DNA of 64,000 nt, taken from the NCBI GenBank assembly GCA_017627955.1, contig JAGAFU010000060.1:1-64000 (forward strand). Direction: 5' to 3'. A program made the position numbers and the translations under genes. Below, one piece after another: positions 1 to 64,000 of this stretch. Origin of the DNA: Bacteroidales bacterium. Its GTDB lineage: Bacteria > Bacteroidota > Bacteroidia > Bacteroidales > UBA932. The notes below the pieces were generated by a model. The model was not told the DNA's origin, did no database searches, and saw nothing but the letters and a program-made list of their open reading frames with translations. Positions within the stretch are counted from its first letter, which is position 1. The number at the start of each line of letters is the position of its first letter.

Positions 1-30
1 GGCGATGCGAGGCGGCGGTGCCACAATAAT

Positions 31-63
31 AATGTGGCGAAAATGTCGTATATTCGCCACATT
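31..63. repeat. Inverted repeat upstream of the GH3 gene
   Basis: A perfect 10-bp inverted repeat, AATGTGGCGA at 31-40 and TCGCCACATT at 54-63, encloses a 13-nt spacer. A second partly overlapping arm, CCACA at 21-25 and TGTGG at 33-37, uses some of the same bases. It lies about 90 bp before the GH3 start. No T-run follows, so an operator or a terminator of a gene left of the window are both possible. The symmetry is seen; the role is inferred. Confidence 0.4.
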
Positions 64-155
64 ACTGTAAACCGATATCAGGACATCTTCGTCCTAACTA
101 ATTATTGTTCAACATCGGTAAACTTATTTCAGGACTAGACACACCACTTCATGTC

Positions 156-2753
156 ATGAAAAATCTCTCAATAATAAGTGTTCTTCTGGTTCTGGTTTCC
201 TGTGGAAAGGGGGACTGGAAGGATGCGACGGCTCCGGCGGCCGACAGGGCAAAGGCTCTTTTGAAGGAGATGACCCTCGAGGAAAAGGTCGGGCAGATGT
301 GCCAGTACGTGGCCCCGTGCTATGTTCCTCCAGGACAAGGCTCTCCTTACAAGAATATCGACGCCACCGATGAGAATCTCGGCAACAAGGATTTGGCCGA
401 CAAGATCCGCCGCGGGGAAGTCGGTTCCTTCCTCCACTGCATGACCACAAAAGAGGCCATCGCCCTTCAAGAACTCGCCAAAGAAAGCCGGCTTGGTATT
501 CCCCTTCTGATAGGCATCGACGCCATCCATGGAAATGCCCTGATCGAGGGCTGCACCATTTATCCGACCAGCATCAACCTCGCTTCCACCTTTGACCCGG
601 AGCTGGTTGAGAGCATAGGGGCAGAGACTGCCCTGGAGATGCGCCAGAAAGGCCTGTACTGGACTTTCGCCCCGAATCTGGATGTCGCCCGCGACGCTCG
701 CTGGGGAAGGATGGGAGAGACCTTCGGCGAGGATCCATTCCTGGTCTCGGAGATTGGGAAATATTCCATCTGGGGACTCCAGGGACGGGACAGGAATTTC
801 GACCAGGGTCATGTAATCGCCTGCGCGAAGCATCTCATCGCCGGGGGCGAGCCTTTCGGCGGTCTCAACGCCGCTCCGATGGACCTGTCCGAAAGACAAT
901 TACGGGAAATATACCTACCTCCTTTCGTGTCCGCGATCAAGGACGCGCATGTCGGGACCGTGATGGCCGCCCACAATGAGGTGAATGGTATTCCTTGTCA
1001 CGGAAATAGTTGGTTATTAAAAGATTTGCTTCGAGATGAGCTTGGTTTTGACGGCTTCGTGGTGAGCGACTGGATGGACATTGAGAGGCTCAATGCGATG
1101 CATCACTGGGCTCCTGACTCGACTGAGGCCTTTGTCCGGTCGGTCGAGGCGGGGATAGATATGCACATGCAGGGTGACAATTATTTCGAGGCTGTGATCG
1201 GTGCCGTCAAGTCGGGAAGGATTCCCATGAAACGGATCGATGAGGCTGTCGGAAAGATCCTGGAGATGAAGTTCGCCGTGGGACTTTTCGAGGCTCCGCT
1301 GCCTTCACTTGCTCCCCTTGAGAATGCCGAGGCCCATCGCCAGACCGCCCTCGATGCCGCCCGTGAAAGCATTGTCCTCCTCAAGAATAACGGCATACTG
1401 CCGCTTAGGATGCCGGAGAGGGCCAGTCTGGCAGGCTCAACCCATGCCACCCTCGGCACTGTAAGAGGGGGGACCGGAGCGAAGCGAAGCGGAGCGAGCG
1501 GTGGGGCCGAGCGAAGCGAGGAGTCCGGACTGGCAGAGCCTGTCGCCATTCAACGGTTGTTCGTTGTCGGGCCGAATGCTGACAGCCAGACGATTTTGGG
1601 AGATTGGGCCGCGCCGCAACCTGATAGCCTTGTGATAACGGTCCTGGAAGGCATCCGGAATGAGTTCCCTGGAGCCAAGATCGACACCTTATGCTTCGAC
1701 GGGATGATAGCAAACATCGATGCCAAGGGAATTGAGGCCGCAAGGCGCAAAGCCGCCTCCGCTGACATCTGCATCGTCGTCGCCGGAGAGAACTCCCAGA
1801 GATATTCCGCATTCGGCCGCACCTGCGGAGAGAACTGCGACAGGGACGACCTCGACCTTCCCGGCATGCAGCAGGAACTACTTGAGGCAGTGGCCTCCGC
1901 GGGCAAACCGACCGTTCTTGTACTTATGACGGGCAGGGCCAACAGCCTTGCTTGGGCCAAAGAGAATGTGGATGCGATCCTTAATGTCTGGGAGCCCGGG
2001 CAGATGGGCGGCCAGGCTGTCGCCGAAGTCCTTTCCGGTAAGGTCAACCCTTCCGGCAAGCTCCCTGTGACGATGCCTCGCAGCGTAGGCCAGGTACCGA
2101 CCGTCTATAATCATAAGCACTCGCAGTACTCACGCCTATTCGCCACCAACGAGACCGGCCCTCTTTGGCCCTTCGGCTTCGGCCTGTCTTACAGTCATTT
2201 TGTTTATTCGAAACCTTCCATGTCTTCCGGACAGCCGTCCGGGCCCGGCCGCGTCCATCCTCGCTCCGCTGCGGCTGAGTACGGCCTAAGCCCGGAGGCT
2301 GCTCCGGAGCGAAGTGAGGCGTCTAAGGCAGGTCTGGCAAGTCCGGACCGTGGACGCCCTCGTCACGCAAGAGGGGGGACCGCCGACGAAGTCGGTGGTG
2401 GGGCCTCGCGAAGCGAGGAGTCCGGACTGCCAGAGCCTGCCTTAGACGCTCTTGCCCATGTGAGCATCAATGTTACAAACGAGGGACCGTACGATGGGGC
2501 AGAGGTGGTGCAGTTGTATGTGAGGGACGAATATGCGTCTGTGACGAGGCCGGTGAAGGAACTGAAGGCCTTCAGGAGAGTATTCCTGAAAGTCGGAGAG
2601 AGCGCTGAAGTCACTTTTGCGATCACCCCCGAAATGCTCCAATGCTTCGGAGCCGACAATCGCTGGAGCGTCGAACCAGGAGAATTCACAATCCTGATCG
2701 GCTCATCATCAGCCGACCAGGACCTTCAAAAACTATCACTGACTATTGACTAA
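156..2753 (+). CDS. GH3 family beta-glycosidase, lipoprotein, with in-frame repeat insertions
   Basis: This is a glycoside hydrolase family 3 enzyme of the BglX type (beta-glucosidase or beta-xylosidase), likely periplasmic or surface-bound. The start at 156 gives a short lipoprotein signal (MKNLSIISVLLVLVSCGKG); an upstream ATG-like start at 105 would bury it. The GH3 N-terminal TIM barrel carries a KHL motif (CAKHLIAGGE) and the likely nucleophile Asp at about residue 305 in GFVVSDWMD. The C-terminal alpha/beta sandwich and fibronectin-like domain (NVTNEGPYDGAEVVQLYV) are complete. Two Gly/Arg/Ser/Glu-rich stretches, about residues 422-463 and 690-765, do not fit the family and are encoded by GC-rich palindromic repeats. 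They fall near domain boundaries and keep the frame. The enzyme may still be active. Exact substrate cannot be read from sequence; pectin or hemicellulose side chains are likely from context. Confidence 0.88.
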   Translation: MKNLSIISVLLVLVSCGKGDWKDATAPAADRAKALLKEMTLEEKVGQMCQYVAPCYVPPGQGSPYKNIDATDENLGNKDLADKIRRGEVGSFLHCMTTKEAIALQELAKESRLGIPLLIGIDAIHGNALIEGCTIYPTSINLASTFDPELVESIGAETALEMRQKGLYWTFAPNLDVARDARWGRMGETFGEDPFLVSEIGKYSIWGLQGRDRNFDQGHVIACAKHLIAGGEPFGGLNAAPMDLSERQLREIYLPPFVSAIKDAHVGTVMAAHNEVNGIPCHGNSWLLKDLLRDELGFDGFVVSDWMDIERLNAMHHWAPDSTEAFVRSVEAGIDMHMQGDNYFEAVIGAVKSGRIPMKRIDEAVGKILEMKFAVGLFEAPLPSLAPLENAEAHRQTALDAARESIVLLKNNGILPLRMPERASLAGSTHATLGTVRGGTGAKRSGASGGAERSEESGLAEPVAIQRLFVVGPNADSQTILGDWAAPQPDSLVITVLEGIRNEFPGAKIDTLCFDGMIANIDAKGIEAARRKAASADICIVVAGENSQRYSAFGRTCGENCDRDDLDLPGMQQELLEAVASAGKPTVLVLMTGRANSLAWAKENVDAILNVWEPGQMGGQAVAEVLSGKVNPSGKLPVTMPRSVGQVPTVYNHKHSQYSRLFATNETGPLWPFGFGLSYSHFVYSKPSMSSGQPSGPGRVHPRSAAAEYGLSPEAAPERSEASKAGLASPDRGRPRHARGGTADEVGGGASRSEESGLPEPALDALAHVSINVTNEGPYDGAEVVQLYVRDEYASVTRPVKELKAFRRVFLKVGESAEVTFAITPEMLQCFGADNRWSVEPGEFTILIGSSSADQDLQKLSLTID
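1463..1542. repeat. GC-rich palindromic module B, copy 1 (inside GH3)
   Basis: This stretch shares 14 identical bases at its left end (AAGAGGGGGGACCG) with copy 2 at 2369, and 31 of 32 bases at its right end (1511-1542 against 2408-2439) by hand alignment. The middle differs and is made of GAAGCG/GAGCG iterations. It is translated in frame within the GH3 protein as Gly-, Ala-, Arg-, Ser- and Glu-rich sequence. The combination of conserved ends, variable middle and open frame suggests a small mobile palindromic element. Confidence 0.7.
2227..2307. repeat. 81-bp palindromic module A, GH3 copy
   Basis: This 81-bp module matches the reverse complement of 4279-4359 inside the GH95 gene at 73 of 81 positions by hand alignment. 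Its ends are imperfect inverted repeats (CCGGACAGCCG and GGCTGCTCCGG). In both genes it is read in the same frame relative to the coding strand, giving [15 protein letters not shown]. The two host genes are unrelated enzymes, so the shared sequence is an insertion, not homology. Confidence 0.78.
2318..2447. repeat. GC-rich palindromic module B, copy 2 (inside GH3)
   Basis: The element directly follows module A. Its outer arms, 2321-2348 and 2420-2447, are near-perfect inverted repeats of 28 bp (left begins GTCTAAGGCAGG, right ends CCTGCCTTAGAC). An inner hairpin ACCGCCGAC-GAA-GTCGGTGGT lies between them. The ends match copy 1 at 1463-1542. The whole element is open in the GH3 frame and would form a long stem-loop in the mRNA. 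Confidence 0.72.
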
Positions 2754-2811
2754 CGGCGAATTTCGCCGATTTGCAACGTCAAGAAGCACACCTGCCAACA
2801 AACTTGGCAGG
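2754..2811. terminator. Candidate bidirectional terminator between converging GH3 and GH95 genes
   Basis: Two hairpins lie between the converging stop codons. The first is CGGCG-AATTT-CGCCG at 2754-2768. The second is CCTGCCAA-CAAAC-TTGGCAGG at 2791-2811, followed by CAGCTTTCT on the plus strand and by TGTGCTTCTT on the minus strand. The T-runs are poor, so termination strength is uncertain, but position and symmetry fit a shared terminator. Confidence 0.5.
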
Positions 2812-2818
2812 CAGCTTT

Positions 2819-5410
2819 CTATCGTGCCGTAAGAATATATTCGGCCCCCGGCTTCAGAGTCAGGGTCGTCAAGTAATACTTGCCGTCCCGGCGAGACCTG
2901 GAGGACGCGCCATTGACTTTAACGGGGACAGAAGTGCGGACGGTAAACTTCTTCGCTCCGCCAAGATCCTTCGCTCCGCTCAGGATGACAGGAGAATAGA
3001 CAAGCTTGGCGGAAGTCAGTTTGCCACCGGTCCAATCCATGTCCACGCTGACGGCTCCACGAGCCCTCAAGCCCTCGACGGAACCCTCAGCCCAAGCTGA
3101 AGGCAAAGCCGGAAGCAGGTGAATCTCACCGTTTTGACTCTGAATAAGCATCTCGCCAATACCAGCGATACTACCGAAGTTACCATCAATCTGGAACGGC
3201 GGGTGGGTGTCCCAAAGATTGGGAAGAGTAGACTTGCTGAGAAGTTCCCTGTACATCTTGTGGGCATGATCGCCGTCCAGAAGCCTGGACCAGAAGCAGA
3301 TCTTCCACGCCTTGCTCCAGCCGGTTCCGCCATCACCTCTCCTTTCGAGAGTCTTTACAGCTGCTTTGGCCAGCTCGGGTGTCTTGAGGGGCGAGATCTC
3401 ATGCCCAGGATGGAGTCCGAACAGATGGGAGACGTGCCTGTGTTCCGGCTCAGCGTCCTTCCAGTCCTTGTACCATTCAACAAGATTCCCGGCCTTGCCG
3501 ATCTGCAGGGGGTAAAGATTATCGCGATAATGCTTCCATCTCTTCCTCAAAGCAGGATCGACACCAAGAACCTCGCTCGCCTCAATCACATCGGTAAACA
3601 ACTCCCAACTGATCTCAAGATCCATCGCCGAGCCGATCGTTACCTGACCGTAATTGCCATTATCATCGATGAATGTGTTCTCGGGAGACGTCGAAGGAGA
3701 GGTGATATATTTCCCGTCCTTCTCGGCCAGCCAATCCATCAGGAACTCGGCGGAGCTCTTCAGGAGAGGATATGCTGTCCCGGCAAGATAAGCCTTGTCG
3801 CCGGTAAAGAGATAGTGCTCATAAAGATGGGTGCAGAGCCATGGTCCGGCCATCACGTAGTTGGCCCAGGAAGGGCTTCCGCTCTTGTCGCCGACAGGGT
3901 TGGCCGCGCACCAGATGTCGCTGTTGTGGTGGACTGTCCAGCCGTTCATCCCATACATGTTCCTTACGACCTCGGTTCCGGCGACGGAGCAGTTCTTGAT
4001 GAACTCGATCAGAGGCAATGCGGTCTGGCTCAACCCGAGAGGCTCGGCTGGCCAGTAATTCATCTGGACATTGATGTTCGTGTGGAGGTCACTTCCCCAA
4101 GCGGGGTGACGGTCCTTGCACCAGAGACCCTGGAGGTTGCAAGGGACCTCGCTGTCCTCCCTGGAGGATGAGATCAGGAGGTAGCGGCCAAACTGGAAGT
4201 ACAGTGTCTCAAGATAAAGATCCTCCCCTCCCGCGGCATAAGCCTCTAATCTTTGGTCGGTGGTGATCTCTGACGGAGCCGGAGCAGCCGTCGAGCTTAG
4301 GCCGTACTCAGCCGCAGCGAAGCGAGAATGGACGCGGCCGGGCTCGAGCGGCTGTCCGGCCTTATCAGAAGGTCCAAGAACCAGTTTGACTGATCCGAAA
4401 AGCTTCTGATAGTCAGCGACATGGGCATTCAGGAGCTCCTCGTACCCCTTCTTCTCGGCACCCGCTATAAACGATGCCGCCAGAGCGTTCTCATCACGGC
4501 CTTCAGTGTCAGGGCGCTTATCAAAACCATTGAAACTTGTCGCCGCGCTGACAAGGATCAGCACATCCGAGGCATCGGAGACATGGAGGCAAGGACCGGT
4601 GTAAACCTGGCCGTCGCACTTCACGACCTTGACCCTGAACTGGTAGCGCATACCCTTCTCTCCGTTAGGACCGACCTGCCACCGGGAGAACGGCTCCTCC
4701 CACTTCGTGCTCTGGTAATATCCGACCTGGCCCTTAACCACATATTCATTGGAAGAGACGCTCTCCACGGAACTGCCGTCCCACATCGTGGCCCCGTCCA
4801 GATCAAACTCAAGTTTCCCCTCCTCGGATGAAGTCAGGCGTATCACCATTACCCTGTCCGGATGGGAAACGAATATTTCCCTTGAATACTCGACTCCGTC
4901 AACCACGAACTTGGTTCTGGTCACGGCATTGTCGAGATCCAAGGTGCGCAGATAACCTTCCACAACGCTGGCCTTGTTCTCCGGAAGAGCGGCGTTTTTG
5001 CCGGAATAGTCAAAGACAAGGGCGTCATTATCAAAACTTTGGCGAATATGAAGGGAGCCCATCGGGAGATATGAGTTGACATATTTTCCCTGGAGGCTTT
5101 TGACCTTTTCCTCGGCCGCTTTCCATTCCTCTTTCTCAAGCAGGGCTCTGACCTCCGCAAGCAGCTCGGGACCTCCTGTCGAAACCGGATTGTTGTCGGG
5201 ATTGGCAGATCCTCCCCACAAAGAGCCTTCGTTAAGCCAGATAAGATCATCTGTCACACCCCCGTAAACCGTAGCGCCAAGATGGCCGTTGCCAATCGGC
5301 AGAGCCTCCTCAAACCGAGACGCGGGTTTGTCATACCTTAATACGAGCCCCTGGGCGGAGGCTGACAAGCAGGCCAGCAATCCGGCCAGAATAAAAGACA
5401 ATCTTCTCAT
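2819..5410 (-). CDS. GH95 alpha-L-fucosidase/alpha-L-galactosidase, with in-frame repeat insertions
   Basis: The 863-residue protein is a glycoside hydrolase family 95 enzyme that inverts and removes terminal L-fucose or L-galactose. It starts with a signal peptide ([19 protein letters not shown]) and is likely periplasmic. The N-terminal sandwich begins [17 protein letters not shown]. Family catalytic sites are visible: the Asn-x-Asn pair in NINVQMNYW (about residue 448), a Glu in STSPENT (about 577) and an Asp in QIDGNFG (about 740). In a pectin locus it could trim rhamnogalacturonan side chains or xyloglucan. About residues 350-377 ([16 protein letters not shown]) come from the 81-bp repeat module, and residues near 810 ([10 protein letters not shown]) from a second repeat family. 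It converges on the GH3 gene. The exact sugar specificity is not determined by sequence. Confidence 0.9.
2965..2991. repeat. 27-bp SEAKDL-type repeat, inside GH95
   Basis: The core GATCCTTCGCTCCGCTCAGG followed by ATGACAG recurs, with one or two changes, at 42170-42196 and 42347-42373 and inverted at 32374-32400. Read on the coding strand it yields [10 protein letters not shown] in the C-terminal domain of the GH95 protein. ATCCT and AGGAT form its inverted ends. Confidence 0.8.
4279..4359. repeat. 81-bp palindromic module A, GH95 copy
   Basis: On the coding (minus) strand this reads as the same module as 2227-2307 in GH3, with eight differences in 81 bases by hand count. The terminal inverted repeats CCGGACAGCCG and CGGCTGCTCCGG are better preserved here. 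It encodes [15 protein letters not shown] in the linker region after the N-terminal domain. Confidence 0.78.
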
Positions 5411-5533
5411 TTTTGTCGGTATTAGTTTTCATCAACAAGATACGACAAAAATGTCAAATATTCAAAGACAAAAGATTTGGTAATTATTACAATATTATAA
5501 TAATTTTATTATATTCGCGAAAAGCATCAGCAA

Positions 5534-5854
5534 ATGATAGTTATTGCGGAAGGAGAGCTGAAAGAGCTTTTAATGACCGGTAAATCACGGAAATATAAAA
5601 GAATAACGAACAATAAAGACCTGTATAATGGATTGAGAAGAGTTATCTCATTCATGCTGGCGGCTGAGAATACTAATGATTTGCAAACAGCCAGTTTTCT
5701 TCATTACGAGAAATTGAAACACGACTATTCTGGACTGTCATCAGTCAGATTGTCAAATAGATACGTACACCGTTTGATATTTCTGGAAGAAAATGATAAG
5801 ATTACTCTTAAGTTGATAGAAATAGACGACACGCATTATGGAAACAAAAAATGA
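5534..5854 (+). CDS. higB: HigB-type toxin (RelE/HigB mRNA interferase family)
   Basis: The 106-residue protein resembles HigB toxins, small ribosome-dependent mRNA endonucleases. Family features are the start with an ExxLxxLLxTGK-like stretch (ELKELLMTGKSRKYKRI), the Arg-Leu-Ser-Asn-Arg strand (VRLSNRYVHRLIF) and the C-terminal LIEIDDTHYG. Its last 17 bases overlap the antitoxin gene, and toxin-first order is typical of higBA. The region just before it (5411-5533) is AT-rich with a possible TATATTCG -7 element at 5510. It interrupts a set of carbohydrate genes, suggesting later insertion. Confidence 0.82.
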   Translation: MIVIAEGELKELLMTGKSRKYKRITNNKDLYNGLRRVISFMLAAENTNDLQTASFLHYEKLKHDYSGLSSVRLSNRYVHRLIFLEENDKITLKLIEIDDTHYGNKK

Positions 5855-6305
5855 GGGCACCCTGATTCTTAATGATTATCTTCAGCCATATGCCGTACAT
5901 CCAGGAGAAATCCTTAAAGCGGAATTAAAAGAAAGAAAGATAAAACAAAAAGATTTCGCGAGGCAGATAGGTATGGAAGCGTCTCATTTAAGCGCTCTTA
6001 TTCATGGCGTGCGGAATGTTACGGCGACAATCGCGTCAAAGCTTGAAAACGGATTAGGTATTCCCGCATCACTATGGATGTCTTTGCAGGGCCAATATAA
6101 CCTTGCTAAAAAGCCTAAGAGCAATGGGTCTGCAGCTTTGGTTGATGGTTATAGACAAACCTCAGAAGTGGCGACAGTGTTTGGAGATCCTGTTTCCGAC
6201 AGATACGGAAACAGGAAGAGAGTGAGCCTTTCTCTTCCCGCTTCAGATTATCCGCTATTGTTGGAGCTTGCTAAAAAAATAGGCTGGAATGTTTTTGTGG
6301 AGTGA
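5838..6305 (+). CDS. higA: HigA-type antitoxin (XRE helix-turn-helix)
   Basis: This 155-residue protein is the antitoxin partner of the preceding HigB. The HigA signature HPGEILKAELKERKIKQKDFARQIG leads into an XRE-type helix-turn-helix at about residues 25-75, with ASHLSALIHGVRNVTATIASKLENGLG covering the recognition and stabilising helices in two parts. The final 60 residues are an extension of unclear role. It likely binds HigB and represses the shared promoter. It ends one base before the end of the oppositely oriented DUF4861 gene, so the two are tightly convergent. Confidence 0.85.
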   Translation: METKNEGTLILNDYLQPYAVHPGEILKAELKERKIKQKDFARQIGMEASHLSALIHGVRNVTATIASKLENGLGIPASLWMSLQGQYNLAKKPKSNGSAALVDGYRQTSEVATVFGDPVSDRYGNRKRVSLSLPASDYPLLLELAKKIGWNVFVE

Positions 6306-6306
6306 A

Positions 6307-7173
6307 TTATTTAAGCTTCCGGACAAGGTCAAACCAGTCGGAAGATGTTTTGATGTCGCCTTTTGACCAGCAGGAACCAACTCTGTATGAGACAGTCCCG
6401 CCAGGTAAGACCTCCTTTGTCAGCAGGCCGTGATCGTATTCCGGTGAATAAAAGGCCGACTCGGCGCCTGGCATTACCACAGCGACTCCAATAAGTCCGT
6501 CCTCAGGCTCCACGCTCTGGTCAGAGGCTTTTTCCCAGATGGCCAGACGGTCTACCGCCTCAAGCCTATCCTGGACAGTCTCCTGCTCAGTATGAAGCTT
6601 GAAACCGACAGCGACCGGCATCTTTTCTTCTCCAGAGAAAGAATAGGTGTCTTCAACATCGATGAAATAAGAGTCGGAACAAACCGTCACTTTCTTCTTA
6701 AGGCTGACCGCACCATACTCGTCAACATCCCATGCGGGATATTCCAAGACGAAAACAACCTTGTCAGGAGTGCTCTCCAACACCTTGCAGGAGCGGTAAT
6801 TAGTCGCCGGCCAACGAAGTTTTCCCCCGACAAAAGGCACCGACGCGCCACCGCCAAGACTCACCGCGACTTTATAGCAGTCCTTGCCGCCATGATCGTG
6901 GTGGTAATAGGCATCGCTCTCCTCAAGATAGCCTTTGTACCACTCGTCGGCGACGAGTTTGCCAGGGAGCTTAACCCAGATGTCCAATCCGGGCGAGGTG
7001 GGATTGCCCTCAAGGGCCTTGCCATAGAAACGGCCGGCGATAAGATTATTCTCGAAGACGAAGTCATCAGCCCTTTCGGGAACGGCCCTGGCCATGACTT
7101 TGGGCTCGGAACCCTGGCGGCATCCGGCAAGAATGATAACCGCGAGAACGGCAAGCAGAATATTCCTTTTCAT
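6307..7173 (-). CDS. DUF4861-family lipoprotein of pectin loci
   Basis: The 288-residue protein begins with a lipoprotein signal (MKRNILLAVLAVIILAGCRQ) and matches my recollection of the DUF4861 family, which often sits beside pectin-degrading enzymes in Bacteroidetes. Visible family-like stretches are GLDIWVKLPGKLVADEWYKG, YYHHDHGGKDCYKVAVSLGG and the C-terminal FDLVRKL. No catalytic assignment is established to my knowledge; the His-His-Asp-His cluster is noteworthy. Its ATG shares one base with the kduI stop (TAATG), so it is translationally coupled and should be part of the kduD-kduI operon. A role in handling uronic-acid oligomers is inferred only from context. Confidence 0.75.
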   Translation of the reverse strand: MKRNILLAVLAVIILAGCRQGSEPKVMARAVPERADDFVFENNLIAGRFYGKALEGNPTSPGLDIWVKLPGKLVADEWYKGYLEESDAYYHHDHGGKDCYKVAVSLGGGASVPFVGGKLRWPATNYRSCKVLESTPDKVVFVLEYPAWDVDEYGAVSLKKKVTVCSDSYFIDVEDTYSFSGEEKMPVAVGFKLHTEQETVQDRLEAVDRLAIWEKASDQSVEPEDGLIGVAVVMPGAESAFYSPEYDHGLLTKEVLPGGTVSYRVGSCWSKGDIKTSSDWFDLVRKLK

Positions 7174-8015
7174 TATTTCAAGTCTTTAGTGGCGCACCAA
7201 TCCATGTCATTGTAGTCGTCATTCTCTCCGCACATGCCCCAGATGAAGGTGTAGTTGCGGGTCGCGCAAGCGGAGTGGATGCTCCACTGGGGAGAGATGA
7301 CAGCCTGCTCGTTTGCCATCCAGATGTGGCGGGTCTCCTGGGGCTCACCCATGAAGTGGCAGACAGCGGCGTCCTCGGGCAGTTCGAAATAGAAATAGAC
7401 CTCCATCCTGCGGTCGTGGGTGTGGGCCGGCATCGTGTTCCAAGTGCTTCCGGGAGCGAGCTCCGTCATTCCCATCTGAAGCTGGCAGCAAGGAACGACT
7501 TCCTTGACGAGCAAACGGTTGATAGTACGCTCGTTGGACTCCTCAAGGCTTCCAAGATGCATCACGACGGCATCCTTCTTGGTGACCTTCTTGACTCCGG
7601 TCTCCCTGTGAGCCGTGGCGGAGCAGAAATAGAAATGGGCGGGCTTGGAAGCATCGTCGCTCTTGAAAGAGACATGGCGGTCTCCGCGGCCGACATAGAG
7701 GGCCTCTTTATAATCAAGATGATATTCCTCTTCCCCGACTTTCACTGTCCCGGGGCCACCGACATTAATGATTCCGAGCTCACGGCGCTGAGTGAAATAA
7801 TCAGCCCTGAGGATCTCCGGAGCGGAAAGGAGAAGCTCTTCCTGGACGGGAACGGCTCCACCGGTGATGATGCGGTCGAACATAGAGTAGACCATGTTGA
7901 TCTCGTCCGGAGCCATGATCTTCTCCACAAGATATTCCTTACGGATTCTGGCCGTGTCGTAATGTTTGGCGTCGAGATTGCTCGAGGCCTGACGAACCTC
8001 ACAATTCAGTTTCAT
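7173..8015 (-). CDS. kduI: 5-dehydro-4-deoxy-D-glucuronate isomerase
   Basis: KduI converts 4-deoxy-L-threo-5-hexosulose uronate, the product of pectate lyases and GH105 enzymes, to 2,5-diketo-3-deoxygluconate in the cytoplasm. The 280-residue length is normal. Diagnostic stretches include ADYFTQRRELGIINVGGPG, YKEALYVGRGDRHVSF and PAHTHDRRMEVYFYFELP with the metal-binding histidines of its cupin fold. There is no signal peptide. It lies between kduD and the DUF4861 gene on the minus strand, with a one-base overlap to the latter and a 59-bp gap to kduD that holds a 19-bp tandem repeat. Confidence 0.96.
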   Translation of the reverse strand: MKLNCEVRQASSNLDAKHYDTARIRKEYLVEKIMAPDEINMVYSMFDRIITGGAVPVQEELLLSAPEILRADYFTQRRELGIINVGGPGTVKVGEEEYHLDYKEALYVGRGDRHVSFKSDDASKPAHFYFCSATAHRETGVKKVTKKDAVVMHLGSLEESNERTINRLLVKEVVPCCQLQMGMTELAPGSTWNTMPAHTHDRRMEVYFYFELPEDAAVCHFMGEPQETRHIWMANEQAVISPQWSIHSACATRNYTFIWGMCGENDDYNDMDWCATKDLK

Positions 8016-8021
8016 ATCATG

Positions 8022-8059
8022 CTATTTTATTGTCATTCTGCTATTTTATTGTCATTCTG
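8022..8059. repeat. 19-bp perfect tandem duplication between kduD and kduI
   Basis: CTATTTTATTGTCATTCTG occurs twice back to back at 8022-8040 and 8041-8059. The second copy runs directly into GAGAGAAACGAAGAATC, so the whole reads as a decayed SEAKDL-type repeat (8049-8075) whose edge was duplicated. On the minus strand the repeat lies in the spacer of an operon and could affect kduI translation. Confidence 0.8.
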
Positions 8060-8075
8060 AGAGAAACGAAGAATC
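8049..8075. repeat. Degenerate SEAKDL-type repeat at the kduD stop
   Basis: TTGTCATTCTGAGAGAAACG followed by AAGAATC differs from the intergenic copy at 32374-32400 at only a few positions. It reaches the kduD stop codon, so the element may have supplied the gene's final bases or flanks it by chance. Confidence 0.55.
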
Positions 8076-8878
8076 TACTTCGGCTGTTTTCCAATATACG
8101 CTAATATTCCCCCATCCACATAAAGGATGTGCCCATTGACCGCATCCGAGGCGTGCGAGGCCAGAAATACAGCTGGACCACCGAGTTCCGACGGCTCAAG
8201 CCAGCGCCCGGCGGGAGTCTTGGCGCAAATGAAGGAGTCGAACGGATGGCGGCTTCCGTCGGGCTGCTTCTCCCGCAACGGAGCGGTCTGGGGTGTGGCT
8301 ATATAGCCTGGGCCAAGGCCATTGCACTGGATATTGTACTCTCCATATTCAGAACAGATGTTCTTGGTAAGCATCTTCAGACCTCCCTTGGCGGCCGCAT
8401 AAGCCGAGACGGTCTCTCTTCCGAGCTCGGACATCATCGAGCAGATGTTGATGATCTTCCCTTCCCTGCGCTCCATCATCTCGGGCAGGACGGCCGCGCT
8501 GACAATGTACGGACCCACCAGGTCGATGTCAATGACCTGCTGGAACTCCTCCCTTGTCATCTCGTGCATCGGAATCCTCTTGATTATACCGGCGTTGTTG
8601 ACAAGGATGTCGATCTGGCCCACTTCCTCGTGGATTTTCCGGACCATCTCGGCGACTTGCTTCTCATCAGTCACGTCGCAAAGATAACCTTTGACATTTT
8701 CGATCCCGGCCTCTTTGTAATTCTCAAGCCCCTGCTGCAGGGTTTTCTCGTTACGGTTGTTGAATATGACAGTCTTGGCTCCGGCGGCCACGAAGGCCTT
8801 CGCGATTTCGAAACCTATACCGTAGGCTCCTCCTGTTATCAAAGCATTCTTGCCCTCAAGGGAAAAAAGATTGGTCAT
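8075..8878 (-). CDS. kduD: 2-dehydro-3-deoxy-D-gluconate 5-dehydrogenase (SDR)
   Basis: KduD reduces 2,5-diketo-3-deoxygluconate to 2-keto-3-deoxygluconate (KDG) with NAD(P)H. It is a classic short-chain dehydrogenase: cofactor motif TGGAYGIG near the N-terminus, NNAG in DILVNNAGIIKR, and the catalytic Ser/Tyr-x-x-x-Lys in SAYAAAKGG. The start at 8878 (MTNLFSLEGKNALITGG) is chosen because it matches the family start; an in-frame ATG at 8923 would extend through the promoter. It is the first gene of the minus-strand operon with kduI and the DUF4861 gene, and its KDG product feeds kdgK in the rightward operon. Confidence 0.93.
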   Translation of the reverse strand: MTNLFSLEGKNALITGGAYGIGFEIAKAFVAAGAKTVIFNNRNEKTLQQGLENYKEAGIENVKGYLCDVTDEKQVAEMVRKIHEEVGQIDILVNNAGIIKRIPMHEMTREEFQQVIDIDLVGPYIVSAAVLPEMMERREGKIINICSMMSELGRETVSAYAAAKGGLKMLTKNICSEYGEYNIQCNGLGPGYIATPQTAPLREKQPDGSRHPFDSFICAKTPAGRWLEPSELGGPAVFLASHASDAVNGHILYVDGGILAYIGKQPK

Positions 8879-8912
8879 TTTGGTGTCTATTTTATTGATT
8901 TTGTTGTAGTCG

Positions 8913-8933
8913 CGAAAGTACAAACGATTGCAC
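8913..8933 (-). promoter_or_regulatory. kduD promoter with degenerate LacI-type operator
   Basis: On the minus strand TACTTTCG (8913-8920) is a 7-of-8 match to the Bacteroidetes -7 element TAnnTTTG. Overlapping it, 8918-8933 reads GTGCAATCGTTTGTAC, an imperfect palindrome around a central CG that shares the CGTTTGTA half with the perfect palindrome in front of lacI. The operator overlaps the -7 element in the same way at both promoters, which supports shared control by the LacI protein. Confidence 0.6.
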
Positions 8934-9043
8934 CAAAAAACAAGACCTCCGGCCTCTAAAATAAAAAATTAAGCGGGAAATATCCCTTAAATAAAGACCA
9001 AGACCGCAAATTCCGCATTTTTACAAAAATAAAAACGAAAATG

Positions 9044-9075
9044 ACTTGTAAATAATACAAACGTTTGTATTTTTG
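9044..9075 (+). promoter_or_regulatory. lacI promoter and perfect 18-bp operator
   Basis: AATACAAACGTTTGTATT at 9054-9071 is a perfect 18-bp palindrome with the central CG typical of LacI-family operators. It overlaps a perfect Bacteroidetes -7 element, TATTTTTG at 9068-9075, with TTG at 9046-9048 as a plausible -33 element 19 bp upstream. A repressor bound here would cover the promoter of its own gene, and so of the whole downstream train. Confidence 0.75.
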
Positions 9076-9095
9076 CGGAACCCGTAACACTGAAA

Positions 9096-10094
9096 ATGGT
9101 AACTATTTCAGACATAGCCAAATCACTTGGAATCACACCCTCAACTGTTTCCAGGGCTCTTTCAGGCAGTGAAAGAGTCAAGGAATCTACCAGGAAAGCC
9201 GTGGAAGAGACCGCCGAGAAGATGGGGTATGAGCGAAACGAGGCCGCTTCCAGCCTCCGCAAGGGAAGATCGAAAGTCGTCGGGATCGTGGTTCCCAGGA
9301 TCAACAGGGAATTCTTCAGCAATGTCATCGGAGGTGCCGAGTCAGTCCTTGACGAGCATGGCTACTCCGCCCTTATATGCCAAAGCCACGAGAACACATT
9401 GGACGAGATAAAGGCCCTCAAGACATTGAGAAGCAACAGGGTCTCAGGAGTTCTCATTTCCCACGCCATCTCTTCGACAAATGGGGAGCATATTCTCGAG
9501 AACATCGCCCCGGAGGCTATCCTCGTGCAGTTCGACAGGGTTTTCAGCTCCCTTCCCGGCCCGAAGATAATCAGCGACAACTTCCACGGAGCCTATGAGG
9601 GCACCCGCCACTTGATCGAGCAGGGCTACAAGAAGATCGGAATCATCGCCGGTTTCATGACTTCCGAGGCTTACGCCGCACGTCTGAACGGCTACAAGCA
9701 AGCCCTTTCCGACATGGGCATGGAAATTGACGAGGACATCATTTTCTATGGATCCATCGTTCAGAAAGGAGGTTATGAGGCCGGAAAGATCGCTTTGGAC
9801 CGGGGCTGCGACGCTATCTTCAGTACCGGAGACTACACCGCCCTGGGAGCTCTCCAGGCCGCCAGGGAAAGAGGATTGAGAGTCCCCGAGGACTTCGGTG
9901 TGGTCGGAACAGCCGACGAGCGCTTCTCCGCCCTGATCACTCCCTCCTTGAGCTCAATGGCGCAACACCCGTACGAGATGGGCAGGAGGGCCGCCCAGGC
10001 CTTCATCACGTCCCTGAAGCCAGGCGCCAAGGTCGGAGAGATCGTCGTCCCAATGGAACTTATTAAGAGAGAATCATCTTCCAGAATACAATAA
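9096..10094 (+). CDS. LacI-family transcriptional regulator heading the pectin operon
   Basis: The 332-residue protein has an N-terminal LacI helix-turn-helix (ISDIAKSLGITPSTVSRALS, residues 4-23), the hinge region (NEAASSLRKGRSKVVGIVVP) and a periplasmic-binding-protein-like sensor domain to the end. The recognition helix TPSTVSRALSG is of the classic type that contacts CG-centred operators. Only 4 bp separate it from the GH28 gene, so it is probably the first cistron of the operon. The likely effector is a pectin breakdown intermediate such as KDG or galacturonate; this is inferred. Control of a Bacteroidetes pectin locus by LacI, with no hybrid two-component or ECF-sigma gene seen in the window, is notable. 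Confidence 0.92.
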   Translation: MVTISDIAKSLGITPSTVSRALSGSERVKESTRKAVEETAEKMGYERNEAASSLRKGRSKVVGIVVPRINREFFSNVIGGAESVLDEHGYSALICQSHENTLDEIKALKTLRSNRVSGVLISHAISSTNGEHILENIAPEAILVQFDRVFSSLPGPKIISDNFHGAYEGTRHLIEQGYKKIGIIAGFMTSEAYAARLNGYKQALSDMGMEIDEDIIFYGSIVQKGGYEAGKIALDRGCDAIFSTGDYTALGALQAARERGLRVPEDFGVVGTADERFSALITPSLSSMAQHPYEMGRRAAQAFITSLKPGAKVGEIVVPMELIKRESSSRIQ

Positions 10095-10098
10095 AGAA

Positions 10099-11574
10099 AT
10101 GACTATCAAGAATATATTAATGACCATCGGTTTATCGGCACTCCTTCTTCCGCTCTCCTCCCAGGGAAAGAACCGCAATAACGAGTTCAAGGGGCTTTAC
10201 GAGAACCTTCCTTTCAGGATGGAGAGGATCCGGAGGCCTTCAATACCTTCCAGAAGCGTTGATATCAGGGACTTCGGCGGGATCGGCGACGGCAAGTTTC
10301 TCAACACCGAGGCTTTCCGTAAAGCGATAGAGCACCTCTCCTCAAAAGGAGGAGGACATCTCATTGTCCCGGAGGGCATCTGGTTCAGCGGTCCGATCAC
10401 CCTGCTTGACAACATCGATCTTCACATCACTCCGAACGCTGTCCTCGTGTTCTCACCCGACCAGGATCTGTATCCGATCATCGACACGAACTTCGAGGGA
10501 CTGGATGTACGCCGCTGCCTGTCACCGATCAATGCCCTTGGAGCAAAGAACATATCCATCACCGGAGGCGGAATCATCGACGGAAGCGGGGAATATTGGA
10601 GGGAAGTCAAGAAACGCAAGGTGTCTTCCGATCAGTGGAAAACCATCCTCAAGAGAGGCGGAGTCCTGGCGGAAGACGGGTCTGTCTGGTATCCCGACGA
10701 AGGTTACATGAAGGCTCGCAAGACGGCAGGGTCCCTGAATTACCCGGATCCTTCCCTCGACGAGAATGAGATCAAGACCTTCCTGCGACCGGTCATGGTC
10801 TCCCTCAGGGAGTGTGAGAATGTCCTCCTCGAGGACTGCACCTTCCAGAACAGCCCGTGCTGGAATATTCATCCTCTTTACTGCAACAATGTAATTATCA
10901 GGAATATAACCGTCCGGAATCCCCATTATTCGGCCAATGGTGACGGGATCGACATCGACGCTTGCAAGAACGTCATCCTGACGGGGTCTTCGTTCGATGT
11001 GGGAGACGACGCCATCTGCATCAAGTCCGGCAAGGATGAGGACGGAAGGAGGCACGCCTGCTCCTGCGAGAACCTTATCATCTCCGACTGCACGGTCTAT
11101 CACGGCCATGGGGGATTCGTTGTGGGAAGTGAGATGAGCGGAGGAGTAAAAAACATAAAAGTCTCCGACTGCCGCTTCATCGGCACCGACGTGGGTCTCC
11201 GTTTCAAAAGCACCAGAGGCAGGGGCGGTCTCGTGGAGAACATCTGGTGCGAGAATATATTCATGAAGGATATTGTGACCTACGGTGTCGTTTTCAATCT
11301 TTATTACGAAGGTGTGGCGGCGACAGACATGTCAAAGGACACCAAGTCCGACCTCCGGCCGGTCGATGAGACGACTCCTGAGTTCAGGAACATGGATTTC
11401 AGCGGAATTATCTGCTCCGGGGCCAAGCAGTCTGTCTTCATAAATGGCCTTCCCGAAATGCCGATCAAGGGGATCAGGTTCAACGACAGTTACTTCCAGG
11501 CCGACAACGGCAAGGAGATCCACTTCGCTGAAAACATCGAATTCAATAACGTCAAAGAGGATATCAAGCAATGA
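10099..11574 (+). CDS. GH28 polygalacturonase
   Basis: The protein hydrolyses alpha-1,4 bonds in homogalacturonan or digalacturonate and is exported by an N-terminal signal peptide (ILMTIGLSALLLPLSSQG). The right-handed beta-helix carries the GH28 catalytic set: NGDGIDIDACKNV in the N-T-D position, GDDAICIKSG with the Asp pair, GHGGFVVGSEMSGG with the catalytic-site His, and LRFKSTRGRGG as the R-x-K motif. Length of 491 residues is normal for bacterial exo-type enzymes. The last four bases overlap the next gene (ATGA), showing translational coupling. It follows lacI by 4 bp. Confidence 0.94.
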   Translation: MTIKNILMTIGLSALLLPLSSQGKNRNNEFKGLYENLPFRMERIRRPSIPSRSVDIRDFGGIGDGKFLNTEAFRKAIEHLSSKGGGHLIVPEGIWFSGPITLLDNIDLHITPNAVLVFSPDQDLYPIIDTNFEGLDVRRCLSPINALGAKNISITGGGIIDGSGEYWREVKKRKVSSDQWKTILKRGGVLAEDGSVWYPDEGYMKARKTAGSLNYPDPSLDENEIKTFLRPVMVSLRECENVLLEDCTFQNSPCWNIHPLYCNNVIIRNITVRNPHYSANGDGIDIDACKNVILTGSSFDVGDDAICIKSGKDEDGRRHACSCENLIISDCTVYHGHGGFVVGSEMSGGVKNIKVSDCRFIGTDVGLRFKSTRGRGGLVENIWCENIFMKDIVTYGVVFNLYYEGVAATDMSKDTKSDLRPVDETTPEFRNMDFSGIICSGAKQSVFINGLPEMPIKGIRFNDSYFQADNGKEIHFAENIEFNNVKEDIKQ

Positions 11575-13256
11575 GAAGACTCGCCCTCATAGCCGCGGCG
11601 GCAGCTGCCATCACGCTTTTCAGTTCTTTCACGGTCCATCTGATGGGCGACTCCACAATGGCCGACAAAGACCTCTCGAAAGGCAATCCCGAGAGGGGCT
11701 GGGGAATGATGTTCCCCAATTTCCTTGAGGGAGTAGACGTGATCAACTACGCCCAGAACGGTCGGAGCACCAAGAGTTTTATCGACCGGGTCCTCTGGGA
11801 TAATGTCAAGGCCAATCTCAAACCCGGCGACTATGTTTTCATCCAATTTGGCCACAACGACTCGAAAGAGAGCGATCCGGAAAGGTACGCCGCGCCTTTC
11901 GGGGCGTATCAGGAGAATCTCCGCCTGTTCGTGACCACCGCCATTGAGGCGGGGGCGAAGCCTGTCCTGCTGACTCCGGTCGCGCGCCGCTGGTTCACCG
12001 ACGGCAAGCTCGACAGGAACTGTCACGGAGATTATCCGGAAGCCATGAGGCAGGTGGCCGAGGAACTTGGAGTCCCGCTTCTGGACATAACCACGAGTTC
12101 CCTGGACTGGATAGAGAGTCTTGGGGATGAGGCCTCTAAACCTTATTTCATGAGCCTGGAGCCCGGGAAATATGCCATCGCTCCGGACGGGAAAGTCGAC
12201 AACACCCACACAAAGGCCAATGGAGCGAGGAAAGTCGCCCTCCTGGTTTGCGACGCGGTCAGGGAGCAACTCCCAGAACTTGCGGAACATCTTGTGTATT
12301 ACGACATTGTGGTGGACCAGAACGGCTTCGGCGACTACATGACCATCCAGGAAGGAATCAATGCCTGCCCTGACTACAGCCACGTCGCCATCACCCGGAT
12401 CCTCATAAAGAGCGGGGTGTACAAGGAGATGGTCACTATTCCCCACAACAAATTCCGGATCCACCTTAAAGGCCAGGACGCGGAAAACACCATCATCACC
12501 TACGGCAAGTACGCCAAGGACAAATGGCCTGTCAACGGTCTGGACATGGGGACTTCCGGCAGCGCGACGATGTACATCCACTCCAGTTATGTCACCATGG
12601 AGGACATCACGGTTGAGAACAGCGCCGGGGAAGGCAAGGAGATCGCCCAGGCGGTCGCCTTGTTCACCGACGGGGATTTCCTTTTCTTCAACCGTTGCCG
12701 TTTCATCGGGAACCAGGACACGGTCTACACCTACGGACGCTACGGAAAAGATGGCGGAGTCAAGCGGAACTACTTCTTGGACTGCTACATAGAGGGCACG
12801 ACCGACTTCATCTTCGGCCCGTCGATCGCCTGGTTCGAGAATTGCCATATTCATTCAAAGAAGAACAGCTACGTCACCGCCGCATCGACCTTCGAGGGCC
12901 AGAAATGGGGATATGTCTTCCACAAATGCCGCCTGACAGCTGATCCGGAGATCACCAAATGCTATCTCGGAAGGCCCTGGGGCGCTTATGCCAAGACGGT
13001 CTTCATCGAGTGCGAACTCGGTCCCCACATCCTCCCGGAAGGGTGGCACGACTGGGAGAAAGAGGGCAAGCCTGACACAAAGAAGAACTCGTATTACGCT
13101 GAATATCACAACTCCGGCCCTGGTGCCGCCGGGAAAAAGGAAAGGGTCAAATGGTCCTATCAGCTTTCCGACAAAAAGGCCGCTGAGTACACTTTCGAGA
13201 ATGTGATGTTCCAGCCGCAGGATGGAATCGTCTGGAACCCTTACGACAACAAATGA
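11571..13256 (+). CDS. Two-domain pectin esterase: CE12 acetylesterase fused to CE8 methylesterase
   Basis: The 561-residue protein joins two esterases behind one signal peptide. Residues about 20-235 form an SGNH/CE12 rhamnogalacturonan acetylesterase, with GDST (Ser about 28), GHND (about 94-97) and the DNTHT Asp/His pair (about 210-214). Residues about 245-555 form a CE8 pectin methylesterase beta-helix, with VDQNGFGDYMTIQEGI at its start, GNQDTVYTYG and GTTDFIFG carrying the two Asp residues, and LGRPWG with the Arg. It would strip acetyl and methyl groups so that the GH28, PL1 and GH105 enzymes can act. Both neighbours overlap it by 4 bp. Exact ester positions attacked are not determined. 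Confidence 0.93.
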   Translation: MRRLALIAAAAAAITLFSSFTVHLMGDSTMADKDLSKGNPERGWGMMFPNFLEGVDVINYAQNGRSTKSFIDRVLWDNVKANLKPGDYVFIQFGHNDSKESDPERYAAPFGAYQENLRLFVTTAIEAGAKPVLLTPVARRWFTDGKLDRNCHGDYPEAMRQVAEELGVPLLDITTSSLDWIESLGDEASKPYFMSLEPGKYAIAPDGKVDNTHTKANGARKVALLVCDAVREQLPELAEHLVYYDIVVDQNGFGDYMTIQEGINACPDYSHVAITRILIKSGVYKEMVTIPHNKFRIHLKGQDAENTIITYGKYAKDKWPVNGLDMGTSGSATMYIHSSYVTMEDITVENSAGEGKEIAQAVALFTDGDFLFFNRCRFIGNQDTVYTYGRYGKDGGVKRNYFLDCYIEGTTDFIFGPSIAWFENCHIHSKKNSYVTAASTFEGQKWGYVFHKCRLTADPEITKCYLGRPWGAYAKTVFIECELGPHILPEGWHDWEKEGKPDTKKNSYYAEYHNSGPGAAGKKERVKWSYQLSDKKAAEYTFENVMFQPQDGIVWNPYDNK

Positions 13257-14443
13257 GAAAGATCACGATCATAGCAACCGTTCTCACGGTTTTCTCTGCC
13301 TTGACCGCCACGGCCAAGGCTCCGAAGCTTTACATCGAGCTTGTGCGCTCCGAAATGGCCCGTTGCCAGGACGCCAGTTATCTTGACGGCCGTCAGGGAA
13401 CCCTGAAATGGGACTATACTACCGGGCTGGAGCTCAAGGCTTTCCTGGACGTTTATCTTCATTCTGAGCAAACCGAAGAATCCAAGTCCATCCTCTCCTA
13501 CGTCGACGCCTGGTACGACACGATGATCGACGAGAACGGACGTATCCACAAATACAAAGTCTCGAATTATTCCACCGACCACATCTGCCCTGGACGCACC
13601 CTGTTCCAGCTCTACGACCTCACGGGAAAAGAGAAGTACAAGATGGCGATGGACACCCTTTACACCCAGATCCAGGGCATGCCGAGGACTCCGGAAGGAG
13701 GTTTCTGGCACAAGAAAGTCTACCCGGACCAGATGTGGCTGGACGGCCTTTACATGGCGCAGCCTTTTTACGCCGAGTACACTTCAAGGTATATTCCTGA
13801 AAATGAGCGGATGGCGAATTACGTGGACATCACCCGCCATTTCCTGATAGTGGCCGGCCATACTTTCGATCCCAAGACCGGGCTTTACCGCCACGCGTGG
13901 GATTCCTCCCACAAGATGTTTTGGGCAGACCCACGGACCGGCCAGTCCGACCATGCTTGGGGCAGGGCTTTGGGATGGTACTGCATGGGGATAGTCGAAA
14001 CTCTGCCGCTGCTTCCCGACGGAACACCTGGCAAGAAGGAACTTATTGACGTGTTGAAAGAAATCTATAATATCCTGCCTTATTACGCCGACCCCAAGAC
14101 CGGAATGTGGTACCAGGTCCTTGACAAGCCCGGAGCCGAGGGAAACTATGTCGAAGCCACTTGCAGCGCCATGTTCACTTATGCCATGCTTAAAGGAAGG
14201 CGTCTTGGATATCTGGATATTCCGGAAAAGACCTGCAAAAAGACCTACAAGGCTTTTGTCAAGACTTTTATCACACGGGAGAATGGCCTTGTCAACCTCA
14301 ACCGCTGCTGCGAGGTGGCGGGGCTCGGAGGCAAGGACAACCGCCGCGGCGATTACCAGTATTACATTAACGAGCGAATCCGCTCCAACGACCCTAAGGG
14401 CATCGGTCCAGCCATCTGGGCCTCCCTTGAAATGGATAAATAA
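13253..14443 (+). CDS. GH105 unsaturated rhamnogalacturonyl/galacturonyl hydrolase
   Basis: The enzyme removes the unsaturated uronic acid that lyases leave at oligosaccharide ends, producing the KduI substrate. The 396-residue protein has a signal peptide (MRKITIIATVLTVFSALTATA) and the alpha6/alpha6-barrel pattern of YteR-like proteins: CPGRTLFQLYDLTGKEKY, FWHKKVYPDQMWLDGLYMAQPF with the catalytic Asp at about residue 164, HAWGRALGWYCMG, and VEATCSAMFTYAMLKG. The start overlaps the esterase gene by 4 bp. Being exported, it acts in the periplasm before uptake of the monomers. Confidence 0.94.
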   Translation: MRKITIIATVLTVFSALTATAKAPKLYIELVRSEMARCQDASYLDGRQGTLKWDYTTGLELKAFLDVYLHSEQTEESKSILSYVDAWYDTMIDENGRIHKYKVSNYSTDHICPGRTLFQLYDLTGKEKYKMAMDTLYTQIQGMPRTPEGGFWHKKVYPDQMWLDGLYMAQPFYAEYTSRYIPENERMANYVDITRHFLIVAGHTFDPKTGLYRHAWDSSHKMFWADPRTGQSDHAWGRALGWYCMGIVETLPLLPDGTPGKKELIDVLKEIYNILPYYADPKTGMWYQVLDKPGAEGNYVEATCSAMFTYAMLKGRRLGYLDIPEKTCKKTYKAFVKTFITRENGLVNLNRCCEVAGLGGKDNRRGDYQYYINERIRSNDPKGIGPAIWASLEMDK

Positions 14444-14445
14444 CT

Positions 14446-16302
14446 ATGAATATCAGAAGATTAACATTGTGTTTCCTGGCCATCTTCGCTTTGATGGTCT
14501 CATGCGGAGGGGACGACCCCGCGCAACAGGAGTCACCCGCTCCGGCGGCCCCTTCTAACATAGTCCTGCACAGCTCGACCGAGACTTCCCTCACTTTCCA
14601 GTGGGACATGGCCGACAATGCCGTGAAGTACGAATGGAGCATCTTCGAGAGTGGCAGCTCAACGCCGCTTCAAAGCGGGGTGGCGAACTCCAGAAACGTT
14701 GTTATATCGAATCTTAAGGCCGGCACAACCTACACATTCTCAGTTACTTCTATTGGAGCGACAACGGAATCCGGCACAAAGAAATCCACTTCGACAACTA
14801 CCTCCGCCTCAACCGTGGCTCCTCCTCCCGCCCCGGAACCGGAACCAGATCCGGAGCCCGAGCCTGTCAGCTTTGATTATGAGGATTTCCTTATGCCGGA
14901 TTCGGAGGAAGACGAACTGACAAGGGCTTTCCCTGGAGCCGAAGGTGGCGGAATGCTTACCACCGGAGGCCGTGGAGGTGCTGTCTACCATGTGACCAAC
15001 CTGAAAGATTCCGGTGAGGGATCCCTGCGCTGGGCGATTGGCAAGAAAGGACCGAGGACAATCGTCTTTGACGTGGCCGGAGTGATAGAGCTGCAGTCCA
15101 AGCTCAACATCAACAACGGGGACTTGACCATCGCCGGCCAGACCGCTCCCGGAGATGGTATCTGCCTGAAGAACTATACCTTGAGAATAAATGCCAGCAA
15201 TGTGATAGTCAGGTACATACGTTGCCGGATGGGAGATGAGAAGGAGACTGCTGATGACGCGATGAACCTCTATACTGAAGACGGCATCAATAATGTGATC
15301 ATCGACCATTGCTCGATCAGCTGGAGCACTGACGAGTGCGGCTCCTTCTACGGAATGACGGATTTCACCCTCCAGTGGTCCATCCTTTCCGAGAGTCTCC
15401 GCAATTCTGTCCACGATAAAGGAAAGCATGGTTATGGAGGTCTCTGGGGCGGTTCCAACGCCACATATCACCACAACCTGCTGGCTCATCACGACAGCCG
15501 TAACCCTCGTTTGGACCACGATTACCTCTCGCCTCTCAAGGGGCCTGTCAGCCTTGTCAACAACGTGATCTACAACTGGGGAGACAACAGCACCTACGGA
15601 GGAGAGAGCGCCAACGAAAAGAACGAGTTCCGCAAATACAACATAATCAACAACTTCTACAAGCCGGGACCGGCCACGGCCTCAAGCAAGGTCCGTTTCA
15701 TCGACCCGTGGACAAAGGCCTGTGACAACTGCACCAAAAAGACCGGCAGCTCCACGATAGTGCCGGGACACTATTTCATGTCCGGCAACGTGATGTTCGG
15801 CAATGAGGAGAAGACGAACGACAACTGGAAGGGCACAACGGCTTCCGGGAGCGTGATTGCCTCGATCAAGTCCGACAAGGAGTTCACTGCCGATCAGGCC
15901 GCGACCACTTTGACGATTGACTCCGCCGAGGAGGCTTTCAACAAGGTCCTGGAATATTCCGGAGCATCACTCCGGCGTGACGAGGTGGACAAACGAGTCT
16001 CCGAGGAGACAAAGAACGGGACCTTCACGTATTCAGGGTCGAACGGCTCCACTAAAGGACTGATCGACTCCCAGAAAGACGTGGGCGGATGGCCTGAGTA
16101 TAAGGCCACGGAAGAGGAGCTTGCCGCGATGAAGGATTCGGATGGGGACGGGATTCCCGACACCTATGAGGTTCTTTTCGGATTGAATAAATCCAGCGCC
16201 GAGGACGGTTCAGCCAAGACCTTGGACCCCAAAGGACGCTACACCAACCTCGAGATGTATCTCCACTACCTTGTGAGGGACCTTGTGAGCAAACAGAAAT
16301 AA
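14446..16302 (+). CDS. PL1 pectate lyase lipoprotein with N-terminal fibronectin-III domain
   Basis: The 618-residue protein is a surface or periplasmic lipoprotein (LAIFALMVSCGGDD) with an Fn3-type domain at about residues 35-120, a Pro-Glu linker (PPPAPEPEPDPEPEP, about 126-142) and a polysaccharide lyase family 1 beta-helix from about 160. Family stretches are AFPGAEGGGMLTTGGRGG, VTNLKDSGEGSLRWAI, LTIAGQTAPGDGI, IIDHCSISWSTDE and HHNLLAHHDSRNPR. The C-terminus has a calcium-loop-like DSDGDGIPDTYEVLFG. It cleaves de-esterified homogalacturonan by beta-elimination, giving products for GH105. It begins 2 bp after the GH105 stop. Confidence 0.93.
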   Translation: MNIRRLTLCFLAIFALMVSCGGDDPAQQESPAPAAPSNIVLHSSTETSLTFQWDMADNAVKYEWSIFESGSSTPLQSGVANSRNVVISNLKAGTTYTFSVTSIGATTESGTKKSTSTTTSASTVAPPPAPEPEPDPEPEPVSFDYEDFLMPDSEEDELTRAFPGAEGGGMLTTGGRGGAVYHVTNLKDSGEGSLRWAIGKKGPRTIVFDVAGVIELQSKLNINNGDLTIAGQTAPGDGICLKNYTLRINASNVIVRYIRCRMGDEKETADDAMNLYTEDGINNVIIDHCSISWSTDECGSFYGMTDFTLQWSILSESLRNSVHDKGKHGYGGLWGGSNATYHHNLLAHHDSRNPRLDHDYLSPLKGPVSLVNNVIYNWGDNSTYGGESANEKNEFRKYNIINNFYKPGPATASSKVRFIDPWTKACDNCTKKTGSSTIVPGHYFMSGNVMFGNEEKTNDNWKGTTASGSVIASIKSDKEFTADQAATTLTIDSAEEAFNKVLEYSGASLRRDEVDKRVSEETKNGTFTYSGSNGSTKGLIDSQKDVGGWPEYKATEEELAAMKDSDGDGIPDTYEVLFGLNKSSAEDGSAKTLDPKGRYTNLEMYLHYLVRDLVSKQK

Positions 16303-16351
16303 CACATATATAATAACTTACATTCTATTTATCAATTTAACAATCACTTTC

Positions 16352-19300
16352 ATGAAAAGCACAACCAAGAAACTACTTCTCGTGCTGCTTTGCCTGGGAG
16401 CGTCTCTCGCGATGTCCGCGCAGACAACCATCAAAGGTGTCGTCACGGACGAGAGCGGAGAACCTCTGATGGGTGCGGGAGTGTTCGTCGAGGGAACCAC
16501 GATCGGTGTGGTGACCGGACTCGACGGAGACTACACCATCAATGTGCCGGCGGACGCGAAGAACCTCGTGTTCTCGTACATCGGCCTGGCTGACCAGACC
16601 GTCCCGATCGACGGGCGCGAACAGATTGACATTGTCCTTAAAGAGGACTCAACATTCCTCGATGAGGTTGTCGTGGTGGGATATGCCACCGTCAAACGCC
16701 GCGACCTTTTGGGCTCAGTGTCCTCGGTAGGAAGCGAAAAACTCACCGAACAGCCTGTGACGACAGTTAGCCAGGCGCTTTCCGGAAAGATGGCCGGTGT
16801 GTCGGTCGTCACGACTGAGGGCGATCCTGACGCTGACATCAAGATCCGTGTCCGCGGAGGCGGATCCATCACGCAGGACAACTCCCCGCTCTACATCGTG
16901 GACGGGTTCCCGGTTGAGTCAATCAACGACATCTCCTCATCCGAGATAGCCACCATCGATGTTTTGAAGGACGCTTTCTCAACGGCGATCTATGGTAGCC
17001 GAGGCGCCAACGGTGTCGTCATCGTCACGACCAAGAGCGCCGAGAAAGGCCAGAAAGTCTCTGTCAAGTTCAACACCTACTACGGTCTCAAGACCATGGC
17101 CAACAAAGAGGCCATCGTCGCGATGGATCCTGAGAACTTCGTGAGATTCCAGTATGAGCTGGCCTCCATCAGGGATAACGTCAGCAGCAACTACGTTCCT
17201 TATTTCGGAGCTTTCGGAGACATGGACCTTTACAAGGGAATGGCCGGAAATGACTGGGTGAACGCCGTTTTCGGCAGCACTGGATCGACTTTCAGCGCCG
17301 ATGCCTCCATCTCAGGAAGCGGAGAGAACTACAACTGGACCCTTGGATATGCCCACATGGGTGACAAGGCCATCATGAGAGGCTCTGACTACACCAGGGA
17401 CAACCTCAACTTCAAGGGTAACTTCAAGACATCAGCCACCACCTCCATTGACGCCAACATCAGGTATTCAAGGATCAATGTCAGGGGATCTGGAGCTAAT
17501 GGAATAAACGACACCGGTACCACATCCGGTAACGGACGTCTCAAGCACGCCGTCTCGTACGCCCCTATTCCGATCGCTTCGTCTATCCAGGGCGCTGACG
17601 AGGAGCAGGATTATGGCGACAATGCCCCGCCGCTCAAGTCTGTGGCGGACAATGATTCCAAGAGAATCCGCACGACATGGAATGCCAACGCCGCTTTCAA
17701 CTGGGACATCATCCAGGGCCTCCGCCTCAAGATTGAGGGTGGTCTGGAAGACTACCGCCAGGGTGACGACCGCTTCTATGGTCTGACAACCTACTATGTC
17801 GCCAACAACTCGACGATAAAGAACACTCCTTCCAACCAGCACAAGGAGGCGTTCCGTACCCGCTACCGCAACACCAACACCCTCAACTACGACTTCTCCA
17901 ACGTGCTTAAGAATGACGACCACTCTTTGACAGCGCTTTTGGGAGAAGAGATGACCATCACCAAGAGCAACACGCTCACGATGATGGTGGACGGGTTCCC
18001 GACATTCTACGACGCAAAGATGGCCTGGAACTTCATGGCTTCAGGAACCCCTTCATCCACAAATAATTACTATAGCCCTGACGACAAGCTCCTGTCTTTC
18101 TTCGGCCGAGTCAACTACGACTACAGGCACAAGTATTCCCTGGGAGCGACGCTCCGCGCCGACGGCTCGTCCAAGTTCGCGAGAGGAAACCGCTGGGGAT
18201 TCTTCCCTTCAGCGGCGGCCTCATGGACGATCTCAAACGAGCCCTGGATGGACAAGAGCCACTCATGGATCGACCAGCTCAAGCTCCGTTACAGCTTCGG
18301 AACAGCCGGTAACAACAATATTCCTTCCGGACAACTTCTGAAGACATATTCCTCTTCCACCACCTCATGGCTCTCGATGACCAACAACATCTTCACTGCC
18401 GGAAAGATCATGAATAATCCCGATCTCACATGGGAGACCACTTTCACCCATAATATCGGTCTGGATTTCAGCTTCTTCCGGAGCCGTCTTTCAGGTAGCG
18501 TCGAGGTTTATCAGAACGACACGAAGGACCTCCTCATCAACTTCCCGATCCCTGGATCCGGTTATGACAGCCAGTACCAGAATGTCGGTTCCACCAGGAA
18601 CAGGGGTATCGAGCTGACCCTGAACGCCCCGTTGGTCGAGACGAAAGACTTCTCGCTCAATTTCAGCGGGAACATCGCCTACAACATCAACAGGGTGATA
18701 GATCTGGGAGGACTCGAGTCCATCACCGCCCAGTCCTACTGGGCTTCGACAGAGGTCGGTGACGACTACATCGTCCAGGTCGGCCAACCTCTCGGAAACA
18801 TGTACGGATATCGTAACGACGGGTTCTACTCCGCCAACGACTTCAGCTGGGACGGCACAAAATGGGTCATCAACGAGGGAGTCGTGGACAATTCGTCTGT
18901 CATCGGCAGCGCCTACATGCGTCCCGGAGCCATGAAGCTCAAAGATCTCAACGGTGACGGAAAGGTGACAGTGGCAGACCGCGAGGTCATCGGCAACGCC
19001 GCCCCTGACTTCACCGGGGGATTCGCCCTCAGCGCCTACTTAAAGGGCATAGACTTCAGCGCCAACTTCAACTACATGGTAGGAAATGAGGTCTACAATG
19101 CCAACAAGGTAGAATTCACATCTTCAAGGAAGTTCTACAACCGCAACCTTGTCGAGATGATGAACGTGGACAACCGCTGGACCAATATCGACTGGACCAC
19201 CGGGCAACTGATCACCGATCCCGCGACTCTCGCCTCCGTCAATGCCGGTAAGACCATGTGGTCTCCTGCCGTCGGAAGCGCCGTCTTCTCAGACTGGGCC

Positions 19301-19555
19301 GTCGAGGACGCCTCGTTCCTCCGCCTGCAGAGCGTGACCATCGGCTACACCTTCCCTGAAGAGTTGACCAAGAAGGCCCACATCCGTAAAGCCCGCATCT
19401 ACGCGACAGGCACCAATCTCTTCTGCCTCACCAATTACTCAGGCTATGATCCCGAGGTGGACACCCGCCGAGCGACTCCTCTGACCCCTGGTGTGGACTA
19501 TTCCGCTTACCCGAAGAGCATCGGTTTCGTTGCCGGACTCAACCTCACCTTCTAA
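16352..19555 (+). CDS. SusC-like TonB-dependent outer-membrane transporter
   Basis: This 1067-residue protein imports pectic oligosaccharides across the outer membrane with SusD as its lid. It has a signal peptide ending at SAQ, a carboxypeptidase-regulatory-like domain (GVVTDESGEPLMGAGVFVEG), the DEVVVVGYATVKRRDLLGSV entry to the plug, the plug signature IYGSRGANGVVIVTTK and a 22-strand-type barrel that ends in aromatic Phe (GLNLTF). No anti-sigma-interacting N-terminal extension (STN domain) is seen, consistent with lack of an ECF system. The gap of 49 bp after the PL1 gene is the longest in this part of the operon and may hold a processing site. Confidence 0.97.
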   Translation: MKSTTKKLLLVLLCLGASLAMSAQTTIKGVVTDESGEPLMGAGVFVEGTTIGVVTGLDGDYTINVPADAKNLVFSYIGLADQTVPIDGREQIDIVLKEDSTFLDEVVVVGYATVKRRDLLGSVSSVGSEKLTEQPVTTVSQALSGKMAGVSVVTTEGDPDADIKIRVRGGGSITQDNSPLYIVDGFPVESINDISSSEIATIDVLKDAFSTAIYGSRGANGVVIVTTKSAEKGQKVSVKFNTYYGLKTMANKEAIVAMDPENFVRFQYELASIRDNVSSNYVPYFGAFGDMDLYKGMAGNDWVNAVFGSTGSTFSADASISGSGENYNWTLGYAHMGDKAIMRGSDYTRDNLNFKGNFKTSATTSIDANIRYSRINVRGSGANGINDTGTTSGNGRLKHAVSYAPIPIASSIQGADEEQDYGDNAPPLKSVADNDSKRIRTTWNANAAFNWDIIQGLRLKIEGGLEDYRQGDDRFYGLTTYYVANNSTIKNTPSNQHKEAFRTRYRNTNTLNYDFSNVLKNDDHSLTALLGEEMTITKSNTLTMMVDGFPTFYDAKMAWNFMASGTPSSTNNYYSPDDKLLSFFGRVNYDYRHKYSLGATLRADGSSKFARGNRWGFFPSAAASWTISNEPWMDKSHSWIDQLKLRYSFGTAGNNNIPSGQLLKTYSSSTTSWLSMTNNIFTAGKIMNNPDLTWETTFTHNIGLDFSFFRSRLSGSVEVYQNDTKDLLINFPIPGSGYDSQYQNVGSTRNRGIELTLNAPLVETKDFSLNFSGNIAYNINRVIDLGGLESITAQSYWASTEVGDDYIVQVGQPLGNMYGYRNDGFYSANDFSWDGTKWVINEGVVDNSSVIGSAYMRPGAMKLKDLNGDGKVTVADREVIGNAAPDFTGGFALSAYLKGIDFSANFNYMVGNEVYNANKVEFTSSRKFYNRNLVEMMNVDNRWTNIDWTTGQLITDPATLASVNAGKTMWSPAVGSAVFSDWAVEDASFLRLQSVTIGYTFPEELTKKAHIRKARIYATGTNLFCLTNYSGYDPEVDTRRATPLTPGVDYSAYPKSIGFVAGLNLTF

Positions 19556-19556
19556 T

Positions 19557-21413
19557 ATGACAGTGAATATGAAAAAGATATTGACTTACGCGTTATCCGT
19601 CACGGCTCTTATCGCCGCCGCGACATCCTGTGAGAGATTCCTGGACTCGGAGTCACCCTCGACTTTCGACGCCTCCACTGTCTACTCAAACTATGACCTC
19701 ACCGAGAGCACCATATTCTCAATATCCCAGTCTTTCGGAGAGACCAACTCCTACCGCGGCCGTTACCTCAGCTGGGTAGGACTGAACAGTGACATCGAGT
19801 GGTACAACACCTACAAACCCACTGACGAGAAGTATCAGATCGCAGCCTACAGCCTGCTGCCCAACAATGGCCAGCTGAACCTGAACAACGGCCCCTTCGC
19901 CAAGATGTACGAGGCGATCGAGCGCGCCAACCTCGCGATCGAGGGTATCAGGGAATATGGCAACCCTACCGAGGATGCCTCCATGGCTTATCTCCTTGGA
20001 GAGGCATTGACGCTCAGGGCATTGATTTACTACGACATAGTCAGGGTCTGGGGCGATGTCCCCGCTCGTTTCTCTTCCGTGACAAGCGAGAACATCTATG
20101 TCAAGAAAGAAAGCCGCGATGTGATATTCAAGCAGCTTCTCGCTGACCTTGAGGAAGCTATCCCCTACCTTCCGAACCCCGGACAGACAACGGCTACTTC
20201 CCGCACTGACAGGGTCAACAAGATATTCGCCGAAGGTTTGTACGCCCGCATCGCCCTGATGGCTTCCGGTTACGCCATCCGCCCCGATGACGGCATGGTC
20301 GGTACCGGCGACCTCGGCACCGTTAGGCTGTCCAATGATCCCGAGCTGCAGAAGAGCGTCCTTTATCCGAAGGCCCTGGAATATCTCCGCGCCGCGATCA
20401 GCTCCGGAGCAGCTTCCTTGGAGGACTACGAGACATATTGGAAAAACCAGAGCAACCTGAACAACCTCGTAGCCGGTCCCGGTCACGAGACCTTGTTCGT
20501 GATTCCCTTCTCGGATGGTCGTGGCAGGTGGAATTACACTTTCGCCATCCGTTCCGAGGGATCAAGCTACGCTGGTGGCGCTACGGTCACCCGCGGAGGT
20601 GACGCCGGTCCTGTGCCTACGATGTGGTTCAAATATGACCAGAACGACATCCGCCGCGACATCACCTGCGTCAACTGGAGGTGGAATTCCAATGACGAGC
20701 CTGAGCTTCCCGGCATCCAGAGATGGTACTTCGGCAAGTATCGCTTCGAGTGGATGACTTCCCATCCGTACACAGGAGGCAACGATGACGGTGTGAAGCC
20801 TGTTGTCCTGCGCTATTCCGACGTCCTTCTCATGGCCGCCGAGATCGCCAACGAGCTTGGTGACACCCAGGAGGCGAAGAAATATCTCCTCCAGGTCCGC
20901 CAGCGCGCGTTCAAAGGCCACGAGGACGATGCCGAGGCTTATGTCTCAGCTATCTCAAGCAAGGATGACATGTTCAATGCCATCGTCGATGAGAGAGCCC
21001 TCGAATTCTGCGGTGAGATGACGCGTAAATTTGACCTTATCCGCTGGAATATGCTGAAAACCAAGATGGATGAGACAATCGCCGACATGAAAGCCCTTCG
21101 CGCGCTTTCCGGCAAGTACGCTGGCATCAACGGCTTGGACGGAGATGTCTATTACCAGGTGAACGGCAACAAAATCACTGTCTACGGACTCACGGGCGAG
21201 AAGACCGCCCCCACCGGAGCATGGGAGAAGAAGTCCGGCTACATCACCAAGACAGAAGACAGCAAAGGCGCCGCCACGGGGCTTTATGACGATCTCGTCA
21301 ACGGGCTCTACAACGCCGACCCGATCCAGCACATGTTCTGGCCGATCTTCAACGACACCATGACCAACAGCCAGGGTCACATCAAGAACGACTACGGTTA
21401 CGACAGCATTTAA
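19557..21413 (+). CDS. SusD-like surface glycan-binding lipoprotein
   Basis: SusD proteins sit on the SusC channel and bind oligosaccharide at the cell surface. The lipoprotein signal is MKKILTYALSVTALIAAATSCERF. An ATG at 19557 lies 1 bp after the SusC stop, and a second at 19569 gives the canonical MKKIL start; either is possible. Tetratricopeptide-like helices and the C-terminal RagB/SusD signature are clear (LRYSDVLLMAAEIANELGD, then DERALEFCGEMTRKFDLIRW). The length of about 615-619 residues is usual. Substrate preference for pectin is inferred from the surrounding enzymes. Confidence 0.96.
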   Translation: MTVNMKKILTYALSVTALIAAATSCERFLDSESPSTFDASTVYSNYDLTESTIFSISQSFGETNSYRGRYLSWVGLNSDIEWYNTYKPTDEKYQIAAYSLLPNNGQLNLNNGPFAKMYEAIERANLAIEGIREYGNPTEDASMAYLLGEALTLRALIYYDIVRVWGDVPARFSSVTSENIYVKKESRDVIFKQLLADLEEAIPYLPNPGQTTATSRTDRVNKIFAEGLYARIALMASGYAIRPDDGMVGTGDLGTVRLSNDPELQKSVLYPKALEYLRAAISSGAASLEDYETYWKNQSNLNNLVAGPGHETLFVIPFSDGRGRWNYTFAIRSEGSSYAGGATVTRGGDAGPVPTMWFKYDQNDIRRDITCVNWRWNSNDEPELPGIQRWYFGKYRFEWMTSHPYTGGNDDGVKPVVLRYSDVLLMAAEIANELGDTQEAKKYLLQVRQRAFKGHEDDAEAYVSAISSKDDMFNAIVDERALEFCGEMTRKFDLIRWNMLKTKMDETIADMKALRALSGKYAGINGLDGDVYYQVNGNKITVYGLTGEKTAPTGAWEKKSGYITKTEDSKGAATGLYDDLVNGLYNADPIQHMFWPIFNDTMTNSQGHIKNDYGYDSI

Positions 21414-21425
21414 TACTGAAGCATT

Positions 21426-24400
21426 ATGAGATTTATCAACATATTCAAAGCGGCTGCCATAGCGCTGGCTTCTCTGGCCCTGGTGACCGGCTGTGTCGAG
21501 GACGAGTTCGAGGAGATCACCCAACTCAACCTCTCACGCTGCCTTGAGCCCCAGAACCTGTCCGCGAAAGTGGATGTGGCGACAGGAGAGAATGTCACTT
21601 TCTCCTGGGATGTCAACAAGGACGCCGACAACTACAACCTTGTCGTCTACAGCGACGAGGCGATGACCCAGGAGGCTCTCAACGTCACGATCGCCTCCTC
21701 CGAGGTCCCCTACACCGTCAGGCTGACAGCTGACAAGAGCTATTACTTCAAGGTCCAGGCGCTTTCCGAGAAGCGTTCCGCCTCTTCCTGGGCCACTTAC
21801 GACAGTTCCTGCAAGACTTACGCGGTCAAGGACAACCTCTTCCTCGAGGTTTCAGACAGGACTTCCTCATCCTTCTCGCTCAGCTGGTCGAAAGACGCTG
21901 ACGACTACACTGAAGTGACTCACATCTCGGCTGTTCCCGTCAAGGGAGGCGATGAGGTGAGGATGGAGATCCCTGCTTCCCAAGCTTCCGCCGCCACGGC
22001 GGTCCTCGAAGGCTTGAAAGCCTCCACCGAGTACCAGGTCACCCTCTATTACCTCAGTGCCTCAAGGGGCAGTGTGGACGCATGGACAAAAGCCGACCCG
22101 GGCAGCGCCACCAAAGTCAGCACATCTGAGGAGCTTGTCGCCCTGATGACCGCGGGTGACAACATCTACCTGACTCTCGAAGGCTCCCCTTACACTATCA
22201 ATAACGTCAAGCCGGCTGGAAGTGTCAACCTGGTTGGCGAGATCGGGGCCGACGGCACCAAGCCTGTCGTGACCGGAAAGATCGAGCTTACCGATGCCCT
22301 CGCTTCCGGAAGCGACATCTATCTTGAAGGAATCACCTTCGACGGCGGAGCCACAAACTCCCGTATTATCGAGCACACCGGCGGTTCCCCTGTGCTGGGC
22401 AGCATCAAGGTCGTTGGTTGTGACATCACCAACTACTTGGCCGGTCTTTTCTACGGCAACAACGACAATGTCATCAAGATCGGGGAGTTCCTCTTCGACT
22501 CATGCGACATGTATTCGATCCTCGGAAGCGGCGGAGATGCCGTCGACATCAGGAAAACCACCGAAATCGACAGGCTCGCTTTCCTGAATAATACCATCTA
22601 CAACGGAATCCGCACGATGTTCCGCATCGACGCGTCTGACGCCATCAAGATCGGAACTCTCGACTTCGAGAACAACACGGTCAAGAATATCGCCACGATG
22701 GACGATGGCAACAACCGCGGATTCTTCGCTACCCGCGTCGCGATGGACATGATCCTGAAGAACAATCTCTTCCTCTATGAGGATGGCGGTAAAACAGGCG
22801 AAGGTGAGACCGACAGGGCCCAGCTTTTCCAGGTGAACAACAACACAGTCGTTCCCAATCTCACCGCTTCCGGCAACTACAGCTTCGCGTCCGGACAGAG
22901 CTTCTTCTCGAAGGTTCCCGCCGCAACGGCCGGATTCACCGAGCTGGAAGCTGATCCTTGCTACAATTCCAAGGGTAACTTCTTCCAGCTTTCCAACACC
23001 GACTTGGCTGCCAAGAAGGTTGGCGCCTCCAAGTGGTGGATAGCCTATGTCGAGAAAGAGGAAGACCTGACACAAGGAGTCATCGACCAGGCTCATGTCT
23101 GGAATCTCCAGGATGCCTCCCTCTTCGCCGGCGAGGTGAAGAACTCAAGGGTGCGTGACGGATTGCTTCTCGTTGGTTCAGAGGCGGTTCCGATGAACGC
23201 TGATGGTGGTGTCAACTTCCTTTCGGCATCCGTTCTCTCCCGCAAGGGAGTCCCGACCGACGGCTATGCCGCTTTCAAGATTGACGCTCCCGGATCCGTG
23301 GATATTCTCGTCAGCGATCCCGCGGGAACCGGCGCCAGCGTAGTCGTGGCCCTTGCCGATGACAATGGACTCTCCGTTAAGGGAGGTGTGGTCGCGGCGG
23401 CCACCAATGGTGGTGTCGAGAAGATCATCATCAACAAAGTCTCCGGAGAAGGCACTGTCTACCTGTATTCGACAGGTGCCGTGAATATCACGAAGCTCGC
23501 TTGGTCAAAGGATGTCACCGGTGGGAACAGAGTCCTCGCGGCTCCGAAACCCAAGGTCGAACCTGTCACCATCTCCGAAGGAGAGGCTACAGAAGTTTCT
23601 GTGACATGGAGCGCCGTGCCCAATGCCGCCGGCTACATCGTCGTGTTCAACAAGAGGGCTTATGAGCAGCAAACAGAGCTGAGCTTCAATGTCCCCGCTG
23701 AAGACATCGCGGAGCTGAAACCCGGCCTGTACAACTTCACGGTCCAGGCAATCCCGGCCGATGGTGACATCTATTACCAGAAGTCAGAGCTCGGCACTGC
23801 GGCCATCGCGATCCAGCCCAAGGGCGGAGAGGAAGGCGGAGTTGAGGTCATCAAGACCTGGGACTTCAGCGGTGCTGACTGGCAGGCTGAATTCGCGAAA
23901 CTCGGTGAGTCCGGGAAGGATCTCGAGATTCTCTGGAACCTCACCATCGATGGACTCAACTTCTCATCCACGCTAAAGAACCGCTACACGGCTAAAGCCC
24001 TTCAGATCGCCGGAGGCGGATCCAAGACCGAAAGGGTACTCACCTTCGACATACCGGCTGATGGTACAGTCAAAGTCTGGTCTTCCAATACCGGCAGCAG
24101 CGAGGATCTCAACCGCAAGGTCGTCGTGGCCAGTGGGGAGGAGGAAGGAGTGGAACTCCCTGGTGGCACTCCGTCCAACGCCGATCCCACCGTTAATGAA
24201 TATTCCGTAAAGGCCGGCAAGGTGTACATCTACACAACCGGTGCCCTCAGGATCTACAAGGTGGAGGTCACCTACACGACTGGCCCGGCGCCGAAAGTCG
24301 ATCTCGTCTGGGATTTCAGCGGCGCTGACTGGCAAGCCGAGTTCGCGAAACTCGGTGAGTCCGGCAAGGATCTCGAGATTCTCTGGAACCTCACCATCGA

Positions 24401-24728
24401 TGGACTTAACTTCTCATCCACGCTAAAGAACCGCTACACGGCGAAAGCCCTTCAGATCGCTGGAGGCGGGTCCAAGACCGAGAGAGTACTTACTTTCGAC
24501 GCTCCGGCTGACGGAACGGTCATCGTGAAATGTTCCAACACCGGCAGCAGCGAGGATCTTTCCCGCCAGGTGGTTGTGGCGAGCGGTGAGGAGGAAGGCG
24601 TGGCCCAGCCCGGAGGTACTCCTTCAAACACGGACCCCACCGTCAATGAGTATTCCGTAAAGGCAGGCAAGGTGTACATTTACACTACTGGCGCCCTGAG
24701 GATCTATTCCGTAGAGTTTCACTCTTAA
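21426..24728 (+). CDS. Multi-domain surface glycan-binding lipoprotein (Fn3, DUF4957/DUF5123-like, duplicated C-terminal domain)
   Basis: The 1100-residue lipoprotein (LALVTGCVEDEFEE) starts with Fn3-like repeats at about residues 30-225, followed by a beta-helix-like region of the DUF4957/DUF5123 kind (about 230-560, with VNLVGEIGADGTKPVVTGKI and GGDAVDIRKTTEIDRLAFLN). An all-beta region and an Fn3-like module lead into two nearly identical 150-residue domains at the C-terminus, each starting WDFSGADWQAEFAKLGESGK. Position right after SusCD is that of a surface glycan-binding protein, so it probably captures pectin on the cell surface. No catalytic residues are evident. The doubled end domain may raise binding avidity. 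Confidence 0.85.
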   Translation: MRFINIFKAAAIALASLALVTGCVEDEFEEITQLNLSRCLEPQNLSAKVDVATGENVTFSWDVNKDADNYNLVVYSDEAMTQEALNVTIASSEVPYTVRLTADKSYYFKVQALSEKRSASSWATYDSSCKTYAVKDNLFLEVSDRTSSSFSLSWSKDADDYTEVTHISAVPVKGGDEVRMEIPASQASAATAVLEGLKASTEYQVTLYYLSASRGSVDAWTKADPGSATKVSTSEELVALMTAGDNIYLTLEGSPYTINNVKPAGSVNLVGEIGADGTKPVVTGKIELTDALASGSDIYLEGITFDGGATNSRIIEHTGGSPVLGSIKVVGCDITNYLAGLFYGNNDNVIKIGEFLFDSCDMYSILGSGGDAVDIRKTTEIDRLAFLNNTIYNGIRTMFRIDASDAIKIGTLDFENNTVKNIATMDDGNNRGFFATRVAMDMILKNNLFLYEDGGKTGEGETDRAQLFQVNNNTVVPNLTASGNYSFASGQSFFSKVPAATAGFTELEADPCYNSKGNFFQLSNTDLAAKKVGASKWWIAYVEKEEDLTQGVIDQAHVWNLQDASLFAGEVKNSRVRDGLLLVGSEAVPMNADGGVNFLSASVLSRKGVPTDGYAAFKIDAPGSVDILVSDPAGTGASVVVALADDNGLSVKGGVVAAATNGGVEKIIINKVSGEGTVYLYSTGAVNITKLAWSKDVTGGNRVLAAPKPKVEPVTISEGEATEVSVTWSAVPNAAGYIVVFNKRAYEQQTELSFNVPAEDIAELKPGLYNFTVQAIPADGDIYYQKSELGTAAIAIQPKGGEEGGVEVIKTWDFSGADWQAEFAKLGESGKDLEILWNLTIDGLNFSSTLKNRYTAKALQIAGGGSKTERVLTFDIPADGTVKVWSSNTGSSEDLNRKVVVASGEEEGVELPGGTPSNADPTVNEYSVKAGKVYIYTTGALRIYKVEVTYTTGPAPKVDLVWDFSGADWQAEFAKLGESGKDLEILWNLTIDGLNFSSTLKNRYTAKALQIAGGGSKTERVLTFDAPADGTVIVKCSNTGSSEDLSRQVVVASGEEEGVAQPGGTPSNTDPTVNEYSVKAGKVYIYTTGALRIYSVEFHS
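23865..24728. repeat. 450-bp tandem duplication in the glycan-binding protein gene
   Basis: The sequence from about 23865 recurs with a 450-bp offset (for instance GGTGCTGACT at 23871 and GGCGCTGACT at 24321; the following GGATCTCGAGATTCTCTGGA is identical in both). Most differences are at third codon positions. The unit encodes a 150-residue domain, so it is a recent in-frame domain duplication kept similar by selection or gene conversion. Confidence 0.93.
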
Positions 24729-24742
24729 CAACTTAAAAAATA

Positions 24743-26158
24743 ATGACTTTCATTAATGACAGATTCATGCTCAGCAATGATACTTCTTACATGTTGTATC
24801 ATGAGCATGCGGCGAAAATGCCAATCATCGATTACCATTGCCATCTTGTCCCGAGGCAGATAGCCGAGAACATCCAGTTCAAGGACATCACCCAGCTCTG
24901 GCTTGTGGACGGCCACTACGGTGACCATTACAAGTGGCGCGCGATGAGGGCTAACGGCGTGTCTGAAGAATATCTCACAGGAGGAACCAAATCCTCCTGG
25001 GAGACATTCGAGAAATGGGCGGAGACTGTTCCCTACACCATGAGGAACCCTCTCTACCACTGGACCCACCTCGAGCTCAGCAGGGTTTTTGGGATCGACA
25101 AGCTCCTCTGCCCGGCCACGGCCAGGGAGATATTCGAGGAATGCAATGCCAAGCTCGCCACCGAGGAGTTCCGCGGCCAGGCGCTCATCCGCAAGTTCGG
25201 AGTCGAGGTTGTCTGCACTACAGACGATCCCGCCGACGATCTGCGCTGGCACAAGATGATCGCCGAACATCCGTTCGGGACCAAGGTCATCCCTGCCTGG
25301 AGGCCCGACAAGGCCATGGCTATCGAGAACCCGAAGACTTATAAAGCCTACATCAAGAGGCTCGGCGAAGCCGCTGACAAGAATATCGACTCCTATGCGG
25401 ACCTTATCGAAGCCTTGAAGAAGCGTCACGATTTCTTCGCTTCCATGGGATGCAAGCTGTCCGATCATGGCCTGGAGACATTCTACGCCGTGGATTACAC
25501 CGAGCTGGAGATTGAATTGATATTCAAGAAAGCATTGCTCGGAATGGCTCCCGGCCCGAAAGAGCTGGAGAAGTTCCGCAGCGCCTTCCTCCACGACATG
25601 GCTGTCATGGATGCCGAGGCCGGCTGGGCCCAGCAATTCCATGTCGGAGCCATCAGGGACAACAACACCAAGATGTACAACCTGGTGGGAGCCGACACCG
25701 GCTACGACGCCATCCACGACCTGCCCATGGCTCTCGCCGGACACAGGTTCTTCGACCGTCTCACTGCCGAGGGCAAACTTGCCAAGACGATTCTTTACTG
25801 CCTCAACCCCAAGGACAATCCCGTCATGATGACAATGGCTTACACCTTCAACGACGGCACTTTCCCTGGCAAGATGCAGTTCGGATCAGGCTGGTGGTTC
25901 CTCGATCAGGAGAAGGGAATGAGGCGTCAGCTCGACTCCCTGTCAGCCCTCGGTCTCCTGAGCCGTTTCGTCGGAATGCTCACTGACTCCCGCAGCTTCA
26001 TCAGCTACCCTCGTCACGAGTATTTCCGCCGCATCCTCTGCGACGTGATCGGACTCGATGTCGAGAGAGGCAAACTGCCCGCTTCGGAGATTGAGTTCAT
26101 CGGCAAGATGGTCGAGGACATCTCCTACAACAACGCCAAGAACTACTTTAATTTCTAA
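24743..26158 (+). CDS. uxaC: Glucuronate/galacturonate isomerase
   Basis: UxaC isomerises D-galacturonate to D-tagaturonate (and glucuronate to fructuronate) in the cytoplasm. The 471-residue protein has the amidohydrolase-like metal motif HCH in IIDYHCHLVPRQIAENIQF, the family stretch LVDGHYGDHYKWRAMRANG, VVCTTDDPADDLRWH and the C-terminal SYPRHEYFRRILCDVIG. No signal peptide is present. It starts 14 bp after the surface protein gene, so surface binding genes and cytoplasmic catabolism are in one transcription unit. Confidence 0.97.
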   Translation: MTFINDRFMLSNDTSYMLYHEHAAKMPIIDYHCHLVPRQIAENIQFKDITQLWLVDGHYGDHYKWRAMRANGVSEEYLTGGTKSSWETFEKWAETVPYTMRNPLYHWTHLELSRVFGIDKLLCPATAREIFEECNAKLATEEFRGQALIRKFGVEVVCTTDDPADDLRWHKMIAEHPFGTKVIPAWRPDKAMAIENPKTYKAYIKRLGEAADKNIDSYADLIEALKKRHDFFASMGCKLSDHGLETFYAVDYTELEIELIFKKALLGMAPGPKELEKFRSAFLHDMAVMDAEAGWAQQFHVGAIRDNNTKMYNLVGADTGYDAIHDLPMALAGHRFFDRLTAEGKLAKTILYCLNPKDNPVMMTMAYTFNDGTFPGKMQFGSGWWFLDQEKGMRRQLDSLSALGLLSRFVGMLTDSRSFISYPRHEYFRRILCDVIGLDVERGKLPASEIEFIGKMVEDISYNNAKNYFNF

Positions 26159-26164
26159 TTTTTA

Positions 26165-27667
26165 ATGGATTACATAAGGATAAATCCGGCGGACAACGTG
26201 GCCGTCGCCCTGGCCGACCTGAAAGCGGGGACGCTGGTGGAGGGTGTAACCCTCAAGACAGATGTCCCACAGGGGCACAAGATAACTCTCAAGCCTCTTG
26301 CCGAAGGGGAGAATGTCATTAAGTACGGCTTCCCCATCGGCCATGTGGTCAAGGCCGTTGAGGCCGGGGAATGGATTGACCATAACAGCGTCAAAACCAA
26401 CCTGGAAGGTCTGTTGGATTATTCTTACAATCCCGCCAAGGTGGAGATCGCTCCCGCGGAGGTCCACAGGACCTTCCGCGGGTTCCGCCGCGGCGACGGA
26501 AGTGTCGGGATCCGAAACCAAATCTGGGTCATTCCCACGGTCGGTTGCGTTAACGGTGTCTGCCAGGAGATTGTCAGGCGCTTCAACGACTCTTTGAATC
26601 AGCTCACCAACCAGTCCCTGAGCGGAGCCGAAGGGCCGGTCGATGCCGTCGTCGCCTTCCCCCACAACTATGGTTGCTCACAGCTTGGAGAGGACCACGA
26701 GAACACCCGCAAGATCCTGGCCGACATGGTACACCATCCCAACGCCGGAGGAGTCCTGATCGTCAGCCTCGGCTGCGAGAACAACCAGCTGGAAGCGTTC
26801 AAGGAGCTCGTGGGACCTGTCGATCCTGCCAGGGTCAAGATGTTCAAGACACAGGATGTCGAGGACGAGGTGGAATACGGACTCGGCTTGCTTAAGGAAA
26901 TATATAACGTATGTTCCAAGGACGAGAGGACGGAAGTACCTGTAAGTGAGCTGAAAGTAGGGCTTAAATGTGGTGGCTCGGACGGTTTGTCAGGCATAAC
27001 CGCCAACCCTCTGCTGGGAGTATTCTCCGACTGGATCGTCTCCCAGGGAGGAACCACGGTCCTCACTGAGGTGCCGGAAATGTTCGGAGCGGAGACCATC
27101 CTGATGAACCGCTGCCAGGACGAGAAGACTTTCGAGGAGACCGTAAGCCTCATCAACGATTTCAAGGCATATTTCATGAAAAACGGCCAGCCGGTCTATG
27201 AGAATCCCTCTCCCGGCAACAAGGCCGGAGGAATTTCCACCCTCGAGGAAAAATCTCTCGGCTGCACCCAGAAGTGCGGCAAGAGCATAGTCCGGGGCGT
27301 CCTCAGCTACGGCGAGAGACTATCCGTCAAGGGACTTAACCTTCTCAGCGCCCCAGGCAATGATCTGGTGGCCTCGACGGCGCTTGCCGCTTCGGGATGC
27401 CAGATAGTCTTGTTCACTACAGGGCGTGGAACTCCGTTCGGAACCTTTGTTCCCACTATGAAAATCTCCACAAACACAAGACTTTACGAACATAAGAAAG
27501 GCTGGATCGACTTCAACGCCGGAGTGCTCGCGCAAGGCGGGACGATGAATGAAGTCGCGGCCAAGTTCATTGAGAAAGTACTCGCCGTCGCCGGCGGTGA
27601 GAGCGTCAACAGCGAGAAAAGCGGTTTCCGCGAGATCGCGATATTCAAGTCCGGCGTGACTTTGTAA
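26165..27667 (+). CDS. uxaA: Altronate dehydratase
   Basis: UxaA dehydrates D-altronate to KDG. The 500-residue protein contains the N-terminal SAF-like domain (NPADNVAVALADLKAGTLVEG, in two parts split at ALA) and the main UxaA domain with GYGRR-like GFRRGDGSVGIRNQIWVIPT, the Cys-containing VGCVNGVCQEI, FPHNYGCSQLGEDHENT and GLKCGGSDGLSGITANP. These cysteines and histidine fit iron binding in this family. It lies 6 bp after uxaC and 36 bp before the likely uxaB start. Length is normal. Confidence 0.97.
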   Translation: MDYIRINPADNVAVALADLKAGTLVEGVTLKTDVPQGHKITLKPLAEGENVIKYGFPIGHVVKAVEAGEWIDHNSVKTNLEGLLDYSYNPAKVEIAPAEVHRTFRGFRRGDGSVGIRNQIWVIPTVGCVNGVCQEIVRRFNDSLNQLTNQSLSGAEGPVDAVVAFPHNYGCSQLGEDHENTRKILADMVHHPNAGGVLIVSLGCENNQLEAFKELVGPVDPARVKMFKTQDVEDEVEYGLGLLKEIYNVCSKDERTEVPVSELKVGLKCGGSDGLSGITANPLLGVFSDWIVSQGGTTVLTEVPEMFGAETILMNRCQDEKTFEETVSLINDFKAYFMKNGQPVYENPSPGNKAGGISTLEEKSLGCTQKCGKSIVRGVLSYGERLSVKGLNLLSAPGNDLVASTALAASGCQIVLFTTGRGTPFGTFVPTMKISTNTRLYEHKKGWIDFNAGVLAQGGTMNEVAAKFIEKVLAVAGGESVNSEKSGFREIAIFKSGVTL

Positions 27668-27703
27668 GAACATTAAGGAATATTTTAATTATATTTGATA
27701 AAC

Positions 27704-29143
27704 ATGGAAAGGTTAAACAGGAAAACGGCACCTCAGGCCAAGACCTACACTGAGAAGATCATCCAGTTCGGAGAAGGCAATTTCCTCCGCGCGTTCATCG
27801 AGTGGATCATCTGGAAAACGAACCAGAAGACCGATTTCGACGCTTCCGTCGTGATCGTCCAGCCCATCGAGAAGGGAATGGTGGACATGCTTAACGAGCA
27901 GGATTGCCTCTATCATCTTAATCTCCAAGGCCTTGACAAGGGTCAGAGTGTCGACAGCGTGGACATGATCGACGTGGTCAGCAGGGGACTCAACCCCTAT
28001 CGCGAATTCGAGGAGTACCTCAAACTCGCCGAGCAGCCCCAGATGCGCTTCGTCATCTCCAACACCACAGAGGCCGGAATTGCCTTTGATCCCAATTGCA
28101 AGCTGGACGACAAGCCAGCCCTCTCTTATCCTGGCAAGCTCACCCAGCTCCTGTACCACAGGTACGAGTATTTCAAGGGAGACATGACCAAGGGATTCAT
28201 CATCTTCCCTTGCGAGCTGATATTCGAGAACGGCAAGCACCTCAAGGAGTGCATCCGCCAGTACATCGACCTCTGGAACCTTGGGGAAGGCTTCTCCAAC
28301 TGGTTCGAGAACGCCTGCGGCGTTTATAGCACCCTCGTTGACAGGATTGTTCCGGGATATCCCAGGGACACCGCCGCCCAACTTTGCGAGAGGGTCGGCT
28401 ATCAGGACAACATGCTTGACAAGGCCGAGATATTCCACCTTTGGGTCATAGAGGCTCCGAAGGAGATCGCCGCTGAGTTCCCCGCCGACAAGGCAGGTCT
28501 CAACGTGCTGTTCGTCCCTTCAGAAGCTCCCTACCACGAGAGGAAGGTCACCCTCCTCAACGGCCCCCACACCGTACTCTCCCCTGTCGGCTACCTGAGC
28601 GGCCTGAACACAGTCAAAGAGTGCTGCGAGGATCCCCTGATCGGCAAATTCGTTCACAAGGTGATGTACGAGGAGCTTCTTCCCACTCTGAATCTTCCTG
28701 AGAATGAGCTGCTTCAGTTCGCCGGAGATGTCATGGACCGCTTCCGTAACCCGTTTGTCAAGCATTTTGTGACCAGCATCATGCTCAACTCCTTCCCGAA
28801 GTTCCGCACCCGCGACCTTCCTGGAATCAAGACTTATCTGGAGCGCAAGGGCGAGCTGCCCGCCGGTCTGGTTCTCGGTCTTGCCGCCATCTGCACCTAC
28901 TACAAGGGAGGCAAACGTGGTGAGGATGAGATAGTTCCCAACGACGACCCGAAGATCGTCCAGCTCCTGAAGGATCTCTGGGCCACCGACGATGTGAAGC
29001 AAGTGGCGGAAGGTGTCCTTGGCGCCGAGTTCATCTGGGACGAGGACCTGAACGCTATTCCCGGTCTTACACGTCTTCTGACCAAGGCTCTTGCTCTCAT
29101 CCAGATGGAAGGAATGCGCGCCGCGGTACAATGCATTGTTTAA
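27704..29143 (+). CDS. uxaB: Tagaturonate reductase (altronate oxidoreductase)
   Basis: UxaB reduces tagaturonate to altronate with NADH, linking UxaC to UxaA. The start at 27704 (MERLNRKTAP) is the first ATG; earlier in-frame TTG codons are less likely. Mannitol-dehydrogenase-family features are KIIQFGEGNFLRAFIEWII near the N-terminus for cofactor binding, and a C-terminal domain with HERKVTLLNGPHTVLSPVGY carrying the conserved Lys-x-x-x-x-Asn-x-x-His. Length of about 479 residues is usual. The small AT-rich gap before it contains no obvious terminator. Confidence 0.95.
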   Translation: MERLNRKTAPQAKTYTEKIIQFGEGNFLRAFIEWIIWKTNQKTDFDASVVIVQPIEKGMVDMLNEQDCLYHLNLQGLDKGQSVDSVDMIDVVSRGLNPYREFEEYLKLAEQPQMRFVISNTTEAGIAFDPNCKLDDKPALSYPGKLTQLLYHRYEYFKGDMTKGFIIFPCELIFENGKHLKECIRQYIDLWNLGEGFSNWFENACGVYSTLVDRIVPGYPRDTAAQLCERVGYQDNMLDKAEIFHLWVIEAPKEIAAEFPADKAGLNVLFVPSEAPYHERKVTLLNGPHTVLSPVGYLSGLNTVKECCEDPLIGKFVHKVMYEELLPTLNLPENELLQFAGDVMDRFRNPFVKHFVTSIMLNSFPKFRTRDLPGIKTYLERKGELPAGLVLGLAAICTYYKGGKRGEDEIVPNDDPKIVQLLKDLWATDDVKQVAEGVLGAEFIWDEDLNAIPGLTRLLTKALALIQMEGMRAAVQCIV

Positions 29144-29170
29144 ATGAATATAAATCAACAAATTGACAAT

Positions 29171-30211
29171 ATGCCAAGAGTTATAACTTTCGGTGAGATC
29201 ATGCTCCGGCTCTCCACGCCGGGTTATCTCCGTTTCTCCCAGGCCAAGCAGTTCGACGCCACCTTCGGCGGAGGAGAGGCCAATGTGGCGGTCTCGCTGG
29301 CGAACTACGGGATGGATGTCCAGTTCGTCACCCGCTTCCCGGAGAATGACATAGCGAAGAGTTGCATCCGCGACCTTCATTCCTACGGCGTGGGCACCGA
29401 CTTCTGCGTCTTCGGCGGAGAGCGTCTCGGAATATATTTCCTTGAGACAGGCGCTGTCGCCCGTCCGAGCAAGGTGGTCTATGACAGGGCCCATTCCGCC
29501 ATATCCACGATTGAGACCGGGATGATAGACTGGGACAAGGTCTTCCAGGGAGCTGACTGGTTCCACTGGACCGGCATCACTCCGGCCTTGAGCCAGGGCG
29601 CGGCCGACGTGTGCCTGGAGGCGATCAAGGCCGCCAACCGTCTTGGAGTCACCGTCTCCTGCGACCTTAATTACCGCAAAAATCTCTGGAAATACAGTAA
29701 GAAAGCCTCTGAGATCATGCCTGCCCTCGTGGAAGGTTGCGACATTATCCTTGGCAACGAGGAGGATGCCGACAAAGTCTTCGGGATCAAGCCTGAAGGC
29801 TTCGACGTGACCGCCACCGGAGGCGCCATCGACCAGAAAAGGTTCCAGAGCGTGGGCGAGCAGCTGATGGCAAGGTTCCCGAGGGCGAAGAAAGTCATCA
29901 TCACTTTGAGGGGATCCATCAACGCGAACCACAACACATGGGGCGGAGTCCTTTGGGATGGGACAACCCTTTACCAATCACCTCGTTACGACATCACCCA
30001 CATCGTGGACAGGGTCGGCGGTGGTGACAGTTTCATGGGTGGCCTGATCTACGGTCTGCTGACCTACACCGGTGATGACCAGAAGGCGCTTAACTTCGCC
30101 GTGGCCGCATCTTGCCTCAAGCACACCATCTTCGGGGATTACAACCAGGTCACGGTCGCCGAAGTCGAGAATCTTATGAAAGGTGACGGCTCTGGCCGCG
30201 TCTCCCGCTAA
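29171..30211 (+). CDS. kdgK: 2-dehydro-3-deoxygluconokinase
   Basis: KdgK phosphorylates KDG to KDPG and is the point where the uxa and kdu branches meet. The PfkB fold is shown by [19 protein letters not shown] near the N-terminus and by [13 protein letters not shown] with the catalytic Asp near the C-terminus. I chose the ATG at 29171 ([14 protein letters not shown]) because family members begin here; an ATG directly after the uxaB stop at 29144 would add nine residues of AT-rich leader. It is followed by kdgA after 13 bp. Confidence 0.94.
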
Positions 30212-30224
30212 TATTGAATTATTT

Positions 30225-30890
30225 ATGGCAAAATACAGCAAACTTCAAGTAATACAGACAATGAAGGAGACCGGCATGGTTCCGGTCTTCTACAACGCCG
30301 ACCTTGAGACTTCCAAGAATGTTCTCAAGGCCTGCTACGAGGGCGGAGTCAGGGCTTTCGAGTTCACTAACAGGGGCGATTTCGCCCAGGAAGTGTTCGG
30401 CGAGCTCGTCAAATACGCCAACAAGGAACTCCCGGGGATGATCCTCGGCATCGGCTCCGTTGTCGATCCCGGCACTGCCGCCATGTACATCCAGCTCGGA
30501 GCCAACTTTGTTGTCGGTCCGTTGTTCAATCCGGCTGTCGCCCCTGTCTGCAACCGCAGACTCATCCCCTACTGCCCCGGCTGCGCCACTCCCAGCGAGA
30601 TCGGAGCCGCCCAGGAGGCCGGATGCGACATCTGCAAGGTGTTCCCGGGAGATGTGCTGGGACCGGCTTTTGTTAAAGGAATAAAAGCCCCTATGCCTTG
30701 GAGCCAGATCATGGTGACCGGTGGGGTGAAGCCGACAAGAGAGAATCTCGAGGCTTGGTTCAAGGCCGGAGTGACCTGCGTCGGCATGGGATCCAACCTG
30801 TTCCCTAAAGATGTTATAGCCGCAGGCGAATGGGGCAAGATATCCGAACTTTGCGCTGGCGCTTTGGAAATAATCAAATCACTGAGATAA
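30225..30890 (+). CDS. kdgA: 2-dehydro-3-deoxy-phosphogluconate (KDPG) aldolase
   Basis: The enzyme splits KDPG to pyruvate and glyceraldehyde-3-phosphate, finishing the pathway. The 221-residue Eda-type protein starts at 30225 ([22 protein letters not shown], given here only by its opening residues), with the family Glu in [13 protein letters not shown] and the Schiff-base Lys in [14 protein letters not shown], followed by the phosphate-binding [12 protein letters not shown] and [10 protein letters not shown]. An earlier start at 30183 would overlap kdgK and has no family support. It is cytoplasmic and sits one base before the transporter gene. Confidence 0.95.
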
Positions 30891-30891
30891 C

Positions 30892-32343
30892 ATGTCAACA
30901 CAGAAAAAACTGATGACCGATTGGAGATGGTGGATATGCAGCCTTCTCTTTGTCGCCACGACCGTCAATTACCTTGACCGTCAGGTGCTTTCGCTCACTT
31001 ACGAGGAATTCATCAAGCCCGAGTTCCACTGGTCAGACGCCAACTACGGAACGATCACATCCTTCTTCTCCATCTTCTACGCCATCGCCTGCCTGTTCGC
31101 CGGCAAGTTCGTGGACTGGATGGGAACCAAGAAAGGTTACCTGATCGCGATCGGAGTGTGGTCGACCGGTGCCGTGATGCATGCCGCTTGCGGATGGGCT
31201 TCCGCCCACATCGGCGGATTCGATTCCGTTGCCGCGATGAGGGCCGTTGAGGCGGGATCAAACGCCGCTTTGGCCGTGGCCACAACGTCAGTCTATCTAT
31301 TCCTGCTGTGCCGTGGCATCCTCGCCCTTGGAGAGGCTGGAAACTTCCCTGCGGCCATCAAGGTGACCGCTGAATATTTCCCCAAGAAAGACAGGGCTTT
31401 CGCGACCTCGATCTTCAATGCTGGAGCCTCTGTGGGCGCTCTTGCCGCTCCTCTTTGCATCCCGCCGCTGGCCAAGGCTCTCGGTTGGGAATGGGCTTTC
31501 ATCATCATCGGTGGACTTGGCTTCATCTGGATGTTCTTCTGGCAGTTCATGTACGACAAGCCCGAGAAGAGCAAACATGTCAACGAGGCCGAGCTGGAAT
31601 ATATTCACCAGGACGACGCTGAGGAAGCCGCGGAGAAGGCGGCCCTCGCCCAGGAGAAATCCATCCCCTTCACCCAGGCGTTCAAGTATCGCCAGACCTG
31701 GTCTTTCATTGTCGGCAAGTTCCTGACCGACGGCGTCTGGTGGTTCTTCCTGTTCTGGGCCCCTTCATATTTCAGCAACCAGTTTAACGCTCCGGCGACC
31801 TCGTTTAAAGGTCAGGCTCTGATCTTCACTCTGTACCTGATCGTTACGGTCGTCTCGATCTTCGGTGGCTACCTTCCTAAGCTGTTCGTTGAGAAGAAGG
31901 GCATGCACCCGTATTCAGGCCGTATGCTGGCGATGTTGATCTTCGCTTTCTTCCCGCTCTGCGCTTTGTTCGCCCAGCCTCTTGGAGTTCATTTCAACTC
32001 CCCGTGGTGGCCGGCTGTCCTGATCGGCCTTGCCGCCGCCGGACACCAGGCCTGGTCAGCGAACATATTCTCCACAGTAGGAGACATGTTCCCTAAGGGC
32101 GCTATCGCCACGATCACCGGAATAGGTGCCATGGCCGGAGGAGTCGGCTCGATGATTATCCAGAAAGTCGCCGGTAACCTGTTCACCTACGCTGAGAACG
32201 CCGGTTCCGCTTTCCACTTCCTCGGATTCGAGGGCAAGCCGGCGGGTTACTTCATCGTGTTCTGTTTCTGCGGAATAGCTTACCTTCTCGCCTGGACAAT
32301 CATGCGCGTCCTCGTCCCGAAGTACAAACCAGTCGAATTATAA
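30892..32343 (+). CDS. exuT: Hexuronate transporter, MFS (ExuT-type anion:cation symporter)
   Basis: This inner-membrane protein likely imports galacturonate, glucuronate or unsaturated uronates released by the periplasmic enzymes. About twelve hydrophobic segments are visible. The N-terminal segment CSLLFVATTVNYLDRQVLSL is characteristic of the anion:cation symporter family with its conserved Asn-Tyr-x-Asp-Arg. Other conserved parts are GKFVDWMGTKKGY, LGEAGNFPAAIKVTAEYFPK and the central loop before GKFLTDGVWWFFLFWAPSYF. At 483 residues it is slightly longer than enterobacterial ExuT because of an insertion around residues 92-127. It is the last gene before a strong terminator. Confidence 0.93.
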   Translation: MSTQKKLMTDWRWWICSLLFVATTVNYLDRQVLSLTYEEFIKPEFHWSDANYGTITSFFSIFYAIACLFAGKFVDWMGTKKGYLIAIGVWSTGAVMHAACGWASAHIGGFDSVAAMRAVEAGSNAALAVATTSVYLFLLCRGILALGEAGNFPAAIKVTAEYFPKKDRAFATSIFNAGASVGALAAPLCIPPLAKALGWEWAFIIIGGLGFIWMFFWQFMYDKPEKSKHVNEAELEYIHQDDAEEAAEKAALAQEKSIPFTQAFKYRQTWSFIVGKFLTDGVWWFFLFWAPSYFSNQFNAPATSFKGQALIFTLYLIVTVVSIFGGYLPKLFVEKKGMHPYSGRMLAMLIFAFFPLCALFAQPLGVHFNSPWWPAVLIGLAAAGHQAWSANIFSTVGDMFPKGAIATITGIGAMAGGVGSMIIQKVAGNLFTYAENAGSAFHFLGFEGKPAGYFIVFCFCGIAYLLAWTIMRVLVPKYKPVEL

Positions 32344-32373
32344 GGCCTTCACCTGTTATCCAGAGCTCCTTGC

Positions 32374-32400
32374 TTGTCATCCTGAGCGAAGCGAAGGATC
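32374..32400. repeat. Intergenic SEAKDL-type repeat
   Basis: TTGTCATCCTGAGCGAAGCG followed by AAGGATC is the inverse of the copies inside GH95 and GH106, with one to three base differences. It lies between the exuT stop and the operon terminator, in the transcribed trailer. Confidence 0.8.
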
Positions 32401-32440
32401 TGCGCCTGTTACAGAAAGCTTAATAATCAACTATTTAAAC

Positions 32441-32480
32441 AATCTAACGGTACCGAAAACGGCACCGTTAGATTCGTTTT
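32441..32480 (+). terminator. Rho-independent terminator of the pectin operon
   Basis: A 14-bp stem with one mismatch (AATCTAACGGTACC at 32441-32454 with GGCACCGTTAGATT at 32461-32474) encloses the loop GAAAAC and is followed by CGTTTTATT. An A-rich flank on the left side makes it usable for the converging lipoprotein gene too. Confidence 0.88.
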
Positions 32481-32527
32481 ATTGCTGATAACCAGCTATT
32501 TCCATAACCAGATTAACAATCCAAAAA

Positions 32528-33493
32528 TCACTTATTGACAGGGACATAAAGCAGGGATGATTCCCAGTCCATATCGTCAGTGTAGTTTCTTTCTCCTTTC
32601 TCGAACTCAAGACCGAAGAACCGGCCGTCCTCTCTCTCAATGTTGTACAAAGATGTGAACCTATAGCCTTCATTCTTATTCAAGAACGCTGTCTTTACCT
32701 TTTGGGCGTATTCAGAAATAACAGAGGGGTCTTCTTCTTTGTAACGGGTTTCCGTCCAAGCCCAGTCCCGACCCTGACGGGAATAAGCGGTTTTGACTAA
32801 TCCTTCATCAAAGATAAACACCAGGTTATCTCCATAAAGGTTCATTGAACCAAGAATTTCCGCTCCGGGAAACCTCCCTTTGATACGCTCCAAAGAGGTA
32901 GAAATATCCTTCCACCAGTATGATGGATTGACACCGCCCGCAAAGGCAACATATAAAAGGGTCCCGTCTTCGCAGATCACAATAGTGTCGTCCCGGTGAA
33001 CTATGTCGTCAAGAGAATGGTTGCACTTAAGCGGGACATCAAAATGAAATTCATATTGTTTCCTGTCCATTCCACGACGGGAAATCTCCATCACATAGCT
33101 GTTGTCAGAAGAATAATCTTCATTCTCCACCCCGGTTCCGACATAGGTCCTTGCCACCTTGCGAGGAATCTGGAACAGGAAATCCTCTTTCGAGAATTCC
33201 TTATTGGTCATCATCCAGAGACAGTTCTTGTAGTGAGCCGTGCCTTTTACGCCGTCTGAATCAATGAATTTCAACTCAGCCCAGCCCTCGTAATTCTCTC
33301 CGAAATGGTCATTCAGGAGAGTAGCTCCGGGATAACGGTTGTTAAAATCGTTAAGGACAGTCTCAGGAATAGGATCGTAAGGCTCAGGATCCGACTTGTC
33401 GCATCCCGCCAGTACAAACATACCAATCGCGAAGCTCAGAAACAGCGATACAATGCTGTGAACAGATAAATTCTTGATCATTTTGCCTGCCAT
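32528..33493 (-). CDS. PepSY-like lipoprotein, paralogue 1
   Basis: The 321-residue lipoprotein (signal ending FVLAGCDKSD) contains two PepSY-like repeats of the Bacteroidetes type: ETVLNDFNNRYPGATLLND early and a second copy around LERIKGRFPGAEILG. An alternative start at 33481 (MIKNLSVHS) would shorten the signal by four residues. It is closely related to the protein at 36665, sharing for example RKVAR-YVGTGV-NEDYSSDNSYVMEISRR. The family is thought to act in the periplasm, in some cases as an inhibitor, but the role here is unknown. It is transcribed away from the vapBC operon. Confidence 0.72.
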   Translation of the reverse strand: MAGKMIKNLSVHSIVSLFLSFAIGMFVLAGCDKSDPEPYDPIPETVLNDFNNRYPGATLLNDHFGENYEGWAELKFIDSDGVKGTAHYKNCLWMMTNKEFSKEDFLFQIPRKVARTYVGTGVENEDYSSDNSYVMEISRRGMDRKQYEFHFDVPLKCNHSLDDIVHRDDTIVICEDGTLLYVAFAGGVNPSYWWKDISTSLERIKGRFPGAEILGSMNLYGDNLVFIFDEGLVKTAYSRQGRDWAWTETRYKEEDPSVISEYAQKVKTAFLNKNEGYRFTSLYNIEREDGRFFGLEFEKGERNYTDDMDWESSLLYVPVNK

Positions 33494-33506
33494 TTTAAAA
33501 GGGCCG

Positions 33507-33514
33507 CAAAGGTA
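33507..33514 (-). promoter_or_regulatory. -7 element of PepSY-like paralogue 1
   Basis: On the minus strand TACCTTTG is a perfect TAnnTTTG match and is followed by CGGCCCTTTT. The same arrangement, TACCTTTGTGGCCCTTTT, precedes paralogue 2 at 36635, so promoter and leader were duplicated with the gene. Confidence 0.65.
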
Positions 33515-33621
33515 ACCAATTAAATCATCTTACTGTAATAATCAGCCGATTTGGAACTCTTTTGCCCTTAAAGCGACTTATATTGCTTTATTCGCCTTAT
33601 TGTGTTATCAAAACACGATAT

Positions 33622-33659
33622 TGTTATCATTTTATTGTATATTTGTGAAAATGATAACA
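33622..33659 (+). promoter_or_regulatory. vapBC operator-promoter
   Basis: TGTTATCATTTT (33622-33633) and AAAATGATAACA (33648-33659) form a perfect 12-bp inverted repeat around a perfect -7 element, TATATTTG at 33638-33645. A third TGTTATCA half-site lies at 33603-33610. The start codon of the antitoxin gene follows 4 bp after the right arm, so antitoxin binding would block its own promoter. Confidence 0.72.
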
Positions 33660-33663
33660 TTTT

Positions 33664-33933
33664 ATGGAATCCGTCAATACAAAGGTTCAAACAGGTCTCC
33701 GGCTTGACCCGGATCTTTATAATCGCTTGAAAATAAAAGCGAAGAAACAAAAGCGATCGTTTAACAGTTATGTTGAGACTATCCTTGAGGCCGCCGCAGG
33801 AGCAGACTATCCTTCTCTGGGAAAAGGATTCAAGGTATCTGATGAGATCCTGGCGCTGGGGAAAACCCTGCCACATTATTCAGAAGAAGAAATCGCCGCG
33901 GATGAACGCCTTGCTTACTTGTTGTCAAAATGA
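33664..33933 (+). CDS. Ribbon-helix-helix antitoxin of a VapBC-like pair
   Basis: The 89-residue protein has an N-terminal Arc/MetJ-type ribbon-helix-helix (TGLRLDPDLYNRLKIKAKKQ then RSFNSYVETILEAA) that should bind the palindrome directly upstream. Its acidic C-terminal tail (SEEEIAADERLAYLLSK) is the likely toxin-binding part. It overlaps the toxin gene by 4 bp (ATGA). It is an antitoxin by context; the DNA-binding fold is clear from the pattern. Confidence 0.8.
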   Translation: MESVNTKVQTGLRLDPDLYNRLKIKAKKQKRSFNSYVETILEAAAGADYPSLGKGFKVSDEILALGKTLPHYSEEEIAADERLAYLLSK

Positions 33934-34343
33934 GAGTATTTCTTGACACAAACATTTTAATCGACCTACTGGATAATTCCAGAGAGGGTTTTATGAGTGC
34001 GGCGTTAGTATTTGAGGCGGCCAAGGAGGGGTTTCTTGATGTTTGCCTCTCCTCACAATCAATAACAGACTGCTCATATATTGCCAGAAAAAAGCCTTTG
34101 GCTGTTTTTCAAGCCGCGATAGGACGCATATTGCCGTTTGTGGATATTCTTCCTCTGACTAAAGACAATCTTTTTAAGGCAGCGTCCAGTGATTGCCCTG
34201 ATTTTGAGGATGCCGCATTGATTGCCTGTGCGGAGAAGAACCTTTGTGACATCTTTTTAACATCAAACACAAAGCATATCAAGCCATTCACGACCCTTCC
34301 AGTCCAATCTCCGAAAGAGTTTGTCCAGCTGGTTAAAGGTTAA
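33930..34343 (+). CDS. vapC: PIN-domain toxin (VapC-like RNase)
   Basis: The 137-residue PIN-domain protein has the acidic site DTNILIDLLD at the N-terminus, DFEDAALIACAEK in the middle and FLTSNTKHIK near the end. The last motif has Asn where many VapC proteins carry Asp, a common variant in the PIN_3-like group. It likely cleaves a structured RNA such as tRNA when freed from the antitoxin. The gene ends 5 bp before the end of the convergent membrane protein gene. Confidence 0.85.
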   Translation: MRVFLDTNILIDLLDNSREGFMSAALVFEAAKEGFLDVCLSSQSITDCSYIARKKPLAVFQAAIGRILPFVDILPLTKDNLFKAASSDCPDFEDAALIACAEKNLCDIFLTSNTKHIKPFTTLPVQSPKEFVQLVKG

Positions 34344-34348
34344 TCTAT

Positions 34349-35539
34349 CTATATTTTCAACTTAAGTCCCGCCTTGCCAAGAAGCCAGGCGGTGGCTATG
34401 CATAACATCGAGAACAAAGCGCACTTTAAGAGCCCGACACCTCCGGCAAGCCACGAGGGAACGGTCGGAGAGAATACAACCCAAAGGGCGTAATACAGAT
34501 AAGGCATCATATACACCGTAAGCGTGGCCGTACCGGCGGGGCTGAGAGGTTTGAACCACCCTGTCCAATTCCGTCTCTCAAGGTAACGGAGCAGGGTGTA
34601 TAACGCTACGGAAATGGCTGACACATAAAGGCACCAGGGAAGCGTCCCCACTATTTTGGACGTGATCCAGAATTGATGAGCGCCCCAGCCGAGAAAAACC
34701 AGAAGGATGGCGGCTCCGATGCCGGCACTGACCCGGAACGAAACGTCTTTTTCAGACAGTCTTTTATCGGCGAGTGTCGTCATCATCCCGCCGAGAACCA
34801 TCAATGCGCAGGAACCGTTCCCGAGATGTATGGCGCGGGCGAAATCCGATATGAAATTACCCCCATCAATCAAACTGCCTCCGTCACGAAGACCGGTGGT
34901 AAGCATATTCAGAAGGCACACGGCAAGCCAAAGCAATGCTATGATCCAGGGCTTTTTCCTTGATATCATCCAGGAGATGGCGCAGAACAGATAAGCCCAT
35001 CCGATCAATCCGAGAATACCCCACCATCCGGCACGGAAATATGCTCCGTCCCCATTACGGAATGTAAGCGCAAGAAACAGGAGAATAGCCATACCAGCGG
35101 CCTGCAACCACTTTTTGGGCTTGAATTCTTTTGGGTATTTGTTCCAGATCAAGAAGAAGCCCAGAACCATCAGAACCCAGTAGGTACCTTTCCCGTAACC
35201 TCCTATAGGAGAGAAACTTCCCTCAGAATTGACAATGAACACGCCCATCAATAACAAAGCGAGTGTTCTTGAAAGGATATGCGCGAAAACGCCTTCGCCT
35301 GTCTGTCCTTTGGAAAACCGTCGCTCGATGGCATACGGGATGGACATACCGACCGAGAACAAAAACATAGGGAACACGATATCCGCCAGCCCCATTCCGT
35401 CTTGAGTGGCCTTTTTGTGTTCTATCCACCGCGGAACCCCGCCTACGGTCCACAGGTCGTTCACGAACACCATCAGGAACATCGTGAGCCCCCGGAGCAT
35501 ATCTATGGCGCCGTTGCGCCGGTCAAGAAAAGAATCCAT
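34349..35539 (-). CDS. DUF5009-like multi-pass membrane acyltransferase-type protein
   Basis: The 396-residue protein has about ten hydrophobic helices and the family opening RNGAIDMLRGLTMFLMVFVN, with the short conserved MGLADIVFPMFLFSVGMSIPY. These resemble the DUF5009 group related to heparan-alpha-glucosaminide N-acetyltransferase, which moves acetyl groups across membranes to sugars. Here it could acetylate or sense sugars; substrate is unknown. Its ATG shares one base with the stop of the upstream glycosidase (TAATG), so the two are coupled. Confidence 0.72.
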   Translation of the reverse strand: MDSFLDRRNGAIDMLRGLTMFLMVFVNDLWTVGGVPRWIEHKKATQDGMGLADIVFPMFLFSVGMSIPYAIERRFSKGQTGEGVFAHILSRTLALLLMGVFIVNSEGSFSPIGGYGKGTYWVLMVLGFFLIWNKYPKEFKPKKWLQAAGMAILLFLALTFRNGDGAYFRAGWWGILGLIGWAYLFCAISWMISRKKPWIIALLWLAVCLLNMLTTGLRDGGSLIDGGNFISDFARAIHLGNGSCALMVLGGMMTTLADKRLSEKDVSFRVSAGIGAAILLVFLGWGAHQFWITSKIVGTLPWCLYVSAISVALYTLLRYLERRNWTGWFKPLSPAGTATLTVYMMPYLYYALWVVFSPTVPSWLAGGVGLLKCALFSMLCIATAWLLGKAGLKLKI

Positions 35540-36591
35540 TATAGCTCTTTTGAGGTGGCGAGGGCGATGCCACGGTTATTATCTTTGTCAACAGCGCAGT
35601 AGAAATGATAGACAACGCCTTTCCACTTGACCATGCAGGGTTTGTGGGCGTAGCGGCTGTCGAAGGGCTCCGAGGGCTTGATAAGCGGCTCCCCGGTCCA
35701 GTCGGTCCAATGGACAAGGTCGTAGGAGCAGGCGAATGTGTCCCAGGCATAGGTCCTCGTGTCATCCCAGTTGAACCCGAAATAGAACATCACCCATAAT
35801 TTGCCCATTCTCTGGACGTGGGCGTCGCCGGTAATACCCCTGTTCCCGTGCTCCAGGACTGGATCTGAGCCGAACCGTTTCCAAGACACCATATCGTCAC
35901 TCACGGCCATCCCGATTCTCTCAGCATTGCCTAAGGCGTTGTAATACATAGCGAAAGGATGCCCTGTGAGTTTCCAAGGGTCACGAATAACGCTATTCTT
36001 GTAAATCTTGACATTATCCCACCAGGATACGTCAGGATCATTAGGCGACAGAATAGGCTTATTCAGCCTGTCCCACTCGTGAGGTTCGGTCGGGTTCCCT
36101 GTCGTATAAGCCATTCCTGGAGACAGGACTCCGCTCTCATAGCCGGAAGCGTCTCCTCCAAGATAGCTCATCCAATACTTGCCGTCATATTTCTCCAACT
36201 CGTACGACCCACCCCATTTCGGGTCAACCAGAGCCAGATAGCCAGCTTTCTGATTGACATCCCAATCGGTGTCATCTGAATATGACATAATCCTGCCAAG
36301 TGTCTTCCATTCAAGTAGTTCCTCACTCTCGGCGAGCCAGGTCTCATACCCCCGGCCGTCGAAAACGATATAGACCATGTACCATTTCCCATCCTTGCGA
36401 AATACGCTGGGGCTGTCGGCAGCCAGCCCATCCCCTCCGGGAATGACAAGCCCACGCTTGAAAGGAGTTTTGACCTCCTCGAACACTTTCTCCATCTCCT
36501 CCTGCGGGACGGTTTCGGGAAATTCCTTGACGCAACCAACCGCACAAAGCAGAGTTGTCAAAACCACTATAATTGCTAAATCAGTTCTCAT
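35539..36591 (-). CDS. Beta-propeller glycosidase-like lipoprotein (GH43/GH117/GH130-like)
   Basis: The protein of about 350 residues is a lipoprotein (LTTLLCAVGCVKEFPE) whose repeated blades carry Trp/Tyr-rich strands: ADSPSVFRKDGKWYMVYIVF, EKYDGKYWMSYLGG, GDAHVQRMGKLWVMFYFGF and YAHKPCMVKWKGVVYHFYC. An acidic residue at the start of several blades fits the five-bladed propeller of GH43, GH117 and GH130 families, but I cannot assign one. The start at 36591 (MRTDLAIIVV) is preferred over 36600. It is coupled to the DUF5009-like gene and diverges from PepSY-like paralogue 2. Confidence 0.68.
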   Translation of the reverse strand: MRTDLAIIVVLTTLLCAVGCVKEFPETVPQEEMEKVFEEVKTPFKRGLVIPGGDGLAADSPSVFRKDGKWYMVYIVFDGRGYETWLAESEELLEWKTLGRIMSYSDDTDWDVNQKAGYLALVDPKWGGSYELEKYDGKYWMSYLGGDASGYESGVLSPGMAYTTGNPTEPHEWDRLNKPILSPNDPDVSWWDNVKIYKNSVIRDPWKLTGHPFAMYYNALGNAERIGMAVSDDMVSWKRFGSDPVLEHGNRGITGDAHVQRMGKLWVMFYFGFNWDDTRTYAWDTFACSYDLVHWTDWTGEPLIKPSEPFDSRYAHKPCMVKWKGVVYHFYCAVDKDNNRGIALATSKEL

Positions 36592-36634
36592 AAACGCCAA
36601 GTTAAGAAATAATGGGAAATAACGGAAATAATAG

Positions 36635-36642
36635 TACCTTTG
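36635..36642 (+). promoter_or_regulatory. -7 element of PepSY-like paralogue 2
   Basis: TACCTTTG matches TAnnTTTG exactly and lies 23 bp before the ATG. TGGCCCTTTT follows, as at paralogue 1 on the other strand. Confidence 0.65.
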
Positions 36643-36664
36643 TGGCCCTTTTCATTAGAGTATT

Positions 36665-37609
36665 ATGATTAATAATAAAGCATATCGTTCCGTCTCGCTC
36701 ATCCTTATTGTTTTCCTCGGCCTGTTGATATCCTCCGGTTGCTCGAAGGAAGAGCGCGCTCCTTATGACCAGATTCCGGAATATGTAATGGAGCATTTCA
36801 CAAATCGCTACCCCGGAGCGACTCTCCTGAGTGAACGTTACATTGAAGATTACCAGGGTTGGGCTGAATTGGAATTTGTTGATAGCGACGGACTTAAAGC
36901 GACAGCCCACTATAAGGAAGGCATCTGGATGATGACAAATAAGGTATATTCGAAAGAGAATTTCATCTACCAGATCCCCAGGAAGGTAGCCAGAGCGTAC
37001 GTCGGCACGGGAGTGGATAACGAAGACTATTCATCTGACAATAGCTACGTGATGGAGATCTCCCGCCGCTATTTCGAGAAGAAACAATATGAGTTTTGTT
37101 TCGAGATTCCTTACGAAGACGAGGATGCGATCAACGGTGTCGTTTATGAAGCCAACACCATAGCTATCGACGAGGATGGCGACCTGCTTTATTATGAGCA
37201 TGACCATGTGAATCCCTCATATTGGTGGAGGGATATCACTCCGTCGCTAAACAGCGTAAGCGGGTTTTTACCGGCGGGTGCGACTGTCCTTGGGAGCGTG
37301 AATGAGGCCGGCAACAACCTCATCTTCTTTATGGACAATGGTGTCATCAAGACAGCCAAGTCTTCGCAAGGCCGTAACTGGGATTGGGAAAAGACATACT
37401 TTCAGATTGACCGCTTTAACCTCACCGAAGCGGCGGCTAAAGCGAGGGATGAGTTTCTATCCGAGCACGAAGGCTACCGTTTCACAACTCTGTACAGTGT
37501 TGAGGACCGGTTCGGTAAATACTATGGTCTCAAATTCGAGAAAGGAGACTGGAATAATGCGGTGGCAACCGATTGGATCGCCACAACTATCTATATTCCT
37601 GCTGAATAA
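36665..37609 (+). CDS. PepSY-like lipoprotein, paralogue 2
   Basis: The 314-residue lipoprotein (FLGLLISSGCSKEE) mirrors the protein at 32528-33493 along its length. Shared blocks include NRYPGATLL, GWAELEFVDSDGLKATAHYK, IWMMTNK, NEDYSSDNSYVMEISRR, VNPSYWWRDI and EGYRFTTLYSVE. Two PepSY-like repeats are visible at about residues 35-75 and 185-225. It faces outward from a cassette with the other copy at the opposite border. It ends 3 bp before the end of the convergent GH78 gene. Function unknown. Confidence 0.72.
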   Translation: MINNKAYRSVSLILIVFLGLLISSGCSKEERAPYDQIPEYVMEHFTNRYPGATLLSERYIEDYQGWAELEFVDSDGLKATAHYKEGIWMMTNKVYSKENFIYQIPRKVARAYVGTGVDNEDYSSDNSYVMEISRRYFEKKQYEFCFEIPYEDEDAINGVVYEANTIAIDEDGDLLYYEHDHVNPSYWWRDITPSLNSVSGFLPAGATVLGSVNEAGNNLIFFMDNGVIKTAKSSQGRNWDWEKTYFQIDRFNLTEAAAKARDEFLSEHEGYRFTTLYSVEDRFGKYYGLKFEKGDWNNAVATDWIATTIYIPAE

Positions 37610-37612
37610 ACT

Positions 37613-39811
37613 TTAGAGCCTGACTTTATGGGTGCCGGGGCCGAAGGTTTTTCCACCGGCCTGGCAAGTTGTTCCTTCCGGGACGGTTATCTCAGCGTCA
37701 ATCCTCTTGCCCTTCTTAACGAGGGAAACCTCAATCTTGCCGTAATATGTCTCGAAACCGGTCTTGAGCCATTTGAGGTCGCCCAACTGTGGCTTGACCT
37801 GAAACTCTTGATAACCAGGCTTCAAGGCATCGACTCCAGCCAACTGGCGAACCATTGAGATCACCCCGCCACCAGCCCAAGCATGATTGCAGGTGCCATC
37901 AAAATACCAATGCTCGTAAAGAGTCGTACAACTGTCCTTCATGATGGTAGGGCACTGTTTCCGCATCCTGTCCAGAGCCATTTGCGGCTCTCCCATGGTG
38001 TAAAGGGCATCCAGCACATAGGGGAACATGTAGGTCGTGGCGTTGTAACGCTCGGCGAAAACCTTCTTCAATGCCGGATATTTATCCGCGGACGCGATGC
38101 CGGAAATAACGGCCAGGGCCTGCACACGGTCATCCGGAAGGTCATCAAAACCAGGAGTTATATAGGCAGCCCCGTTCCAGAACTTTGAGTTGATCTTCTC
38201 GGCGATATTCGCCATAAGAGCCTCATCCTGAGCCGCATCAGCCTCTTTCCCAAGTTTCCTCGCGAATTCCGCCTCAGCCTTGAGCGCGAGGTAATACCAC
38301 AGATGCAATTGAGCTACCCGATCCTGGTGCCCACCGGCATCAGGCCAGTCCCAACCACCCTTGCGGTAAATAGGAAGTCCCTCAGAATCAAGCTTCCATA
38401 CCTCATGGAGATACTTATGGACCGCGGGGTAGACATCCGCTACGAAAGAGTCATCACCGGAATAGAACATATATCCCCGGAATCCGAACCAGCCTATTGA
38501 GTTAAGGACCTGCATCGGAAGCTCCTTAAAGTAATTGGAGCATGGGATCGGGGCGTACATGACCCCGTCGGGCTTCTGCCATCCGACAAGTTCCATAATA
38601 CCCTTGCGGGCAAGCTTGTCGGCCTTGCGGTCAAGAAGATAGAAGGCCTCATTCAACTCGTTGACCTCATCGCCCCACCACTGGGCCCTCTCCCGGTCGG
38701 GACAGTCATAATAAGTGTCCCTCATACAGACATATAGAGTCCTTTGGGCTTTCTGGTAATATTCATTGAGAAGGGGGTCGGAACAGGAAAAAGATCCCGT
38801 GAACTCAGTGTCGTATCCTGTCTCACGATATTTAACCTCAAGAACTTTGACTTCAGGAGGGAAGACATAATACAATTCCTCACCATTCATCCAGCCGAAG
38901 CTCTCATATTCCTGAACTCCTTCTTTGGTGACATATTCAGCGCTGACGCACTTGGCGTTGGTGACAATGTCGTGGTCGGTGTACATGGAAATCACCTTCC
39001 CTTTGGGAGCCTCAACTTTGAACCAAGGGGAGAAATGTCCGTTGTACGGAAGTTTGCAATAGAGGGTGTCCCCGCTCTGACGCGTTGAGAGATAGTCTTT
39101 TAGACCATAGTCCTTCCATTGCGGGATCGGTCTTTCTACCAGTTTGCCCATCGGGGCTTCCCCAGGAAGGTAAGGAAGCTCTAAGGCTGTCCCTAACCAT
39201 TCGGGAGCCTCTCTTTGCACCGGTACGGCGTCAGGCCCGGGAATGGGAGTCTGGAACCAATTGTAATCGAATAAGTTGGCATCGTAGCGGATATTGCTTT
39301 CTGAAAGGCGGTAATTTGTGATAGGGTGCGAAGCCGTGCCATACCCGTACTGGACGGAACACTCCCAAGTCTCGTCGGAAAGAATCTCCAACCCGGGACA
39401 GCGGGCATCGAAAAGTAGGGCGCAAGTGCCGCTGCTCAGGTGGCTGAATCCCGCCTTGCCCATAAACCAGACAAGAACGGAAATCCTGTTGGCCCCTTCT
39501 TTCAGATACGGGGCGATCTCGACTTTATCATAGTACCCGTCTCCGATGGATGGTCCCCTTTTAAGGCCCCCCTCATAGACGACAGGCTCACCATTGATCC
39601 AAAGCCAGTACTTTGTGTCAACGGCGATTCTTGCCACAAGAGAAGCCGGAACCTTCTCAATTTCAACATCTTTACGGAAAGCGAGCCAGGAATTGGTCTC
39701 GTTTTCGTAATACTGCTTGCTGATCCACTTGGCTTTCCAGGCATACTCCTCAGCTCCAGCTCTCAGCCCAAAGCAAAGAACCAGAGTCGCTATCGTCAGT
39801 ATCTTTCTCAT
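37613..39811 (-). CDS. GH78 alpha-L-rhamnosidase
   Basis: The 732-residue enzyme removes alpha-linked L-rhamnose, here likely from rhamnogalacturonan-I fragments. It has a signal peptide (ILTIATLVLCFGLRAGA), N-terminal beta-sandwich carbohydrate-binding domains (WKAKWISKQYY, VDTKYWLWINGEPVVYEGG), and an alpha6/alpha6 barrel with the family's acidic cluster in YYDCPDRERAQWWGDEVNEL and GGWDWPDAGGHQD. The C-terminal sandwich includes LYEHWYFDGTCNHAWAGGG. Its start overlaps the preceding small beta-helix gene by 4 bp. It is the last gene of the leftward rhamnogalacturonan operon. Confidence 0.88.
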   Translation of the reverse strand: MRKILTIATLVLCFGLRAGAEEYAWKAKWISKQYYENETNSWLAFRKDVEIEKVPASLVARIAVDTKYWLWINGEPVVYEGGLKRGPSIGDGYYDKVEIAPYLKEGANRISVLVWFMGKAGFSHLSSGTCALLFDARCPGLEILSDETWECSVQYGYGTASHPITNYRLSESNIRYDANLFDYNWFQTPIPGPDAVPVQREAPEWLGTALELPYLPGEAPMGKLVERPIPQWKDYGLKDYLSTRQSGDTLYCKLPYNGHFSPWFKVEAPKGKVISMYTDHDIVTNAKCVSAEYVTKEGVQEYESFGWMNGEELYYVFPPEVKVLEVKYRETGYDTEFTGSFSCSDPLLNEYYQKAQRTLYVCMRDTYYDCPDRERAQWWGDEVNELNEAFYLLDRKADKLARKGIMELVGWQKPDGVMYAPIPCSNYFKELPMQVLNSIGWFGFRGYMFYSGDDSFVADVYPAVHKYLHEVWKLDSEGLPIYRKGGWDWPDAGGHQDRVAQLHLWYYLALKAEAEFARKLGKEADAAQDEALMANIAEKINSKFWNGAAYITPGFDDLPDDRVQALAVISGIASADKYPALKKVFAERYNATTYMFPYVLDALYTMGEPQMALDRMRKQCPTIMKDSCTTLYEHWYFDGTCNHAWAGGGVISMVRQLAGVDALKPGYQEFQVKPQLGDLKWLKTGFETYYGKIEVSLVKKGKRIDAEITVPEGTTCQAGGKTFGPGTHKVRL

Positions 39812-40383
39812 TTCGTGTCGGTGTAGCAGCCCTCAACGGTGACGGATCCGCCCTCGATGATGTAAAGGTCATCTTTGGTGGCGGGGTAACGGAGGATGAA
39901 ATTCTTGAGGCTCACGTTCTGGCAATCCTTCAGGTAGACAAGGGTCGGAATGACCGGATTGTCAATATGCCTCATCTTGATCTGGCCGTCGATATTATCA
40001 AGAAGTCCAGGCCCGCGGCCGTCGATAACTCCCTTACCTTCAATGGTCACATCCTTGACTCCTTCTCCCCAGAAGATGCCCTTGGCACCCTTGTAGGAGT
40101 AGATGTTCGTGGAACCAACGATCACCGCGCCCTCGCGGAGGTAGATGTCAACCCCATCCTTAAGCTGGACGGATCCTGTGAGATAGCGTCCCACGCTGAA
40201 TTCCAGGGTGCCGCCACCTTTCTCGGAGATGAAGTCTATCGCCTTCTGGATAGAGGTCGTGTTGTCCGTAGCGCCATCGCTCCTGATTCCGAAGAAAGAG
40301 GACTTGTAGACCGGTTGCTTGTCTTGGGCTATCCCCGCCATGGAAACCAGCAGCAGGGAGGCTATGATGAATATCTTTTTCAT
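39808..40383 (-). CDS. Short exported beta-helix protein, N-terminal half of a GH28/pectate-lyase-like fold
   Basis: The 191-residue protein has a signal peptide (MKKIFIIASLLLVSMAGIAQ) and the first coils of a GH28-type helix (IRSDGATDNTTSIQKAIDFI, GTLEFSVGRYLTGSVQLKDG, IEGKGVIDGRGPG). It ends where full enzymes would carry their catalytic Asp and His motifs, so it should lack GH28 activity. The reading frame is intact, with 4-bp overlaps to both neighbours, which argues for a kept gene over random decay. It may be a binding or assembly partner of the adjoining GH28, or the stub of a shortened gene. I cannot tell which. Confidence 0.72.
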   Translation of the reverse strand: MKKIFIIASLLLVSMAGIAQDKQPVYKSSFFGIRSDGATDNTTSIQKAIDFISEKGGGTLEFSVGRYLTGSVQLKDGVDIYLREGAVIVGSTNIYSYKGAKGIFWGEGVKDVTIEGKGVIDGRGPGLLDNIDGQIKMRHIDNPVIPTLVYLKDCQNVSLKNFILRYPATKDDLYIIEGGSVTVEGCYTDTK

Positions 40384-41879
40384 TTCTTCTTGATGTTCTT
40401 GGTGTCCTTGTTAATGATCTGCTTCTTGCCCTTAGGAGCGGTGTCCTGGTTGATCTCCACATCCTTGAGTCTCAGGCCGTTGACATCGTCCGTAACGATC
40501 GCGGGGCGGTAATCCTCGCCATCCACGGTGATCTTCACATTGTCAAAGACGATCCCGTCGGCATGACGAATGTAGAACCCCCACGCCGGCAACTCTTTCC
40601 AGTTGGAGAACTCGGGGTAGCTGGTCTCCTTCTCCTCGATGGCGGCGAGTTCCTCCTTGGATGAGCCTCTGTAGGCATATTCAGGATCGGCATGACCGGG
40701 ATAGACTATCTCGATGTTCTCAAGACGGACATTCTCGATCTTGATGTCGGGATTGCCGAAAATGATGCTGGGAAGGACGTTGCGGGGCAGGTCCTCGACC
40801 GGTCCCTCATAGCTGTAGCCGGCATCCGGCTTGTCCAGAGGGACTTCCGCATACATGTTCTTGATAACGATGTTCTTGAGATAGGCCTTCTGGTCATCGC
40901 GGGTGTGGCGTGTGCCGGTACGGAGGAAGATCGGATTGCCGGTGTGGATGCTCTCGATCCCGTCGATCTCAACATCCTCGATCGTGGCGCCATCCACCGT
41001 AGCGATAGTGATGGCGCTGCGGTAGGTGTCGTAGATCTTGATATTCTTGAACTTGAAGTTCTTGAACTTGCCGCGGGTGTAGGTTCCGAACTTGATCCCG
41101 TTGGCGCTTGAGCGGCCCACGCAGTTCTCCACCAGGATGTTCTCACTCACCCCGTCATTGCTGTGGCTCTTGAAGCAATACACATCGTCGGCAGCGTCGA
41201 AGAAGCAGTCACGGATGATCACGTCACTGCTGTCCACAATGTCGATTCCGTCATTGTTCCAATATGACTTGGCGTCCACATGAACCCTTTCCACCAGGAT
41301 ATTCCTGCACTTGTCGTACTGCTGGTTCCAGCAGCCGGGATCTTTGAGGAGAATATCCCTGATGACGATACCTTCGCATTTGTAGAAATGAATATTCTCC
41401 GGACGTTTCGCTTCCTGGAGCCGGTCGTTACCGAGGGGATCATCGAAGACTCCGAGATGGACGAAGTCTATGAACCTCGTAGCGATAGCGAAACCGCGGC
41501 CGTTCACTGTGCCGCCACCCTCTATGCCTATGTTTTTCTGGCCAATGGCAAAGATGAGCGCTGTCCATTTGGCATCCGGATCCTTGATGTAGTCAAAAGG
41601 ATTGAGAGATCCCAAAAGAGAGGAATCCTCGTCTATCCAGAGGGTTACTCCGTCCTTGAGGTAAATTGTTCCACTGACGTAATCACCGTTGTCGAGAACG
41701 ACACGGCCTCCTCCTTGGGCGGACACGAAATCAATCGCCGCCTGGATACTGACTGTGTTGAGGGTGAAACCGTCGGGAACAGCCCCGAAGTCCCTCGCGA
41801 AATAATCAGCGGCGTTGAGCCCATTGGCTCCGCCGGCCAACAGCATCAAAGACGCCGCGAGTCTAAGGAATCGTTTCAT
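40380..41879 (-). CDS. Divergent GH28-family protein
   Basis: The 499-residue exported beta-helix protein aligns with GH28 in its first half (FGAVPDGFTLNTVSIQAAID, YVSGTIYLKDGVTLWIDEDS). The catalytic region is changed: NNDGIDIVDSSDV and AADDVYCFKS retain the Asp residues, but the usual Gly-His-Gly is replaced by SANGIKFGT. A C-terminal extension ends in a run of lysines. Within a rhamnosidase operon it may act on rhamnogalacturonan or on a side chain with an altered mechanism, or it may be a binding protein. It begins 12 bp after the GH106 stop and overlaps the next gene by 4 bp. Confidence 0.82.
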   Translation of the reverse strand: MKRFLRLAASLMLLAGGANGLNAADYFARDFGAVPDGFTLNTVSIQAAIDFVSAQGGGRVVLDNGDYVSGTIYLKDGVTLWIDEDSSLLGSLNPFDYIKDPDAKWTALIFAIGQKNIGIEGGGTVNGRGFAIATRFIDFVHLGVFDDPLGNDRLQEAKRPENIHFYKCEGIVIRDILLKDPGCWNQQYDKCRNILVERVHVDAKSYWNNDGIDIVDSSDVIIRDCFFDAADDVYCFKSHSNDGVSENILVENCVGRSSANGIKFGTYTRGKFKNFKFKNIKIYDTYRSAITIATVDGATIEDVEIDGIESIHTGNPIFLRTGTRHTRDDQKAYLKNIVIKNMYAEVPLDKPDAGYSYEGPVEDLPRNVLPSIIFGNPDIKIENVRLENIEIVYPGHADPEYAYRGSSKEELAAIEEKETSYPEFSNWKELPAWGFYIRHADGIVFDNVKITVDGEDYRPAIVTDDVNGLRLKDVEINQDTAPKGKKQIINKDTKNIKKK

Positions 41880-41891
41880 TTGCTCTTTGTG

Positions 41892-44759
41892 TTATTGTTT
41901 GTAAAATTTCACTGGTCCGATCAATCCCGCGGACACATAGGGCTGGTTGCGCCTCAAAACGAAACGCTGGGCAGCCTTGTTGTCCTTGAGAGTTTGTATG
42001 TAATTGCCCATCAGGGTAGTTACTTTAACTTCAATGGTGTTTTCCCCCGCTTTCACATAGGGAGAAACGTCGTATATTCTCTCCCCGAACCACTTCATTC
42101 CGGCATCACGGCCGTTGATCTTGAGCTCACAGATGTCGGCGACCTTCCCAAGGTCAAGATACTTTGGAAGATCCTTCGCTTCGCTCAGGATGACAGTGGT
42201 CTTGTACACTATCGTGCCCATGAAGTTCTTGAAGGTCGTGTCGGCCATGTCCTTGAAGTCCTGAAGGGTGTCAAGGGTCGCTGTCCAGGTCGAGTCGAGC
42301 TGGGGCTGATTGAGGGTCAGGGACCAGGGGCCCTTCGCTTCGCGGAGATCCTTCGCTTCGCTCAGGATGACAGGGTTGGTGAGCGGAGCCGAACCACGGC
42401 CATCCTTATTGAAGACAATAAGATAAGTCTCGGACGGGCCGAAACGGAAACTGGCTTTGCCCGACTTGTCAAGCTTTAGCGGGTACCGACTCCCGGCAGC
42501 GGGATCATAAATCCAGGCATGCTTCCCGGAAGTGATTGATTTCGGGAATATTATGTCAGTCTGGCGGGCCTCGCTCATGTGGGCGTTCATGATCAGGAAT
42601 ATGTCAGACTTGTCATCGGTGACATAACGGTCCTGAAGCAGGAAGCGGTCCGGATTGGTGATGGTGATCGAATGGGGCAAGGAATATTTCTTCATCACGT
42701 CCTCATACCATTCGAGATATTTCCCGTCCTCGGGCTTCTCAAGCAAAATGAAGTTGTCTTTGAACGACTCAAGGCGCTGGACCCTTTCGGCGATCTCTTT
42801 GTCCCGGGACTCATAGTCCTTGAGTCCCAATGACTTCTCCGGATATTTCCCCACACAGAAGACCCTTCCGCCCTGACGGACGAATTCCTCGAGCTTGGCG
42901 AGCGTCTCCGGAGTCGTGCTGGTGACCTCGACGAGGAACAAGACTCCATATTCCTTTGGCCCGTAACAGAGTTTTCCGTTCCTGACCGTCGCGTCATTTA
43001 GGATTATCTCGCTCACGTAGTCGGCTCCGCCGCCGGTTTTATGGATCGCCTCCCAGATGAGAGAGGTATATGGCACATTCAGCTTGACGGGGAACGGCTC
43101 CGTCTGGACTCCCATCGTGGACCACATGTCGTAGTTGGCGGGAAGGATGGCGATGTCCGTGTACATGTCGGCGTTCTGGAGCTGGCTGGCTATGCGGGCC
43201 CTATAGTCATTAAGGTTCTTGACATAAGGCCACCAGGTGTTCCTCTCATTGTGGAACGTCCCGTACTGTATCCAGCCCGGAAACTCGGCCTCAAGAGGGG
43301 AATAATTGAATCCATGCCATACAGAATGAGTTACGCCGGAGATGGCGCTCATGTCAGAGCCGACTTTAAGGAACTCGAGCGAAGTCGTGAAGACTTTATA
43401 GGTGTTGGTCATCTCTTCGGCGCTGACGATCCTCTTTCCGGAAAGGTGCGCCGCTGAAGAGACGTATTTGTTGATCATGGTGTAACCTCGGCCGCGGCGG
43501 TAATCCTCGTCTCCCATCTCCTCTCCGATCTTGTGGCGGAGCCAGTTGGTGGTCCAAGACTCTCCCTCGGGGAAATCGACCATAAAGGAACTCTCAAGCG
43601 GGAAGAACCCCCTTCCGTAGGCCTGGGCGCGGAGTTTCAGCCCCTTGTCTTTGGCCCACTGGCCCATGGTGCCGTAAAAGCGCTCGTGAAGGAGTTCGGC
43701 TTTTGTCAGCTCGAAATCGAAGCGTACGCGATCCACTTCTTCCTGGAACTTGGGACTCTTCTTGGACCCGTATTCAAAACTCTTGACATCCCCGAGCCTT
43801 CCAACCTCGAACATCGTGAAAGGCAGCCATGGAATCACATCATAACCTCTCCTTCTCTTGAATTCCTCGGCGAAGTCTGCCGTCCAGTTGTTGCCCTCCA
43901 GCTCCATGCTGTCAATGAACATGGCCCTGACTCGACCTGAAAGAGGGCCTATTCTCTTTTCAATCGCATCGGTCATGTGGTCGAGATAATGCCTCACCGC
44001 AGCGGCGTCCATGTGGTTTAGGATCGATCCCGCTGCTCCAGGGGCGCCATTGATCACACTGGCGAACGAGTCGAACTTCACCATCGCGTAAAGCTGCCAT
44101 TTCCCCTCGGGAACATCGACGCTCAATATTCCGTCCTTAACCTTTCCGGACAGGTCGATCGCCTCTTCAAGACTTCCGATAGGATCCGGAGCGAGGCAAA
44201 TTGAGACCAGTTCCGGCGAACGGCGGGGATTGACGATGGTGACTCCGGGATCCAACTCTTTGAAAAGGTGGAACATCGACATCTCCAGAGTCTCACCTGA
44301 AGGAACTTCTTTGGCATAGGTCAAAAGCACTTCCGCCCTCTCGTCCCTGGGAAGGCTCTCGGCACCGAAAGGCCACCCGGATCCGATGATCAAGTCGCAG
44401 GTCATCCCGATACGATCCGCCTCGTCGAAAACGACCTTCAGCATGTCGATCCACTCGTCGCTGAGCCACTTCAGAGGCTTGGTGTCCAGGGTGTCAGCTC
44501 CATTGGGGAAGGAAATCGGATTGATTTCCACTCCACCTATCCCGGCTTCCTTCATGATATGAAGCTCCCTGACGAGCTCTTCAGCATTCACCCGGTCTCC
44601 GTTCCACCACCACCGCACAAACGGACGGTACCGGGTGTCCGGATTCTGGAATTGGGAATATAACTGTTTGGATGTCAGTTTATTCTGAGCTTGAACGGAA
44701 AACCCGGAAAACAATATGGCAAAGGCTGCCGATAGTGCGATAAACCTTATTGGTCTCAT
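41892..44759 (-). CDS. GH106 alpha-L-rhamnosidase with two in-frame SEAKDL-type inserts
   Basis: The 955-residue enzyme belongs to the GH106 rhamnosidases: YRPFVRWWWNGDRVNAEEL, EAGIGGVEINPISFPNG and DLIIGSGWPFGAESLPRDE are family-like blocks of the barrel, and MFIDSMELEGNNWT holds acidic residues of the site. The start at 44759 gives a proper signal peptide (MRPIRFIALSAAFAILFSGF); an earlier in-frame ATG at 44810 would overlap the upstream gene. Two repeat elements in the C-terminal sandwich region insert PVILSEAKDLREAKGP and TVILSEAKDLPKY without breaking the frame. It heads the leftward enzyme set and lies 5 bp after the flippase-type gene. Confidence 0.87.
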   Translation of the reverse strand: MRPIRFIALSAAFAILFSGFSVQAQNKLTSKQLYSQFQNPDTRYRPFVRWWWNGDRVNAEELVRELHIMKEAGIGGVEINPISFPNGADTLDTKPLKWLSDEWIDMLKVVFDEADRIGMTCDLIIGSGWPFGAESLPRDERAEVLLTYAKEVPSGETLEMSMFHLFKELDPGVTIVNPRRSPELVSICLAPDPIGSLEEAIDLSGKVKDGILSVDVPEGKWQLYAMVKFDSFASVINGAPGAAGSILNHMDAAAVRHYLDHMTDAIEKRIGPLSGRVRAMFIDSMELEGNNWTADFAEEFKRRRGYDVIPWLPFTMFEVGRLGDVKSFEYGSKKSPKFQEEVDRVRFDFELTKAELLHERFYGTMGQWAKDKGLKLRAQAYGRGFFPLESSFMVDFPEGESWTTNWLRHKIGEEMGDEDYRRGRGYTMINKYVSSAAHLSGKRIVSAEEMTNTYKVFTTSLEFLKVGSDMSAISGVTHSVWHGFNYSPLEAEFPGWIQYGTFHNERNTWWPYVKNLNDYRARIASQLQNADMYTDIAILPANYDMWSTMGVQTEPFPVKLNVPYTSLIWEAIHKTGGGADYVSEIILNDATVRNGKLCYGPKEYGVLFLVEVTSTTPETLAKLEEFVRQGGRVFCVGKYPEKSLGLKDYESRDKEIAERVQRLESFKDNFILLEKPEDGKYLEWYEDVMKKYSLPHSITITNPDRFLLQDRYVTDDKSDIFLIMNAHMSEARQTDIIFPKSITSGKHAWIYDPAAGSRYPLKLDKSGKASFRFGPSETYLIVFNKDGRGSAPLTNPVILSEAKDLREAKGPWSLTLNQPQLDSTWTATLDTLQDFKDMADTTFKNFMGTIVYKTTVILSEAKDLPKYLDLGKVADICELKINGRDAGMKWFGERIYDVSPYVKAGENTIEVKVTTLMGNYIQTLKDNKAAQRFVLRRNQPYVSAGLIGPVKFYKQ
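42170..42196. repeat. SEAKDL-type repeat 1 inside GH106
   Basis: GATCCTTCGCTTCGCTCAGG followed by ATGACAG is identical to the copy at 42347-42373 and differs from the GH95 copy by one base. It reads as TVILSEAKDL on the coding strand. Confidence 0.85.
42347..42373. repeat. SEAKDL-type repeat 2 inside GH106
   Basis: The 27-bp core matches copy 1 exactly. It is preceded at 42333-42344 by a partial extra unit CTTCGCTTCGCG, so the protein reads SEAKDLREAKGP, an internal echo of the same peptide. Confidence 0.85.
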
Positions 44760-44764
44760 ATATC

Positions 44765-45832
44765 CTAATCTTTTCTTATTTGCTCGATGACAAATGAAAT
44801 ACCTCCCCAAATAAGCTGGTTGAGCTCCTGGGACTCGTGGGAGAGCGTGGCGAAAATGATTCCGAACTCGAAAGGCAATCCGTAGACGTAGGAAATGGCT
44901 CCGGCGACTATGAAGTGGAAGGCCCCGAATCCACCGGGGACGGGAACGATGGAAGAAATGGCGCCGGCAAGCATCAGGAACAACGCGTCGATCATATTCA
45001 GGCTCCTTACGGTCTCAACGGCGGAGGCCAGACCTGAAGAAACCGTCGATGTGTCGATTCCTTGCACAGCCCACAAGATCGTCACGCTCATCATCCAATA
45101 ACAGATCCACAGCATGACAGTGAGAAGGACGAACCACCAGCCCCGTTTCATCTTGAGGCAGCTGATGAAGCCTTGCCACAATCCTTTGCAGAAATCCTTG
45201 ACCACCCTGAGTGGCTGCCACCTTCCGGCGAACCGGAAAACCGTCCATGCTGAAGCGGCCAAGGCAATGATAACCAGGAGGATGATCCCTACCTTGCTCA
45301 AGGTGAAGCTGCCGGAAGCGGCGCCGAAAATCTTCTCGGCGAAAAATCCGCCGTACTTGTCCCATGTGAAAAGAAGGAACACGACCAAGAGGCCAAAGAG
45401 CATGAAGACATCCACGGACCGCTCGAGTACAGCGGTTCCAAGGGCCTTGTCGAAGGAGGCAAGATGCTTCTCCTCCCCCGTCTGGGGATCTTTAACTTTC
45501 TTGGAACGTGCGGTGATGTAGGTGCAGCGCAGGACCTCTCCTACCCTTGGTAGAACCATATTCACGGCATAGCCGATGTTGACTCCGTTGAAACAAGTCA
45601 GCGTCTTTGTGGTGGGATCAATAGGAAGAAGGACCTCTCTCCATCGGAGCGACCTCAAGATAAATCCAAAAAAGCCAAACACGCATGAAAGAAGCACAAA
45701 CTCCCAACGACACGCCTTCAAAGCGGCCCAAAAGTCCGTCCAATTCACCTTGCGGAAAGCCAGATACAACAACACTACCGCGAGAATCACGGACCCTCCA
45801 TACTTGAGAATATTCCCGACCTTCTTATTCAT
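44765..45832 (-). CDS. Lysylphosphatidylglycerol-synthase-TM-like membrane protein (flippase family)
   Basis: The protein of 355 residues has about eight hydrophobic segments and family blocks of the LPG_synthase_TM group: LRSLRWREVLLPI, NIGYAVNMVLPRVGEVLRC and, near the end, VPVPGGFGAFHFIVAGAISY. Members are multi-pass proteins linked to lipid or glycolipid transfer across the membrane. The start at 45832 (MNKKVGNILKYG) is chosen over 45850. No catalytic synthase domain is attached. It is oriented with the GH106 operon and ends 5 bp before it, but its promoter region is shared with the divergent kinase gene. Confidence 0.8.
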   Translation of the reverse strand: MNKKVGNILKYGGSVILAVVLLYLAFRKVNWTDFWAALKACRWEFVLLSCVFGFFGFILRSLRWREVLLPIDPTTKTLTCFNGVNIGYAVNMVLPRVGEVLRCTYITARSKKVKDPQTGEEKHLASFDKALGTAVLERSVDVFMLFGLLVVFLLFTWDKYGGFFAEKIFGAASGSFTLSKVGIILLVIIALAASAWTVFRFAGRWQPLRVVKDFCKGLWQGFISCLKMKRGWWFVLLTVMLWICYWMMSVTILWAVQGIDTSTVSSGLASAVETVRSLNMIDALFLMLAGAISSIVPVPGGFGAFHFIVAGAISYVYGLPFEFGIIFATLSHESQELNQLIWGGISFVIEQIRKD

Positions 45833-45857
45833 GCTAACAAATTTAATCAAATTATCG

Positions 45858-45865
45858 TAAATTTG
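45858..45865 (+). promoter_or_regulatory. -7 element of the PfkB-kinase operon
   Basis: TAAATTTG matches the TAnnTTTG consensus and is 33 bp before the ATG at 45899. No convincing -33 TTTG is seen. Confidence 0.45.
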
Positions 45866-45898
45866 TAGATTGTAAAGCCATAACGCCCATTTTACCGT

Positions 45899-46897
45899 AT
45901 GAAATCAATACTCGGAATCGGAAACGCCCTGACTGACATCCTTGCCGTCTTCCCTGACGACTCGATGCTTGAGGAATACCACCTCCCGCGCGGAAGTATG
46001 CAGCATGTTGACCTTGAGACCGGAGACCAGATCTGGGCCAAACTCAAGGAATATGGCGTGAAATACGTTCCTGGAGGCTCCGCCGCCAACACCATAACCT
46101 GCACATCGATCTTCGGCATGCCGTCGTGCTTCATCGGCAAGATAGGCAACGACGAGCTCGGTCACCTTTACAAAAGCACCCTGGAGCAGTTTGGTGTGAA
46201 AACAACCTTGCTCGAGGGCACGAAAGGCTCCGGCCGGGCCATGTGTTTCATCACTGGAGCGAATGCCGAAAGGACTTTCGCCGACTACATGGGAGCCGCT
46301 CTTGAACTGGTGCCGGAAGACCTGAAGCCGGAGTATTTCGAGGGATATGATTATTTCCACATCGAAGGTTATCTCGTACAGAACCAGGATCTTATCCGCA
46401 GGGCCGTACAGATGGCCAAGGATGCCGGCTGCAAGATCTCGATCGACATGGCGTCGTATAATGTCGTTGAGTCCAACGAGGCCTTCTTCCACAACCTTGT
46501 CGAGAAATACATCGACATCGTTTTCGCCAATGAGTCAGAAGCCAGGGCCTACACAAAGCTTGAGCCGAGGGAAGCGTTGGCAGCCCTGGCCAAGCAATGC
46601 GAGATTGCTGTCGTAAAAGTCGGCAAAGATGGTTCAATGGTCCAGCAAGGTGATGATTATCACTACATTGAGGCTTGGCCTGCGGCTACGATTGACGCCA
46701 CCGGAGCCGGTGACACCTATGCCGCTGGCTTTCTCTACGCTCACTCACTTGGGCTTCCTTTGAAGGTTTGTGGCGAAGTCGGCTCGATAATTGCGGCAAA
46801 GGTCGTCGAGGTTGTCGGAACGAAGATCGACGTCCCCAGATGGAGGGATGCCAAAGCCGAGATCCGACAGCTGATCGCGACTGTAAACAATCAATGA
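45899..46897 (+). CDS. PfkB-family sugar or nucleoside kinase (adenosine-kinase-like)
   Basis: The 332-residue kinase has the PfkB N-terminal glycine block (YVPGGSAANTITCTSIFGMP) and the C-terminal DATGAGDTYAAGFLYAHS with the catalytic Asp. The short family motif SILGIGNALTDILA at the start is typical of the adenosine/ribokinase-like proteins common in Bacteroidetes. The substrate cannot be told from sequence. It is followed after 7 bp by the DUF6913-like gene and then the DUF368 gene, which suggests a housekeeping operon separate from the pectin genes. Confidence 0.9.
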   Translation: MKSILGIGNALTDILAVFPDDSMLEEYHLPRGSMQHVDLETGDQIWAKLKEYGVKYVPGGSAANTITCTSIFGMPSCFIGKIGNDELGHLYKSTLEQFGVKTTLLEGTKGSGRAMCFITGANAERTFADYMGAALELVPEDLKPEYFEGYDYFHIEGYLVQNQDLIRRAVQMAKDAGCKISIDMASYNVVESNEAFFHNLVEKYIDIVFANESEARAYTKLEPREALAALAKQCEIAVVKVGKDGSMVQQGDDYHYIEAWPAATIDATGAGDTYAAGFLYAHSLGLPLKVCGEVGSIIAAKVVEVVGTKIDVPRWRDAKAEIRQLIATVNNQ

Positions 46898-46904
46898 GCT
46901 GATC

Positions 46905-47438
46905 ATGTTTGAGTTTGTTAAAGATATATTCAGGAAAAGAAGCCTCAGAAGACATGCCAGTGCGGTGCAGACTGGGATTCTGCCTCTCACCCAGATTAAA
47001 TCTTATGTGGCGATTATCGATGTCGAAGATCCTTCTTTCGACACGTGCAAGACCAACATAATGAACTACTTCCGGGGAATGGACATCAACGGGGCTGTGT
47101 TTTTCCAGGACTTCCGCAAGATCGGAAGCGAGGATCGCCTTATCACGAGCATCCAGACCACGATCACCAAGAAGGACCTGGACTGGCTCGGAAGGCCGAA
47201 CAAGTACAAGATGGGAGTCCTGGAGGAAAGGTCTCCGGACGTTTTCATATCATTGATAAAAGACCCGGACTTCGCTATCGAATACATGGCAAGAACTTCC
47301 AAGGCGCGCTTCAAGATCGGGCGCAAGCAGCTTGGAGGAGATCTTTTCGACCTGGTCATATCCGACCCGGCCGGCAAGGATCTCTCGCAGCAGGACAGTT
47401 TCAACGCGATGAAGACATATCTCGGAAAGATCCAGTAG
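46905..47438 (+). CDS. Conserved Bacteroidetes protein, DUF6913-like
   Basis: The 177-residue soluble protein has no signal peptide. It resembles the small family I know as DUF6913, often found near popT-like or dapA-type housekeeping genes in Bacteroidetes; this match is by memory. Visible blocks are YVAIIDVEDPSFDTCKTNIM, TITKKDLDWLGRP and YMARTSKARFKIGRK. The function is unknown. It lies between the kinase and DUF368 genes with very small gaps (7 bp and 1 bp). Confidence 0.65.
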   Translation: MFEFVKDIFRKRSLRRHASAVQTGILPLTQIKSYVAIIDVEDPSFDTCKTNIMNYFRGMDINGAVFFQDFRKIGSEDRLITSIQTTITKKDLDWLGRPNKYKMGVLEERSPDVFISLIKDPDFAIEYMARTSKARFKIGRKQLGGDLFDLVISDPAGKDLSQQDSFNAMKTYLGKIQ

Positions 47439-47439
47439 C

Positions 47440-48327
47440 ATGAAGTCAAACATAATCAATAATATCGTCGTCGCTCTCAAGGGATACGCCATGGGAGCGG
47501 CTAATGTTATCCCGGGAGTATCCGGTGGAACGATCGCCCTCCTTACAGGAATATTCAATGAGCTCATCGACGCTCTCAATGCCATCATGACCGTGTCGAC
47601 CTGGAAGCTATTGCTTAAAGGTGATTTCAAGGGATTCTGGAACGCCATTCACGGCACTTTCCTCCTCTGGCTTGCTATCGGCGTGATTGTCAGCGTGTTC
47701 TCCCTGGCCAAACTGATGGACTACGTCCTGGATCATCATCCTGTCCAGACGTGGGCCTTTTTCTTCGGTCTGATCATCGTCTCCTCCGTCTTCATGCTTT
47801 CTGACATCAAAGGTTGGAAAGGCACGGATGTCCTCTGGCTGGTTTTCGGTGTCGCTCTCGGCGCGTTCATCTGCCTCCTGTCGCCCACGGAGACCACCTC
47901 GGCCATGTGGTTTATCGCCGTTTGCGGAGCTATCGCCATCTGCACCATGATCCTGCCCGGAATCTCGGGGAGTTTCATCCTTGTCCTGCTTGGAAAATAT
48001 GAGTACATAATGGAGGCGGTCAGCGAGTTGAATATTCCCGTACTGCTCGTGTTCGCCATCGGTTGCGTCATCGGTATTGCCGCATTCTCTAAGTTCCTTC
48101 ACTGGCTGATCGGCAAGTACGAGAAGCAGACCCTGCTCGTGCTGATCGGTTTCACCCTCGGCGCTCTTGTCAAAGTCTGGCCTTGGGCTGATAAAGCTGC
48201 CAACGAAGCCGCCAATGTCCTTAACGGACAGCCAGTTGAGGCCCTCCACATAGGCGGTGCTGTCCTTTGGGCCCTGATCAGCGCCGGATCGGTGCTTGCC
48301 ATTGAGCTGTTCAGCAGATGGAAGTGA
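47440..48327 (+). CDS. DUF368 membrane protein (polyprenyl-phosphate transporter type)
   Basis: The 295-residue inner-membrane protein matches DUF368, a family reported to return undecaprenyl phosphate across the membrane (PopT-type). The family signature is GYAMGAANVIPGVSGGTIAL at the N-terminus, with the second inverted-repeat block TMILPGISGSFILVLLGKYE. About eight hydrophobic segments are seen. Its stop codon shares a base with the next ATG (TGATG). It would recycle the lipid carrier for wall and surface polysaccharide synthesis. Confidence 0.9.
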   Translation: MKSNIINNIVVALKGYAMGAANVIPGVSGGTIALLTGIFNELIDALNAIMTVSTWKLLLKGDFKGFWNAIHGTFLLWLAIGVIVSVFSLAKLMDYVLDHHPVQTWAFFFGLIIVSSVFMLSDIKGWKGTDVLWLVFGVALGAFICLLSPTETTSAMWFIAVCGAIAICTMILPGISGSFILVLLGKYEYIMEAVSELNIPVLLVFAIGCVIGIAAFSKFLHWLIGKYEKQTLLVLIGFTLGALVKVWPWADKAANEAANVLNGQPVEALHIGGAVLWALISAGSVLAIELFSRWK

Positions 48328-49853
48328 TGCGTACTCGGTTTCTCATATTGGCTGCGGCCTTCTCATTAATCTGCGCTTGTTCTAAGGAAGAGAAGACAGA
48401 GAGGGTTTTTCGAAACGTTTCTTTTGAGTCCACGCCTCTTTTCCTCAAGACTCTCCTCCCAGAATTGGAGGGTTTGCCGTGCAATCAGCACAACTTCTAC
48501 TATATTGACATTAAAGGCCCGGACCTGGAGTACTCTTACAATCTGGGGCGAGCCTGGGTGGAAGCCCAGGACACCACGTTATCTTTACGCTGTTATTATT
48601 GGCCTATCATAGATAACACGGAGAAAGGGGGGACATGGAGTTTTAACGCCAACGGAGAATACTCTATGGGCCGTGTACACCATTCGGAGGATCTCTCGTA
48701 CGTGGATTGGGGTTTTGTTTCGGGAACCCTTACTCTTCGCATATCCCTGCCTGAGGACTATCCCTATGATGAGGTTCGGATCGAACCCGGTTCTGATTTG
48801 AGGTTACCCTCCTGCATAGGAGTGAGTTCAGATGATGCTTCACTTAGAATCGATGGAACCGTTGTATCAAACAAAGAGGAATGGGTGATCACCAGATCCG
48901 GACTAACCCTTGAGTTTAATGTGACAGGCGTGTCGTCGCCCTTTTCCGGAAACCTTTATATGTCGGGATCGGCATCGAGTGTAGTTTGCCCGGAATCTTT
49001 TGATATTCAGATGGTTTTCTCTGAGCTAGAGTTTCTTCGTCTTGCTGCTGTTTTCAAAGATCGTGAAGAAGAGGAAATAGCCGTTTCCGTTCCCTTCCAG
49101 CCTCTCAAAGAAGAGGTTTTAAACCACTTCAATCATGTGAAGGTAGAGTCTCATTATAATACAGATGACGCCGATTTTTATTTCATGGGACATTTTTTCT
49201 CTTCATCCGGAGGAGAAATCCGCACATCAAAAGAATTACCGATAAATCGCCCGTTCGACAACGTTTTCTTTGACCAACCAACCTTCTTATACCAGGATAC
49301 CCTGCGTGAACTCCGACTTCCGCAGTTAGATGACTTGATCAAGGATCCGTTTCCTCAACAGCTTGGATTCGCGATGACAAACCTTAGTCTTCCTTCTTTC
49401 TTAGAAACCGACAAGACATATAAAGTCAAGATAACCAATGAGTGGTATATCCCTCTTCAGCTTAAAGGGGCGTTTTGGGGGAAGGATTGCCAGACCAGCG
49501 AGATCACACTTTCGGAACAGGACATAGACGCTGTTCCTGGAACTGATATAATCATTTCAGGATGGCTGTCCAACAGACAGCCTTTCAACCTTGAATGTAT
49601 CCCCGTTATTGTGTTTGAGGGCGGAAAAGAGGTCGAGTTCCCGGAAAAGAAGTTTGTCGCTCCCGGTGGTTACTTCTCAGGATACGAAGATAAACGGTTC
49701 GTCGTCTCCTGGAAGGCGGAGGACACTCCTCGTCCTGTCAAGATTTATCTGAAGCTACGTCTTTTGGATTGCACAATATCTCCTTCTTTGGCATCGGACC
49801 AGTTCATTACCTGGGGAATCGAGCTGATCAATAAGGAGATCATCGTGTCGTAG
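48327..49853 (+). CDS. Lipoprotein of unknown function
   Basis: I do not recognise this 508-residue protein. The start at 48327 (MRTRFLILAAAFSLICACSK) gives a clean lipoprotein signal and overlaps the DUF368 stop by one base; an earlier ATG at 48318 is also in frame. The rest is mostly beta-strand-like, with regular aromatic residues and no Cys-rich or catalytic pattern. The last third has Ig-like strand sequences (TYKVKITNEWYIPLQLKGAF, VVSWKAEDTPRPVKIYLKL). It overlaps the convergent phosphodiesterase gene by 14 bp at their 3' ends. Base composition looks more AT-rich than the DUF368 gene. Confidence 0.7.
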   Translation: MRTRFLILAAAFSLICACSKEEKTERVFRNVSFESTPLFLKTLLPELEGLPCNQHNFYYIDIKGPDLEYSYNLGRAWVEAQDTTLSLRCYYWPIIDNTEKGGTWSFNANGEYSMGRVHHSEDLSYVDWGFVSGTLTLRISLPEDYPYDEVRIEPGSDLRLPSCIGVSSDDASLRIDGTVVSNKEEWVITRSGLTLEFNVTGVSSPFSGNLYMSGSASSVVCPESFDIQMVFSELEFLRLAAVFKDREEEEIAVSVPFQPLKEEVLNHFNHVKVESHYNTDDADFYFMGHFFSSSGGEIRTSKELPINRPFDNVFFDQPTFLYQDTLRELRLPQLDDLIKDPFPQQLGFAMTNLSLPSFLETDKTYKVKITNEWYIPLQLKGAFWGKDCQTSEITLSEQDIDAVPGTDIIISGWLSNRQPFNLECIPVIVFEGGKEVEFPEKKFVAPGGYFSGYEDKRFVVSWKAEDTPRPVKIYLKLRLLDCTISPSLASDQFITWGIELINKEIIVS

Positions 49854-51768
49854 TGACGTAATAAGCCTTTAGCTTGGAGATGTCCTCGTCGCTCAATGCG
49901 TCGGCGGTGATGATCATTTCATCCAGTTGGGCGGCCAGTTTAGCGTTGTAATGCCCGGTTCCGTCCTGGCCGATATTCAAATCGAGGGCATCGAATGAGA
50001 CGTTTCTCAATTCCGCTGGAATATCACTTTCCACATCCAGGTTGAAGTCATAATAGATGCGCGCCTTGTTCGCCTTCCTGTCCACGACAAGGATAACATG
50101 CATCCAACCCTTCTGGTAATCAAAAGGCAAGCCGGCTGCCGGATCCATTCTGTTTCCATTGTAACCAGCATTGAACTTGATGTCCCCGTCACTTCGCAAG
50201 GACAGCACGAAACCGTTGTTGCCGCCCCAGCTCCAATCCTTGTTCGAAATAATGCACGGATCGGAAGACACTCCGTTTGTCTTCATCCACAAAGTCACTG
50301 AAAATGAATTGGTTCCGAAAGAGACATCCTTAAGAGTCACGTATCCGTCAGACAAATCCACGCCTTTGCCGTAATAAGCGTCGGAGTAATACAATTTGCC
50401 GTTAGCTACGGTCTCGACCTTTCCAAGGGCATCTTTTCCGTCTCCGTCAAAAGGAAGATAAGCGACAACCTCATGCCCGGAAAGAACTCCGGTGAGGTCT
50501 CCTATTTCCGGAGTCGCCTCCGTCTTGTGCCCCCGGAACTTAGACACCGGGATATCCTCGGGATCCATCTCATGACGCGCCATCGCTTCCACTCCCAGGA
50601 ACAATCCCCCGGGGACTATTCCGGTCCAAGTTTCCGGAAAATCCAGTCCCAACGCATAAGCCGAGATAGCGGCGATGTCCCTCACTTCCGGATTCTGGAT
50701 CCGCCCGCCTATCACGACTGTCGGGCCGGCAACTCCCAAGAACACGTATCTCTCCGCTTCGGTGTCTCCGCCATGTGAGCCCTCCGGAGTGCCACCGTGA
50801 TCGGCCGAGACTATGAACAGCGTCTCGTCAAGGATATTCTTCTGTTTGACCGCATCGTAAATATCCCCGATCAGCTTGTCAACAGCGGTGATGGCGGCGA
50901 GATGCTTGGACGAGCCATATCCGCTCCCGTGGCCAGCTCCATCCACGGAATCAAACTGGACGAAAACAAGGGTAGGATCGTTGTTCTGAATATATTTGAC
51001 CACCTTCGCAGCCACTTCAGGATCATTTCCCGTATCCTTTACCACACCGAGATTATCCTCGATGATGCCGACGTTGATCGGGTCCCAATTGCAGAATGAA
51101 GCCATCTTCGCGTCCGGGCGCGCCTCTTTGACAATCCTGAATATTGATGGGAACGGGCTGTTAGGGTTAAATGGTTTGCTGGTCACTGTACCGTTAGTCA
51201 GCCTGTGGAACTCCGGAAGGACAGAGTGGAGCATCGATCCCCAGCATTGGGCGCTGATCGTCGGATATGAGGTTTTGGTCCTGTAGGAGACCGCTCCGGT
51301 TTTGAATATCTCGTCAATTTTAGGGGTTGGAGTGTCTTTGAAGAACGCTCCGCCACCATCTACGCCTATGATGAAGACATGTTTGTACGCTCCTTTAGTA
51401 ATAGGGATCGGCTTGGCCTCAACGGTGACCTGGCATGTGGCAGTTTTTCCTCCGTCGACTGTCGTGACTGTGACCACAGCGGTGCCAGGAGCTAATGCGG
51501 TGATATTACCTTGTTCGTCAACACTCACTACTTTAATGTCGGAGGAGGACCAGTAGACCGCGAGGTTGGGAGCGTTGGACGGAGAAACTGTAGCTGTAAG
51601 TTTTTCACTGTTGCCCTCCAAGAGACTGACTGATATTTTGTTTATAGAGACTCCTTCAACGGATATAATTGTCGGTTCATCATCTTTACATCCAACGGAA
51701 GATAAGGTGACAATTACCCCGAAAATGAAGCAAATCAATCCTTTAAGAGCGATAAAAAACCTTGACAT
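49840..51768 (-). CDS. Lipoprotein with BIG2, type I phosphodiesterase and LamG domains
   Basis: The 642-residue lipoprotein (VTLSSVGCKDDEPT) has a BIG2 Ig-like domain at about residues 35-115 (NAPNLAVYWSSSDIKVVSVD, GNITALAPGTAVVTVT), an alkaline-phosphatase-superfamily phosphodiesterase at about 125-415 and a LamG-type beta-sandwich at about 435-635. In the middle domain IIGVDGGG, SYPTISAQCW (probable Thr nucleophile), FDSVDGAGHGSGYG and VSADHGGTPEGSHGG supply the usual two-metal ligands. LamG suggests sugar or matrix binding. The enzyme may act on nucleotides, phospholipids or phosphorylated glycans outside the cell; substrate unknown. Confidence 0.85.
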   Translation of the reverse strand: MSRFFIALKGLICFIFGVIVTLSSVGCKDDEPTIISVEGVSINKISVSLLEGNSEKLTATVSPSNAPNLAVYWSSSDIKVVSVDEQGNITALAPGTAVVTVTTVDGGKTATCQVTVEAKPIPITKGAYKHVFIIGVDGGGAFFKDTPTPKIDEIFKTGAVSYRTKTSYPTISAQCWGSMLHSVLPEFHRLTNGTVTSKPFNPNSPFPSIFRIVKEARPDAKMASFCNWDPINVGIIEDNLGVVKDTGNDPEVAAKVVKYIQNNDPTLVFVQFDSVDGAGHGSGYGSSKHLAAITAVDKLIGDIYDAVKQKNILDETLFIVSADHGGTPEGSHGGDTEAERYVFLGVAGPTVVIGGRIQNPEVRDIAAISAYALGLDFPETWTGIVPGGLFLGVEAMARHEMDPEDIPVSKFRGHKTEATPEIGDLTGVLSGHEVVAYLPFDGDGKDALGKVETVANGKLYYSDAYYGKGVDLSDGYVTLKDVSFGTNSFSVTLWMKTNGVSSDPCIISNKDWSWGGNNGFVLSLRSDGDIKFNAGYNGNRMDPAAGLPFDYQKGWMHVILVVDRKANKARIYYDFNLDVESDIPAELRNVSFDALDLNIGQDGTGHYNAKLAAQLDEMIITADALSDEDISKLKAYYVTTTR

Positions 51769-51824
51769 GATAATTTTTGAGAACTTTTATTCCGAAATTT
51801 CAGTGAATATAGCAATTAAAAGAT

Positions 51825-51832
51825 TAACTTTG
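51825..51832 (+). promoter_or_regulatory. -7 element of the tRNA-Arg gene
   Basis: TAACTTTG matches TAnnTTTG and lies 21 bp before the tRNA, a suitable distance for transcription starting just upstream of the mature 5' end. Confidence 0.6.
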
Positions 51833-51853
51833 CGGAACTTTTTAAAATGGATT

Positions 51854-51927
51854 GGTTCCGTAGCTCAGCTGGATAGAGCAACAGCCTTCTAAGCTGTGGG
51901 TCTTGGGTTCGAATCCCAACGGAATCA
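51854..51927 (+). tRNA. tRNA-Arg (anticodon TCT)
   Basis: The 74-nt gene folds into a full cloverleaf: acceptor GGTTCCG with CGGAATC (one G-T pair), D arm GCTC/GAGC, anticodon stem ACAGC/GCTGT around the loop CTTCTAA with anticodon TCT, and T arm TTGGG-TTCGAAT-CCCAA. The discriminator base is A and CCA is not fully encoded. It reads AGA codons. It stands next to a block of accessory-looking genes, a typical integration position. Confidence 0.96.
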
Positions 51928-51931
51928 CCTT

Positions 51932-51968
51932 AATACGCCTTCTAGATATCTAGAGGGCGTATTTTTCT
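51932..51968 (+). terminator. Terminator after tRNA-Arg
   Basis: AATACGCCTTCTAGA (51932-51946) pairs with TCTAGAGGGCGTATT (51949-51963) with one G-T pair, and TTTCTTT follows. This gives a strong stem of about 13 bp ending at a T-run. Confidence 0.9.
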
Positions 51969-51972
51969 TTAC

Positions 51973-51994
51973 TTGGCAAACATTTGGCAAACAT
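51973..51994. repeat. 11-bp tandem direct repeat downstream of tRNA-Arg
   Basis: TTGGCAAACAT occurs twice back to back, just past the tRNA terminator. Such short repeats near a tRNA can be traces of integrase core or arm sites, but no integrase gene is present in the window. The repeat is seen; its origin is inferred. Confidence 0.5.
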
Positions 51995-52055
51995 TAGCCC
52001 CAAAAAGTTACGTTGAGATATGCGTCAGCGACTCCCATGGAGACGAAAAAAGTCA

Positions 52056-52063
52056 TAACTTTG
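52056..52063 (+). promoter_or_regulatory. -7 element of the AraC-type regulator gene
   Basis: TAACTTTG matches TAnnTTTG, 27 bp before the ATG at 52091. A purine-rich GGGGGAAAG lies just before the start. Confidence 0.55.
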
Positions 52064-52090
52064 TAAGGAGTTCTGATAGGGGGAAAGACG

Positions 52091-53191
52091 ATGGGTAACC
52101 TGTACTACTATACAACCCTGCTTTCCGGCGTCATTGCTTTGACGCTGGCAGCACTGCTGGCCGGGTTGCGAATCCGGGTGACCGATGGGCTCCAGAAGTA
52201 CAATCGCGCCCGATGGTGCCTGGTGGGGGCGTTTGCTGTATTCGGGGTTCTCAGCCTGGTGGAGATTATTCTGGGCGGAACGACCGGGGAGGAGGCGGGT
52301 AGCCTGACTGGATGCCTGGTCATCGTCATCGGTTCCCTGATGGCCATGTTCTTTACCATGACCGTCCTTTCCTTCATCCACCCCCAATTTGTCCATCGGA
52401 AGCAAGTTTTCCTGCAACTTGCTGTCATCGTTCCGTGCGGTCTTCTGCTAATCATCCTCCGGCTTCATGTATTCCGAGCCCTTTTCAATATCTGCTTCGC
52501 GGTGATGCTCGTGGCGTATCTCCTGCTCATGGCCTTCTATACCCGGTTGTTTGTCAAGAGCTATCGGGAGTTCAAAACTCAGATGCTGTCCTTCTATGAA
52601 GAAGAGGATTTGGTCGGACAACTACATTGGATTAACTGGACCTTCTGGTTGGCGCTTTCTGTCGGAATAATGGCTTTGTTCCTTTTGGCTGGAAACAGAG
52701 TTGTCAGCTGCGCTTTGACGATTGTGTTTACGTTTTGTTTCCTCGTCAACGCCATTTCATTCGTCAATTTCAAGTCATTTGCTCCCTTGGTCGACCGTGC
52801 CGTTACCGGCAAAACGGGAAAGAAGACACTAGGCGTGGGTGATAATCCGTTGATTATAAACGGATTAAAAGATCGTATTGACGCATGGGTGGACAATAAG
52901 GGCTATTTGGATAACACCAAGTCCGTGGAAGACATCGCCGCTGAAATCGGATGGCATTACCACGGTCTCAAACAATATATCAAGCAGACTACCGGAGAGG
53001 ACTTCCGCACCTGGAGAATCCGCCTGCGGGTGGAGGAGGCTATACACATCATGACCGCCAACCCGGACATTCCGGTATCCCATGTTGCAACGATGGCCGG
53101 ATTCAACGACAGATCCTATTTCTACCGTACCTTCCAGAAAGTCACCGGCAAATCTGTCAAAGCCTTCCAAGACTCGTTGAAAAAGGGCTGA
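52091..53191 (+). CDS. Membrane-bound AraC-family transcriptional regulator
   Basis: The 366-residue protein joins about seven hydrophobic helices (residues about 5-232) to a cytoplasmic linker and a C-terminal AraC-type double helix-turn-helix (about 285-362). The DNA-binding part has SVEDIAAEIGWHYHGLKQYI and the family's second motif VSHVATMAGFNDRSYFYRTF. Membrane-anchored AraC proteins of this layout are common in Bacteroidales and are thought to sense membrane or external cues. A terminator and a new promoter follow, so it is its own unit, but its closest possible targets are the peptide and surface protein genes downstream. Confidence 0.9.
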   Translation: MGNLYYYTTLLSGVIALTLAALLAGLRIRVTDGLQKYNRARWCLVGAFAVFGVLSLVEIILGGTTGEEAGSLTGCLVIVIGSLMAMFFTMTVLSFIHPQFVHRKQVFLQLAVIVPCGLLLIILRLHVFRALFNICFAVMLVAYLLLMAFYTRLFVKSYREFKTQMLSFYEEEDLVGQLHWINWTFWLALSVGIMALFLLAGNRVVSCALTIVFTFCFLVNAISFVNFKSFAPLVDRAVTGKTGKKTLGVGDNPLIINGLKDRIDAWVDNKGYLDNTKSVEDIAAEIGWHYHGLKQYIKQTTGEDFRTWRIRLRVEEAIHIMTANPDIPVSHVATMAGFNDRSYFYRTFQKVTGKSVKAFQDSLKKG

Positions 53192-53213
53192 TTCTGCCTC
53201 CGAATGCCATTAA

Positions 53214-53250
53214 AGTGTGGATTTTTCTAAAAAGTCCACACTCTTTTGTT
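53214..53250 (+). terminator. Terminator after the AraC-type regulator
   Basis: AGTGTGGATTTTT pairs with AAAAGTCCACACT across the loop CTA, with one G-T pair, and CTTTTGTT follows. It lies 22 bp after the regulator's stop codon. Confidence 0.88.
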
Positions 53251-53272
53251 ATGATTTCCAAAGGCCTCAAAT

Positions 53273-53280
53273 TACATTTG
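53273..53280 (+). promoter_or_regulatory. -7 element before the small peptide gene
   Basis: TACATTTG matches TAnnTTTG and lies 43 bp before the peptide ATG. TTTG at 53245-53248 could be a -33 element with a long 24-bp spacer. The promoter would serve both the peptide and the lipoprotein gene. Confidence 0.5.
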
Positions 53281-53323
53281 AATTTAATTTTTACGAAGGA
53301 AATCATTTCAAAATAATACACAT

Positions 53324-53452
53324 ATGGAAAACAAGCTGTTATATACAGCACCCGAGGTGGAAGTCCTCGAGGTGAAGACCGCTGCCGTCATCTGCGGCAG
53401 CCTCACAGACCCCACCGACTATCCCGGCGGCGTAGACCCGTTCAACTTTTAA
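53324..53452 (+). CDS. 42-residue conserved-type small peptide upstream of a surface lipoprotein
   Basis: An ATG at 53324 opens a 42-residue reading frame ending TAA at 53452. The peptide starts MENKLLYTAPEVEVLEVKTA, then a single-Cys part (AVICGS) and an Asp/Pro/Gly-rich tail ending GGVDPFNF. The layout of a Tyr-x-x-Pro-x-x-Glu-rich head, one Cys and an acidic Pro/Gly-rich tail recalls short peptides I know from many Bacteroidales genomes, often just before fimbrillin-type lipoproteins. There is no signal peptide. It lies 19 bp before the lipoprotein gene, under the same promoter. Function is unknown; export, signalling or surface assembly are open possibilities. Confidence 0.72.
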   Translation: MENKLLYTAPEVEVLEVKTAAVICGSLTDPTDYPGGVDPFNF

Positions 53453-53471
53453 TTGCGAGGAGGACAAGACA

Positions 53472-54878
53472 ATGAAGAAAGTATTTGGAATCGCAGCCCT
53501 GCTGCTCGCACTCGCAGCCTGCAACAAGATTGAAATACAGGATCAACCCATTGACAATGCCGAGGGCATTCCCTTCTCCGCCACCGTCAGTCTCGGAGAC
53601 AGCCCCGCCACCAAGGCCCTTGCCGAGAACGGTAGCACCCTCACGGCCACCTGGGATGCTGGCGAGAAGGTCGCCCTGATTCACAACAGCGTCATCGACG
53701 AGATGACGGTCAGCTCTGTCAGCGGCGGCTCCGCCACCATCACCGGCACCATCACCGGCTCTCCTGCAAATGGCGATGCCGTGACCATCATCTACCCTTC
53801 TTCCGCCGCCGACGGCACCACGGGCAATATTAAGGCTGATCTCCTTTACACCCAGAACGGCCTTCTCACGGGAGAGGGCAGCATCAGCGAGAATTTCGAT
53901 GCACGCAAGGGAGAAGGTACCCTGAAGGTTGACGGAACGGCTACTCTCAGCGGCAGCGTTTCCCTCACCAACCAGTTTGCCATCTTCAAGTTCACGGTCA
54001 AGAACTACGACGGCTCTGCAGCTATAAGCGCGAAGCCTCTTACAATCACCATCGGCACCCAGGACTACGTCATCACCCCTGTCACGGCAACGGACGTGCT
54101 CTACGCCGCCCTGACCGCCGCATCGGGAGAGAAGGTCAGCTTCGATGCTACGGACGCCGACGGCAAGACCTACACCTGCGCGAAGCTCAGCGTAAGCTTC
54201 GAAGCAGGGAAATACTACCAGTCCACCCTGAAGATGCGTGAGTATGTTGACCTGGGCATTGTTGTCGACGGCAAGAAAATCAAATGGGCCACCTGCAACG
54301 TGGGCGCAAGCAAGCCGGAGGATTACGGCGATTATTATGCTTGGGGCGAGGTGGAACCTTATTATAGCAGCCAAGACCCTCTCACATGGAAAGAAGGAAA
54401 GACAGGATATAATTGGGCATCATATAAGTGGTGCAATGGCGCTTATAATAAGCTGACAAAGTATTGCCCCACAGACAAAACATCTTACTGGGATGGCGAA
54501 GGTTCCCCTGACGGAAAGACTGTCCTCGAGCCGGAGGACGATGCGGCCCATGTAAGTCTCGGTAGCAAATGGCGCATGCCAACTGACGAAGAATGGACAG
54601 AGCTTAGAACCGAGTGTACATGGACAAGGACAACGCAGAATGGAGTTAATGGTAGATTAGTTACTGGCAAGAACGGCAACAGCATCTTTCTTCCCGCCGC
54701 TGGTAGCTGGAACGGTACCAACCTCAACGGTGCGGGGAACCACGGCTACTACTGGTCTTCTTCCCTCACTACGGACGACACGTACTGCGCGTGGACCGTG
54801 TACTTCTATTCCGACATTGTGTACAGGGACTACTACGACCGTTTCCGCGGGTTCTCTGTTCGTCCCGTCACAGAATAA
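53472..54878 (+). CDS. Fimbrillin-like lipoprotein with C-terminal FISUMP domain
   Basis: The 468-residue lipoprotein (GIAALLLALAACNKIE) has an N-terminal Mfa/fimbrillin-like region (about 25-250: PFSATVSLGD, LTATWDAGEKVALIHNS, VTIIYPSSAADGTTGNIKAD) and a C-terminal major-paralogous (FISUMP) domain from about 255. Its marks are YVDLGIVVDGKKIKWATCNV, GDYYAWGEVEPY, KWRMPTDEEWTEL and a Trp-Ser-Ser end (GYYWSSSL). Such proteins sit on the cell surface, but their exact role is unknown; adhesion or filament formation is likely for the N-terminal part. It follows the small peptide gene by 19 bp. Confidence 0.85.
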   Translation: MKKVFGIAALLLALAACNKIEIQDQPIDNAEGIPFSATVSLGDSPATKALAENGSTLTATWDAGEKVALIHNSVIDEMTVSSVSGGSATITGTITGSPANGDAVTIIYPSSAADGTTGNIKADLLYTQNGLLTGEGSISENFDARKGEGTLKVDGTATLSGSVSLTNQFAIFKFTVKNYDGSAAISAKPLTITIGTQDYVITPVTATDVLYAALTAASGEKVSFDATDADGKTYTCAKLSVSFEAGKYYQSTLKMREYVDLGIVVDGKKIKWATCNVGASKPEDYGDYYAWGEVEPYYSSQDPLTWKEGKTGYNWASYKWCNGAYNKLTKYCPTDKTSYWDGEGSPDGKTVLEPEDDAAHVSLGSKWRMPTDEEWTELRTECTWTRTTQNGVNGRLVTGKNGNSIFLPAAGSWNGTNLNGAGNHGYYWSSSLTTDDTYCAWTVYFYSDIVYRDYYDRFRGFSVRPVTE

Positions 54879-54918
54879 ACAAAGTAATAACGGACTGCAT
54901 ATGCGGTCAGCGTCTTAT

Positions 54919-54970
54919 AGAAATTGTTGCCATCTCGATATAAAGGAATGGCAGCAGTTTCTATTATTCT
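54919..54970 (+). terminator. Terminator after the FISUMP lipoprotein gene
   Basis: AGAAATTGTTGCCAT (54919-54933) pairs with ATGGCAGCAGTTTCT (54948-54962) with two G-T pairs. ATTATTCTGG follows, a moderate T-run. It lies 40 bp after the stop. Confidence 0.75.
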
Positions 54971-55415
54971 GGTTCATAATCAACGCATAGTAATTCGAGA
55001 TCGAGGTCGTCAATCAAGGCTTCGACATCGAAATGGATAATCTGATCCCCTTCATGAGATTCTTCACTCTTGGGATTCCGCGGTTGAACATATTCACGTA
55101 TCCAAGAATCTTAAGCGGGAGATCCCCTGCCGGAGTTCTGGATGACAGTAACACCACTGCCGGAGATGACAGGCAGGGCCCGCTGCGCAGTACTATGTCA
55201 AGGAGTGCGGCAAGTGCTGGTCAACATGAAAATCGCCCTCCCACCTCTCGCCTAATCCAGGCATCTGAAACAGGTCCTTTGCGGGAAGGCCAGCCGATTT
55301 TGCCTCGCCTTCCCGGCCGGAACCCGTTGTAGGCGGCCACAAGGCATCTCTTACGGGAAGGTGAATGTCGGGTTGTAACATCTACACCTAAACATGCTTT
55401 TGGGCGTGATCCAAA
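54971..55415. other. Gene-free stretch with decayed repeat-like sequence
   Basis: I find no convincing gene here. Short frames exist on both strands but lack start signals, family resemblance or normal composition. 55060-55180 contains scattered GATGACAG, GGAGATC and GAGATTCTTCACTC words that look like remains of the SEAKDL-type repeat family. A leftward stretch around 55193-55381 stays open for 62 codons and could be the wreck of a former gene. It separates the surface protein gene from the leftward block. Confidence 0.45.
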
Positions 55416-55757
55416 TCAATCATCGAATGACACCACTGCCGATTCGAAAGAACCATCCTTTCTGAAATCTATATTTAATGTGTACATCCCCAAACCGAAA
55501 ACATAAAAGGTCGGCGTCATAAGAAAGTATATGATATGTTCATCACCGAGCTTTATTCTATCACCGACCATATCCTCATACCCAAGCATTTCGGCAGTCT
55601 GCTCGATAGTAGGTTTCTCAGTATTCAATTTCTTTACGAGGGAGTCTGACATAAAGCGGATTTGCCGACCGAATGTTGGTATTTTTGAATATACTATGCA
55701 GAGTACAAGAATTACCAAAAAGCCGATGACGATGCGTTTTATAGGTTTTCCTCTCAT
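55416..55757 (-). CDS. Small single-pass membrane protein, unknown function
   Basis: The 113-residue protein has one N-terminal hydrophobic helix (IKRIVIGFLVILVLCIVYS) after a basic start, then a soluble domain with TIEQTAEMLGYEDMVGDRIK and a beta-rich end (GLGMYTLNIDFRKDGSFESA). I do not recognise a family. Its ATG overlaps the stop of the upstream two-domain nuclease-like gene by 4 bp, so it is translated in the same operon. Codon use looks more AT-rich than its neighbour. Confidence 0.7.
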   Translation of the reverse strand: MRGKPIKRIVIGFLVILVLCIVYSKIPTFGRQIRFMSDSLVKKLNTEKPTIEQTAEMLGYEDMVGDRIKLGDEHIIYFLMTPTFYVFGLGMYTLNIDFRKDGSFESAVVSFDD

Positions 55758-57586
55758 AGCTTGATGTCGGCGAAGTTGGGGTAGTGGTCGGTGAGGGGGA
55801 GCGTGTAAGCGTCCATAATGCAGTAATATACAAGTACTTCCACGTCTTTTGGCGCATTATGGATGAAGAAATGGTCGAGAGCGCCTGTAGCCCTGTCGAG
55901 TCCCTTCCTGGCGCTTTCCGCGGAGAACCCGCCCGCATCGCAGCGGTGATGCCCGTTGTTGTTGTCTCCGAATATGGTAGCGGCCTTGTAGCAAGGAATA
56001 TAACCATCATCCAAAAGCTGGCGGATAGGCACGGTGTCCTCCTCGCAATTCATGTCGCCCATAAGGAATATCACGCAATTATATTCCGCCTTAAGAGCGT
56101 CAGCCTCTGCCATCATCAGCCGTATCTGGGAGGCCCTGGCCATCTGGCTTCCCGGCTGCGCCTCTTCCGGCCTCCACCAAAGATGAGTGTTAAGGACCGC
56201 GAAAAACCGTCCCGTCGCCTTGTGACGAAACACGGCTGAAGTGAAAGACTTGGTGTTGGCGTTGCTGTAAGTCTTCGGAGTGTAAAGATTGTACTTCACT
56301 TTGACAAGTTCCACCGCTGTGCTGTCGTAAAAGACGGGAGTGAAGTTCCATGTGCCGTCCTGCTCGCAGGCATTGGTGAAACCGAGGTCGCGCAGCTTTG
56401 GAGCCAGATGACCGTCCATGTGGGATGAATATTCCTGGAGAGTCACGATGTCCGGTTTATGGTCCGCTATCATCTTGGCGAAGCCGAGACTCCTCGCTGA
56501 GTCGGTGCAACTGATTCTTAACGGTTCCCAGGCCTTCAGGTTTTTATCACTGTCGTTTTGCCAGATATTGTCGTCGAATATCCTCAAATTGGTTCCTGGG
56601 GCCCTCAGAGAGGGATTGACATCGAAACCCGGGAACGGAGGCGTTGTTATCTCCGCCTTGACCGCATCCCAATCCGGAAGCACCCGAACCTTGTAAAGTC
56701 TGTACGAAGGGTCGAAGGTCAAGGTTTTGTCCGGGTTCAGAAAATAGATGTGGTTCGTCCACCAGCTCGTCTCGGCGATGGTGAAGACAGTCCGCCCGGA
56801 GACCGGGTCGTGGTTTACTGACTTAACGTGCTTTCTACCTTCCAGTGGAGAGAAAGGGCTGAAAGTGCCGGAGTTGATGTCGAAAAGGTAGACTCCGTCA
56901 CTATTGGTTATCAAGAAAGCGTCTTCACCAAACGGGGTGAGGTCATGACCTCCCGCCCCGGGAAGGGCGTAAGTCTTCTGACGCCTGAGAGAAGGACGCC
57001 GAGTGTTCCAGCCTTTCAGGGCATATTTTCTAAGTTCCTTGTGACCAAGGGCATAGAGGCCATTGTGCTTCTCGGACCAATATACCCCATGGCCACTGTA
57101 CAACGAGTCTTTCCAAACCACAACACCTGGTTTTGAGACATCGTAGATCTCCAGGCTGTTCCCGGCCGGATTGGTTGAATTAGCTACCGCGATCCTGTCC
57201 CCAGGAAGCATGTCCGCCGAATGGGACATGGGTGTGTGGGCATAGAAAAGGATCTTTCTTGACGCGATATCCAGAAGCAGAGTCTCGCCTCCGGAGGATG
57301 TGAGAAGTAGGCGCTTGCCTCCGTCAACCGGTTTGCAGTCATCCAGAACCCGGGCCCTGTGGACATCCTCGTCCGGGATCTGGCCTTTCGCCTCGTCCAC
57401 ATTCCAATGCCAAACTACGGCAAGAGAGTCTTGAGTGGAGGACTTGGTGTCAATAATATACAAGTCTTTGTCGCCACAGGCAACGACATGATCTCCCCAC
57501 GAGGACTTTTCCTTGCCGATGAATCCGGAAAGGACGAGAATAGCCGCGACTACCGCCGCCAATGATAGAATCTTTTTCAAGATCAC
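55754..57586 (-). CDS. Beta-propeller (DUF6528-like) fused to an endonuclease/exonuclease/phosphatase domain
   Basis: The 610-residue protein has an N-terminal membrane or signal helix (ILSLAAVVAAILVLSGFIG), a propeller-like part at about 30-320 (VVACGDKDLYIID, LLLTSSGGETLLLDIASRKI, YSGHGVYWSEKHNGLYALGH) and an EEP metal-dependent hydrolase at about 330-610. The latter shows DNIWQND, IVTLQEYSSH with the metal Glu, VLNTHLWWRP, FLMGDMNCEED and ALDHFFIH with the terminal Asp-His. It is probably periplasmic and may hydrolyse nucleic acids, phospholipids or sugar phosphates. It overlaps neighbours on both sides by 4 bp. Confidence 0.8.
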   Translation of the reverse strand: MILKKILSLAAVVAAILVLSGFIGKEKSSWGDHVVACGDKDLYIIDTKSSTQDSLAVVWHWNVDEAKGQIPDEDVHRARVLDDCKPVDGGKRLLLTSSGGETLLLDIASRKILFYAHTPMSHSADMLPGDRIAVANSTNPAGNSLEIYDVSKPGVVVWKDSLYSGHGVYWSEKHNGLYALGHKELRKYALKGWNTRRPSLRRQKTYALPGAGGHDLTPFGEDAFLITNSDGVYLFDINSGTFSPFSPLEGRKHVKSVNHDPVSGRTVFTIAETSWWTNHIYFLNPDKTLTFDPSYRLYKVRVLPDWDAVKAEITTPPFPGFDVNPSLRAPGTNLRIFDDNIWQNDSDKNLKAWEPLRISCTDSARSLGFAKMIADHKPDIVTLQEYSSHMDGHLAPKLRDLGFTNACEQDGTWNFTPVFYDSTAVELVKVKYNLYTPKTYSNANTKSFTSAVFRHKATGRFFAVLNTHLWWRPEEAQPGSQMARASQIRLMMAEADALKAEYNCVIFLMGDMNCEEDTVPIRQLLDDGYIPCYKAATIFGDNNNGHHRCDAGGFSAESARKGLDRATGALDHFFIHNAPKDVEVLVYYCIMDAYTLPLTDHYPNFADIKL

Positions 57587-58233
57587 CTGGATTTCTTGAA
57601 AGTGAATCCTGTCTTCATTCCGTCGTAGGAATCCGCCAGTTTTGCCACGGAGGCCAGGGAAGACTGGCTGGAAGACGCCTCTCCGACAACCCTGACAATA
57701 TTCAGAAGCATGCTGGAGTCATAGGTCATCGCCATCTGGTTGTTAACGATGGAGAGATAAGCCGGGGGAAGTGGGATAAAACCAGCCTTCAAGGACAGCT
57801 TTTTGGTCTCATCGCCAAACTCATAGGTGCCGTCAATTGTCTGACCGGCGATGGTGAAAGTGCAAGTGTTGTCTTCCCGAAGATCGATAGCCAGCCCACC
57901 GGTCTTGAGACCTAACTTCTCGAAATAAGGTGTGATGTTGTCCGCGACAGATTGGCTCGCGACAACACCTCCAGCCTGATCCAGAAGGTTCTGGCTCTCA
58001 AACTGAATGGCCGGCTCCTCGTAGATCCAGGAGCCGACCAATGCCTTCTTCGTGGTCGTGTCGTAAAACTGGCCAAGCACGGTGCCGATGATCTTCACTA
58101 TCGTTGTGACAGTGGACGTCTTTTTGGCTCCGAACAGCCTGCCAATTTTTCCCGCGGCCTTGAAAAGACCGCATCCGGACACTGTCAAGGCGCAGCACAA
58201 GATGGCCGCGGCCGCTAAACCACGCCGTCTCAT
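57583..58233 (-). CDS. DUF4923-like lipoprotein
   Basis: The 216-residue lipoprotein (ILCCALTVSGCGLFKAAGK) resembles the lipocalin-like DUF4923 family of Bacteroidetes: LVGSWIYEEPAIQFESQNLL, the Asp/Thr-rich LREDNTCTFTIAGQTIDGTY and the terminal KTGFTFKKSR. The barrel-like pattern suggests ligand binding in the periplasm or outer membrane, but no function is established to my knowledge. It overlaps the next gene by 4 bp and starts 2 bp after the EF-hand protein gene. Confidence 0.8.
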   Translation of the reverse strand: MRRRGLAAAAILCCALTVSGCGLFKAAGKIGRLFGAKKTSTVTTIVKIIGTVLGQFYDTTTKKALVGSWIYEEPAIQFESQNLLDQAGGVVASQSVADNITPYFEKLGLKTGGLAIDLREDNTCTFTIAGQTIDGTYEFGDETKKLSLKAGFIPLPPAYLSIVNNQMAMTYDSSMLLNIVRVVGEASSSQSSLASVAKLADSYDGMKTGFTFKKSR

Positions 58234-58235
58234 GA

Positions 58236-58532
58236 CTATGCCTCGCTCTCGTTCTTCTTTTCCTGCAGCTTCTGCTTGGCGGTGTCGATCTTGTCGGCGG
58301 CCTTTTCTTTCAAGTCACCGGCTTTCTCTTTAGCCTCGGCATAAAGCTCCTTGCTCTTCTCGGCGACCTTGCCGGCGACCTCAACGGTCTTCTCCTTGGC
58401 CTCCGCATAAACTTCCTTAGCCTTGTCAGCGGCCTTTCCGGCAGCGTACTGGACCTTCTCGCCGAAAGTCACTTTTCCGTCACCATTCAGATCCCTGGGA
58501 TCGATGGTCTCTTGAGGTTTGTTTTCTTCCAT
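58236..58532 (-). CDS. Small EF-hand protein with LEA-like amphipathic repeats
   Basis: The 98-residue protein carries a canonical calcium loop near its N-terminus (DLNGDGKVTFGE, with acidic or Asn residues at positions 1, 3, 5 and 12), then a long Ala/Lys/Glu helix with repeats of the type YAEAKEK, AGKAADKAKE and AGKVAEKSKE. The helical part recalls LEA and YtxH-type stress proteins. No signal peptide is seen, so it is probably cytoplasmic, perhaps membrane-associated. The join of a single EF-hand loop to LEA-like repeats is unusual. Confidence 0.78.
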   Translation of the reverse strand: MEENKPQETIDPRDLNGDGKVTFGEKVQYAAGKAADKAKEVYAEAKEKTVEVAGKVAEKSKELYAEAKEKAGDLKEKAADKIDTAKQKLQEKKNESEA

Positions 58533-58559
58533 AATGTTAGATATTAAGTGATTAAAGGA

Positions 58560-61163
58560 TTATTCAGTCTCTTTTTTCCGCCATTTGAACATCCCGGCCA
58601 CAGCCGCTACCAAAAGCAGCAGGAGGGTAATCGACGAGGCCCTGGACACATTCTCGCTAATGGTGTAGACGGGAAGGTCGAAACGCATCACGATGTCGTG
58701 CTCTCCTGCGGGAAGAACGGCCCCGCGAAGAATCCAATCCGTCCGGAAAAGCTCCAACTCGGTTTCCGAACTTTTCAAAGGATCCACGGTGGCATGCCAG
58801 CCCTTAGGGTAGTAAATCTCGCTGAAAACCACAGGACGGTCAGTCGAAGCGGTGTAGTGATAGTGAAGCTCGTTGGGACTGTAATAAGTCATCCGGATGG
58901 AATCCGTGTCATGAGTCTTCGTCCCGTTCTGAATGGCTGACGATGGAATGGAACCCTTGAAATCAGCGCCGATGATCGCCGTTGTACGAAGATCTGTCGA
59001 GTCTATCAGGTTTATCTCATCGTCAGGGGTGGGGGCATCCACAAAACCGTCAACAAACCAGGCGTTGCCATAGGCGTAGGGATTGACGAGCGGCGGGTAC
59101 TCTCCGTCCACGACAAGGTACTTCATGTTCAACATGGACAGGGTTTTCTCCTCCGGGAACGCTGCCTTCATCTCGCCTAACGTTTTGTAAACGGAGAGCT
59201 CGGTGAGAATGTGTTGGAACTCCTTGGAGATATACCTGTCGATAAGATCCTGATAGCGTTGGAGTTTGGCAGGGCTGTAGCCACCTATATTCTTGTGCCA
59301 GTAGGAGTTGAAGGCATCGTTGAATATGTCTTTTGTGATGTCTGCCATCCTGTAGGAAAGGGCCTCATCCGAGAGGATGATCTCGTCGACAGGCCTCTTT
59401 TTGAATTGCCCGCTGAACTGACGAGGTGTCGTGAAACTTTCAGGGTCAAGATAACGCTTGCCGACCACGAACAGATTGACGAACACGAGCGCTGAAATCA
59501 GGACCATGGCTTCTATTCTCCTGGCATTACCAATGTGAGGATCAGAAGCATAAGTTTCTGGAGCCTTTGAAGGAACGCTGTATGCCCAAAGGATAAGGCA
59601 GAATGAAAGAACAATAAGGATCATGGACCAGAAAGCATCTGTGACCATGAGATACTGCCTGTCCGCCCTCAACGCGTCAATGAAAACTTCTTCGATACTC
59701 GAATCGGCCGGAGAGGAGAAAGATCCGACTATTCCCGGGAACAACACGCAAATCAGGCAGAATCCGGCAGTCATCGCAAGTGCGGCGAATCCGGCATTGA
59801 GGAACTCTTTCCTGGTGTACTCCTTACGCATTATACGGTCAAGGACCAGGAATCCTAGCATCGGAAGCGTGTATTGAAGGATAACCAGGGACATGGAGAC
59901 TGTCCTGAATTTATTGTACATCGGGACATAGTCGTAAAACAGCTTCGTGAACCACATGAAATGGTTTCCCACCGCGAGGAACACGGCCAGGATTGTCGCG
60001 ATCAGGATCCACCACTTCTCCTTGCCCTTATAAAGGAACAGACCCAGAAGGAACAGGAAAATCGTGATGGCTCCCATGTACATGGGACCTGCGGTGAAAG
60101 GCTGCGGACCCCAATACATCGGCTCCGTGGCCGCAATTTCCTTGGGATTTCCCTGCCCGACACTTTTGAAAAGCTTGACCACCTCCGACTTGTCGGGGGA
60201 AATACCGCCGGTAGAAGCTCCGCCGTTGAAATTCGGTATCATCAGGTTGGGAAGCTCTTCCCATCCGTACGACCAGGCTGTCGCGTAGTCAAGCTGAAGC
60301 CCCTCGTTGTTGACAATTCCTCCGGTGGGGTGGGACAGCTCGGAACCACCCCTCATCGTGTACTGGGTGTATTCGTAAAGAGGCGCGAGCTTGTTGACAT
60401 TGGTGCCTATGCCGATCAACCCCACGATGAGAAGCAAAGCCGAGGCGGCGAAAAAACGCCCGGCTTTACGCCGGAACTCCTTGGAAACCAATATGTCTAT
60501 GAATAAAGCAATCACATAGACCGCTATAATCAAGGCGAGGTAATAGGTGATCTGCTGGTGATTGGCCTTCACCTGCATGCTGAGCGCGAGACCGAAAAGG
60601 ACAGAACCCAGGACCACGGGAGGCAGCCATGACTTCCATTCACCCTCCTTTCCCAAAGCTTTCTTGTAGGTGAAAATAACCGCGGCCAGAACCCACGGCA
60701 GAAGGGCTATAGCCTGCATTTTCGTGTTATGCCCGACCTGGATTATCTGTAGATTGTAGGAGCAAAAGGTCATCGCGATCGCTCCTCCGACAGCGAGGAT
60801 CTTACCCACGCCAAGGGACAGCATCAGCAAAAAGGCGCCGATCAGGGACACAATAAGCCAGTTGGCGGGTTTCTTTCCTTTGAACAGCAACGTGTAAAGC
60901 GGCTGGGTCCAATCGCCTTCCTGCGATACCCGGAAAGTGACATTGGGCATTCCACTGAACATGGACCCGGTCCATCTGGCGATGTCTTCCGGATGCTCGT
61001 GATCCCACTCGGCACTTTCCTGAGCCATGCTCCTGAACCCGGTTATGTCGCCCTGGACCATCACTTTACCGGTCAGAATCTCCGGCACGAATGAATATGC
61101 CAGCACAACAAAGAGCAGGACTATGCCCGCATAGGTGAGAACGTTCTTGAGTGTCTTATTCAT
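58560..61163 (-). CDS. YfhO-family multi-pass membrane protein
   Basis: The 867-residue inner-membrane protein has about twelve to fourteen hydrophobic segments followed by an extracytoplasmic domain and a last helix (SITLLLLLVAAVAGMF). YfhO-like marks are the first loop with GDITGFRSMAQESAEWDHEH, the SMFSGMPNVTF element and YEIYYPKGW-like FSEIYYPKGWHATVD near the end. The family is GT-C-like and linked to glycosylation of envelope polymers; the role in Bacteroidetes is not settled. It begins 7 bp after the glycosyltransferase gene, which points to a common envelope task. Confidence 0.88.
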   Translation of the reverse strand: MNKTLKNVLTYAGIVLLFVVLAYSFVPEILTGKVMVQGDITGFRSMAQESAEWDHEHPEDIARWTGSMFSGMPNVTFRVSQEGDWTQPLYTLLFKGKKPANWLIVSLIGAFLLMLSLGVGKILAVGGAIAMTFCSYNLQIIQVGHNTKMQAIALLPWVLAAVIFTYKKALGKEGEWKSWLPPVVLGSVLFGLALSMQVKANHQQITYYLALIIAVYVIALFIDILVSKEFRRKAGRFFAASALLLIVGLIGIGTNVNKLAPLYEYTQYTMRGGSELSHPTGGIVNNEGLQLDYATAWSYGWEELPNLMIPNFNGGASTGGISPDKSEVVKLFKSVGQGNPKEIAATEPMYWGPQPFTAGPMYMGAITIFLFLLGLFLYKGKEKWWILIATILAVFLAVGNHFMWFTKLFYDYVPMYNKFRTVSMSLVILQYTLPMLGFLVLDRIMRKEYTRKEFLNAGFAALAMTAGFCLICVLFPGIVGSFSSPADSSIEEVFIDALRADRQYLMVTDAFWSMILIVLSFCLILWAYSVPSKAPETYASDPHIGNARRIEAMVLISALVFVNLFVVGKRYLDPESFTTPRQFSGQFKKRPVDEIILSDEALSYRMADITKDIFNDAFNSYWHKNIGGYSPAKLQRYQDLIDRYISKEFQHILTELSVYKTLGEMKAAFPEEKTLSMLNMKYLVVDGEYPPLVNPYAYGNAWFVDGFVDAPTPDDEINLIDSTDLRTTAIIGADFKGSIPSSAIQNGTKTHDTDSIRMTYYSPNELHYHYTASTDRPVVFSEIYYPKGWHATVDPLKSSETELELFRTDWILRGAVLPAGEHDIVMRFDLPVYTISENVSRASSITLLLLLVAAVAGMFKWRKKETE

Positions 61164-61170
61164 CTGCTAA

Positions 61171-62502
61171 TTATTGTCTTTCTGTTATTTCCGAAAGAAG
61201 GGCAACAAGTCTGCGAGTAAGCTTGCGGCGGCTGTACATGGATATGTCAGAGAAGTTGTCGCCCAGATCATCGTTCTTGAACTCGTCCCAGCACAAATCA
61301 ATCCACGCCCTTATTTTTACTTCTTCTTCCCAATCATACACAATCCCGGAGCCGGTGTCCCTCACCACCTTTGCCATCGCTCCTTCAGTCTGTCCGATCC
61401 CGAGGATCGGCCTCCTCGACGCGAGGTACTCGAATAACTTACCGGGGAGTACCGCCTCATATTCAGGCTCTTTCCTCAGAGGAAGGATCAGCACGGAAGC
61501 TCCCATCTGCTCCTTGACAGCTTCCTCGTGGCTCTGGTAGCCCAGATTCCTGAGGTTCGGCCCGAGGCCCGCGGCCTCGATCGAGGCGATTATTTCCGCG
61601 TCAGTTTTCCCGGCCAGCCTTATCCTCAAAGCCTTGCTGAACTCATTGTCCTCCCGGCACTTGGCCGCAAGAACCCTCCAGAGAGCATCCGGATTGCCAT
61701 CAGCGGCAAAAAGCCCCGTGTGGGTTATGTTGAAGAACCCGTCCGATTCAACGTCGTGTCTGAAATCATCCTCATCGAAACCATTGGTTATCAGCTCGAC
61801 AGGCGTATTGGTCATGGATCGGAATTCCTCCTGGACCATGGGAGAGACGGCGATCACCCTCGTGGCCCCGTCGAGAACGCTCTTCTCCAGGGCATGATGC
61901 CTGGCATCCGATTGAGGAGTCAGTCCCAAGTGCTTGAAATAAAACATCTTGGTCCAAGGATCGCGGAAATCCGCCACCCACGGTAGACCTGTTGCCTTTG
62001 AGAGCTCAAGCCCGATCAGGTGCATACTCTGCGGCGGGCCGGTCGTGACAATCGCCTCAACGGGATGGTCTTTAAGATATTTTTTCAGGAACCTCACTGA
62101 AGGGCGAACCCAAAGCACCCGCGGGTCAGGAATAAAAAAATTACCCCTGATGTAAAGCGACAGGCGTTGCTTCCATGATTTCTTCCCTCCATTGACGGGA
62201 TTGACCTCACCACCGTCGGAACCTGCCGAAGTCAGCGTCTTCAAGTCCGTCGAGCTTCCCTTTCCCATGATCATGCGATAGATCCCATAGGGCTCGACAA
62301 TACGTCTTTTCACTATCTCCGCCTGGGGAGGAATCTCAGCCGCAAGAGTCTTGTCTATGGTCGTAAGCTCCGGATTCTCAGGAGTATAGATAACAGGTTG
62401 CCAACCTTCTTTCGGAAGGTATTTTGCGAATTTGACCCATCTCTGAACTCCGGAACCCCCGGACGGCGGCCAGTAATATGTGATAATCAAGACTCTCCTC
62501 AT
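61171..62502 (-). CDS. Glycosyltransferase, GT4-like
   Basis: The protein of 443 residues has a GT-B fold pattern: YYWPPSGGSGVQRWVKFAKY at the N-terminus, PWVADFRDPW, an acceptor-side AVSPMVQEEF, and the C-terminal LRLAGKTDAEII and LPGKLFEYLASRRPILGIG with the donor-binding Glu. The start at 62502 (MRRVLIITYYWPP) is typical of the group; 62532 would add ten residues. Donor and acceptor sugars are unknown. It is expected to act on the cytoplasmic side in surface polysaccharide building, next to the YfhO-type gene. Confidence 0.88.
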   Translation of the reverse strand: MRRVLIITYYWPPSGGSGVQRWVKFAKYLPKEGWQPVIYTPENPELTTIDKTLAAEIPPQAEIVKRRIVEPYGIYRMIMGKGSSTDLKTLTSAGSDGGEVNPVNGGKKSWKQRLSLYIRGNFFIPDPRVLWVRPSVRFLKKYLKDHPVEAIVTTGPPQSMHLIGLELSKATGLPWVADFRDPWTKMFYFKHLGLTPQSDARHHALEKSVLDGATRVIAVSPMVQEEFRSMTNTPVELITNGFDEDDFRHDVESDGFFNITHTGLFAADGNPDALWRVLAAKCREDNEFSKALRIRLAGKTDAEIIASIEAAGLGPNLRNLGYQSHEEAVKEQMGASVLILPLRKEPEYEAVLPGKLFEYLASRRPILGIGQTEGAMAKVVRDTGSGIVYDWEEEVKIRAWIDLCWDEFKNDDLGDNFSDISMYSRRKLTRRLVALLSEITERQ

Positions 62503-62565
62503 CGTGAATACCGGCTTGTCACTGAATTTCAAAGATAAGAAAAAAGACGGAATAATACCGCAAAC

Positions 62566-64000
62566 CTAGACACCCAGCTCGTCTTTCATCGAGCGAAGAA
62601 GGTCGAAAGCCTGCAAGGGAGTCATATTGTTGAGATCAGCGGCGGCAAGTTGGTCCCTCAAAGATGAGAGGGTCGGATCGTCCAGTTGGAAGAAGGAAAG
62701 CTGAAGAGAACCGTCACTCTCAAGAGTTCCGGCCTTGGTCTGGACCGGCTTTTTCAACTGACCTTTTTTGGAGCTCACAAGATGCTCTGAATCATTTTCT
62801 TCCAATGATTTCAGAGTCCTTTCGGCACTCTGGACCACCTCTTTAGGCATCCCCGCCATCCTTGCCACATGGATTCCGAAACTATGGGCAGTGCCGCCTT
62901 CCTTGAGCTTGCGCAGGAAGATGACCTGCGTCCCGACTTCCTTGACGGCGATGTGGAAATTCTTGACCCGGGAATATATTTCCTCAAGGTCGTTGAGCTC
63001 ATGATAGTGGGTGGCGAAAAGAGTCTTCGCCCCATGGCCATATTCATGGATATATTCCACGATGGCCCTCGCTATCGACATGCCGTCATAAGTGGAGGTG
63101 CCCCTGCCGATCTCATCCAGAAGGACGAGCGAGCGGGAGGAGAGGTTATGGAGGATCATCGAAGTCTCAAGCATCTCGACCATGAAGGTAGACTCGCCCC
63201 TGGAGATATTGTCAGAGGCTCCGACGCGGGTGAATATCTTATCGAAATATCCTATCCTGGCACTCCTGGCAGGCACGAAAGAACCTATCTGGGCCAGAAG
63301 AACGATAAGCGCGGTCTGGCGGAGCAACGCTGATTTTCCTGCCATATTGGGGCCGGTGAGGATGATGATCTGCTGAGTCTTGCTGTCAAGGCTGACATCG
63401 TTGGGCACGTACTCCTCACCAGGAGGCATGAGGGTCTCGATGACCGGATGCCTGCCATCCTTGATCTCCAGGCTAAGGTCTTTGGTCATCTCCGGACGGC
63501 AATAATGGTTCCTGACGGCAAGCTCCGCAAACCCGGCAAGGGTGTCCAGCCGGGCGATTATCCGGCAGTTGACCTGGATCGCCGCTATGTTCTTCTGGAT
63601 CAAGGACACAAGATCCGAATACAGTTTCGTCTCCAACGCATAGATCCGGTCCTCGGCGCTCAGGATTTTCTCCTCATATTCCTTGAGCTCGGCGGTGATG
63701 TAGCGCTCGGCGTTGACAAGGGTCTGCTTGCGGATCCATTCCGGGGGGACAAGATCCTTGAAGGAGTTGCGAACCTCGATATAATAGCCGAAAACGTTAT
63801 TGTAACTTATTTTAAGTGAAGAGATTCCGGTTCGTTCCGCCTCTCTTTGCTGAAGCTTCAGAAGATAGTCTTTCCCGCCGGAGGAGATGTCGCGCAGCTC
63901 GTCGAGCTCAGGATCAACCCCCCTGCCGATGACAGGGCCTTTTCCGACGGCAGCGGCAGGCTCGGGATCCATCACCCGCAAGATCTCATCCTTGAGCGCG
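62566..64000 (-). CDS. mutS: DNA mismatch repair protein MutS, 5' end outside the window
   Basis: The reading frame is open to the right edge, so this is the C-terminal part (about 478 residues of the usual 860-880). MutS binds mispairs and uses ATP to recruit repair. Seen here are the core/clamp region ([20 protein letters not shown]), Walker A in [20 protein letters not shown], the [18 protein letters not shown] signature, Walker B in [20 protein letters not shown], and the His-containing FATHYHEL. The C-terminus ends with the short dimerising region ([20 protein letters not shown]). The mismatch-binding N-terminal domain cannot be judged. Confidence 0.96.

Follow-up and report, generated by a model that had tools for sequence, protein, structure and literature searches.

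A probably mobile palindromic element lying in frame, mainly in protein linkers, in a gut Bacteroidales group

A hairpin-forming DNA element of about 81 bp, referred to here as element A, lies in frame within unrelated enzyme genes in the genome of a Bacteroidales bacterium, and we put the probability at roughly three in four that it is a non-autonomous mobile element which has spread within one gut Bacteroidales group and is kept where it can be read. Element A works like the coding palindromic elements of Rickettsia, and a second family, element B, behaves likewise. All the data discussed below come from metagenome-assembled genomes (MAGs).

Two copies in neighbouring glycoside hydrolase genes

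In the window, i.e. the whole stretch of 64,000 nucleotides that was analysed, copy 1 of element A is found at 2227-2307 on the plus strand, in frame in a GH3 gene (156-2753, plus strand, its start being taken as the first ATG of its ORF) that encodes Glyco_hydro_3, Glyco_hydro_3_C and Fn3-like domains, the insert being positioned between the last two of these. Copy 2 is found at 4279-4359 on the minus strand, in frame in a GH95 gene (2819-5410, minus strand; Glyco_hyd_65N_2, Glyco_hydro_95_cat and Glyco_hydro_95_C domains), where it corresponds to about residues 349-377. The first-pass annotation of this DNA had aligned the two modules by hand, with 73 of 81 positions matching, and a repeat search of the window returned the same pair (81 nt, 90% alike); that the host enzymes are unrelated was borne out by their Pfam domains. 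The two copies are mutually inverted because the GH95 gene is on the minus strand, but relative to their hosts they have an identical codon phase and are both in sense orientation, in accord with the ORF translations and with what had been claimed. Terminal inverted repeats had also been proposed, and both strands of both copies were indeed predicted to fold (-44 to -52 kcal/mol, with z-scores of -3.5 to -4.6 versus dinucleotide shuffles). When up to three mismatches are allowed, a 34-nt piece of element A occurs twice in the window versus 0.00 times expected from 100 shuffles.

Element A is accompanied in these genes by other repeats, which the first-pass finding did not mention and each of which is also in frame. 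A copy of element B, a second hairpin family, is found in the GH3 gene at 1423-1534 (plus strand), with outer arms that are unpaired, and a B-like hairpin at 2319-2449 (plus strand; arms at 2319-2348 and 2420-2449) adjoins copy 1 of element A. In the GH95 gene, a small repeat F (read VILSGAKDL) lies at 2964-2988 on the minus strand.

Alignment with proteins of known 3D structure provided an idea of what the insert adds to its host. Residues 22-348 of the GH95 protein align with residues 3-306 of the 2RDY chain and residues 378-805 with residues 308-744, which means that about 29 GH95 residues stand for a single one in this distant homologue and that the latter is devoid of the insert residues. 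The earlier expectation of clean gaps in homologues therefore holds for GH95 and 2RDY, but not throughout, since the alignment with 4UFC is less clean, its two segments overlapping where it is interrupted, and since the gap between GH3 and 7ZB3 (80 query residues versus 13) also spans the B-like element. An AlphaFold model of the GH95 protein computed from six sequences was too poor to use (mean pLDDT of 39.6).

Hosts, distribution and reading frame

The module had been expected to recur elsewhere in the genome, and a search of the 2.58 Mb assembly with the 81-mer yielded 19 rows at E<=10, including 14 at E<=1.5e-5 among which are the GH3 and GH95 copies. The three best rows have E values of 1.2e-36 (self), 6e-34 (contig C31) and 8e-26 (the GH95 copy), and the best 16 of the 19 (rows 14 and 15 being halves of one copy, and the three weakest rows being left out) all fall within open ORFs that are no shorter than 272 aa. 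According to domain models, the hosts are DNA primase DnaG, MetRS, a GalB-like GH2, a GH31, TldD, ComEA-type, topoisomerase IV/gyrase A-type and transglutaminase-like proteins, a LytTR regulator, and a protein that combines citrate-lyase-ligase and CitG domains (CitC-CitG type) and harbours three copies; one more host, L016, has no NCBIfam domain. The copies in GH3 and in DnaG, two genes that are not related, are 98% alike, which suggests that element A moves between sites, and near-identical copies (98-99%) are present across different genes and genomes.

Within host proteins, element A tends to be found between domains. In the genome considered here, 12 of the 14 copies, which are distributed over 12 proteins, fall outside domain models versus 5.0 expected (simulated P of 6e-5), although this bias may be inflated by domain models that are possibly cut short by the insert itself. 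The two copies inside domain models are the one in GH95 and the third one in the CitC-CitG-type protein. The domain linkers concerned include those of replication and translation enzymes.

A search of related genomes, which had been recommended, also proved positive. Within the genus, element A was found (E<=1e-5) in at least 25 of 400 genomes, the one analysed here among them, this count being a lower bound with at most two candidates scored per genome. In a family-level draw of 398 genomes there were 13 matches, all in this same genus out of the 25 genera represented, and a full search of 24 relatives, picked for having matched, found 3-34 matches in each. An exact 19-nt piece of the core is present in at least 116 stretches from named records; among the 80 matches listed, all are Bacteroidales or Bacteroidia MAGs save three chance-like records, and the sources, where titled, are rumen, omasum or reindeer. 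Carriage by phages or plasmids was considered and set aside, since a 19-nt pattern taken from element A and a pattern taken from element B had no exact match in viral contigs and the 81-mer had none in phages and plasmids.

A profile search of the loci identified 126 unique full-length copies (partial matches and duplicates being excluded), which are 81 (92 copies), 105 (19), 90 (11), 102 (3) or 80 nt (1) long, i.e. the length is divisible by three in 125 of them. These copies represent 27 site clusters and many are orthologous, hence they are not independent, and the GH95 and DnaG clusters were merged through one chimaeric genome (G398). In a codon-usage test with thresholds that we set ourselves, 109 of the 126 were found to be embedded in frame in coding-like ORFs, 67 of them sense in phase 1, 38 antisense in phase 1 and four in phase 0. 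Phase 1 was also the best frame in 16 of the 17 copies below the thresholds, some of which scored poorly. In a wider, core-based set of 227 copies, 196 are embedded (160 in phase 1) and 31 are not convincingly coding. A strict phase-1 rule had to be abandoned, the embedded copies of this wider set being found also in antisense phase 0 (23 of 196), sense phase 0 (nine) and antisense phase 2 (four). Phase 1 is open on the sense strand in 210 of the 227 core copies, the other two phases in 73 and 7, and on the antisense strand phases 1, 0 and 2 are open in 198, 191 and 67, respectively. That the same phase is used on both strands follows from geometry, since the element is a palindrome with a length that is a multiple of three. 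Of the 16 site clusters that comprise two or more copies, 10 contain both orientations, and alignments display these in GH95, DnaG, MetRS, GH2 and the CitC-CitG type; in GH3 every full copy is in sense orientation, and a single remnant, in genome G033, is antisense-like.

Turnover, hairpin arms and competing explanations

The GH95 insert is common to many orthologues within the genus, which is indicative of inheritance. Orthologous linkers, which were aligned for GH95, GH3, DnaG, MetRS, GH2 and the CitC-CitG type, may be insert-free or contain the element either way round, its remnants or other short repeats. For MetRS, the eight best relatives are 90-95% identical and yet they and our genome display nine different linkers. 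In comparisons of filled and less-filled orthologues, some of which come from one gene, the difference in length is a multiple of three in 19 of the 21 rows printed, the exceptions being L210 (68) and L223 (137, which looks intergenic). Many less-filled orthologues retain remnants, and no clean empty site for element A was found among those compared. Element A is preceded by G in 84% and followed by C in 83% of 116 copies. A site of element B in a gene that we call IspE-like, a name given from sequence, displays remnants of this kind. It is filled in L261, has only the left arm in L317 and in L318/L238 (identical there and probably one genome), only the right arm in L457, and neither arm in L156 and L273. 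These remnants are best read as deletion scars, the arms having arrived with the insert.

A rival explanation is blind insertion, all over the genome, of a once-mobile hairpin that is now largely a fossil, with no adaptation to genes, its copies being recognisable mainly in genes because deletions there keep the frame. This is a serious contender, to which we give somewhat less than an even chance. It would account for the many sites with in-frame remnants and what look like deletion scars, for the preponderance of multiples of three among the 21 comparisons, and for the fact that the phases used largely track those that are open. Nevertheless, the 98-99% alike copies in different genes and genomes imply that spread was not solely ancient, and 109 of 126 copies in genes looks high for a blind process. 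Also against it, full-length antisense copies use phase 1 38 times and phase 0, which is likewise open, once; the corresponding numbers in the wider set are 61 and 23. The first-pass annotation had envisaged a mobile element adapted to enter genes. The mobile part of this proposal is favoured by the 98% alike copies, but adaptation is here indistinguishable from the survival of those insertions that happen to be readable.

The reading that we prefer, in which element A is a mobile hairpin kept where readable, would proceed as follows. A trans-acting factor would mobilise the hairpin, which would enter genes and spacers alike and, being a palindrome with a length that is a multiple of three and one phase open on both strands, could do so either way round. 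Upon readable entry the host protein would gain 27 extra residues, assuming that the insert is translated. Insertions in a closed phase or within a folded domain would presumably be lost through selection, while those in linkers, which are probably neutral for the host, would persist and be passed on to descendants, in-frame deletions and nested insertions causing them to decay. The arms would stay matched either because the hairpin is required for movement or because one arm repairs the other.

That the arms do stay matched is apparent from the architecture of the element, which consists of a conserved core of ~41 nt flanked by two complementary arms, with CCGG at the start of 112 and at the end of 114 of the 126 full copies. 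Over 85 distinct 81-nt copies, stem covariation amounts to 164 compensatory cells. Positions 7-74, for example, are occupied by AT (41 copies), GC (26), CG (8) or TA (4), and positions 16-66 by GC (38) or AT (35). Unpaired cells in the outer stem number 121 of 1445, versus a mean of 261 and a minimum of 232 with shuffled right arms, the frame of reference being the fold of copy 1, whose pair 12-70 is unpaired in 51 of the 85 copies. In the set of 227, the match between a copy's own arms is 13.8 versus 8.2 for permuted partners (41 sd), and in 156 copies the own right arm beats at least 95% of the other right arms; neither figure counts events, as related copies share arms. Family B was found to have the same organization of conserved core and matched arms (15.2 for own versus 6.9 for permuted arms in 52 copies, 42 of which are embedded). 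In the 19 B copies whose ends are defined, pairing involves 8.0 of the 10 outermost bases, versus 4.9 with mismatched partners (maximum of 6.1 over 1000 permutations). When 20 pairs of these copies whose cores are at least 95% alike are compared, the number of agreeing positions among the outer 10 bases is 4-7 for 18 of the pairs and 9-10 for the other two, suggesting that arms vary by locus and cores hardly, without the arms being wholly unrelated. The arm effect is weaker in families C and E, the pattern of the latter being loose with chance matches among its copies, and is absent in F.

Several ideas about how such a structure is generated were explored and largely dropped. RAYT genes do not seem to be the neighbours of element A, since the full A core was absent from the 2.0-3.2 kb loci of six Y1_Tnp genes, two of which have weak half matches; C or F repeats are found near four of the six, and these genes might still act in trans. 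The terminator-like arms of some B copies (a T or A run is present in 5 of 83) suggested that existing hairpins, e.g. terminators, might have received the insert in their loops. This was not borne out at the IspE-like site, the one site with informative outgroups, which reads as deletion scars. Hairpins having these arms but no core were not found in a search that is a weak one, since it relied on inner arm parts and missed the one known pair, and matched flanks without a core were found at 2 of 462 CCAG-N-CTGG sites versus 0 or 1 for each of six control motifs. The notion that arms are inverted copies of the target, which came from the L069/L068 and L261/L238 comparisons, was withdrawn for the IspE-like site but may still apply to the other one. 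A more radical scenario, which we regard as doubtful, is that only the core travels, the arms being made or remade by strand copying (hairpin-templated repair or snap-back synthesis), and that the families jointly and continually rewrite the linkers of this whole clade, those of replication and translation enzymes included, with no dedicated transposase.

Another explanation would be that the insert is a functional peptide motif, e.g. a linker, a tag or a binding site, exchanged between genes. The fact that orthologous sites keep the module in many species is consistent with this, but sense and antisense copies at one site encode quite different peptides and relatives carry other repeats at the same site. 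In addition, variation is not strongly enriched at third codon positions, the entropy of the core at the three positions being 0.20, 0.26 and 0.28 in sense and 0.18, 0.09 and 0.22 in antisense, which suggests that it is the DNA rather than the peptide that is conserved. We consider a peptide function quite unlikely as an explanation. Alternatively, the insert might never be present in the protein, being removed by RNA splicing or skipped by the ribosome, for which bypassed segments reportedly found in yeast mitochondria would be a model. This would be compatible with the strong hairpins and with the presence of copies in two presumably essential genes, those for DnaG and MetRS. However, removal would free the reading frame, whereas all but one of the 126 lengths are divisible by three and the host phase is open in 109 of 126; an Rfam scan of 1300-4500 in the window found no family near threshold. 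We regard removal as very improbable. Finally, it is hardly credible that the inserts arose when metagenomes were misassembled across repeats, for even though a G398 contig fuses GH95 and DnaG halves at element A, indicating that such repeats can mislead assembly, genomes that were assembled separately have the GH95 insert at one and the same site with frames open on both sides, among them named records of two projects (RGIG2644 for L166, and RUG13106, RUG579 and RUG645 for L181, L200 and L206).

Relation to known elements and significance

The behaviour of the module had originally been likened to that of Rickettsia coding palindromic elements, a comparison supported by its being in frame, dispersed and in unrelated hosts. 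The Rickettsia palindromic elements (RPE), which include RPE-1, RPE-4 and RPE-6, are palindromes in frame inside unrelated genes, housekeeping genes included, and R. conorii proteins with RPE-1 are described there as expressed in vivo (PMC3733652). Element A, which is palindromic and in frame in several unrelated protein-coding genes, again including housekeeping ones, works like RPE, but its host belongs to a different phylum and the likeness is one of behaviour. It may also differ from them in the matched arms, specific to each locus, that flank its conserved core, in the two orientations per site and in the several families per linker. It is filed as neither RPE nor REP.

REP elements are described as 20-40 bp long, bearing GTAG or CGTC at one of their ends and lying mostly between genes, with intragenic REPs in Opitutus terrae (PMC3733652). 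Like the REP/RAYT system, element A consists of multi-copy hairpins, sometimes in genes, in a genome with six RAYT-like Y1_Tnp genes. In contrast to REPs, however, it is 81 bp long and mainly in genes (109 of 126), and none of the 126 full copies has GTAG or CGTC at either end (CGTC is internal in 98, GTAG in none). In PARCEL elements, a 25-residue motif is repeated in tandem within ORFs that have no assigned function (PMC2996958); these too are palindromic DNA in a reading frame, but element A forms dispersed single inserts in known enzymes. Within the titles and abstract openings of the literature searched, there was no description of an element A-like repeat in Bacteroidales. A paper on Porphyromonas gingivalis repeats treats MITEs and repeated domains, and 'in frame' and 'intragenic' had no match in the passages searched (PMC5771137). 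With MITEs, element A shares being short, non-autonomous and dispersed with terminal inverted repeats, but at the sites compared only the G/C flanks were seen, with no target duplication or parent transposon.

For coding palindromic elements, which have been described in Rickettsia and certain other genomes, it has long been asked whether they supply proteins with new segments or are just junk that the host tolerates. What is gained here is a clade with many assembled species that displays the process at orthologous sites, with insert states, orientations, nesting and apparent in-frame deletion scars, and does so also in genes expected to be essential. For those who annotate these genomes there is a warning, since repeats drive linker insertions and some contig joins. 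Such series of orthologous sites allow one to measure how fast and where the elements insert, which phases they use and how they affect proteins, and arms that are specific to a locus and yet matched to each other go beyond ordinary transposition and point to a copying mechanism that can be tested.

Unusual settings of element A

Three copies of element A, the roughly 81-bp hairpin found in frame within genes, lie in a single protein with citrate-lyase-ligase and CitG domains (L006-L008, contig C14 of the genome itself, ~19.2-21.5 kb). At L152, L178 and L242 the copies have a 65-nt core and GC-rich arms that are alike, and one of the three is close to a masked stretch. On contigs of the related genome G398 (L348 and L341), half of a GH95 gene is connected via element A to half of a DnaG gene, a join that is probably an assembly chimaera formed at the repeat.

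Y1_Tnp genes and small repeats

The genome encodes six Y1_Tnp (RAYT-like) genes (L060-L065), four of which score above the Pfam cut-off. No full A core was found beside any of the six, and C or F repeats, two further short families, are close to four of them. Consecutive C repeats (SLSGVEGP twice) are placed in frame in a transporter-like ORF at L063:2614-3162 (minus strand). In the window, another C repeat (SLSGAEG) is in frame in a plus-strand ORF (26617-26634), and two small F repeats (VILSEAKDL) are in frame in the same long minus-strand ORF (42169-42193 and 42346-42370); two more F repeats (8052-8076 and 32377-32401) are not within convincing ORFs.

Family B and the IspE-like gene

Searching the genome with the second hairpin family, B, gave 21 matches at E<=0.001; its members occur at 1423-1534 and, as a B-like hairpin, at 2319-2449 of the window, at L049-L059 and at other loci. 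The core is conserved, and the arms are matched to each other and yet specific to each locus. Some intergenic copies look terminator-like, with the core held in the loop. A B element is also present in an IspE-like gene, so named from its sequence (filled orthologue, L261). Among relatives of this gene, the left arm alone is found in L318/L238 and L317, the right arm alone in L457, and neither arm in L156 and L273. The one-arm states are apparently in-frame deletion scars of opposite kinds.
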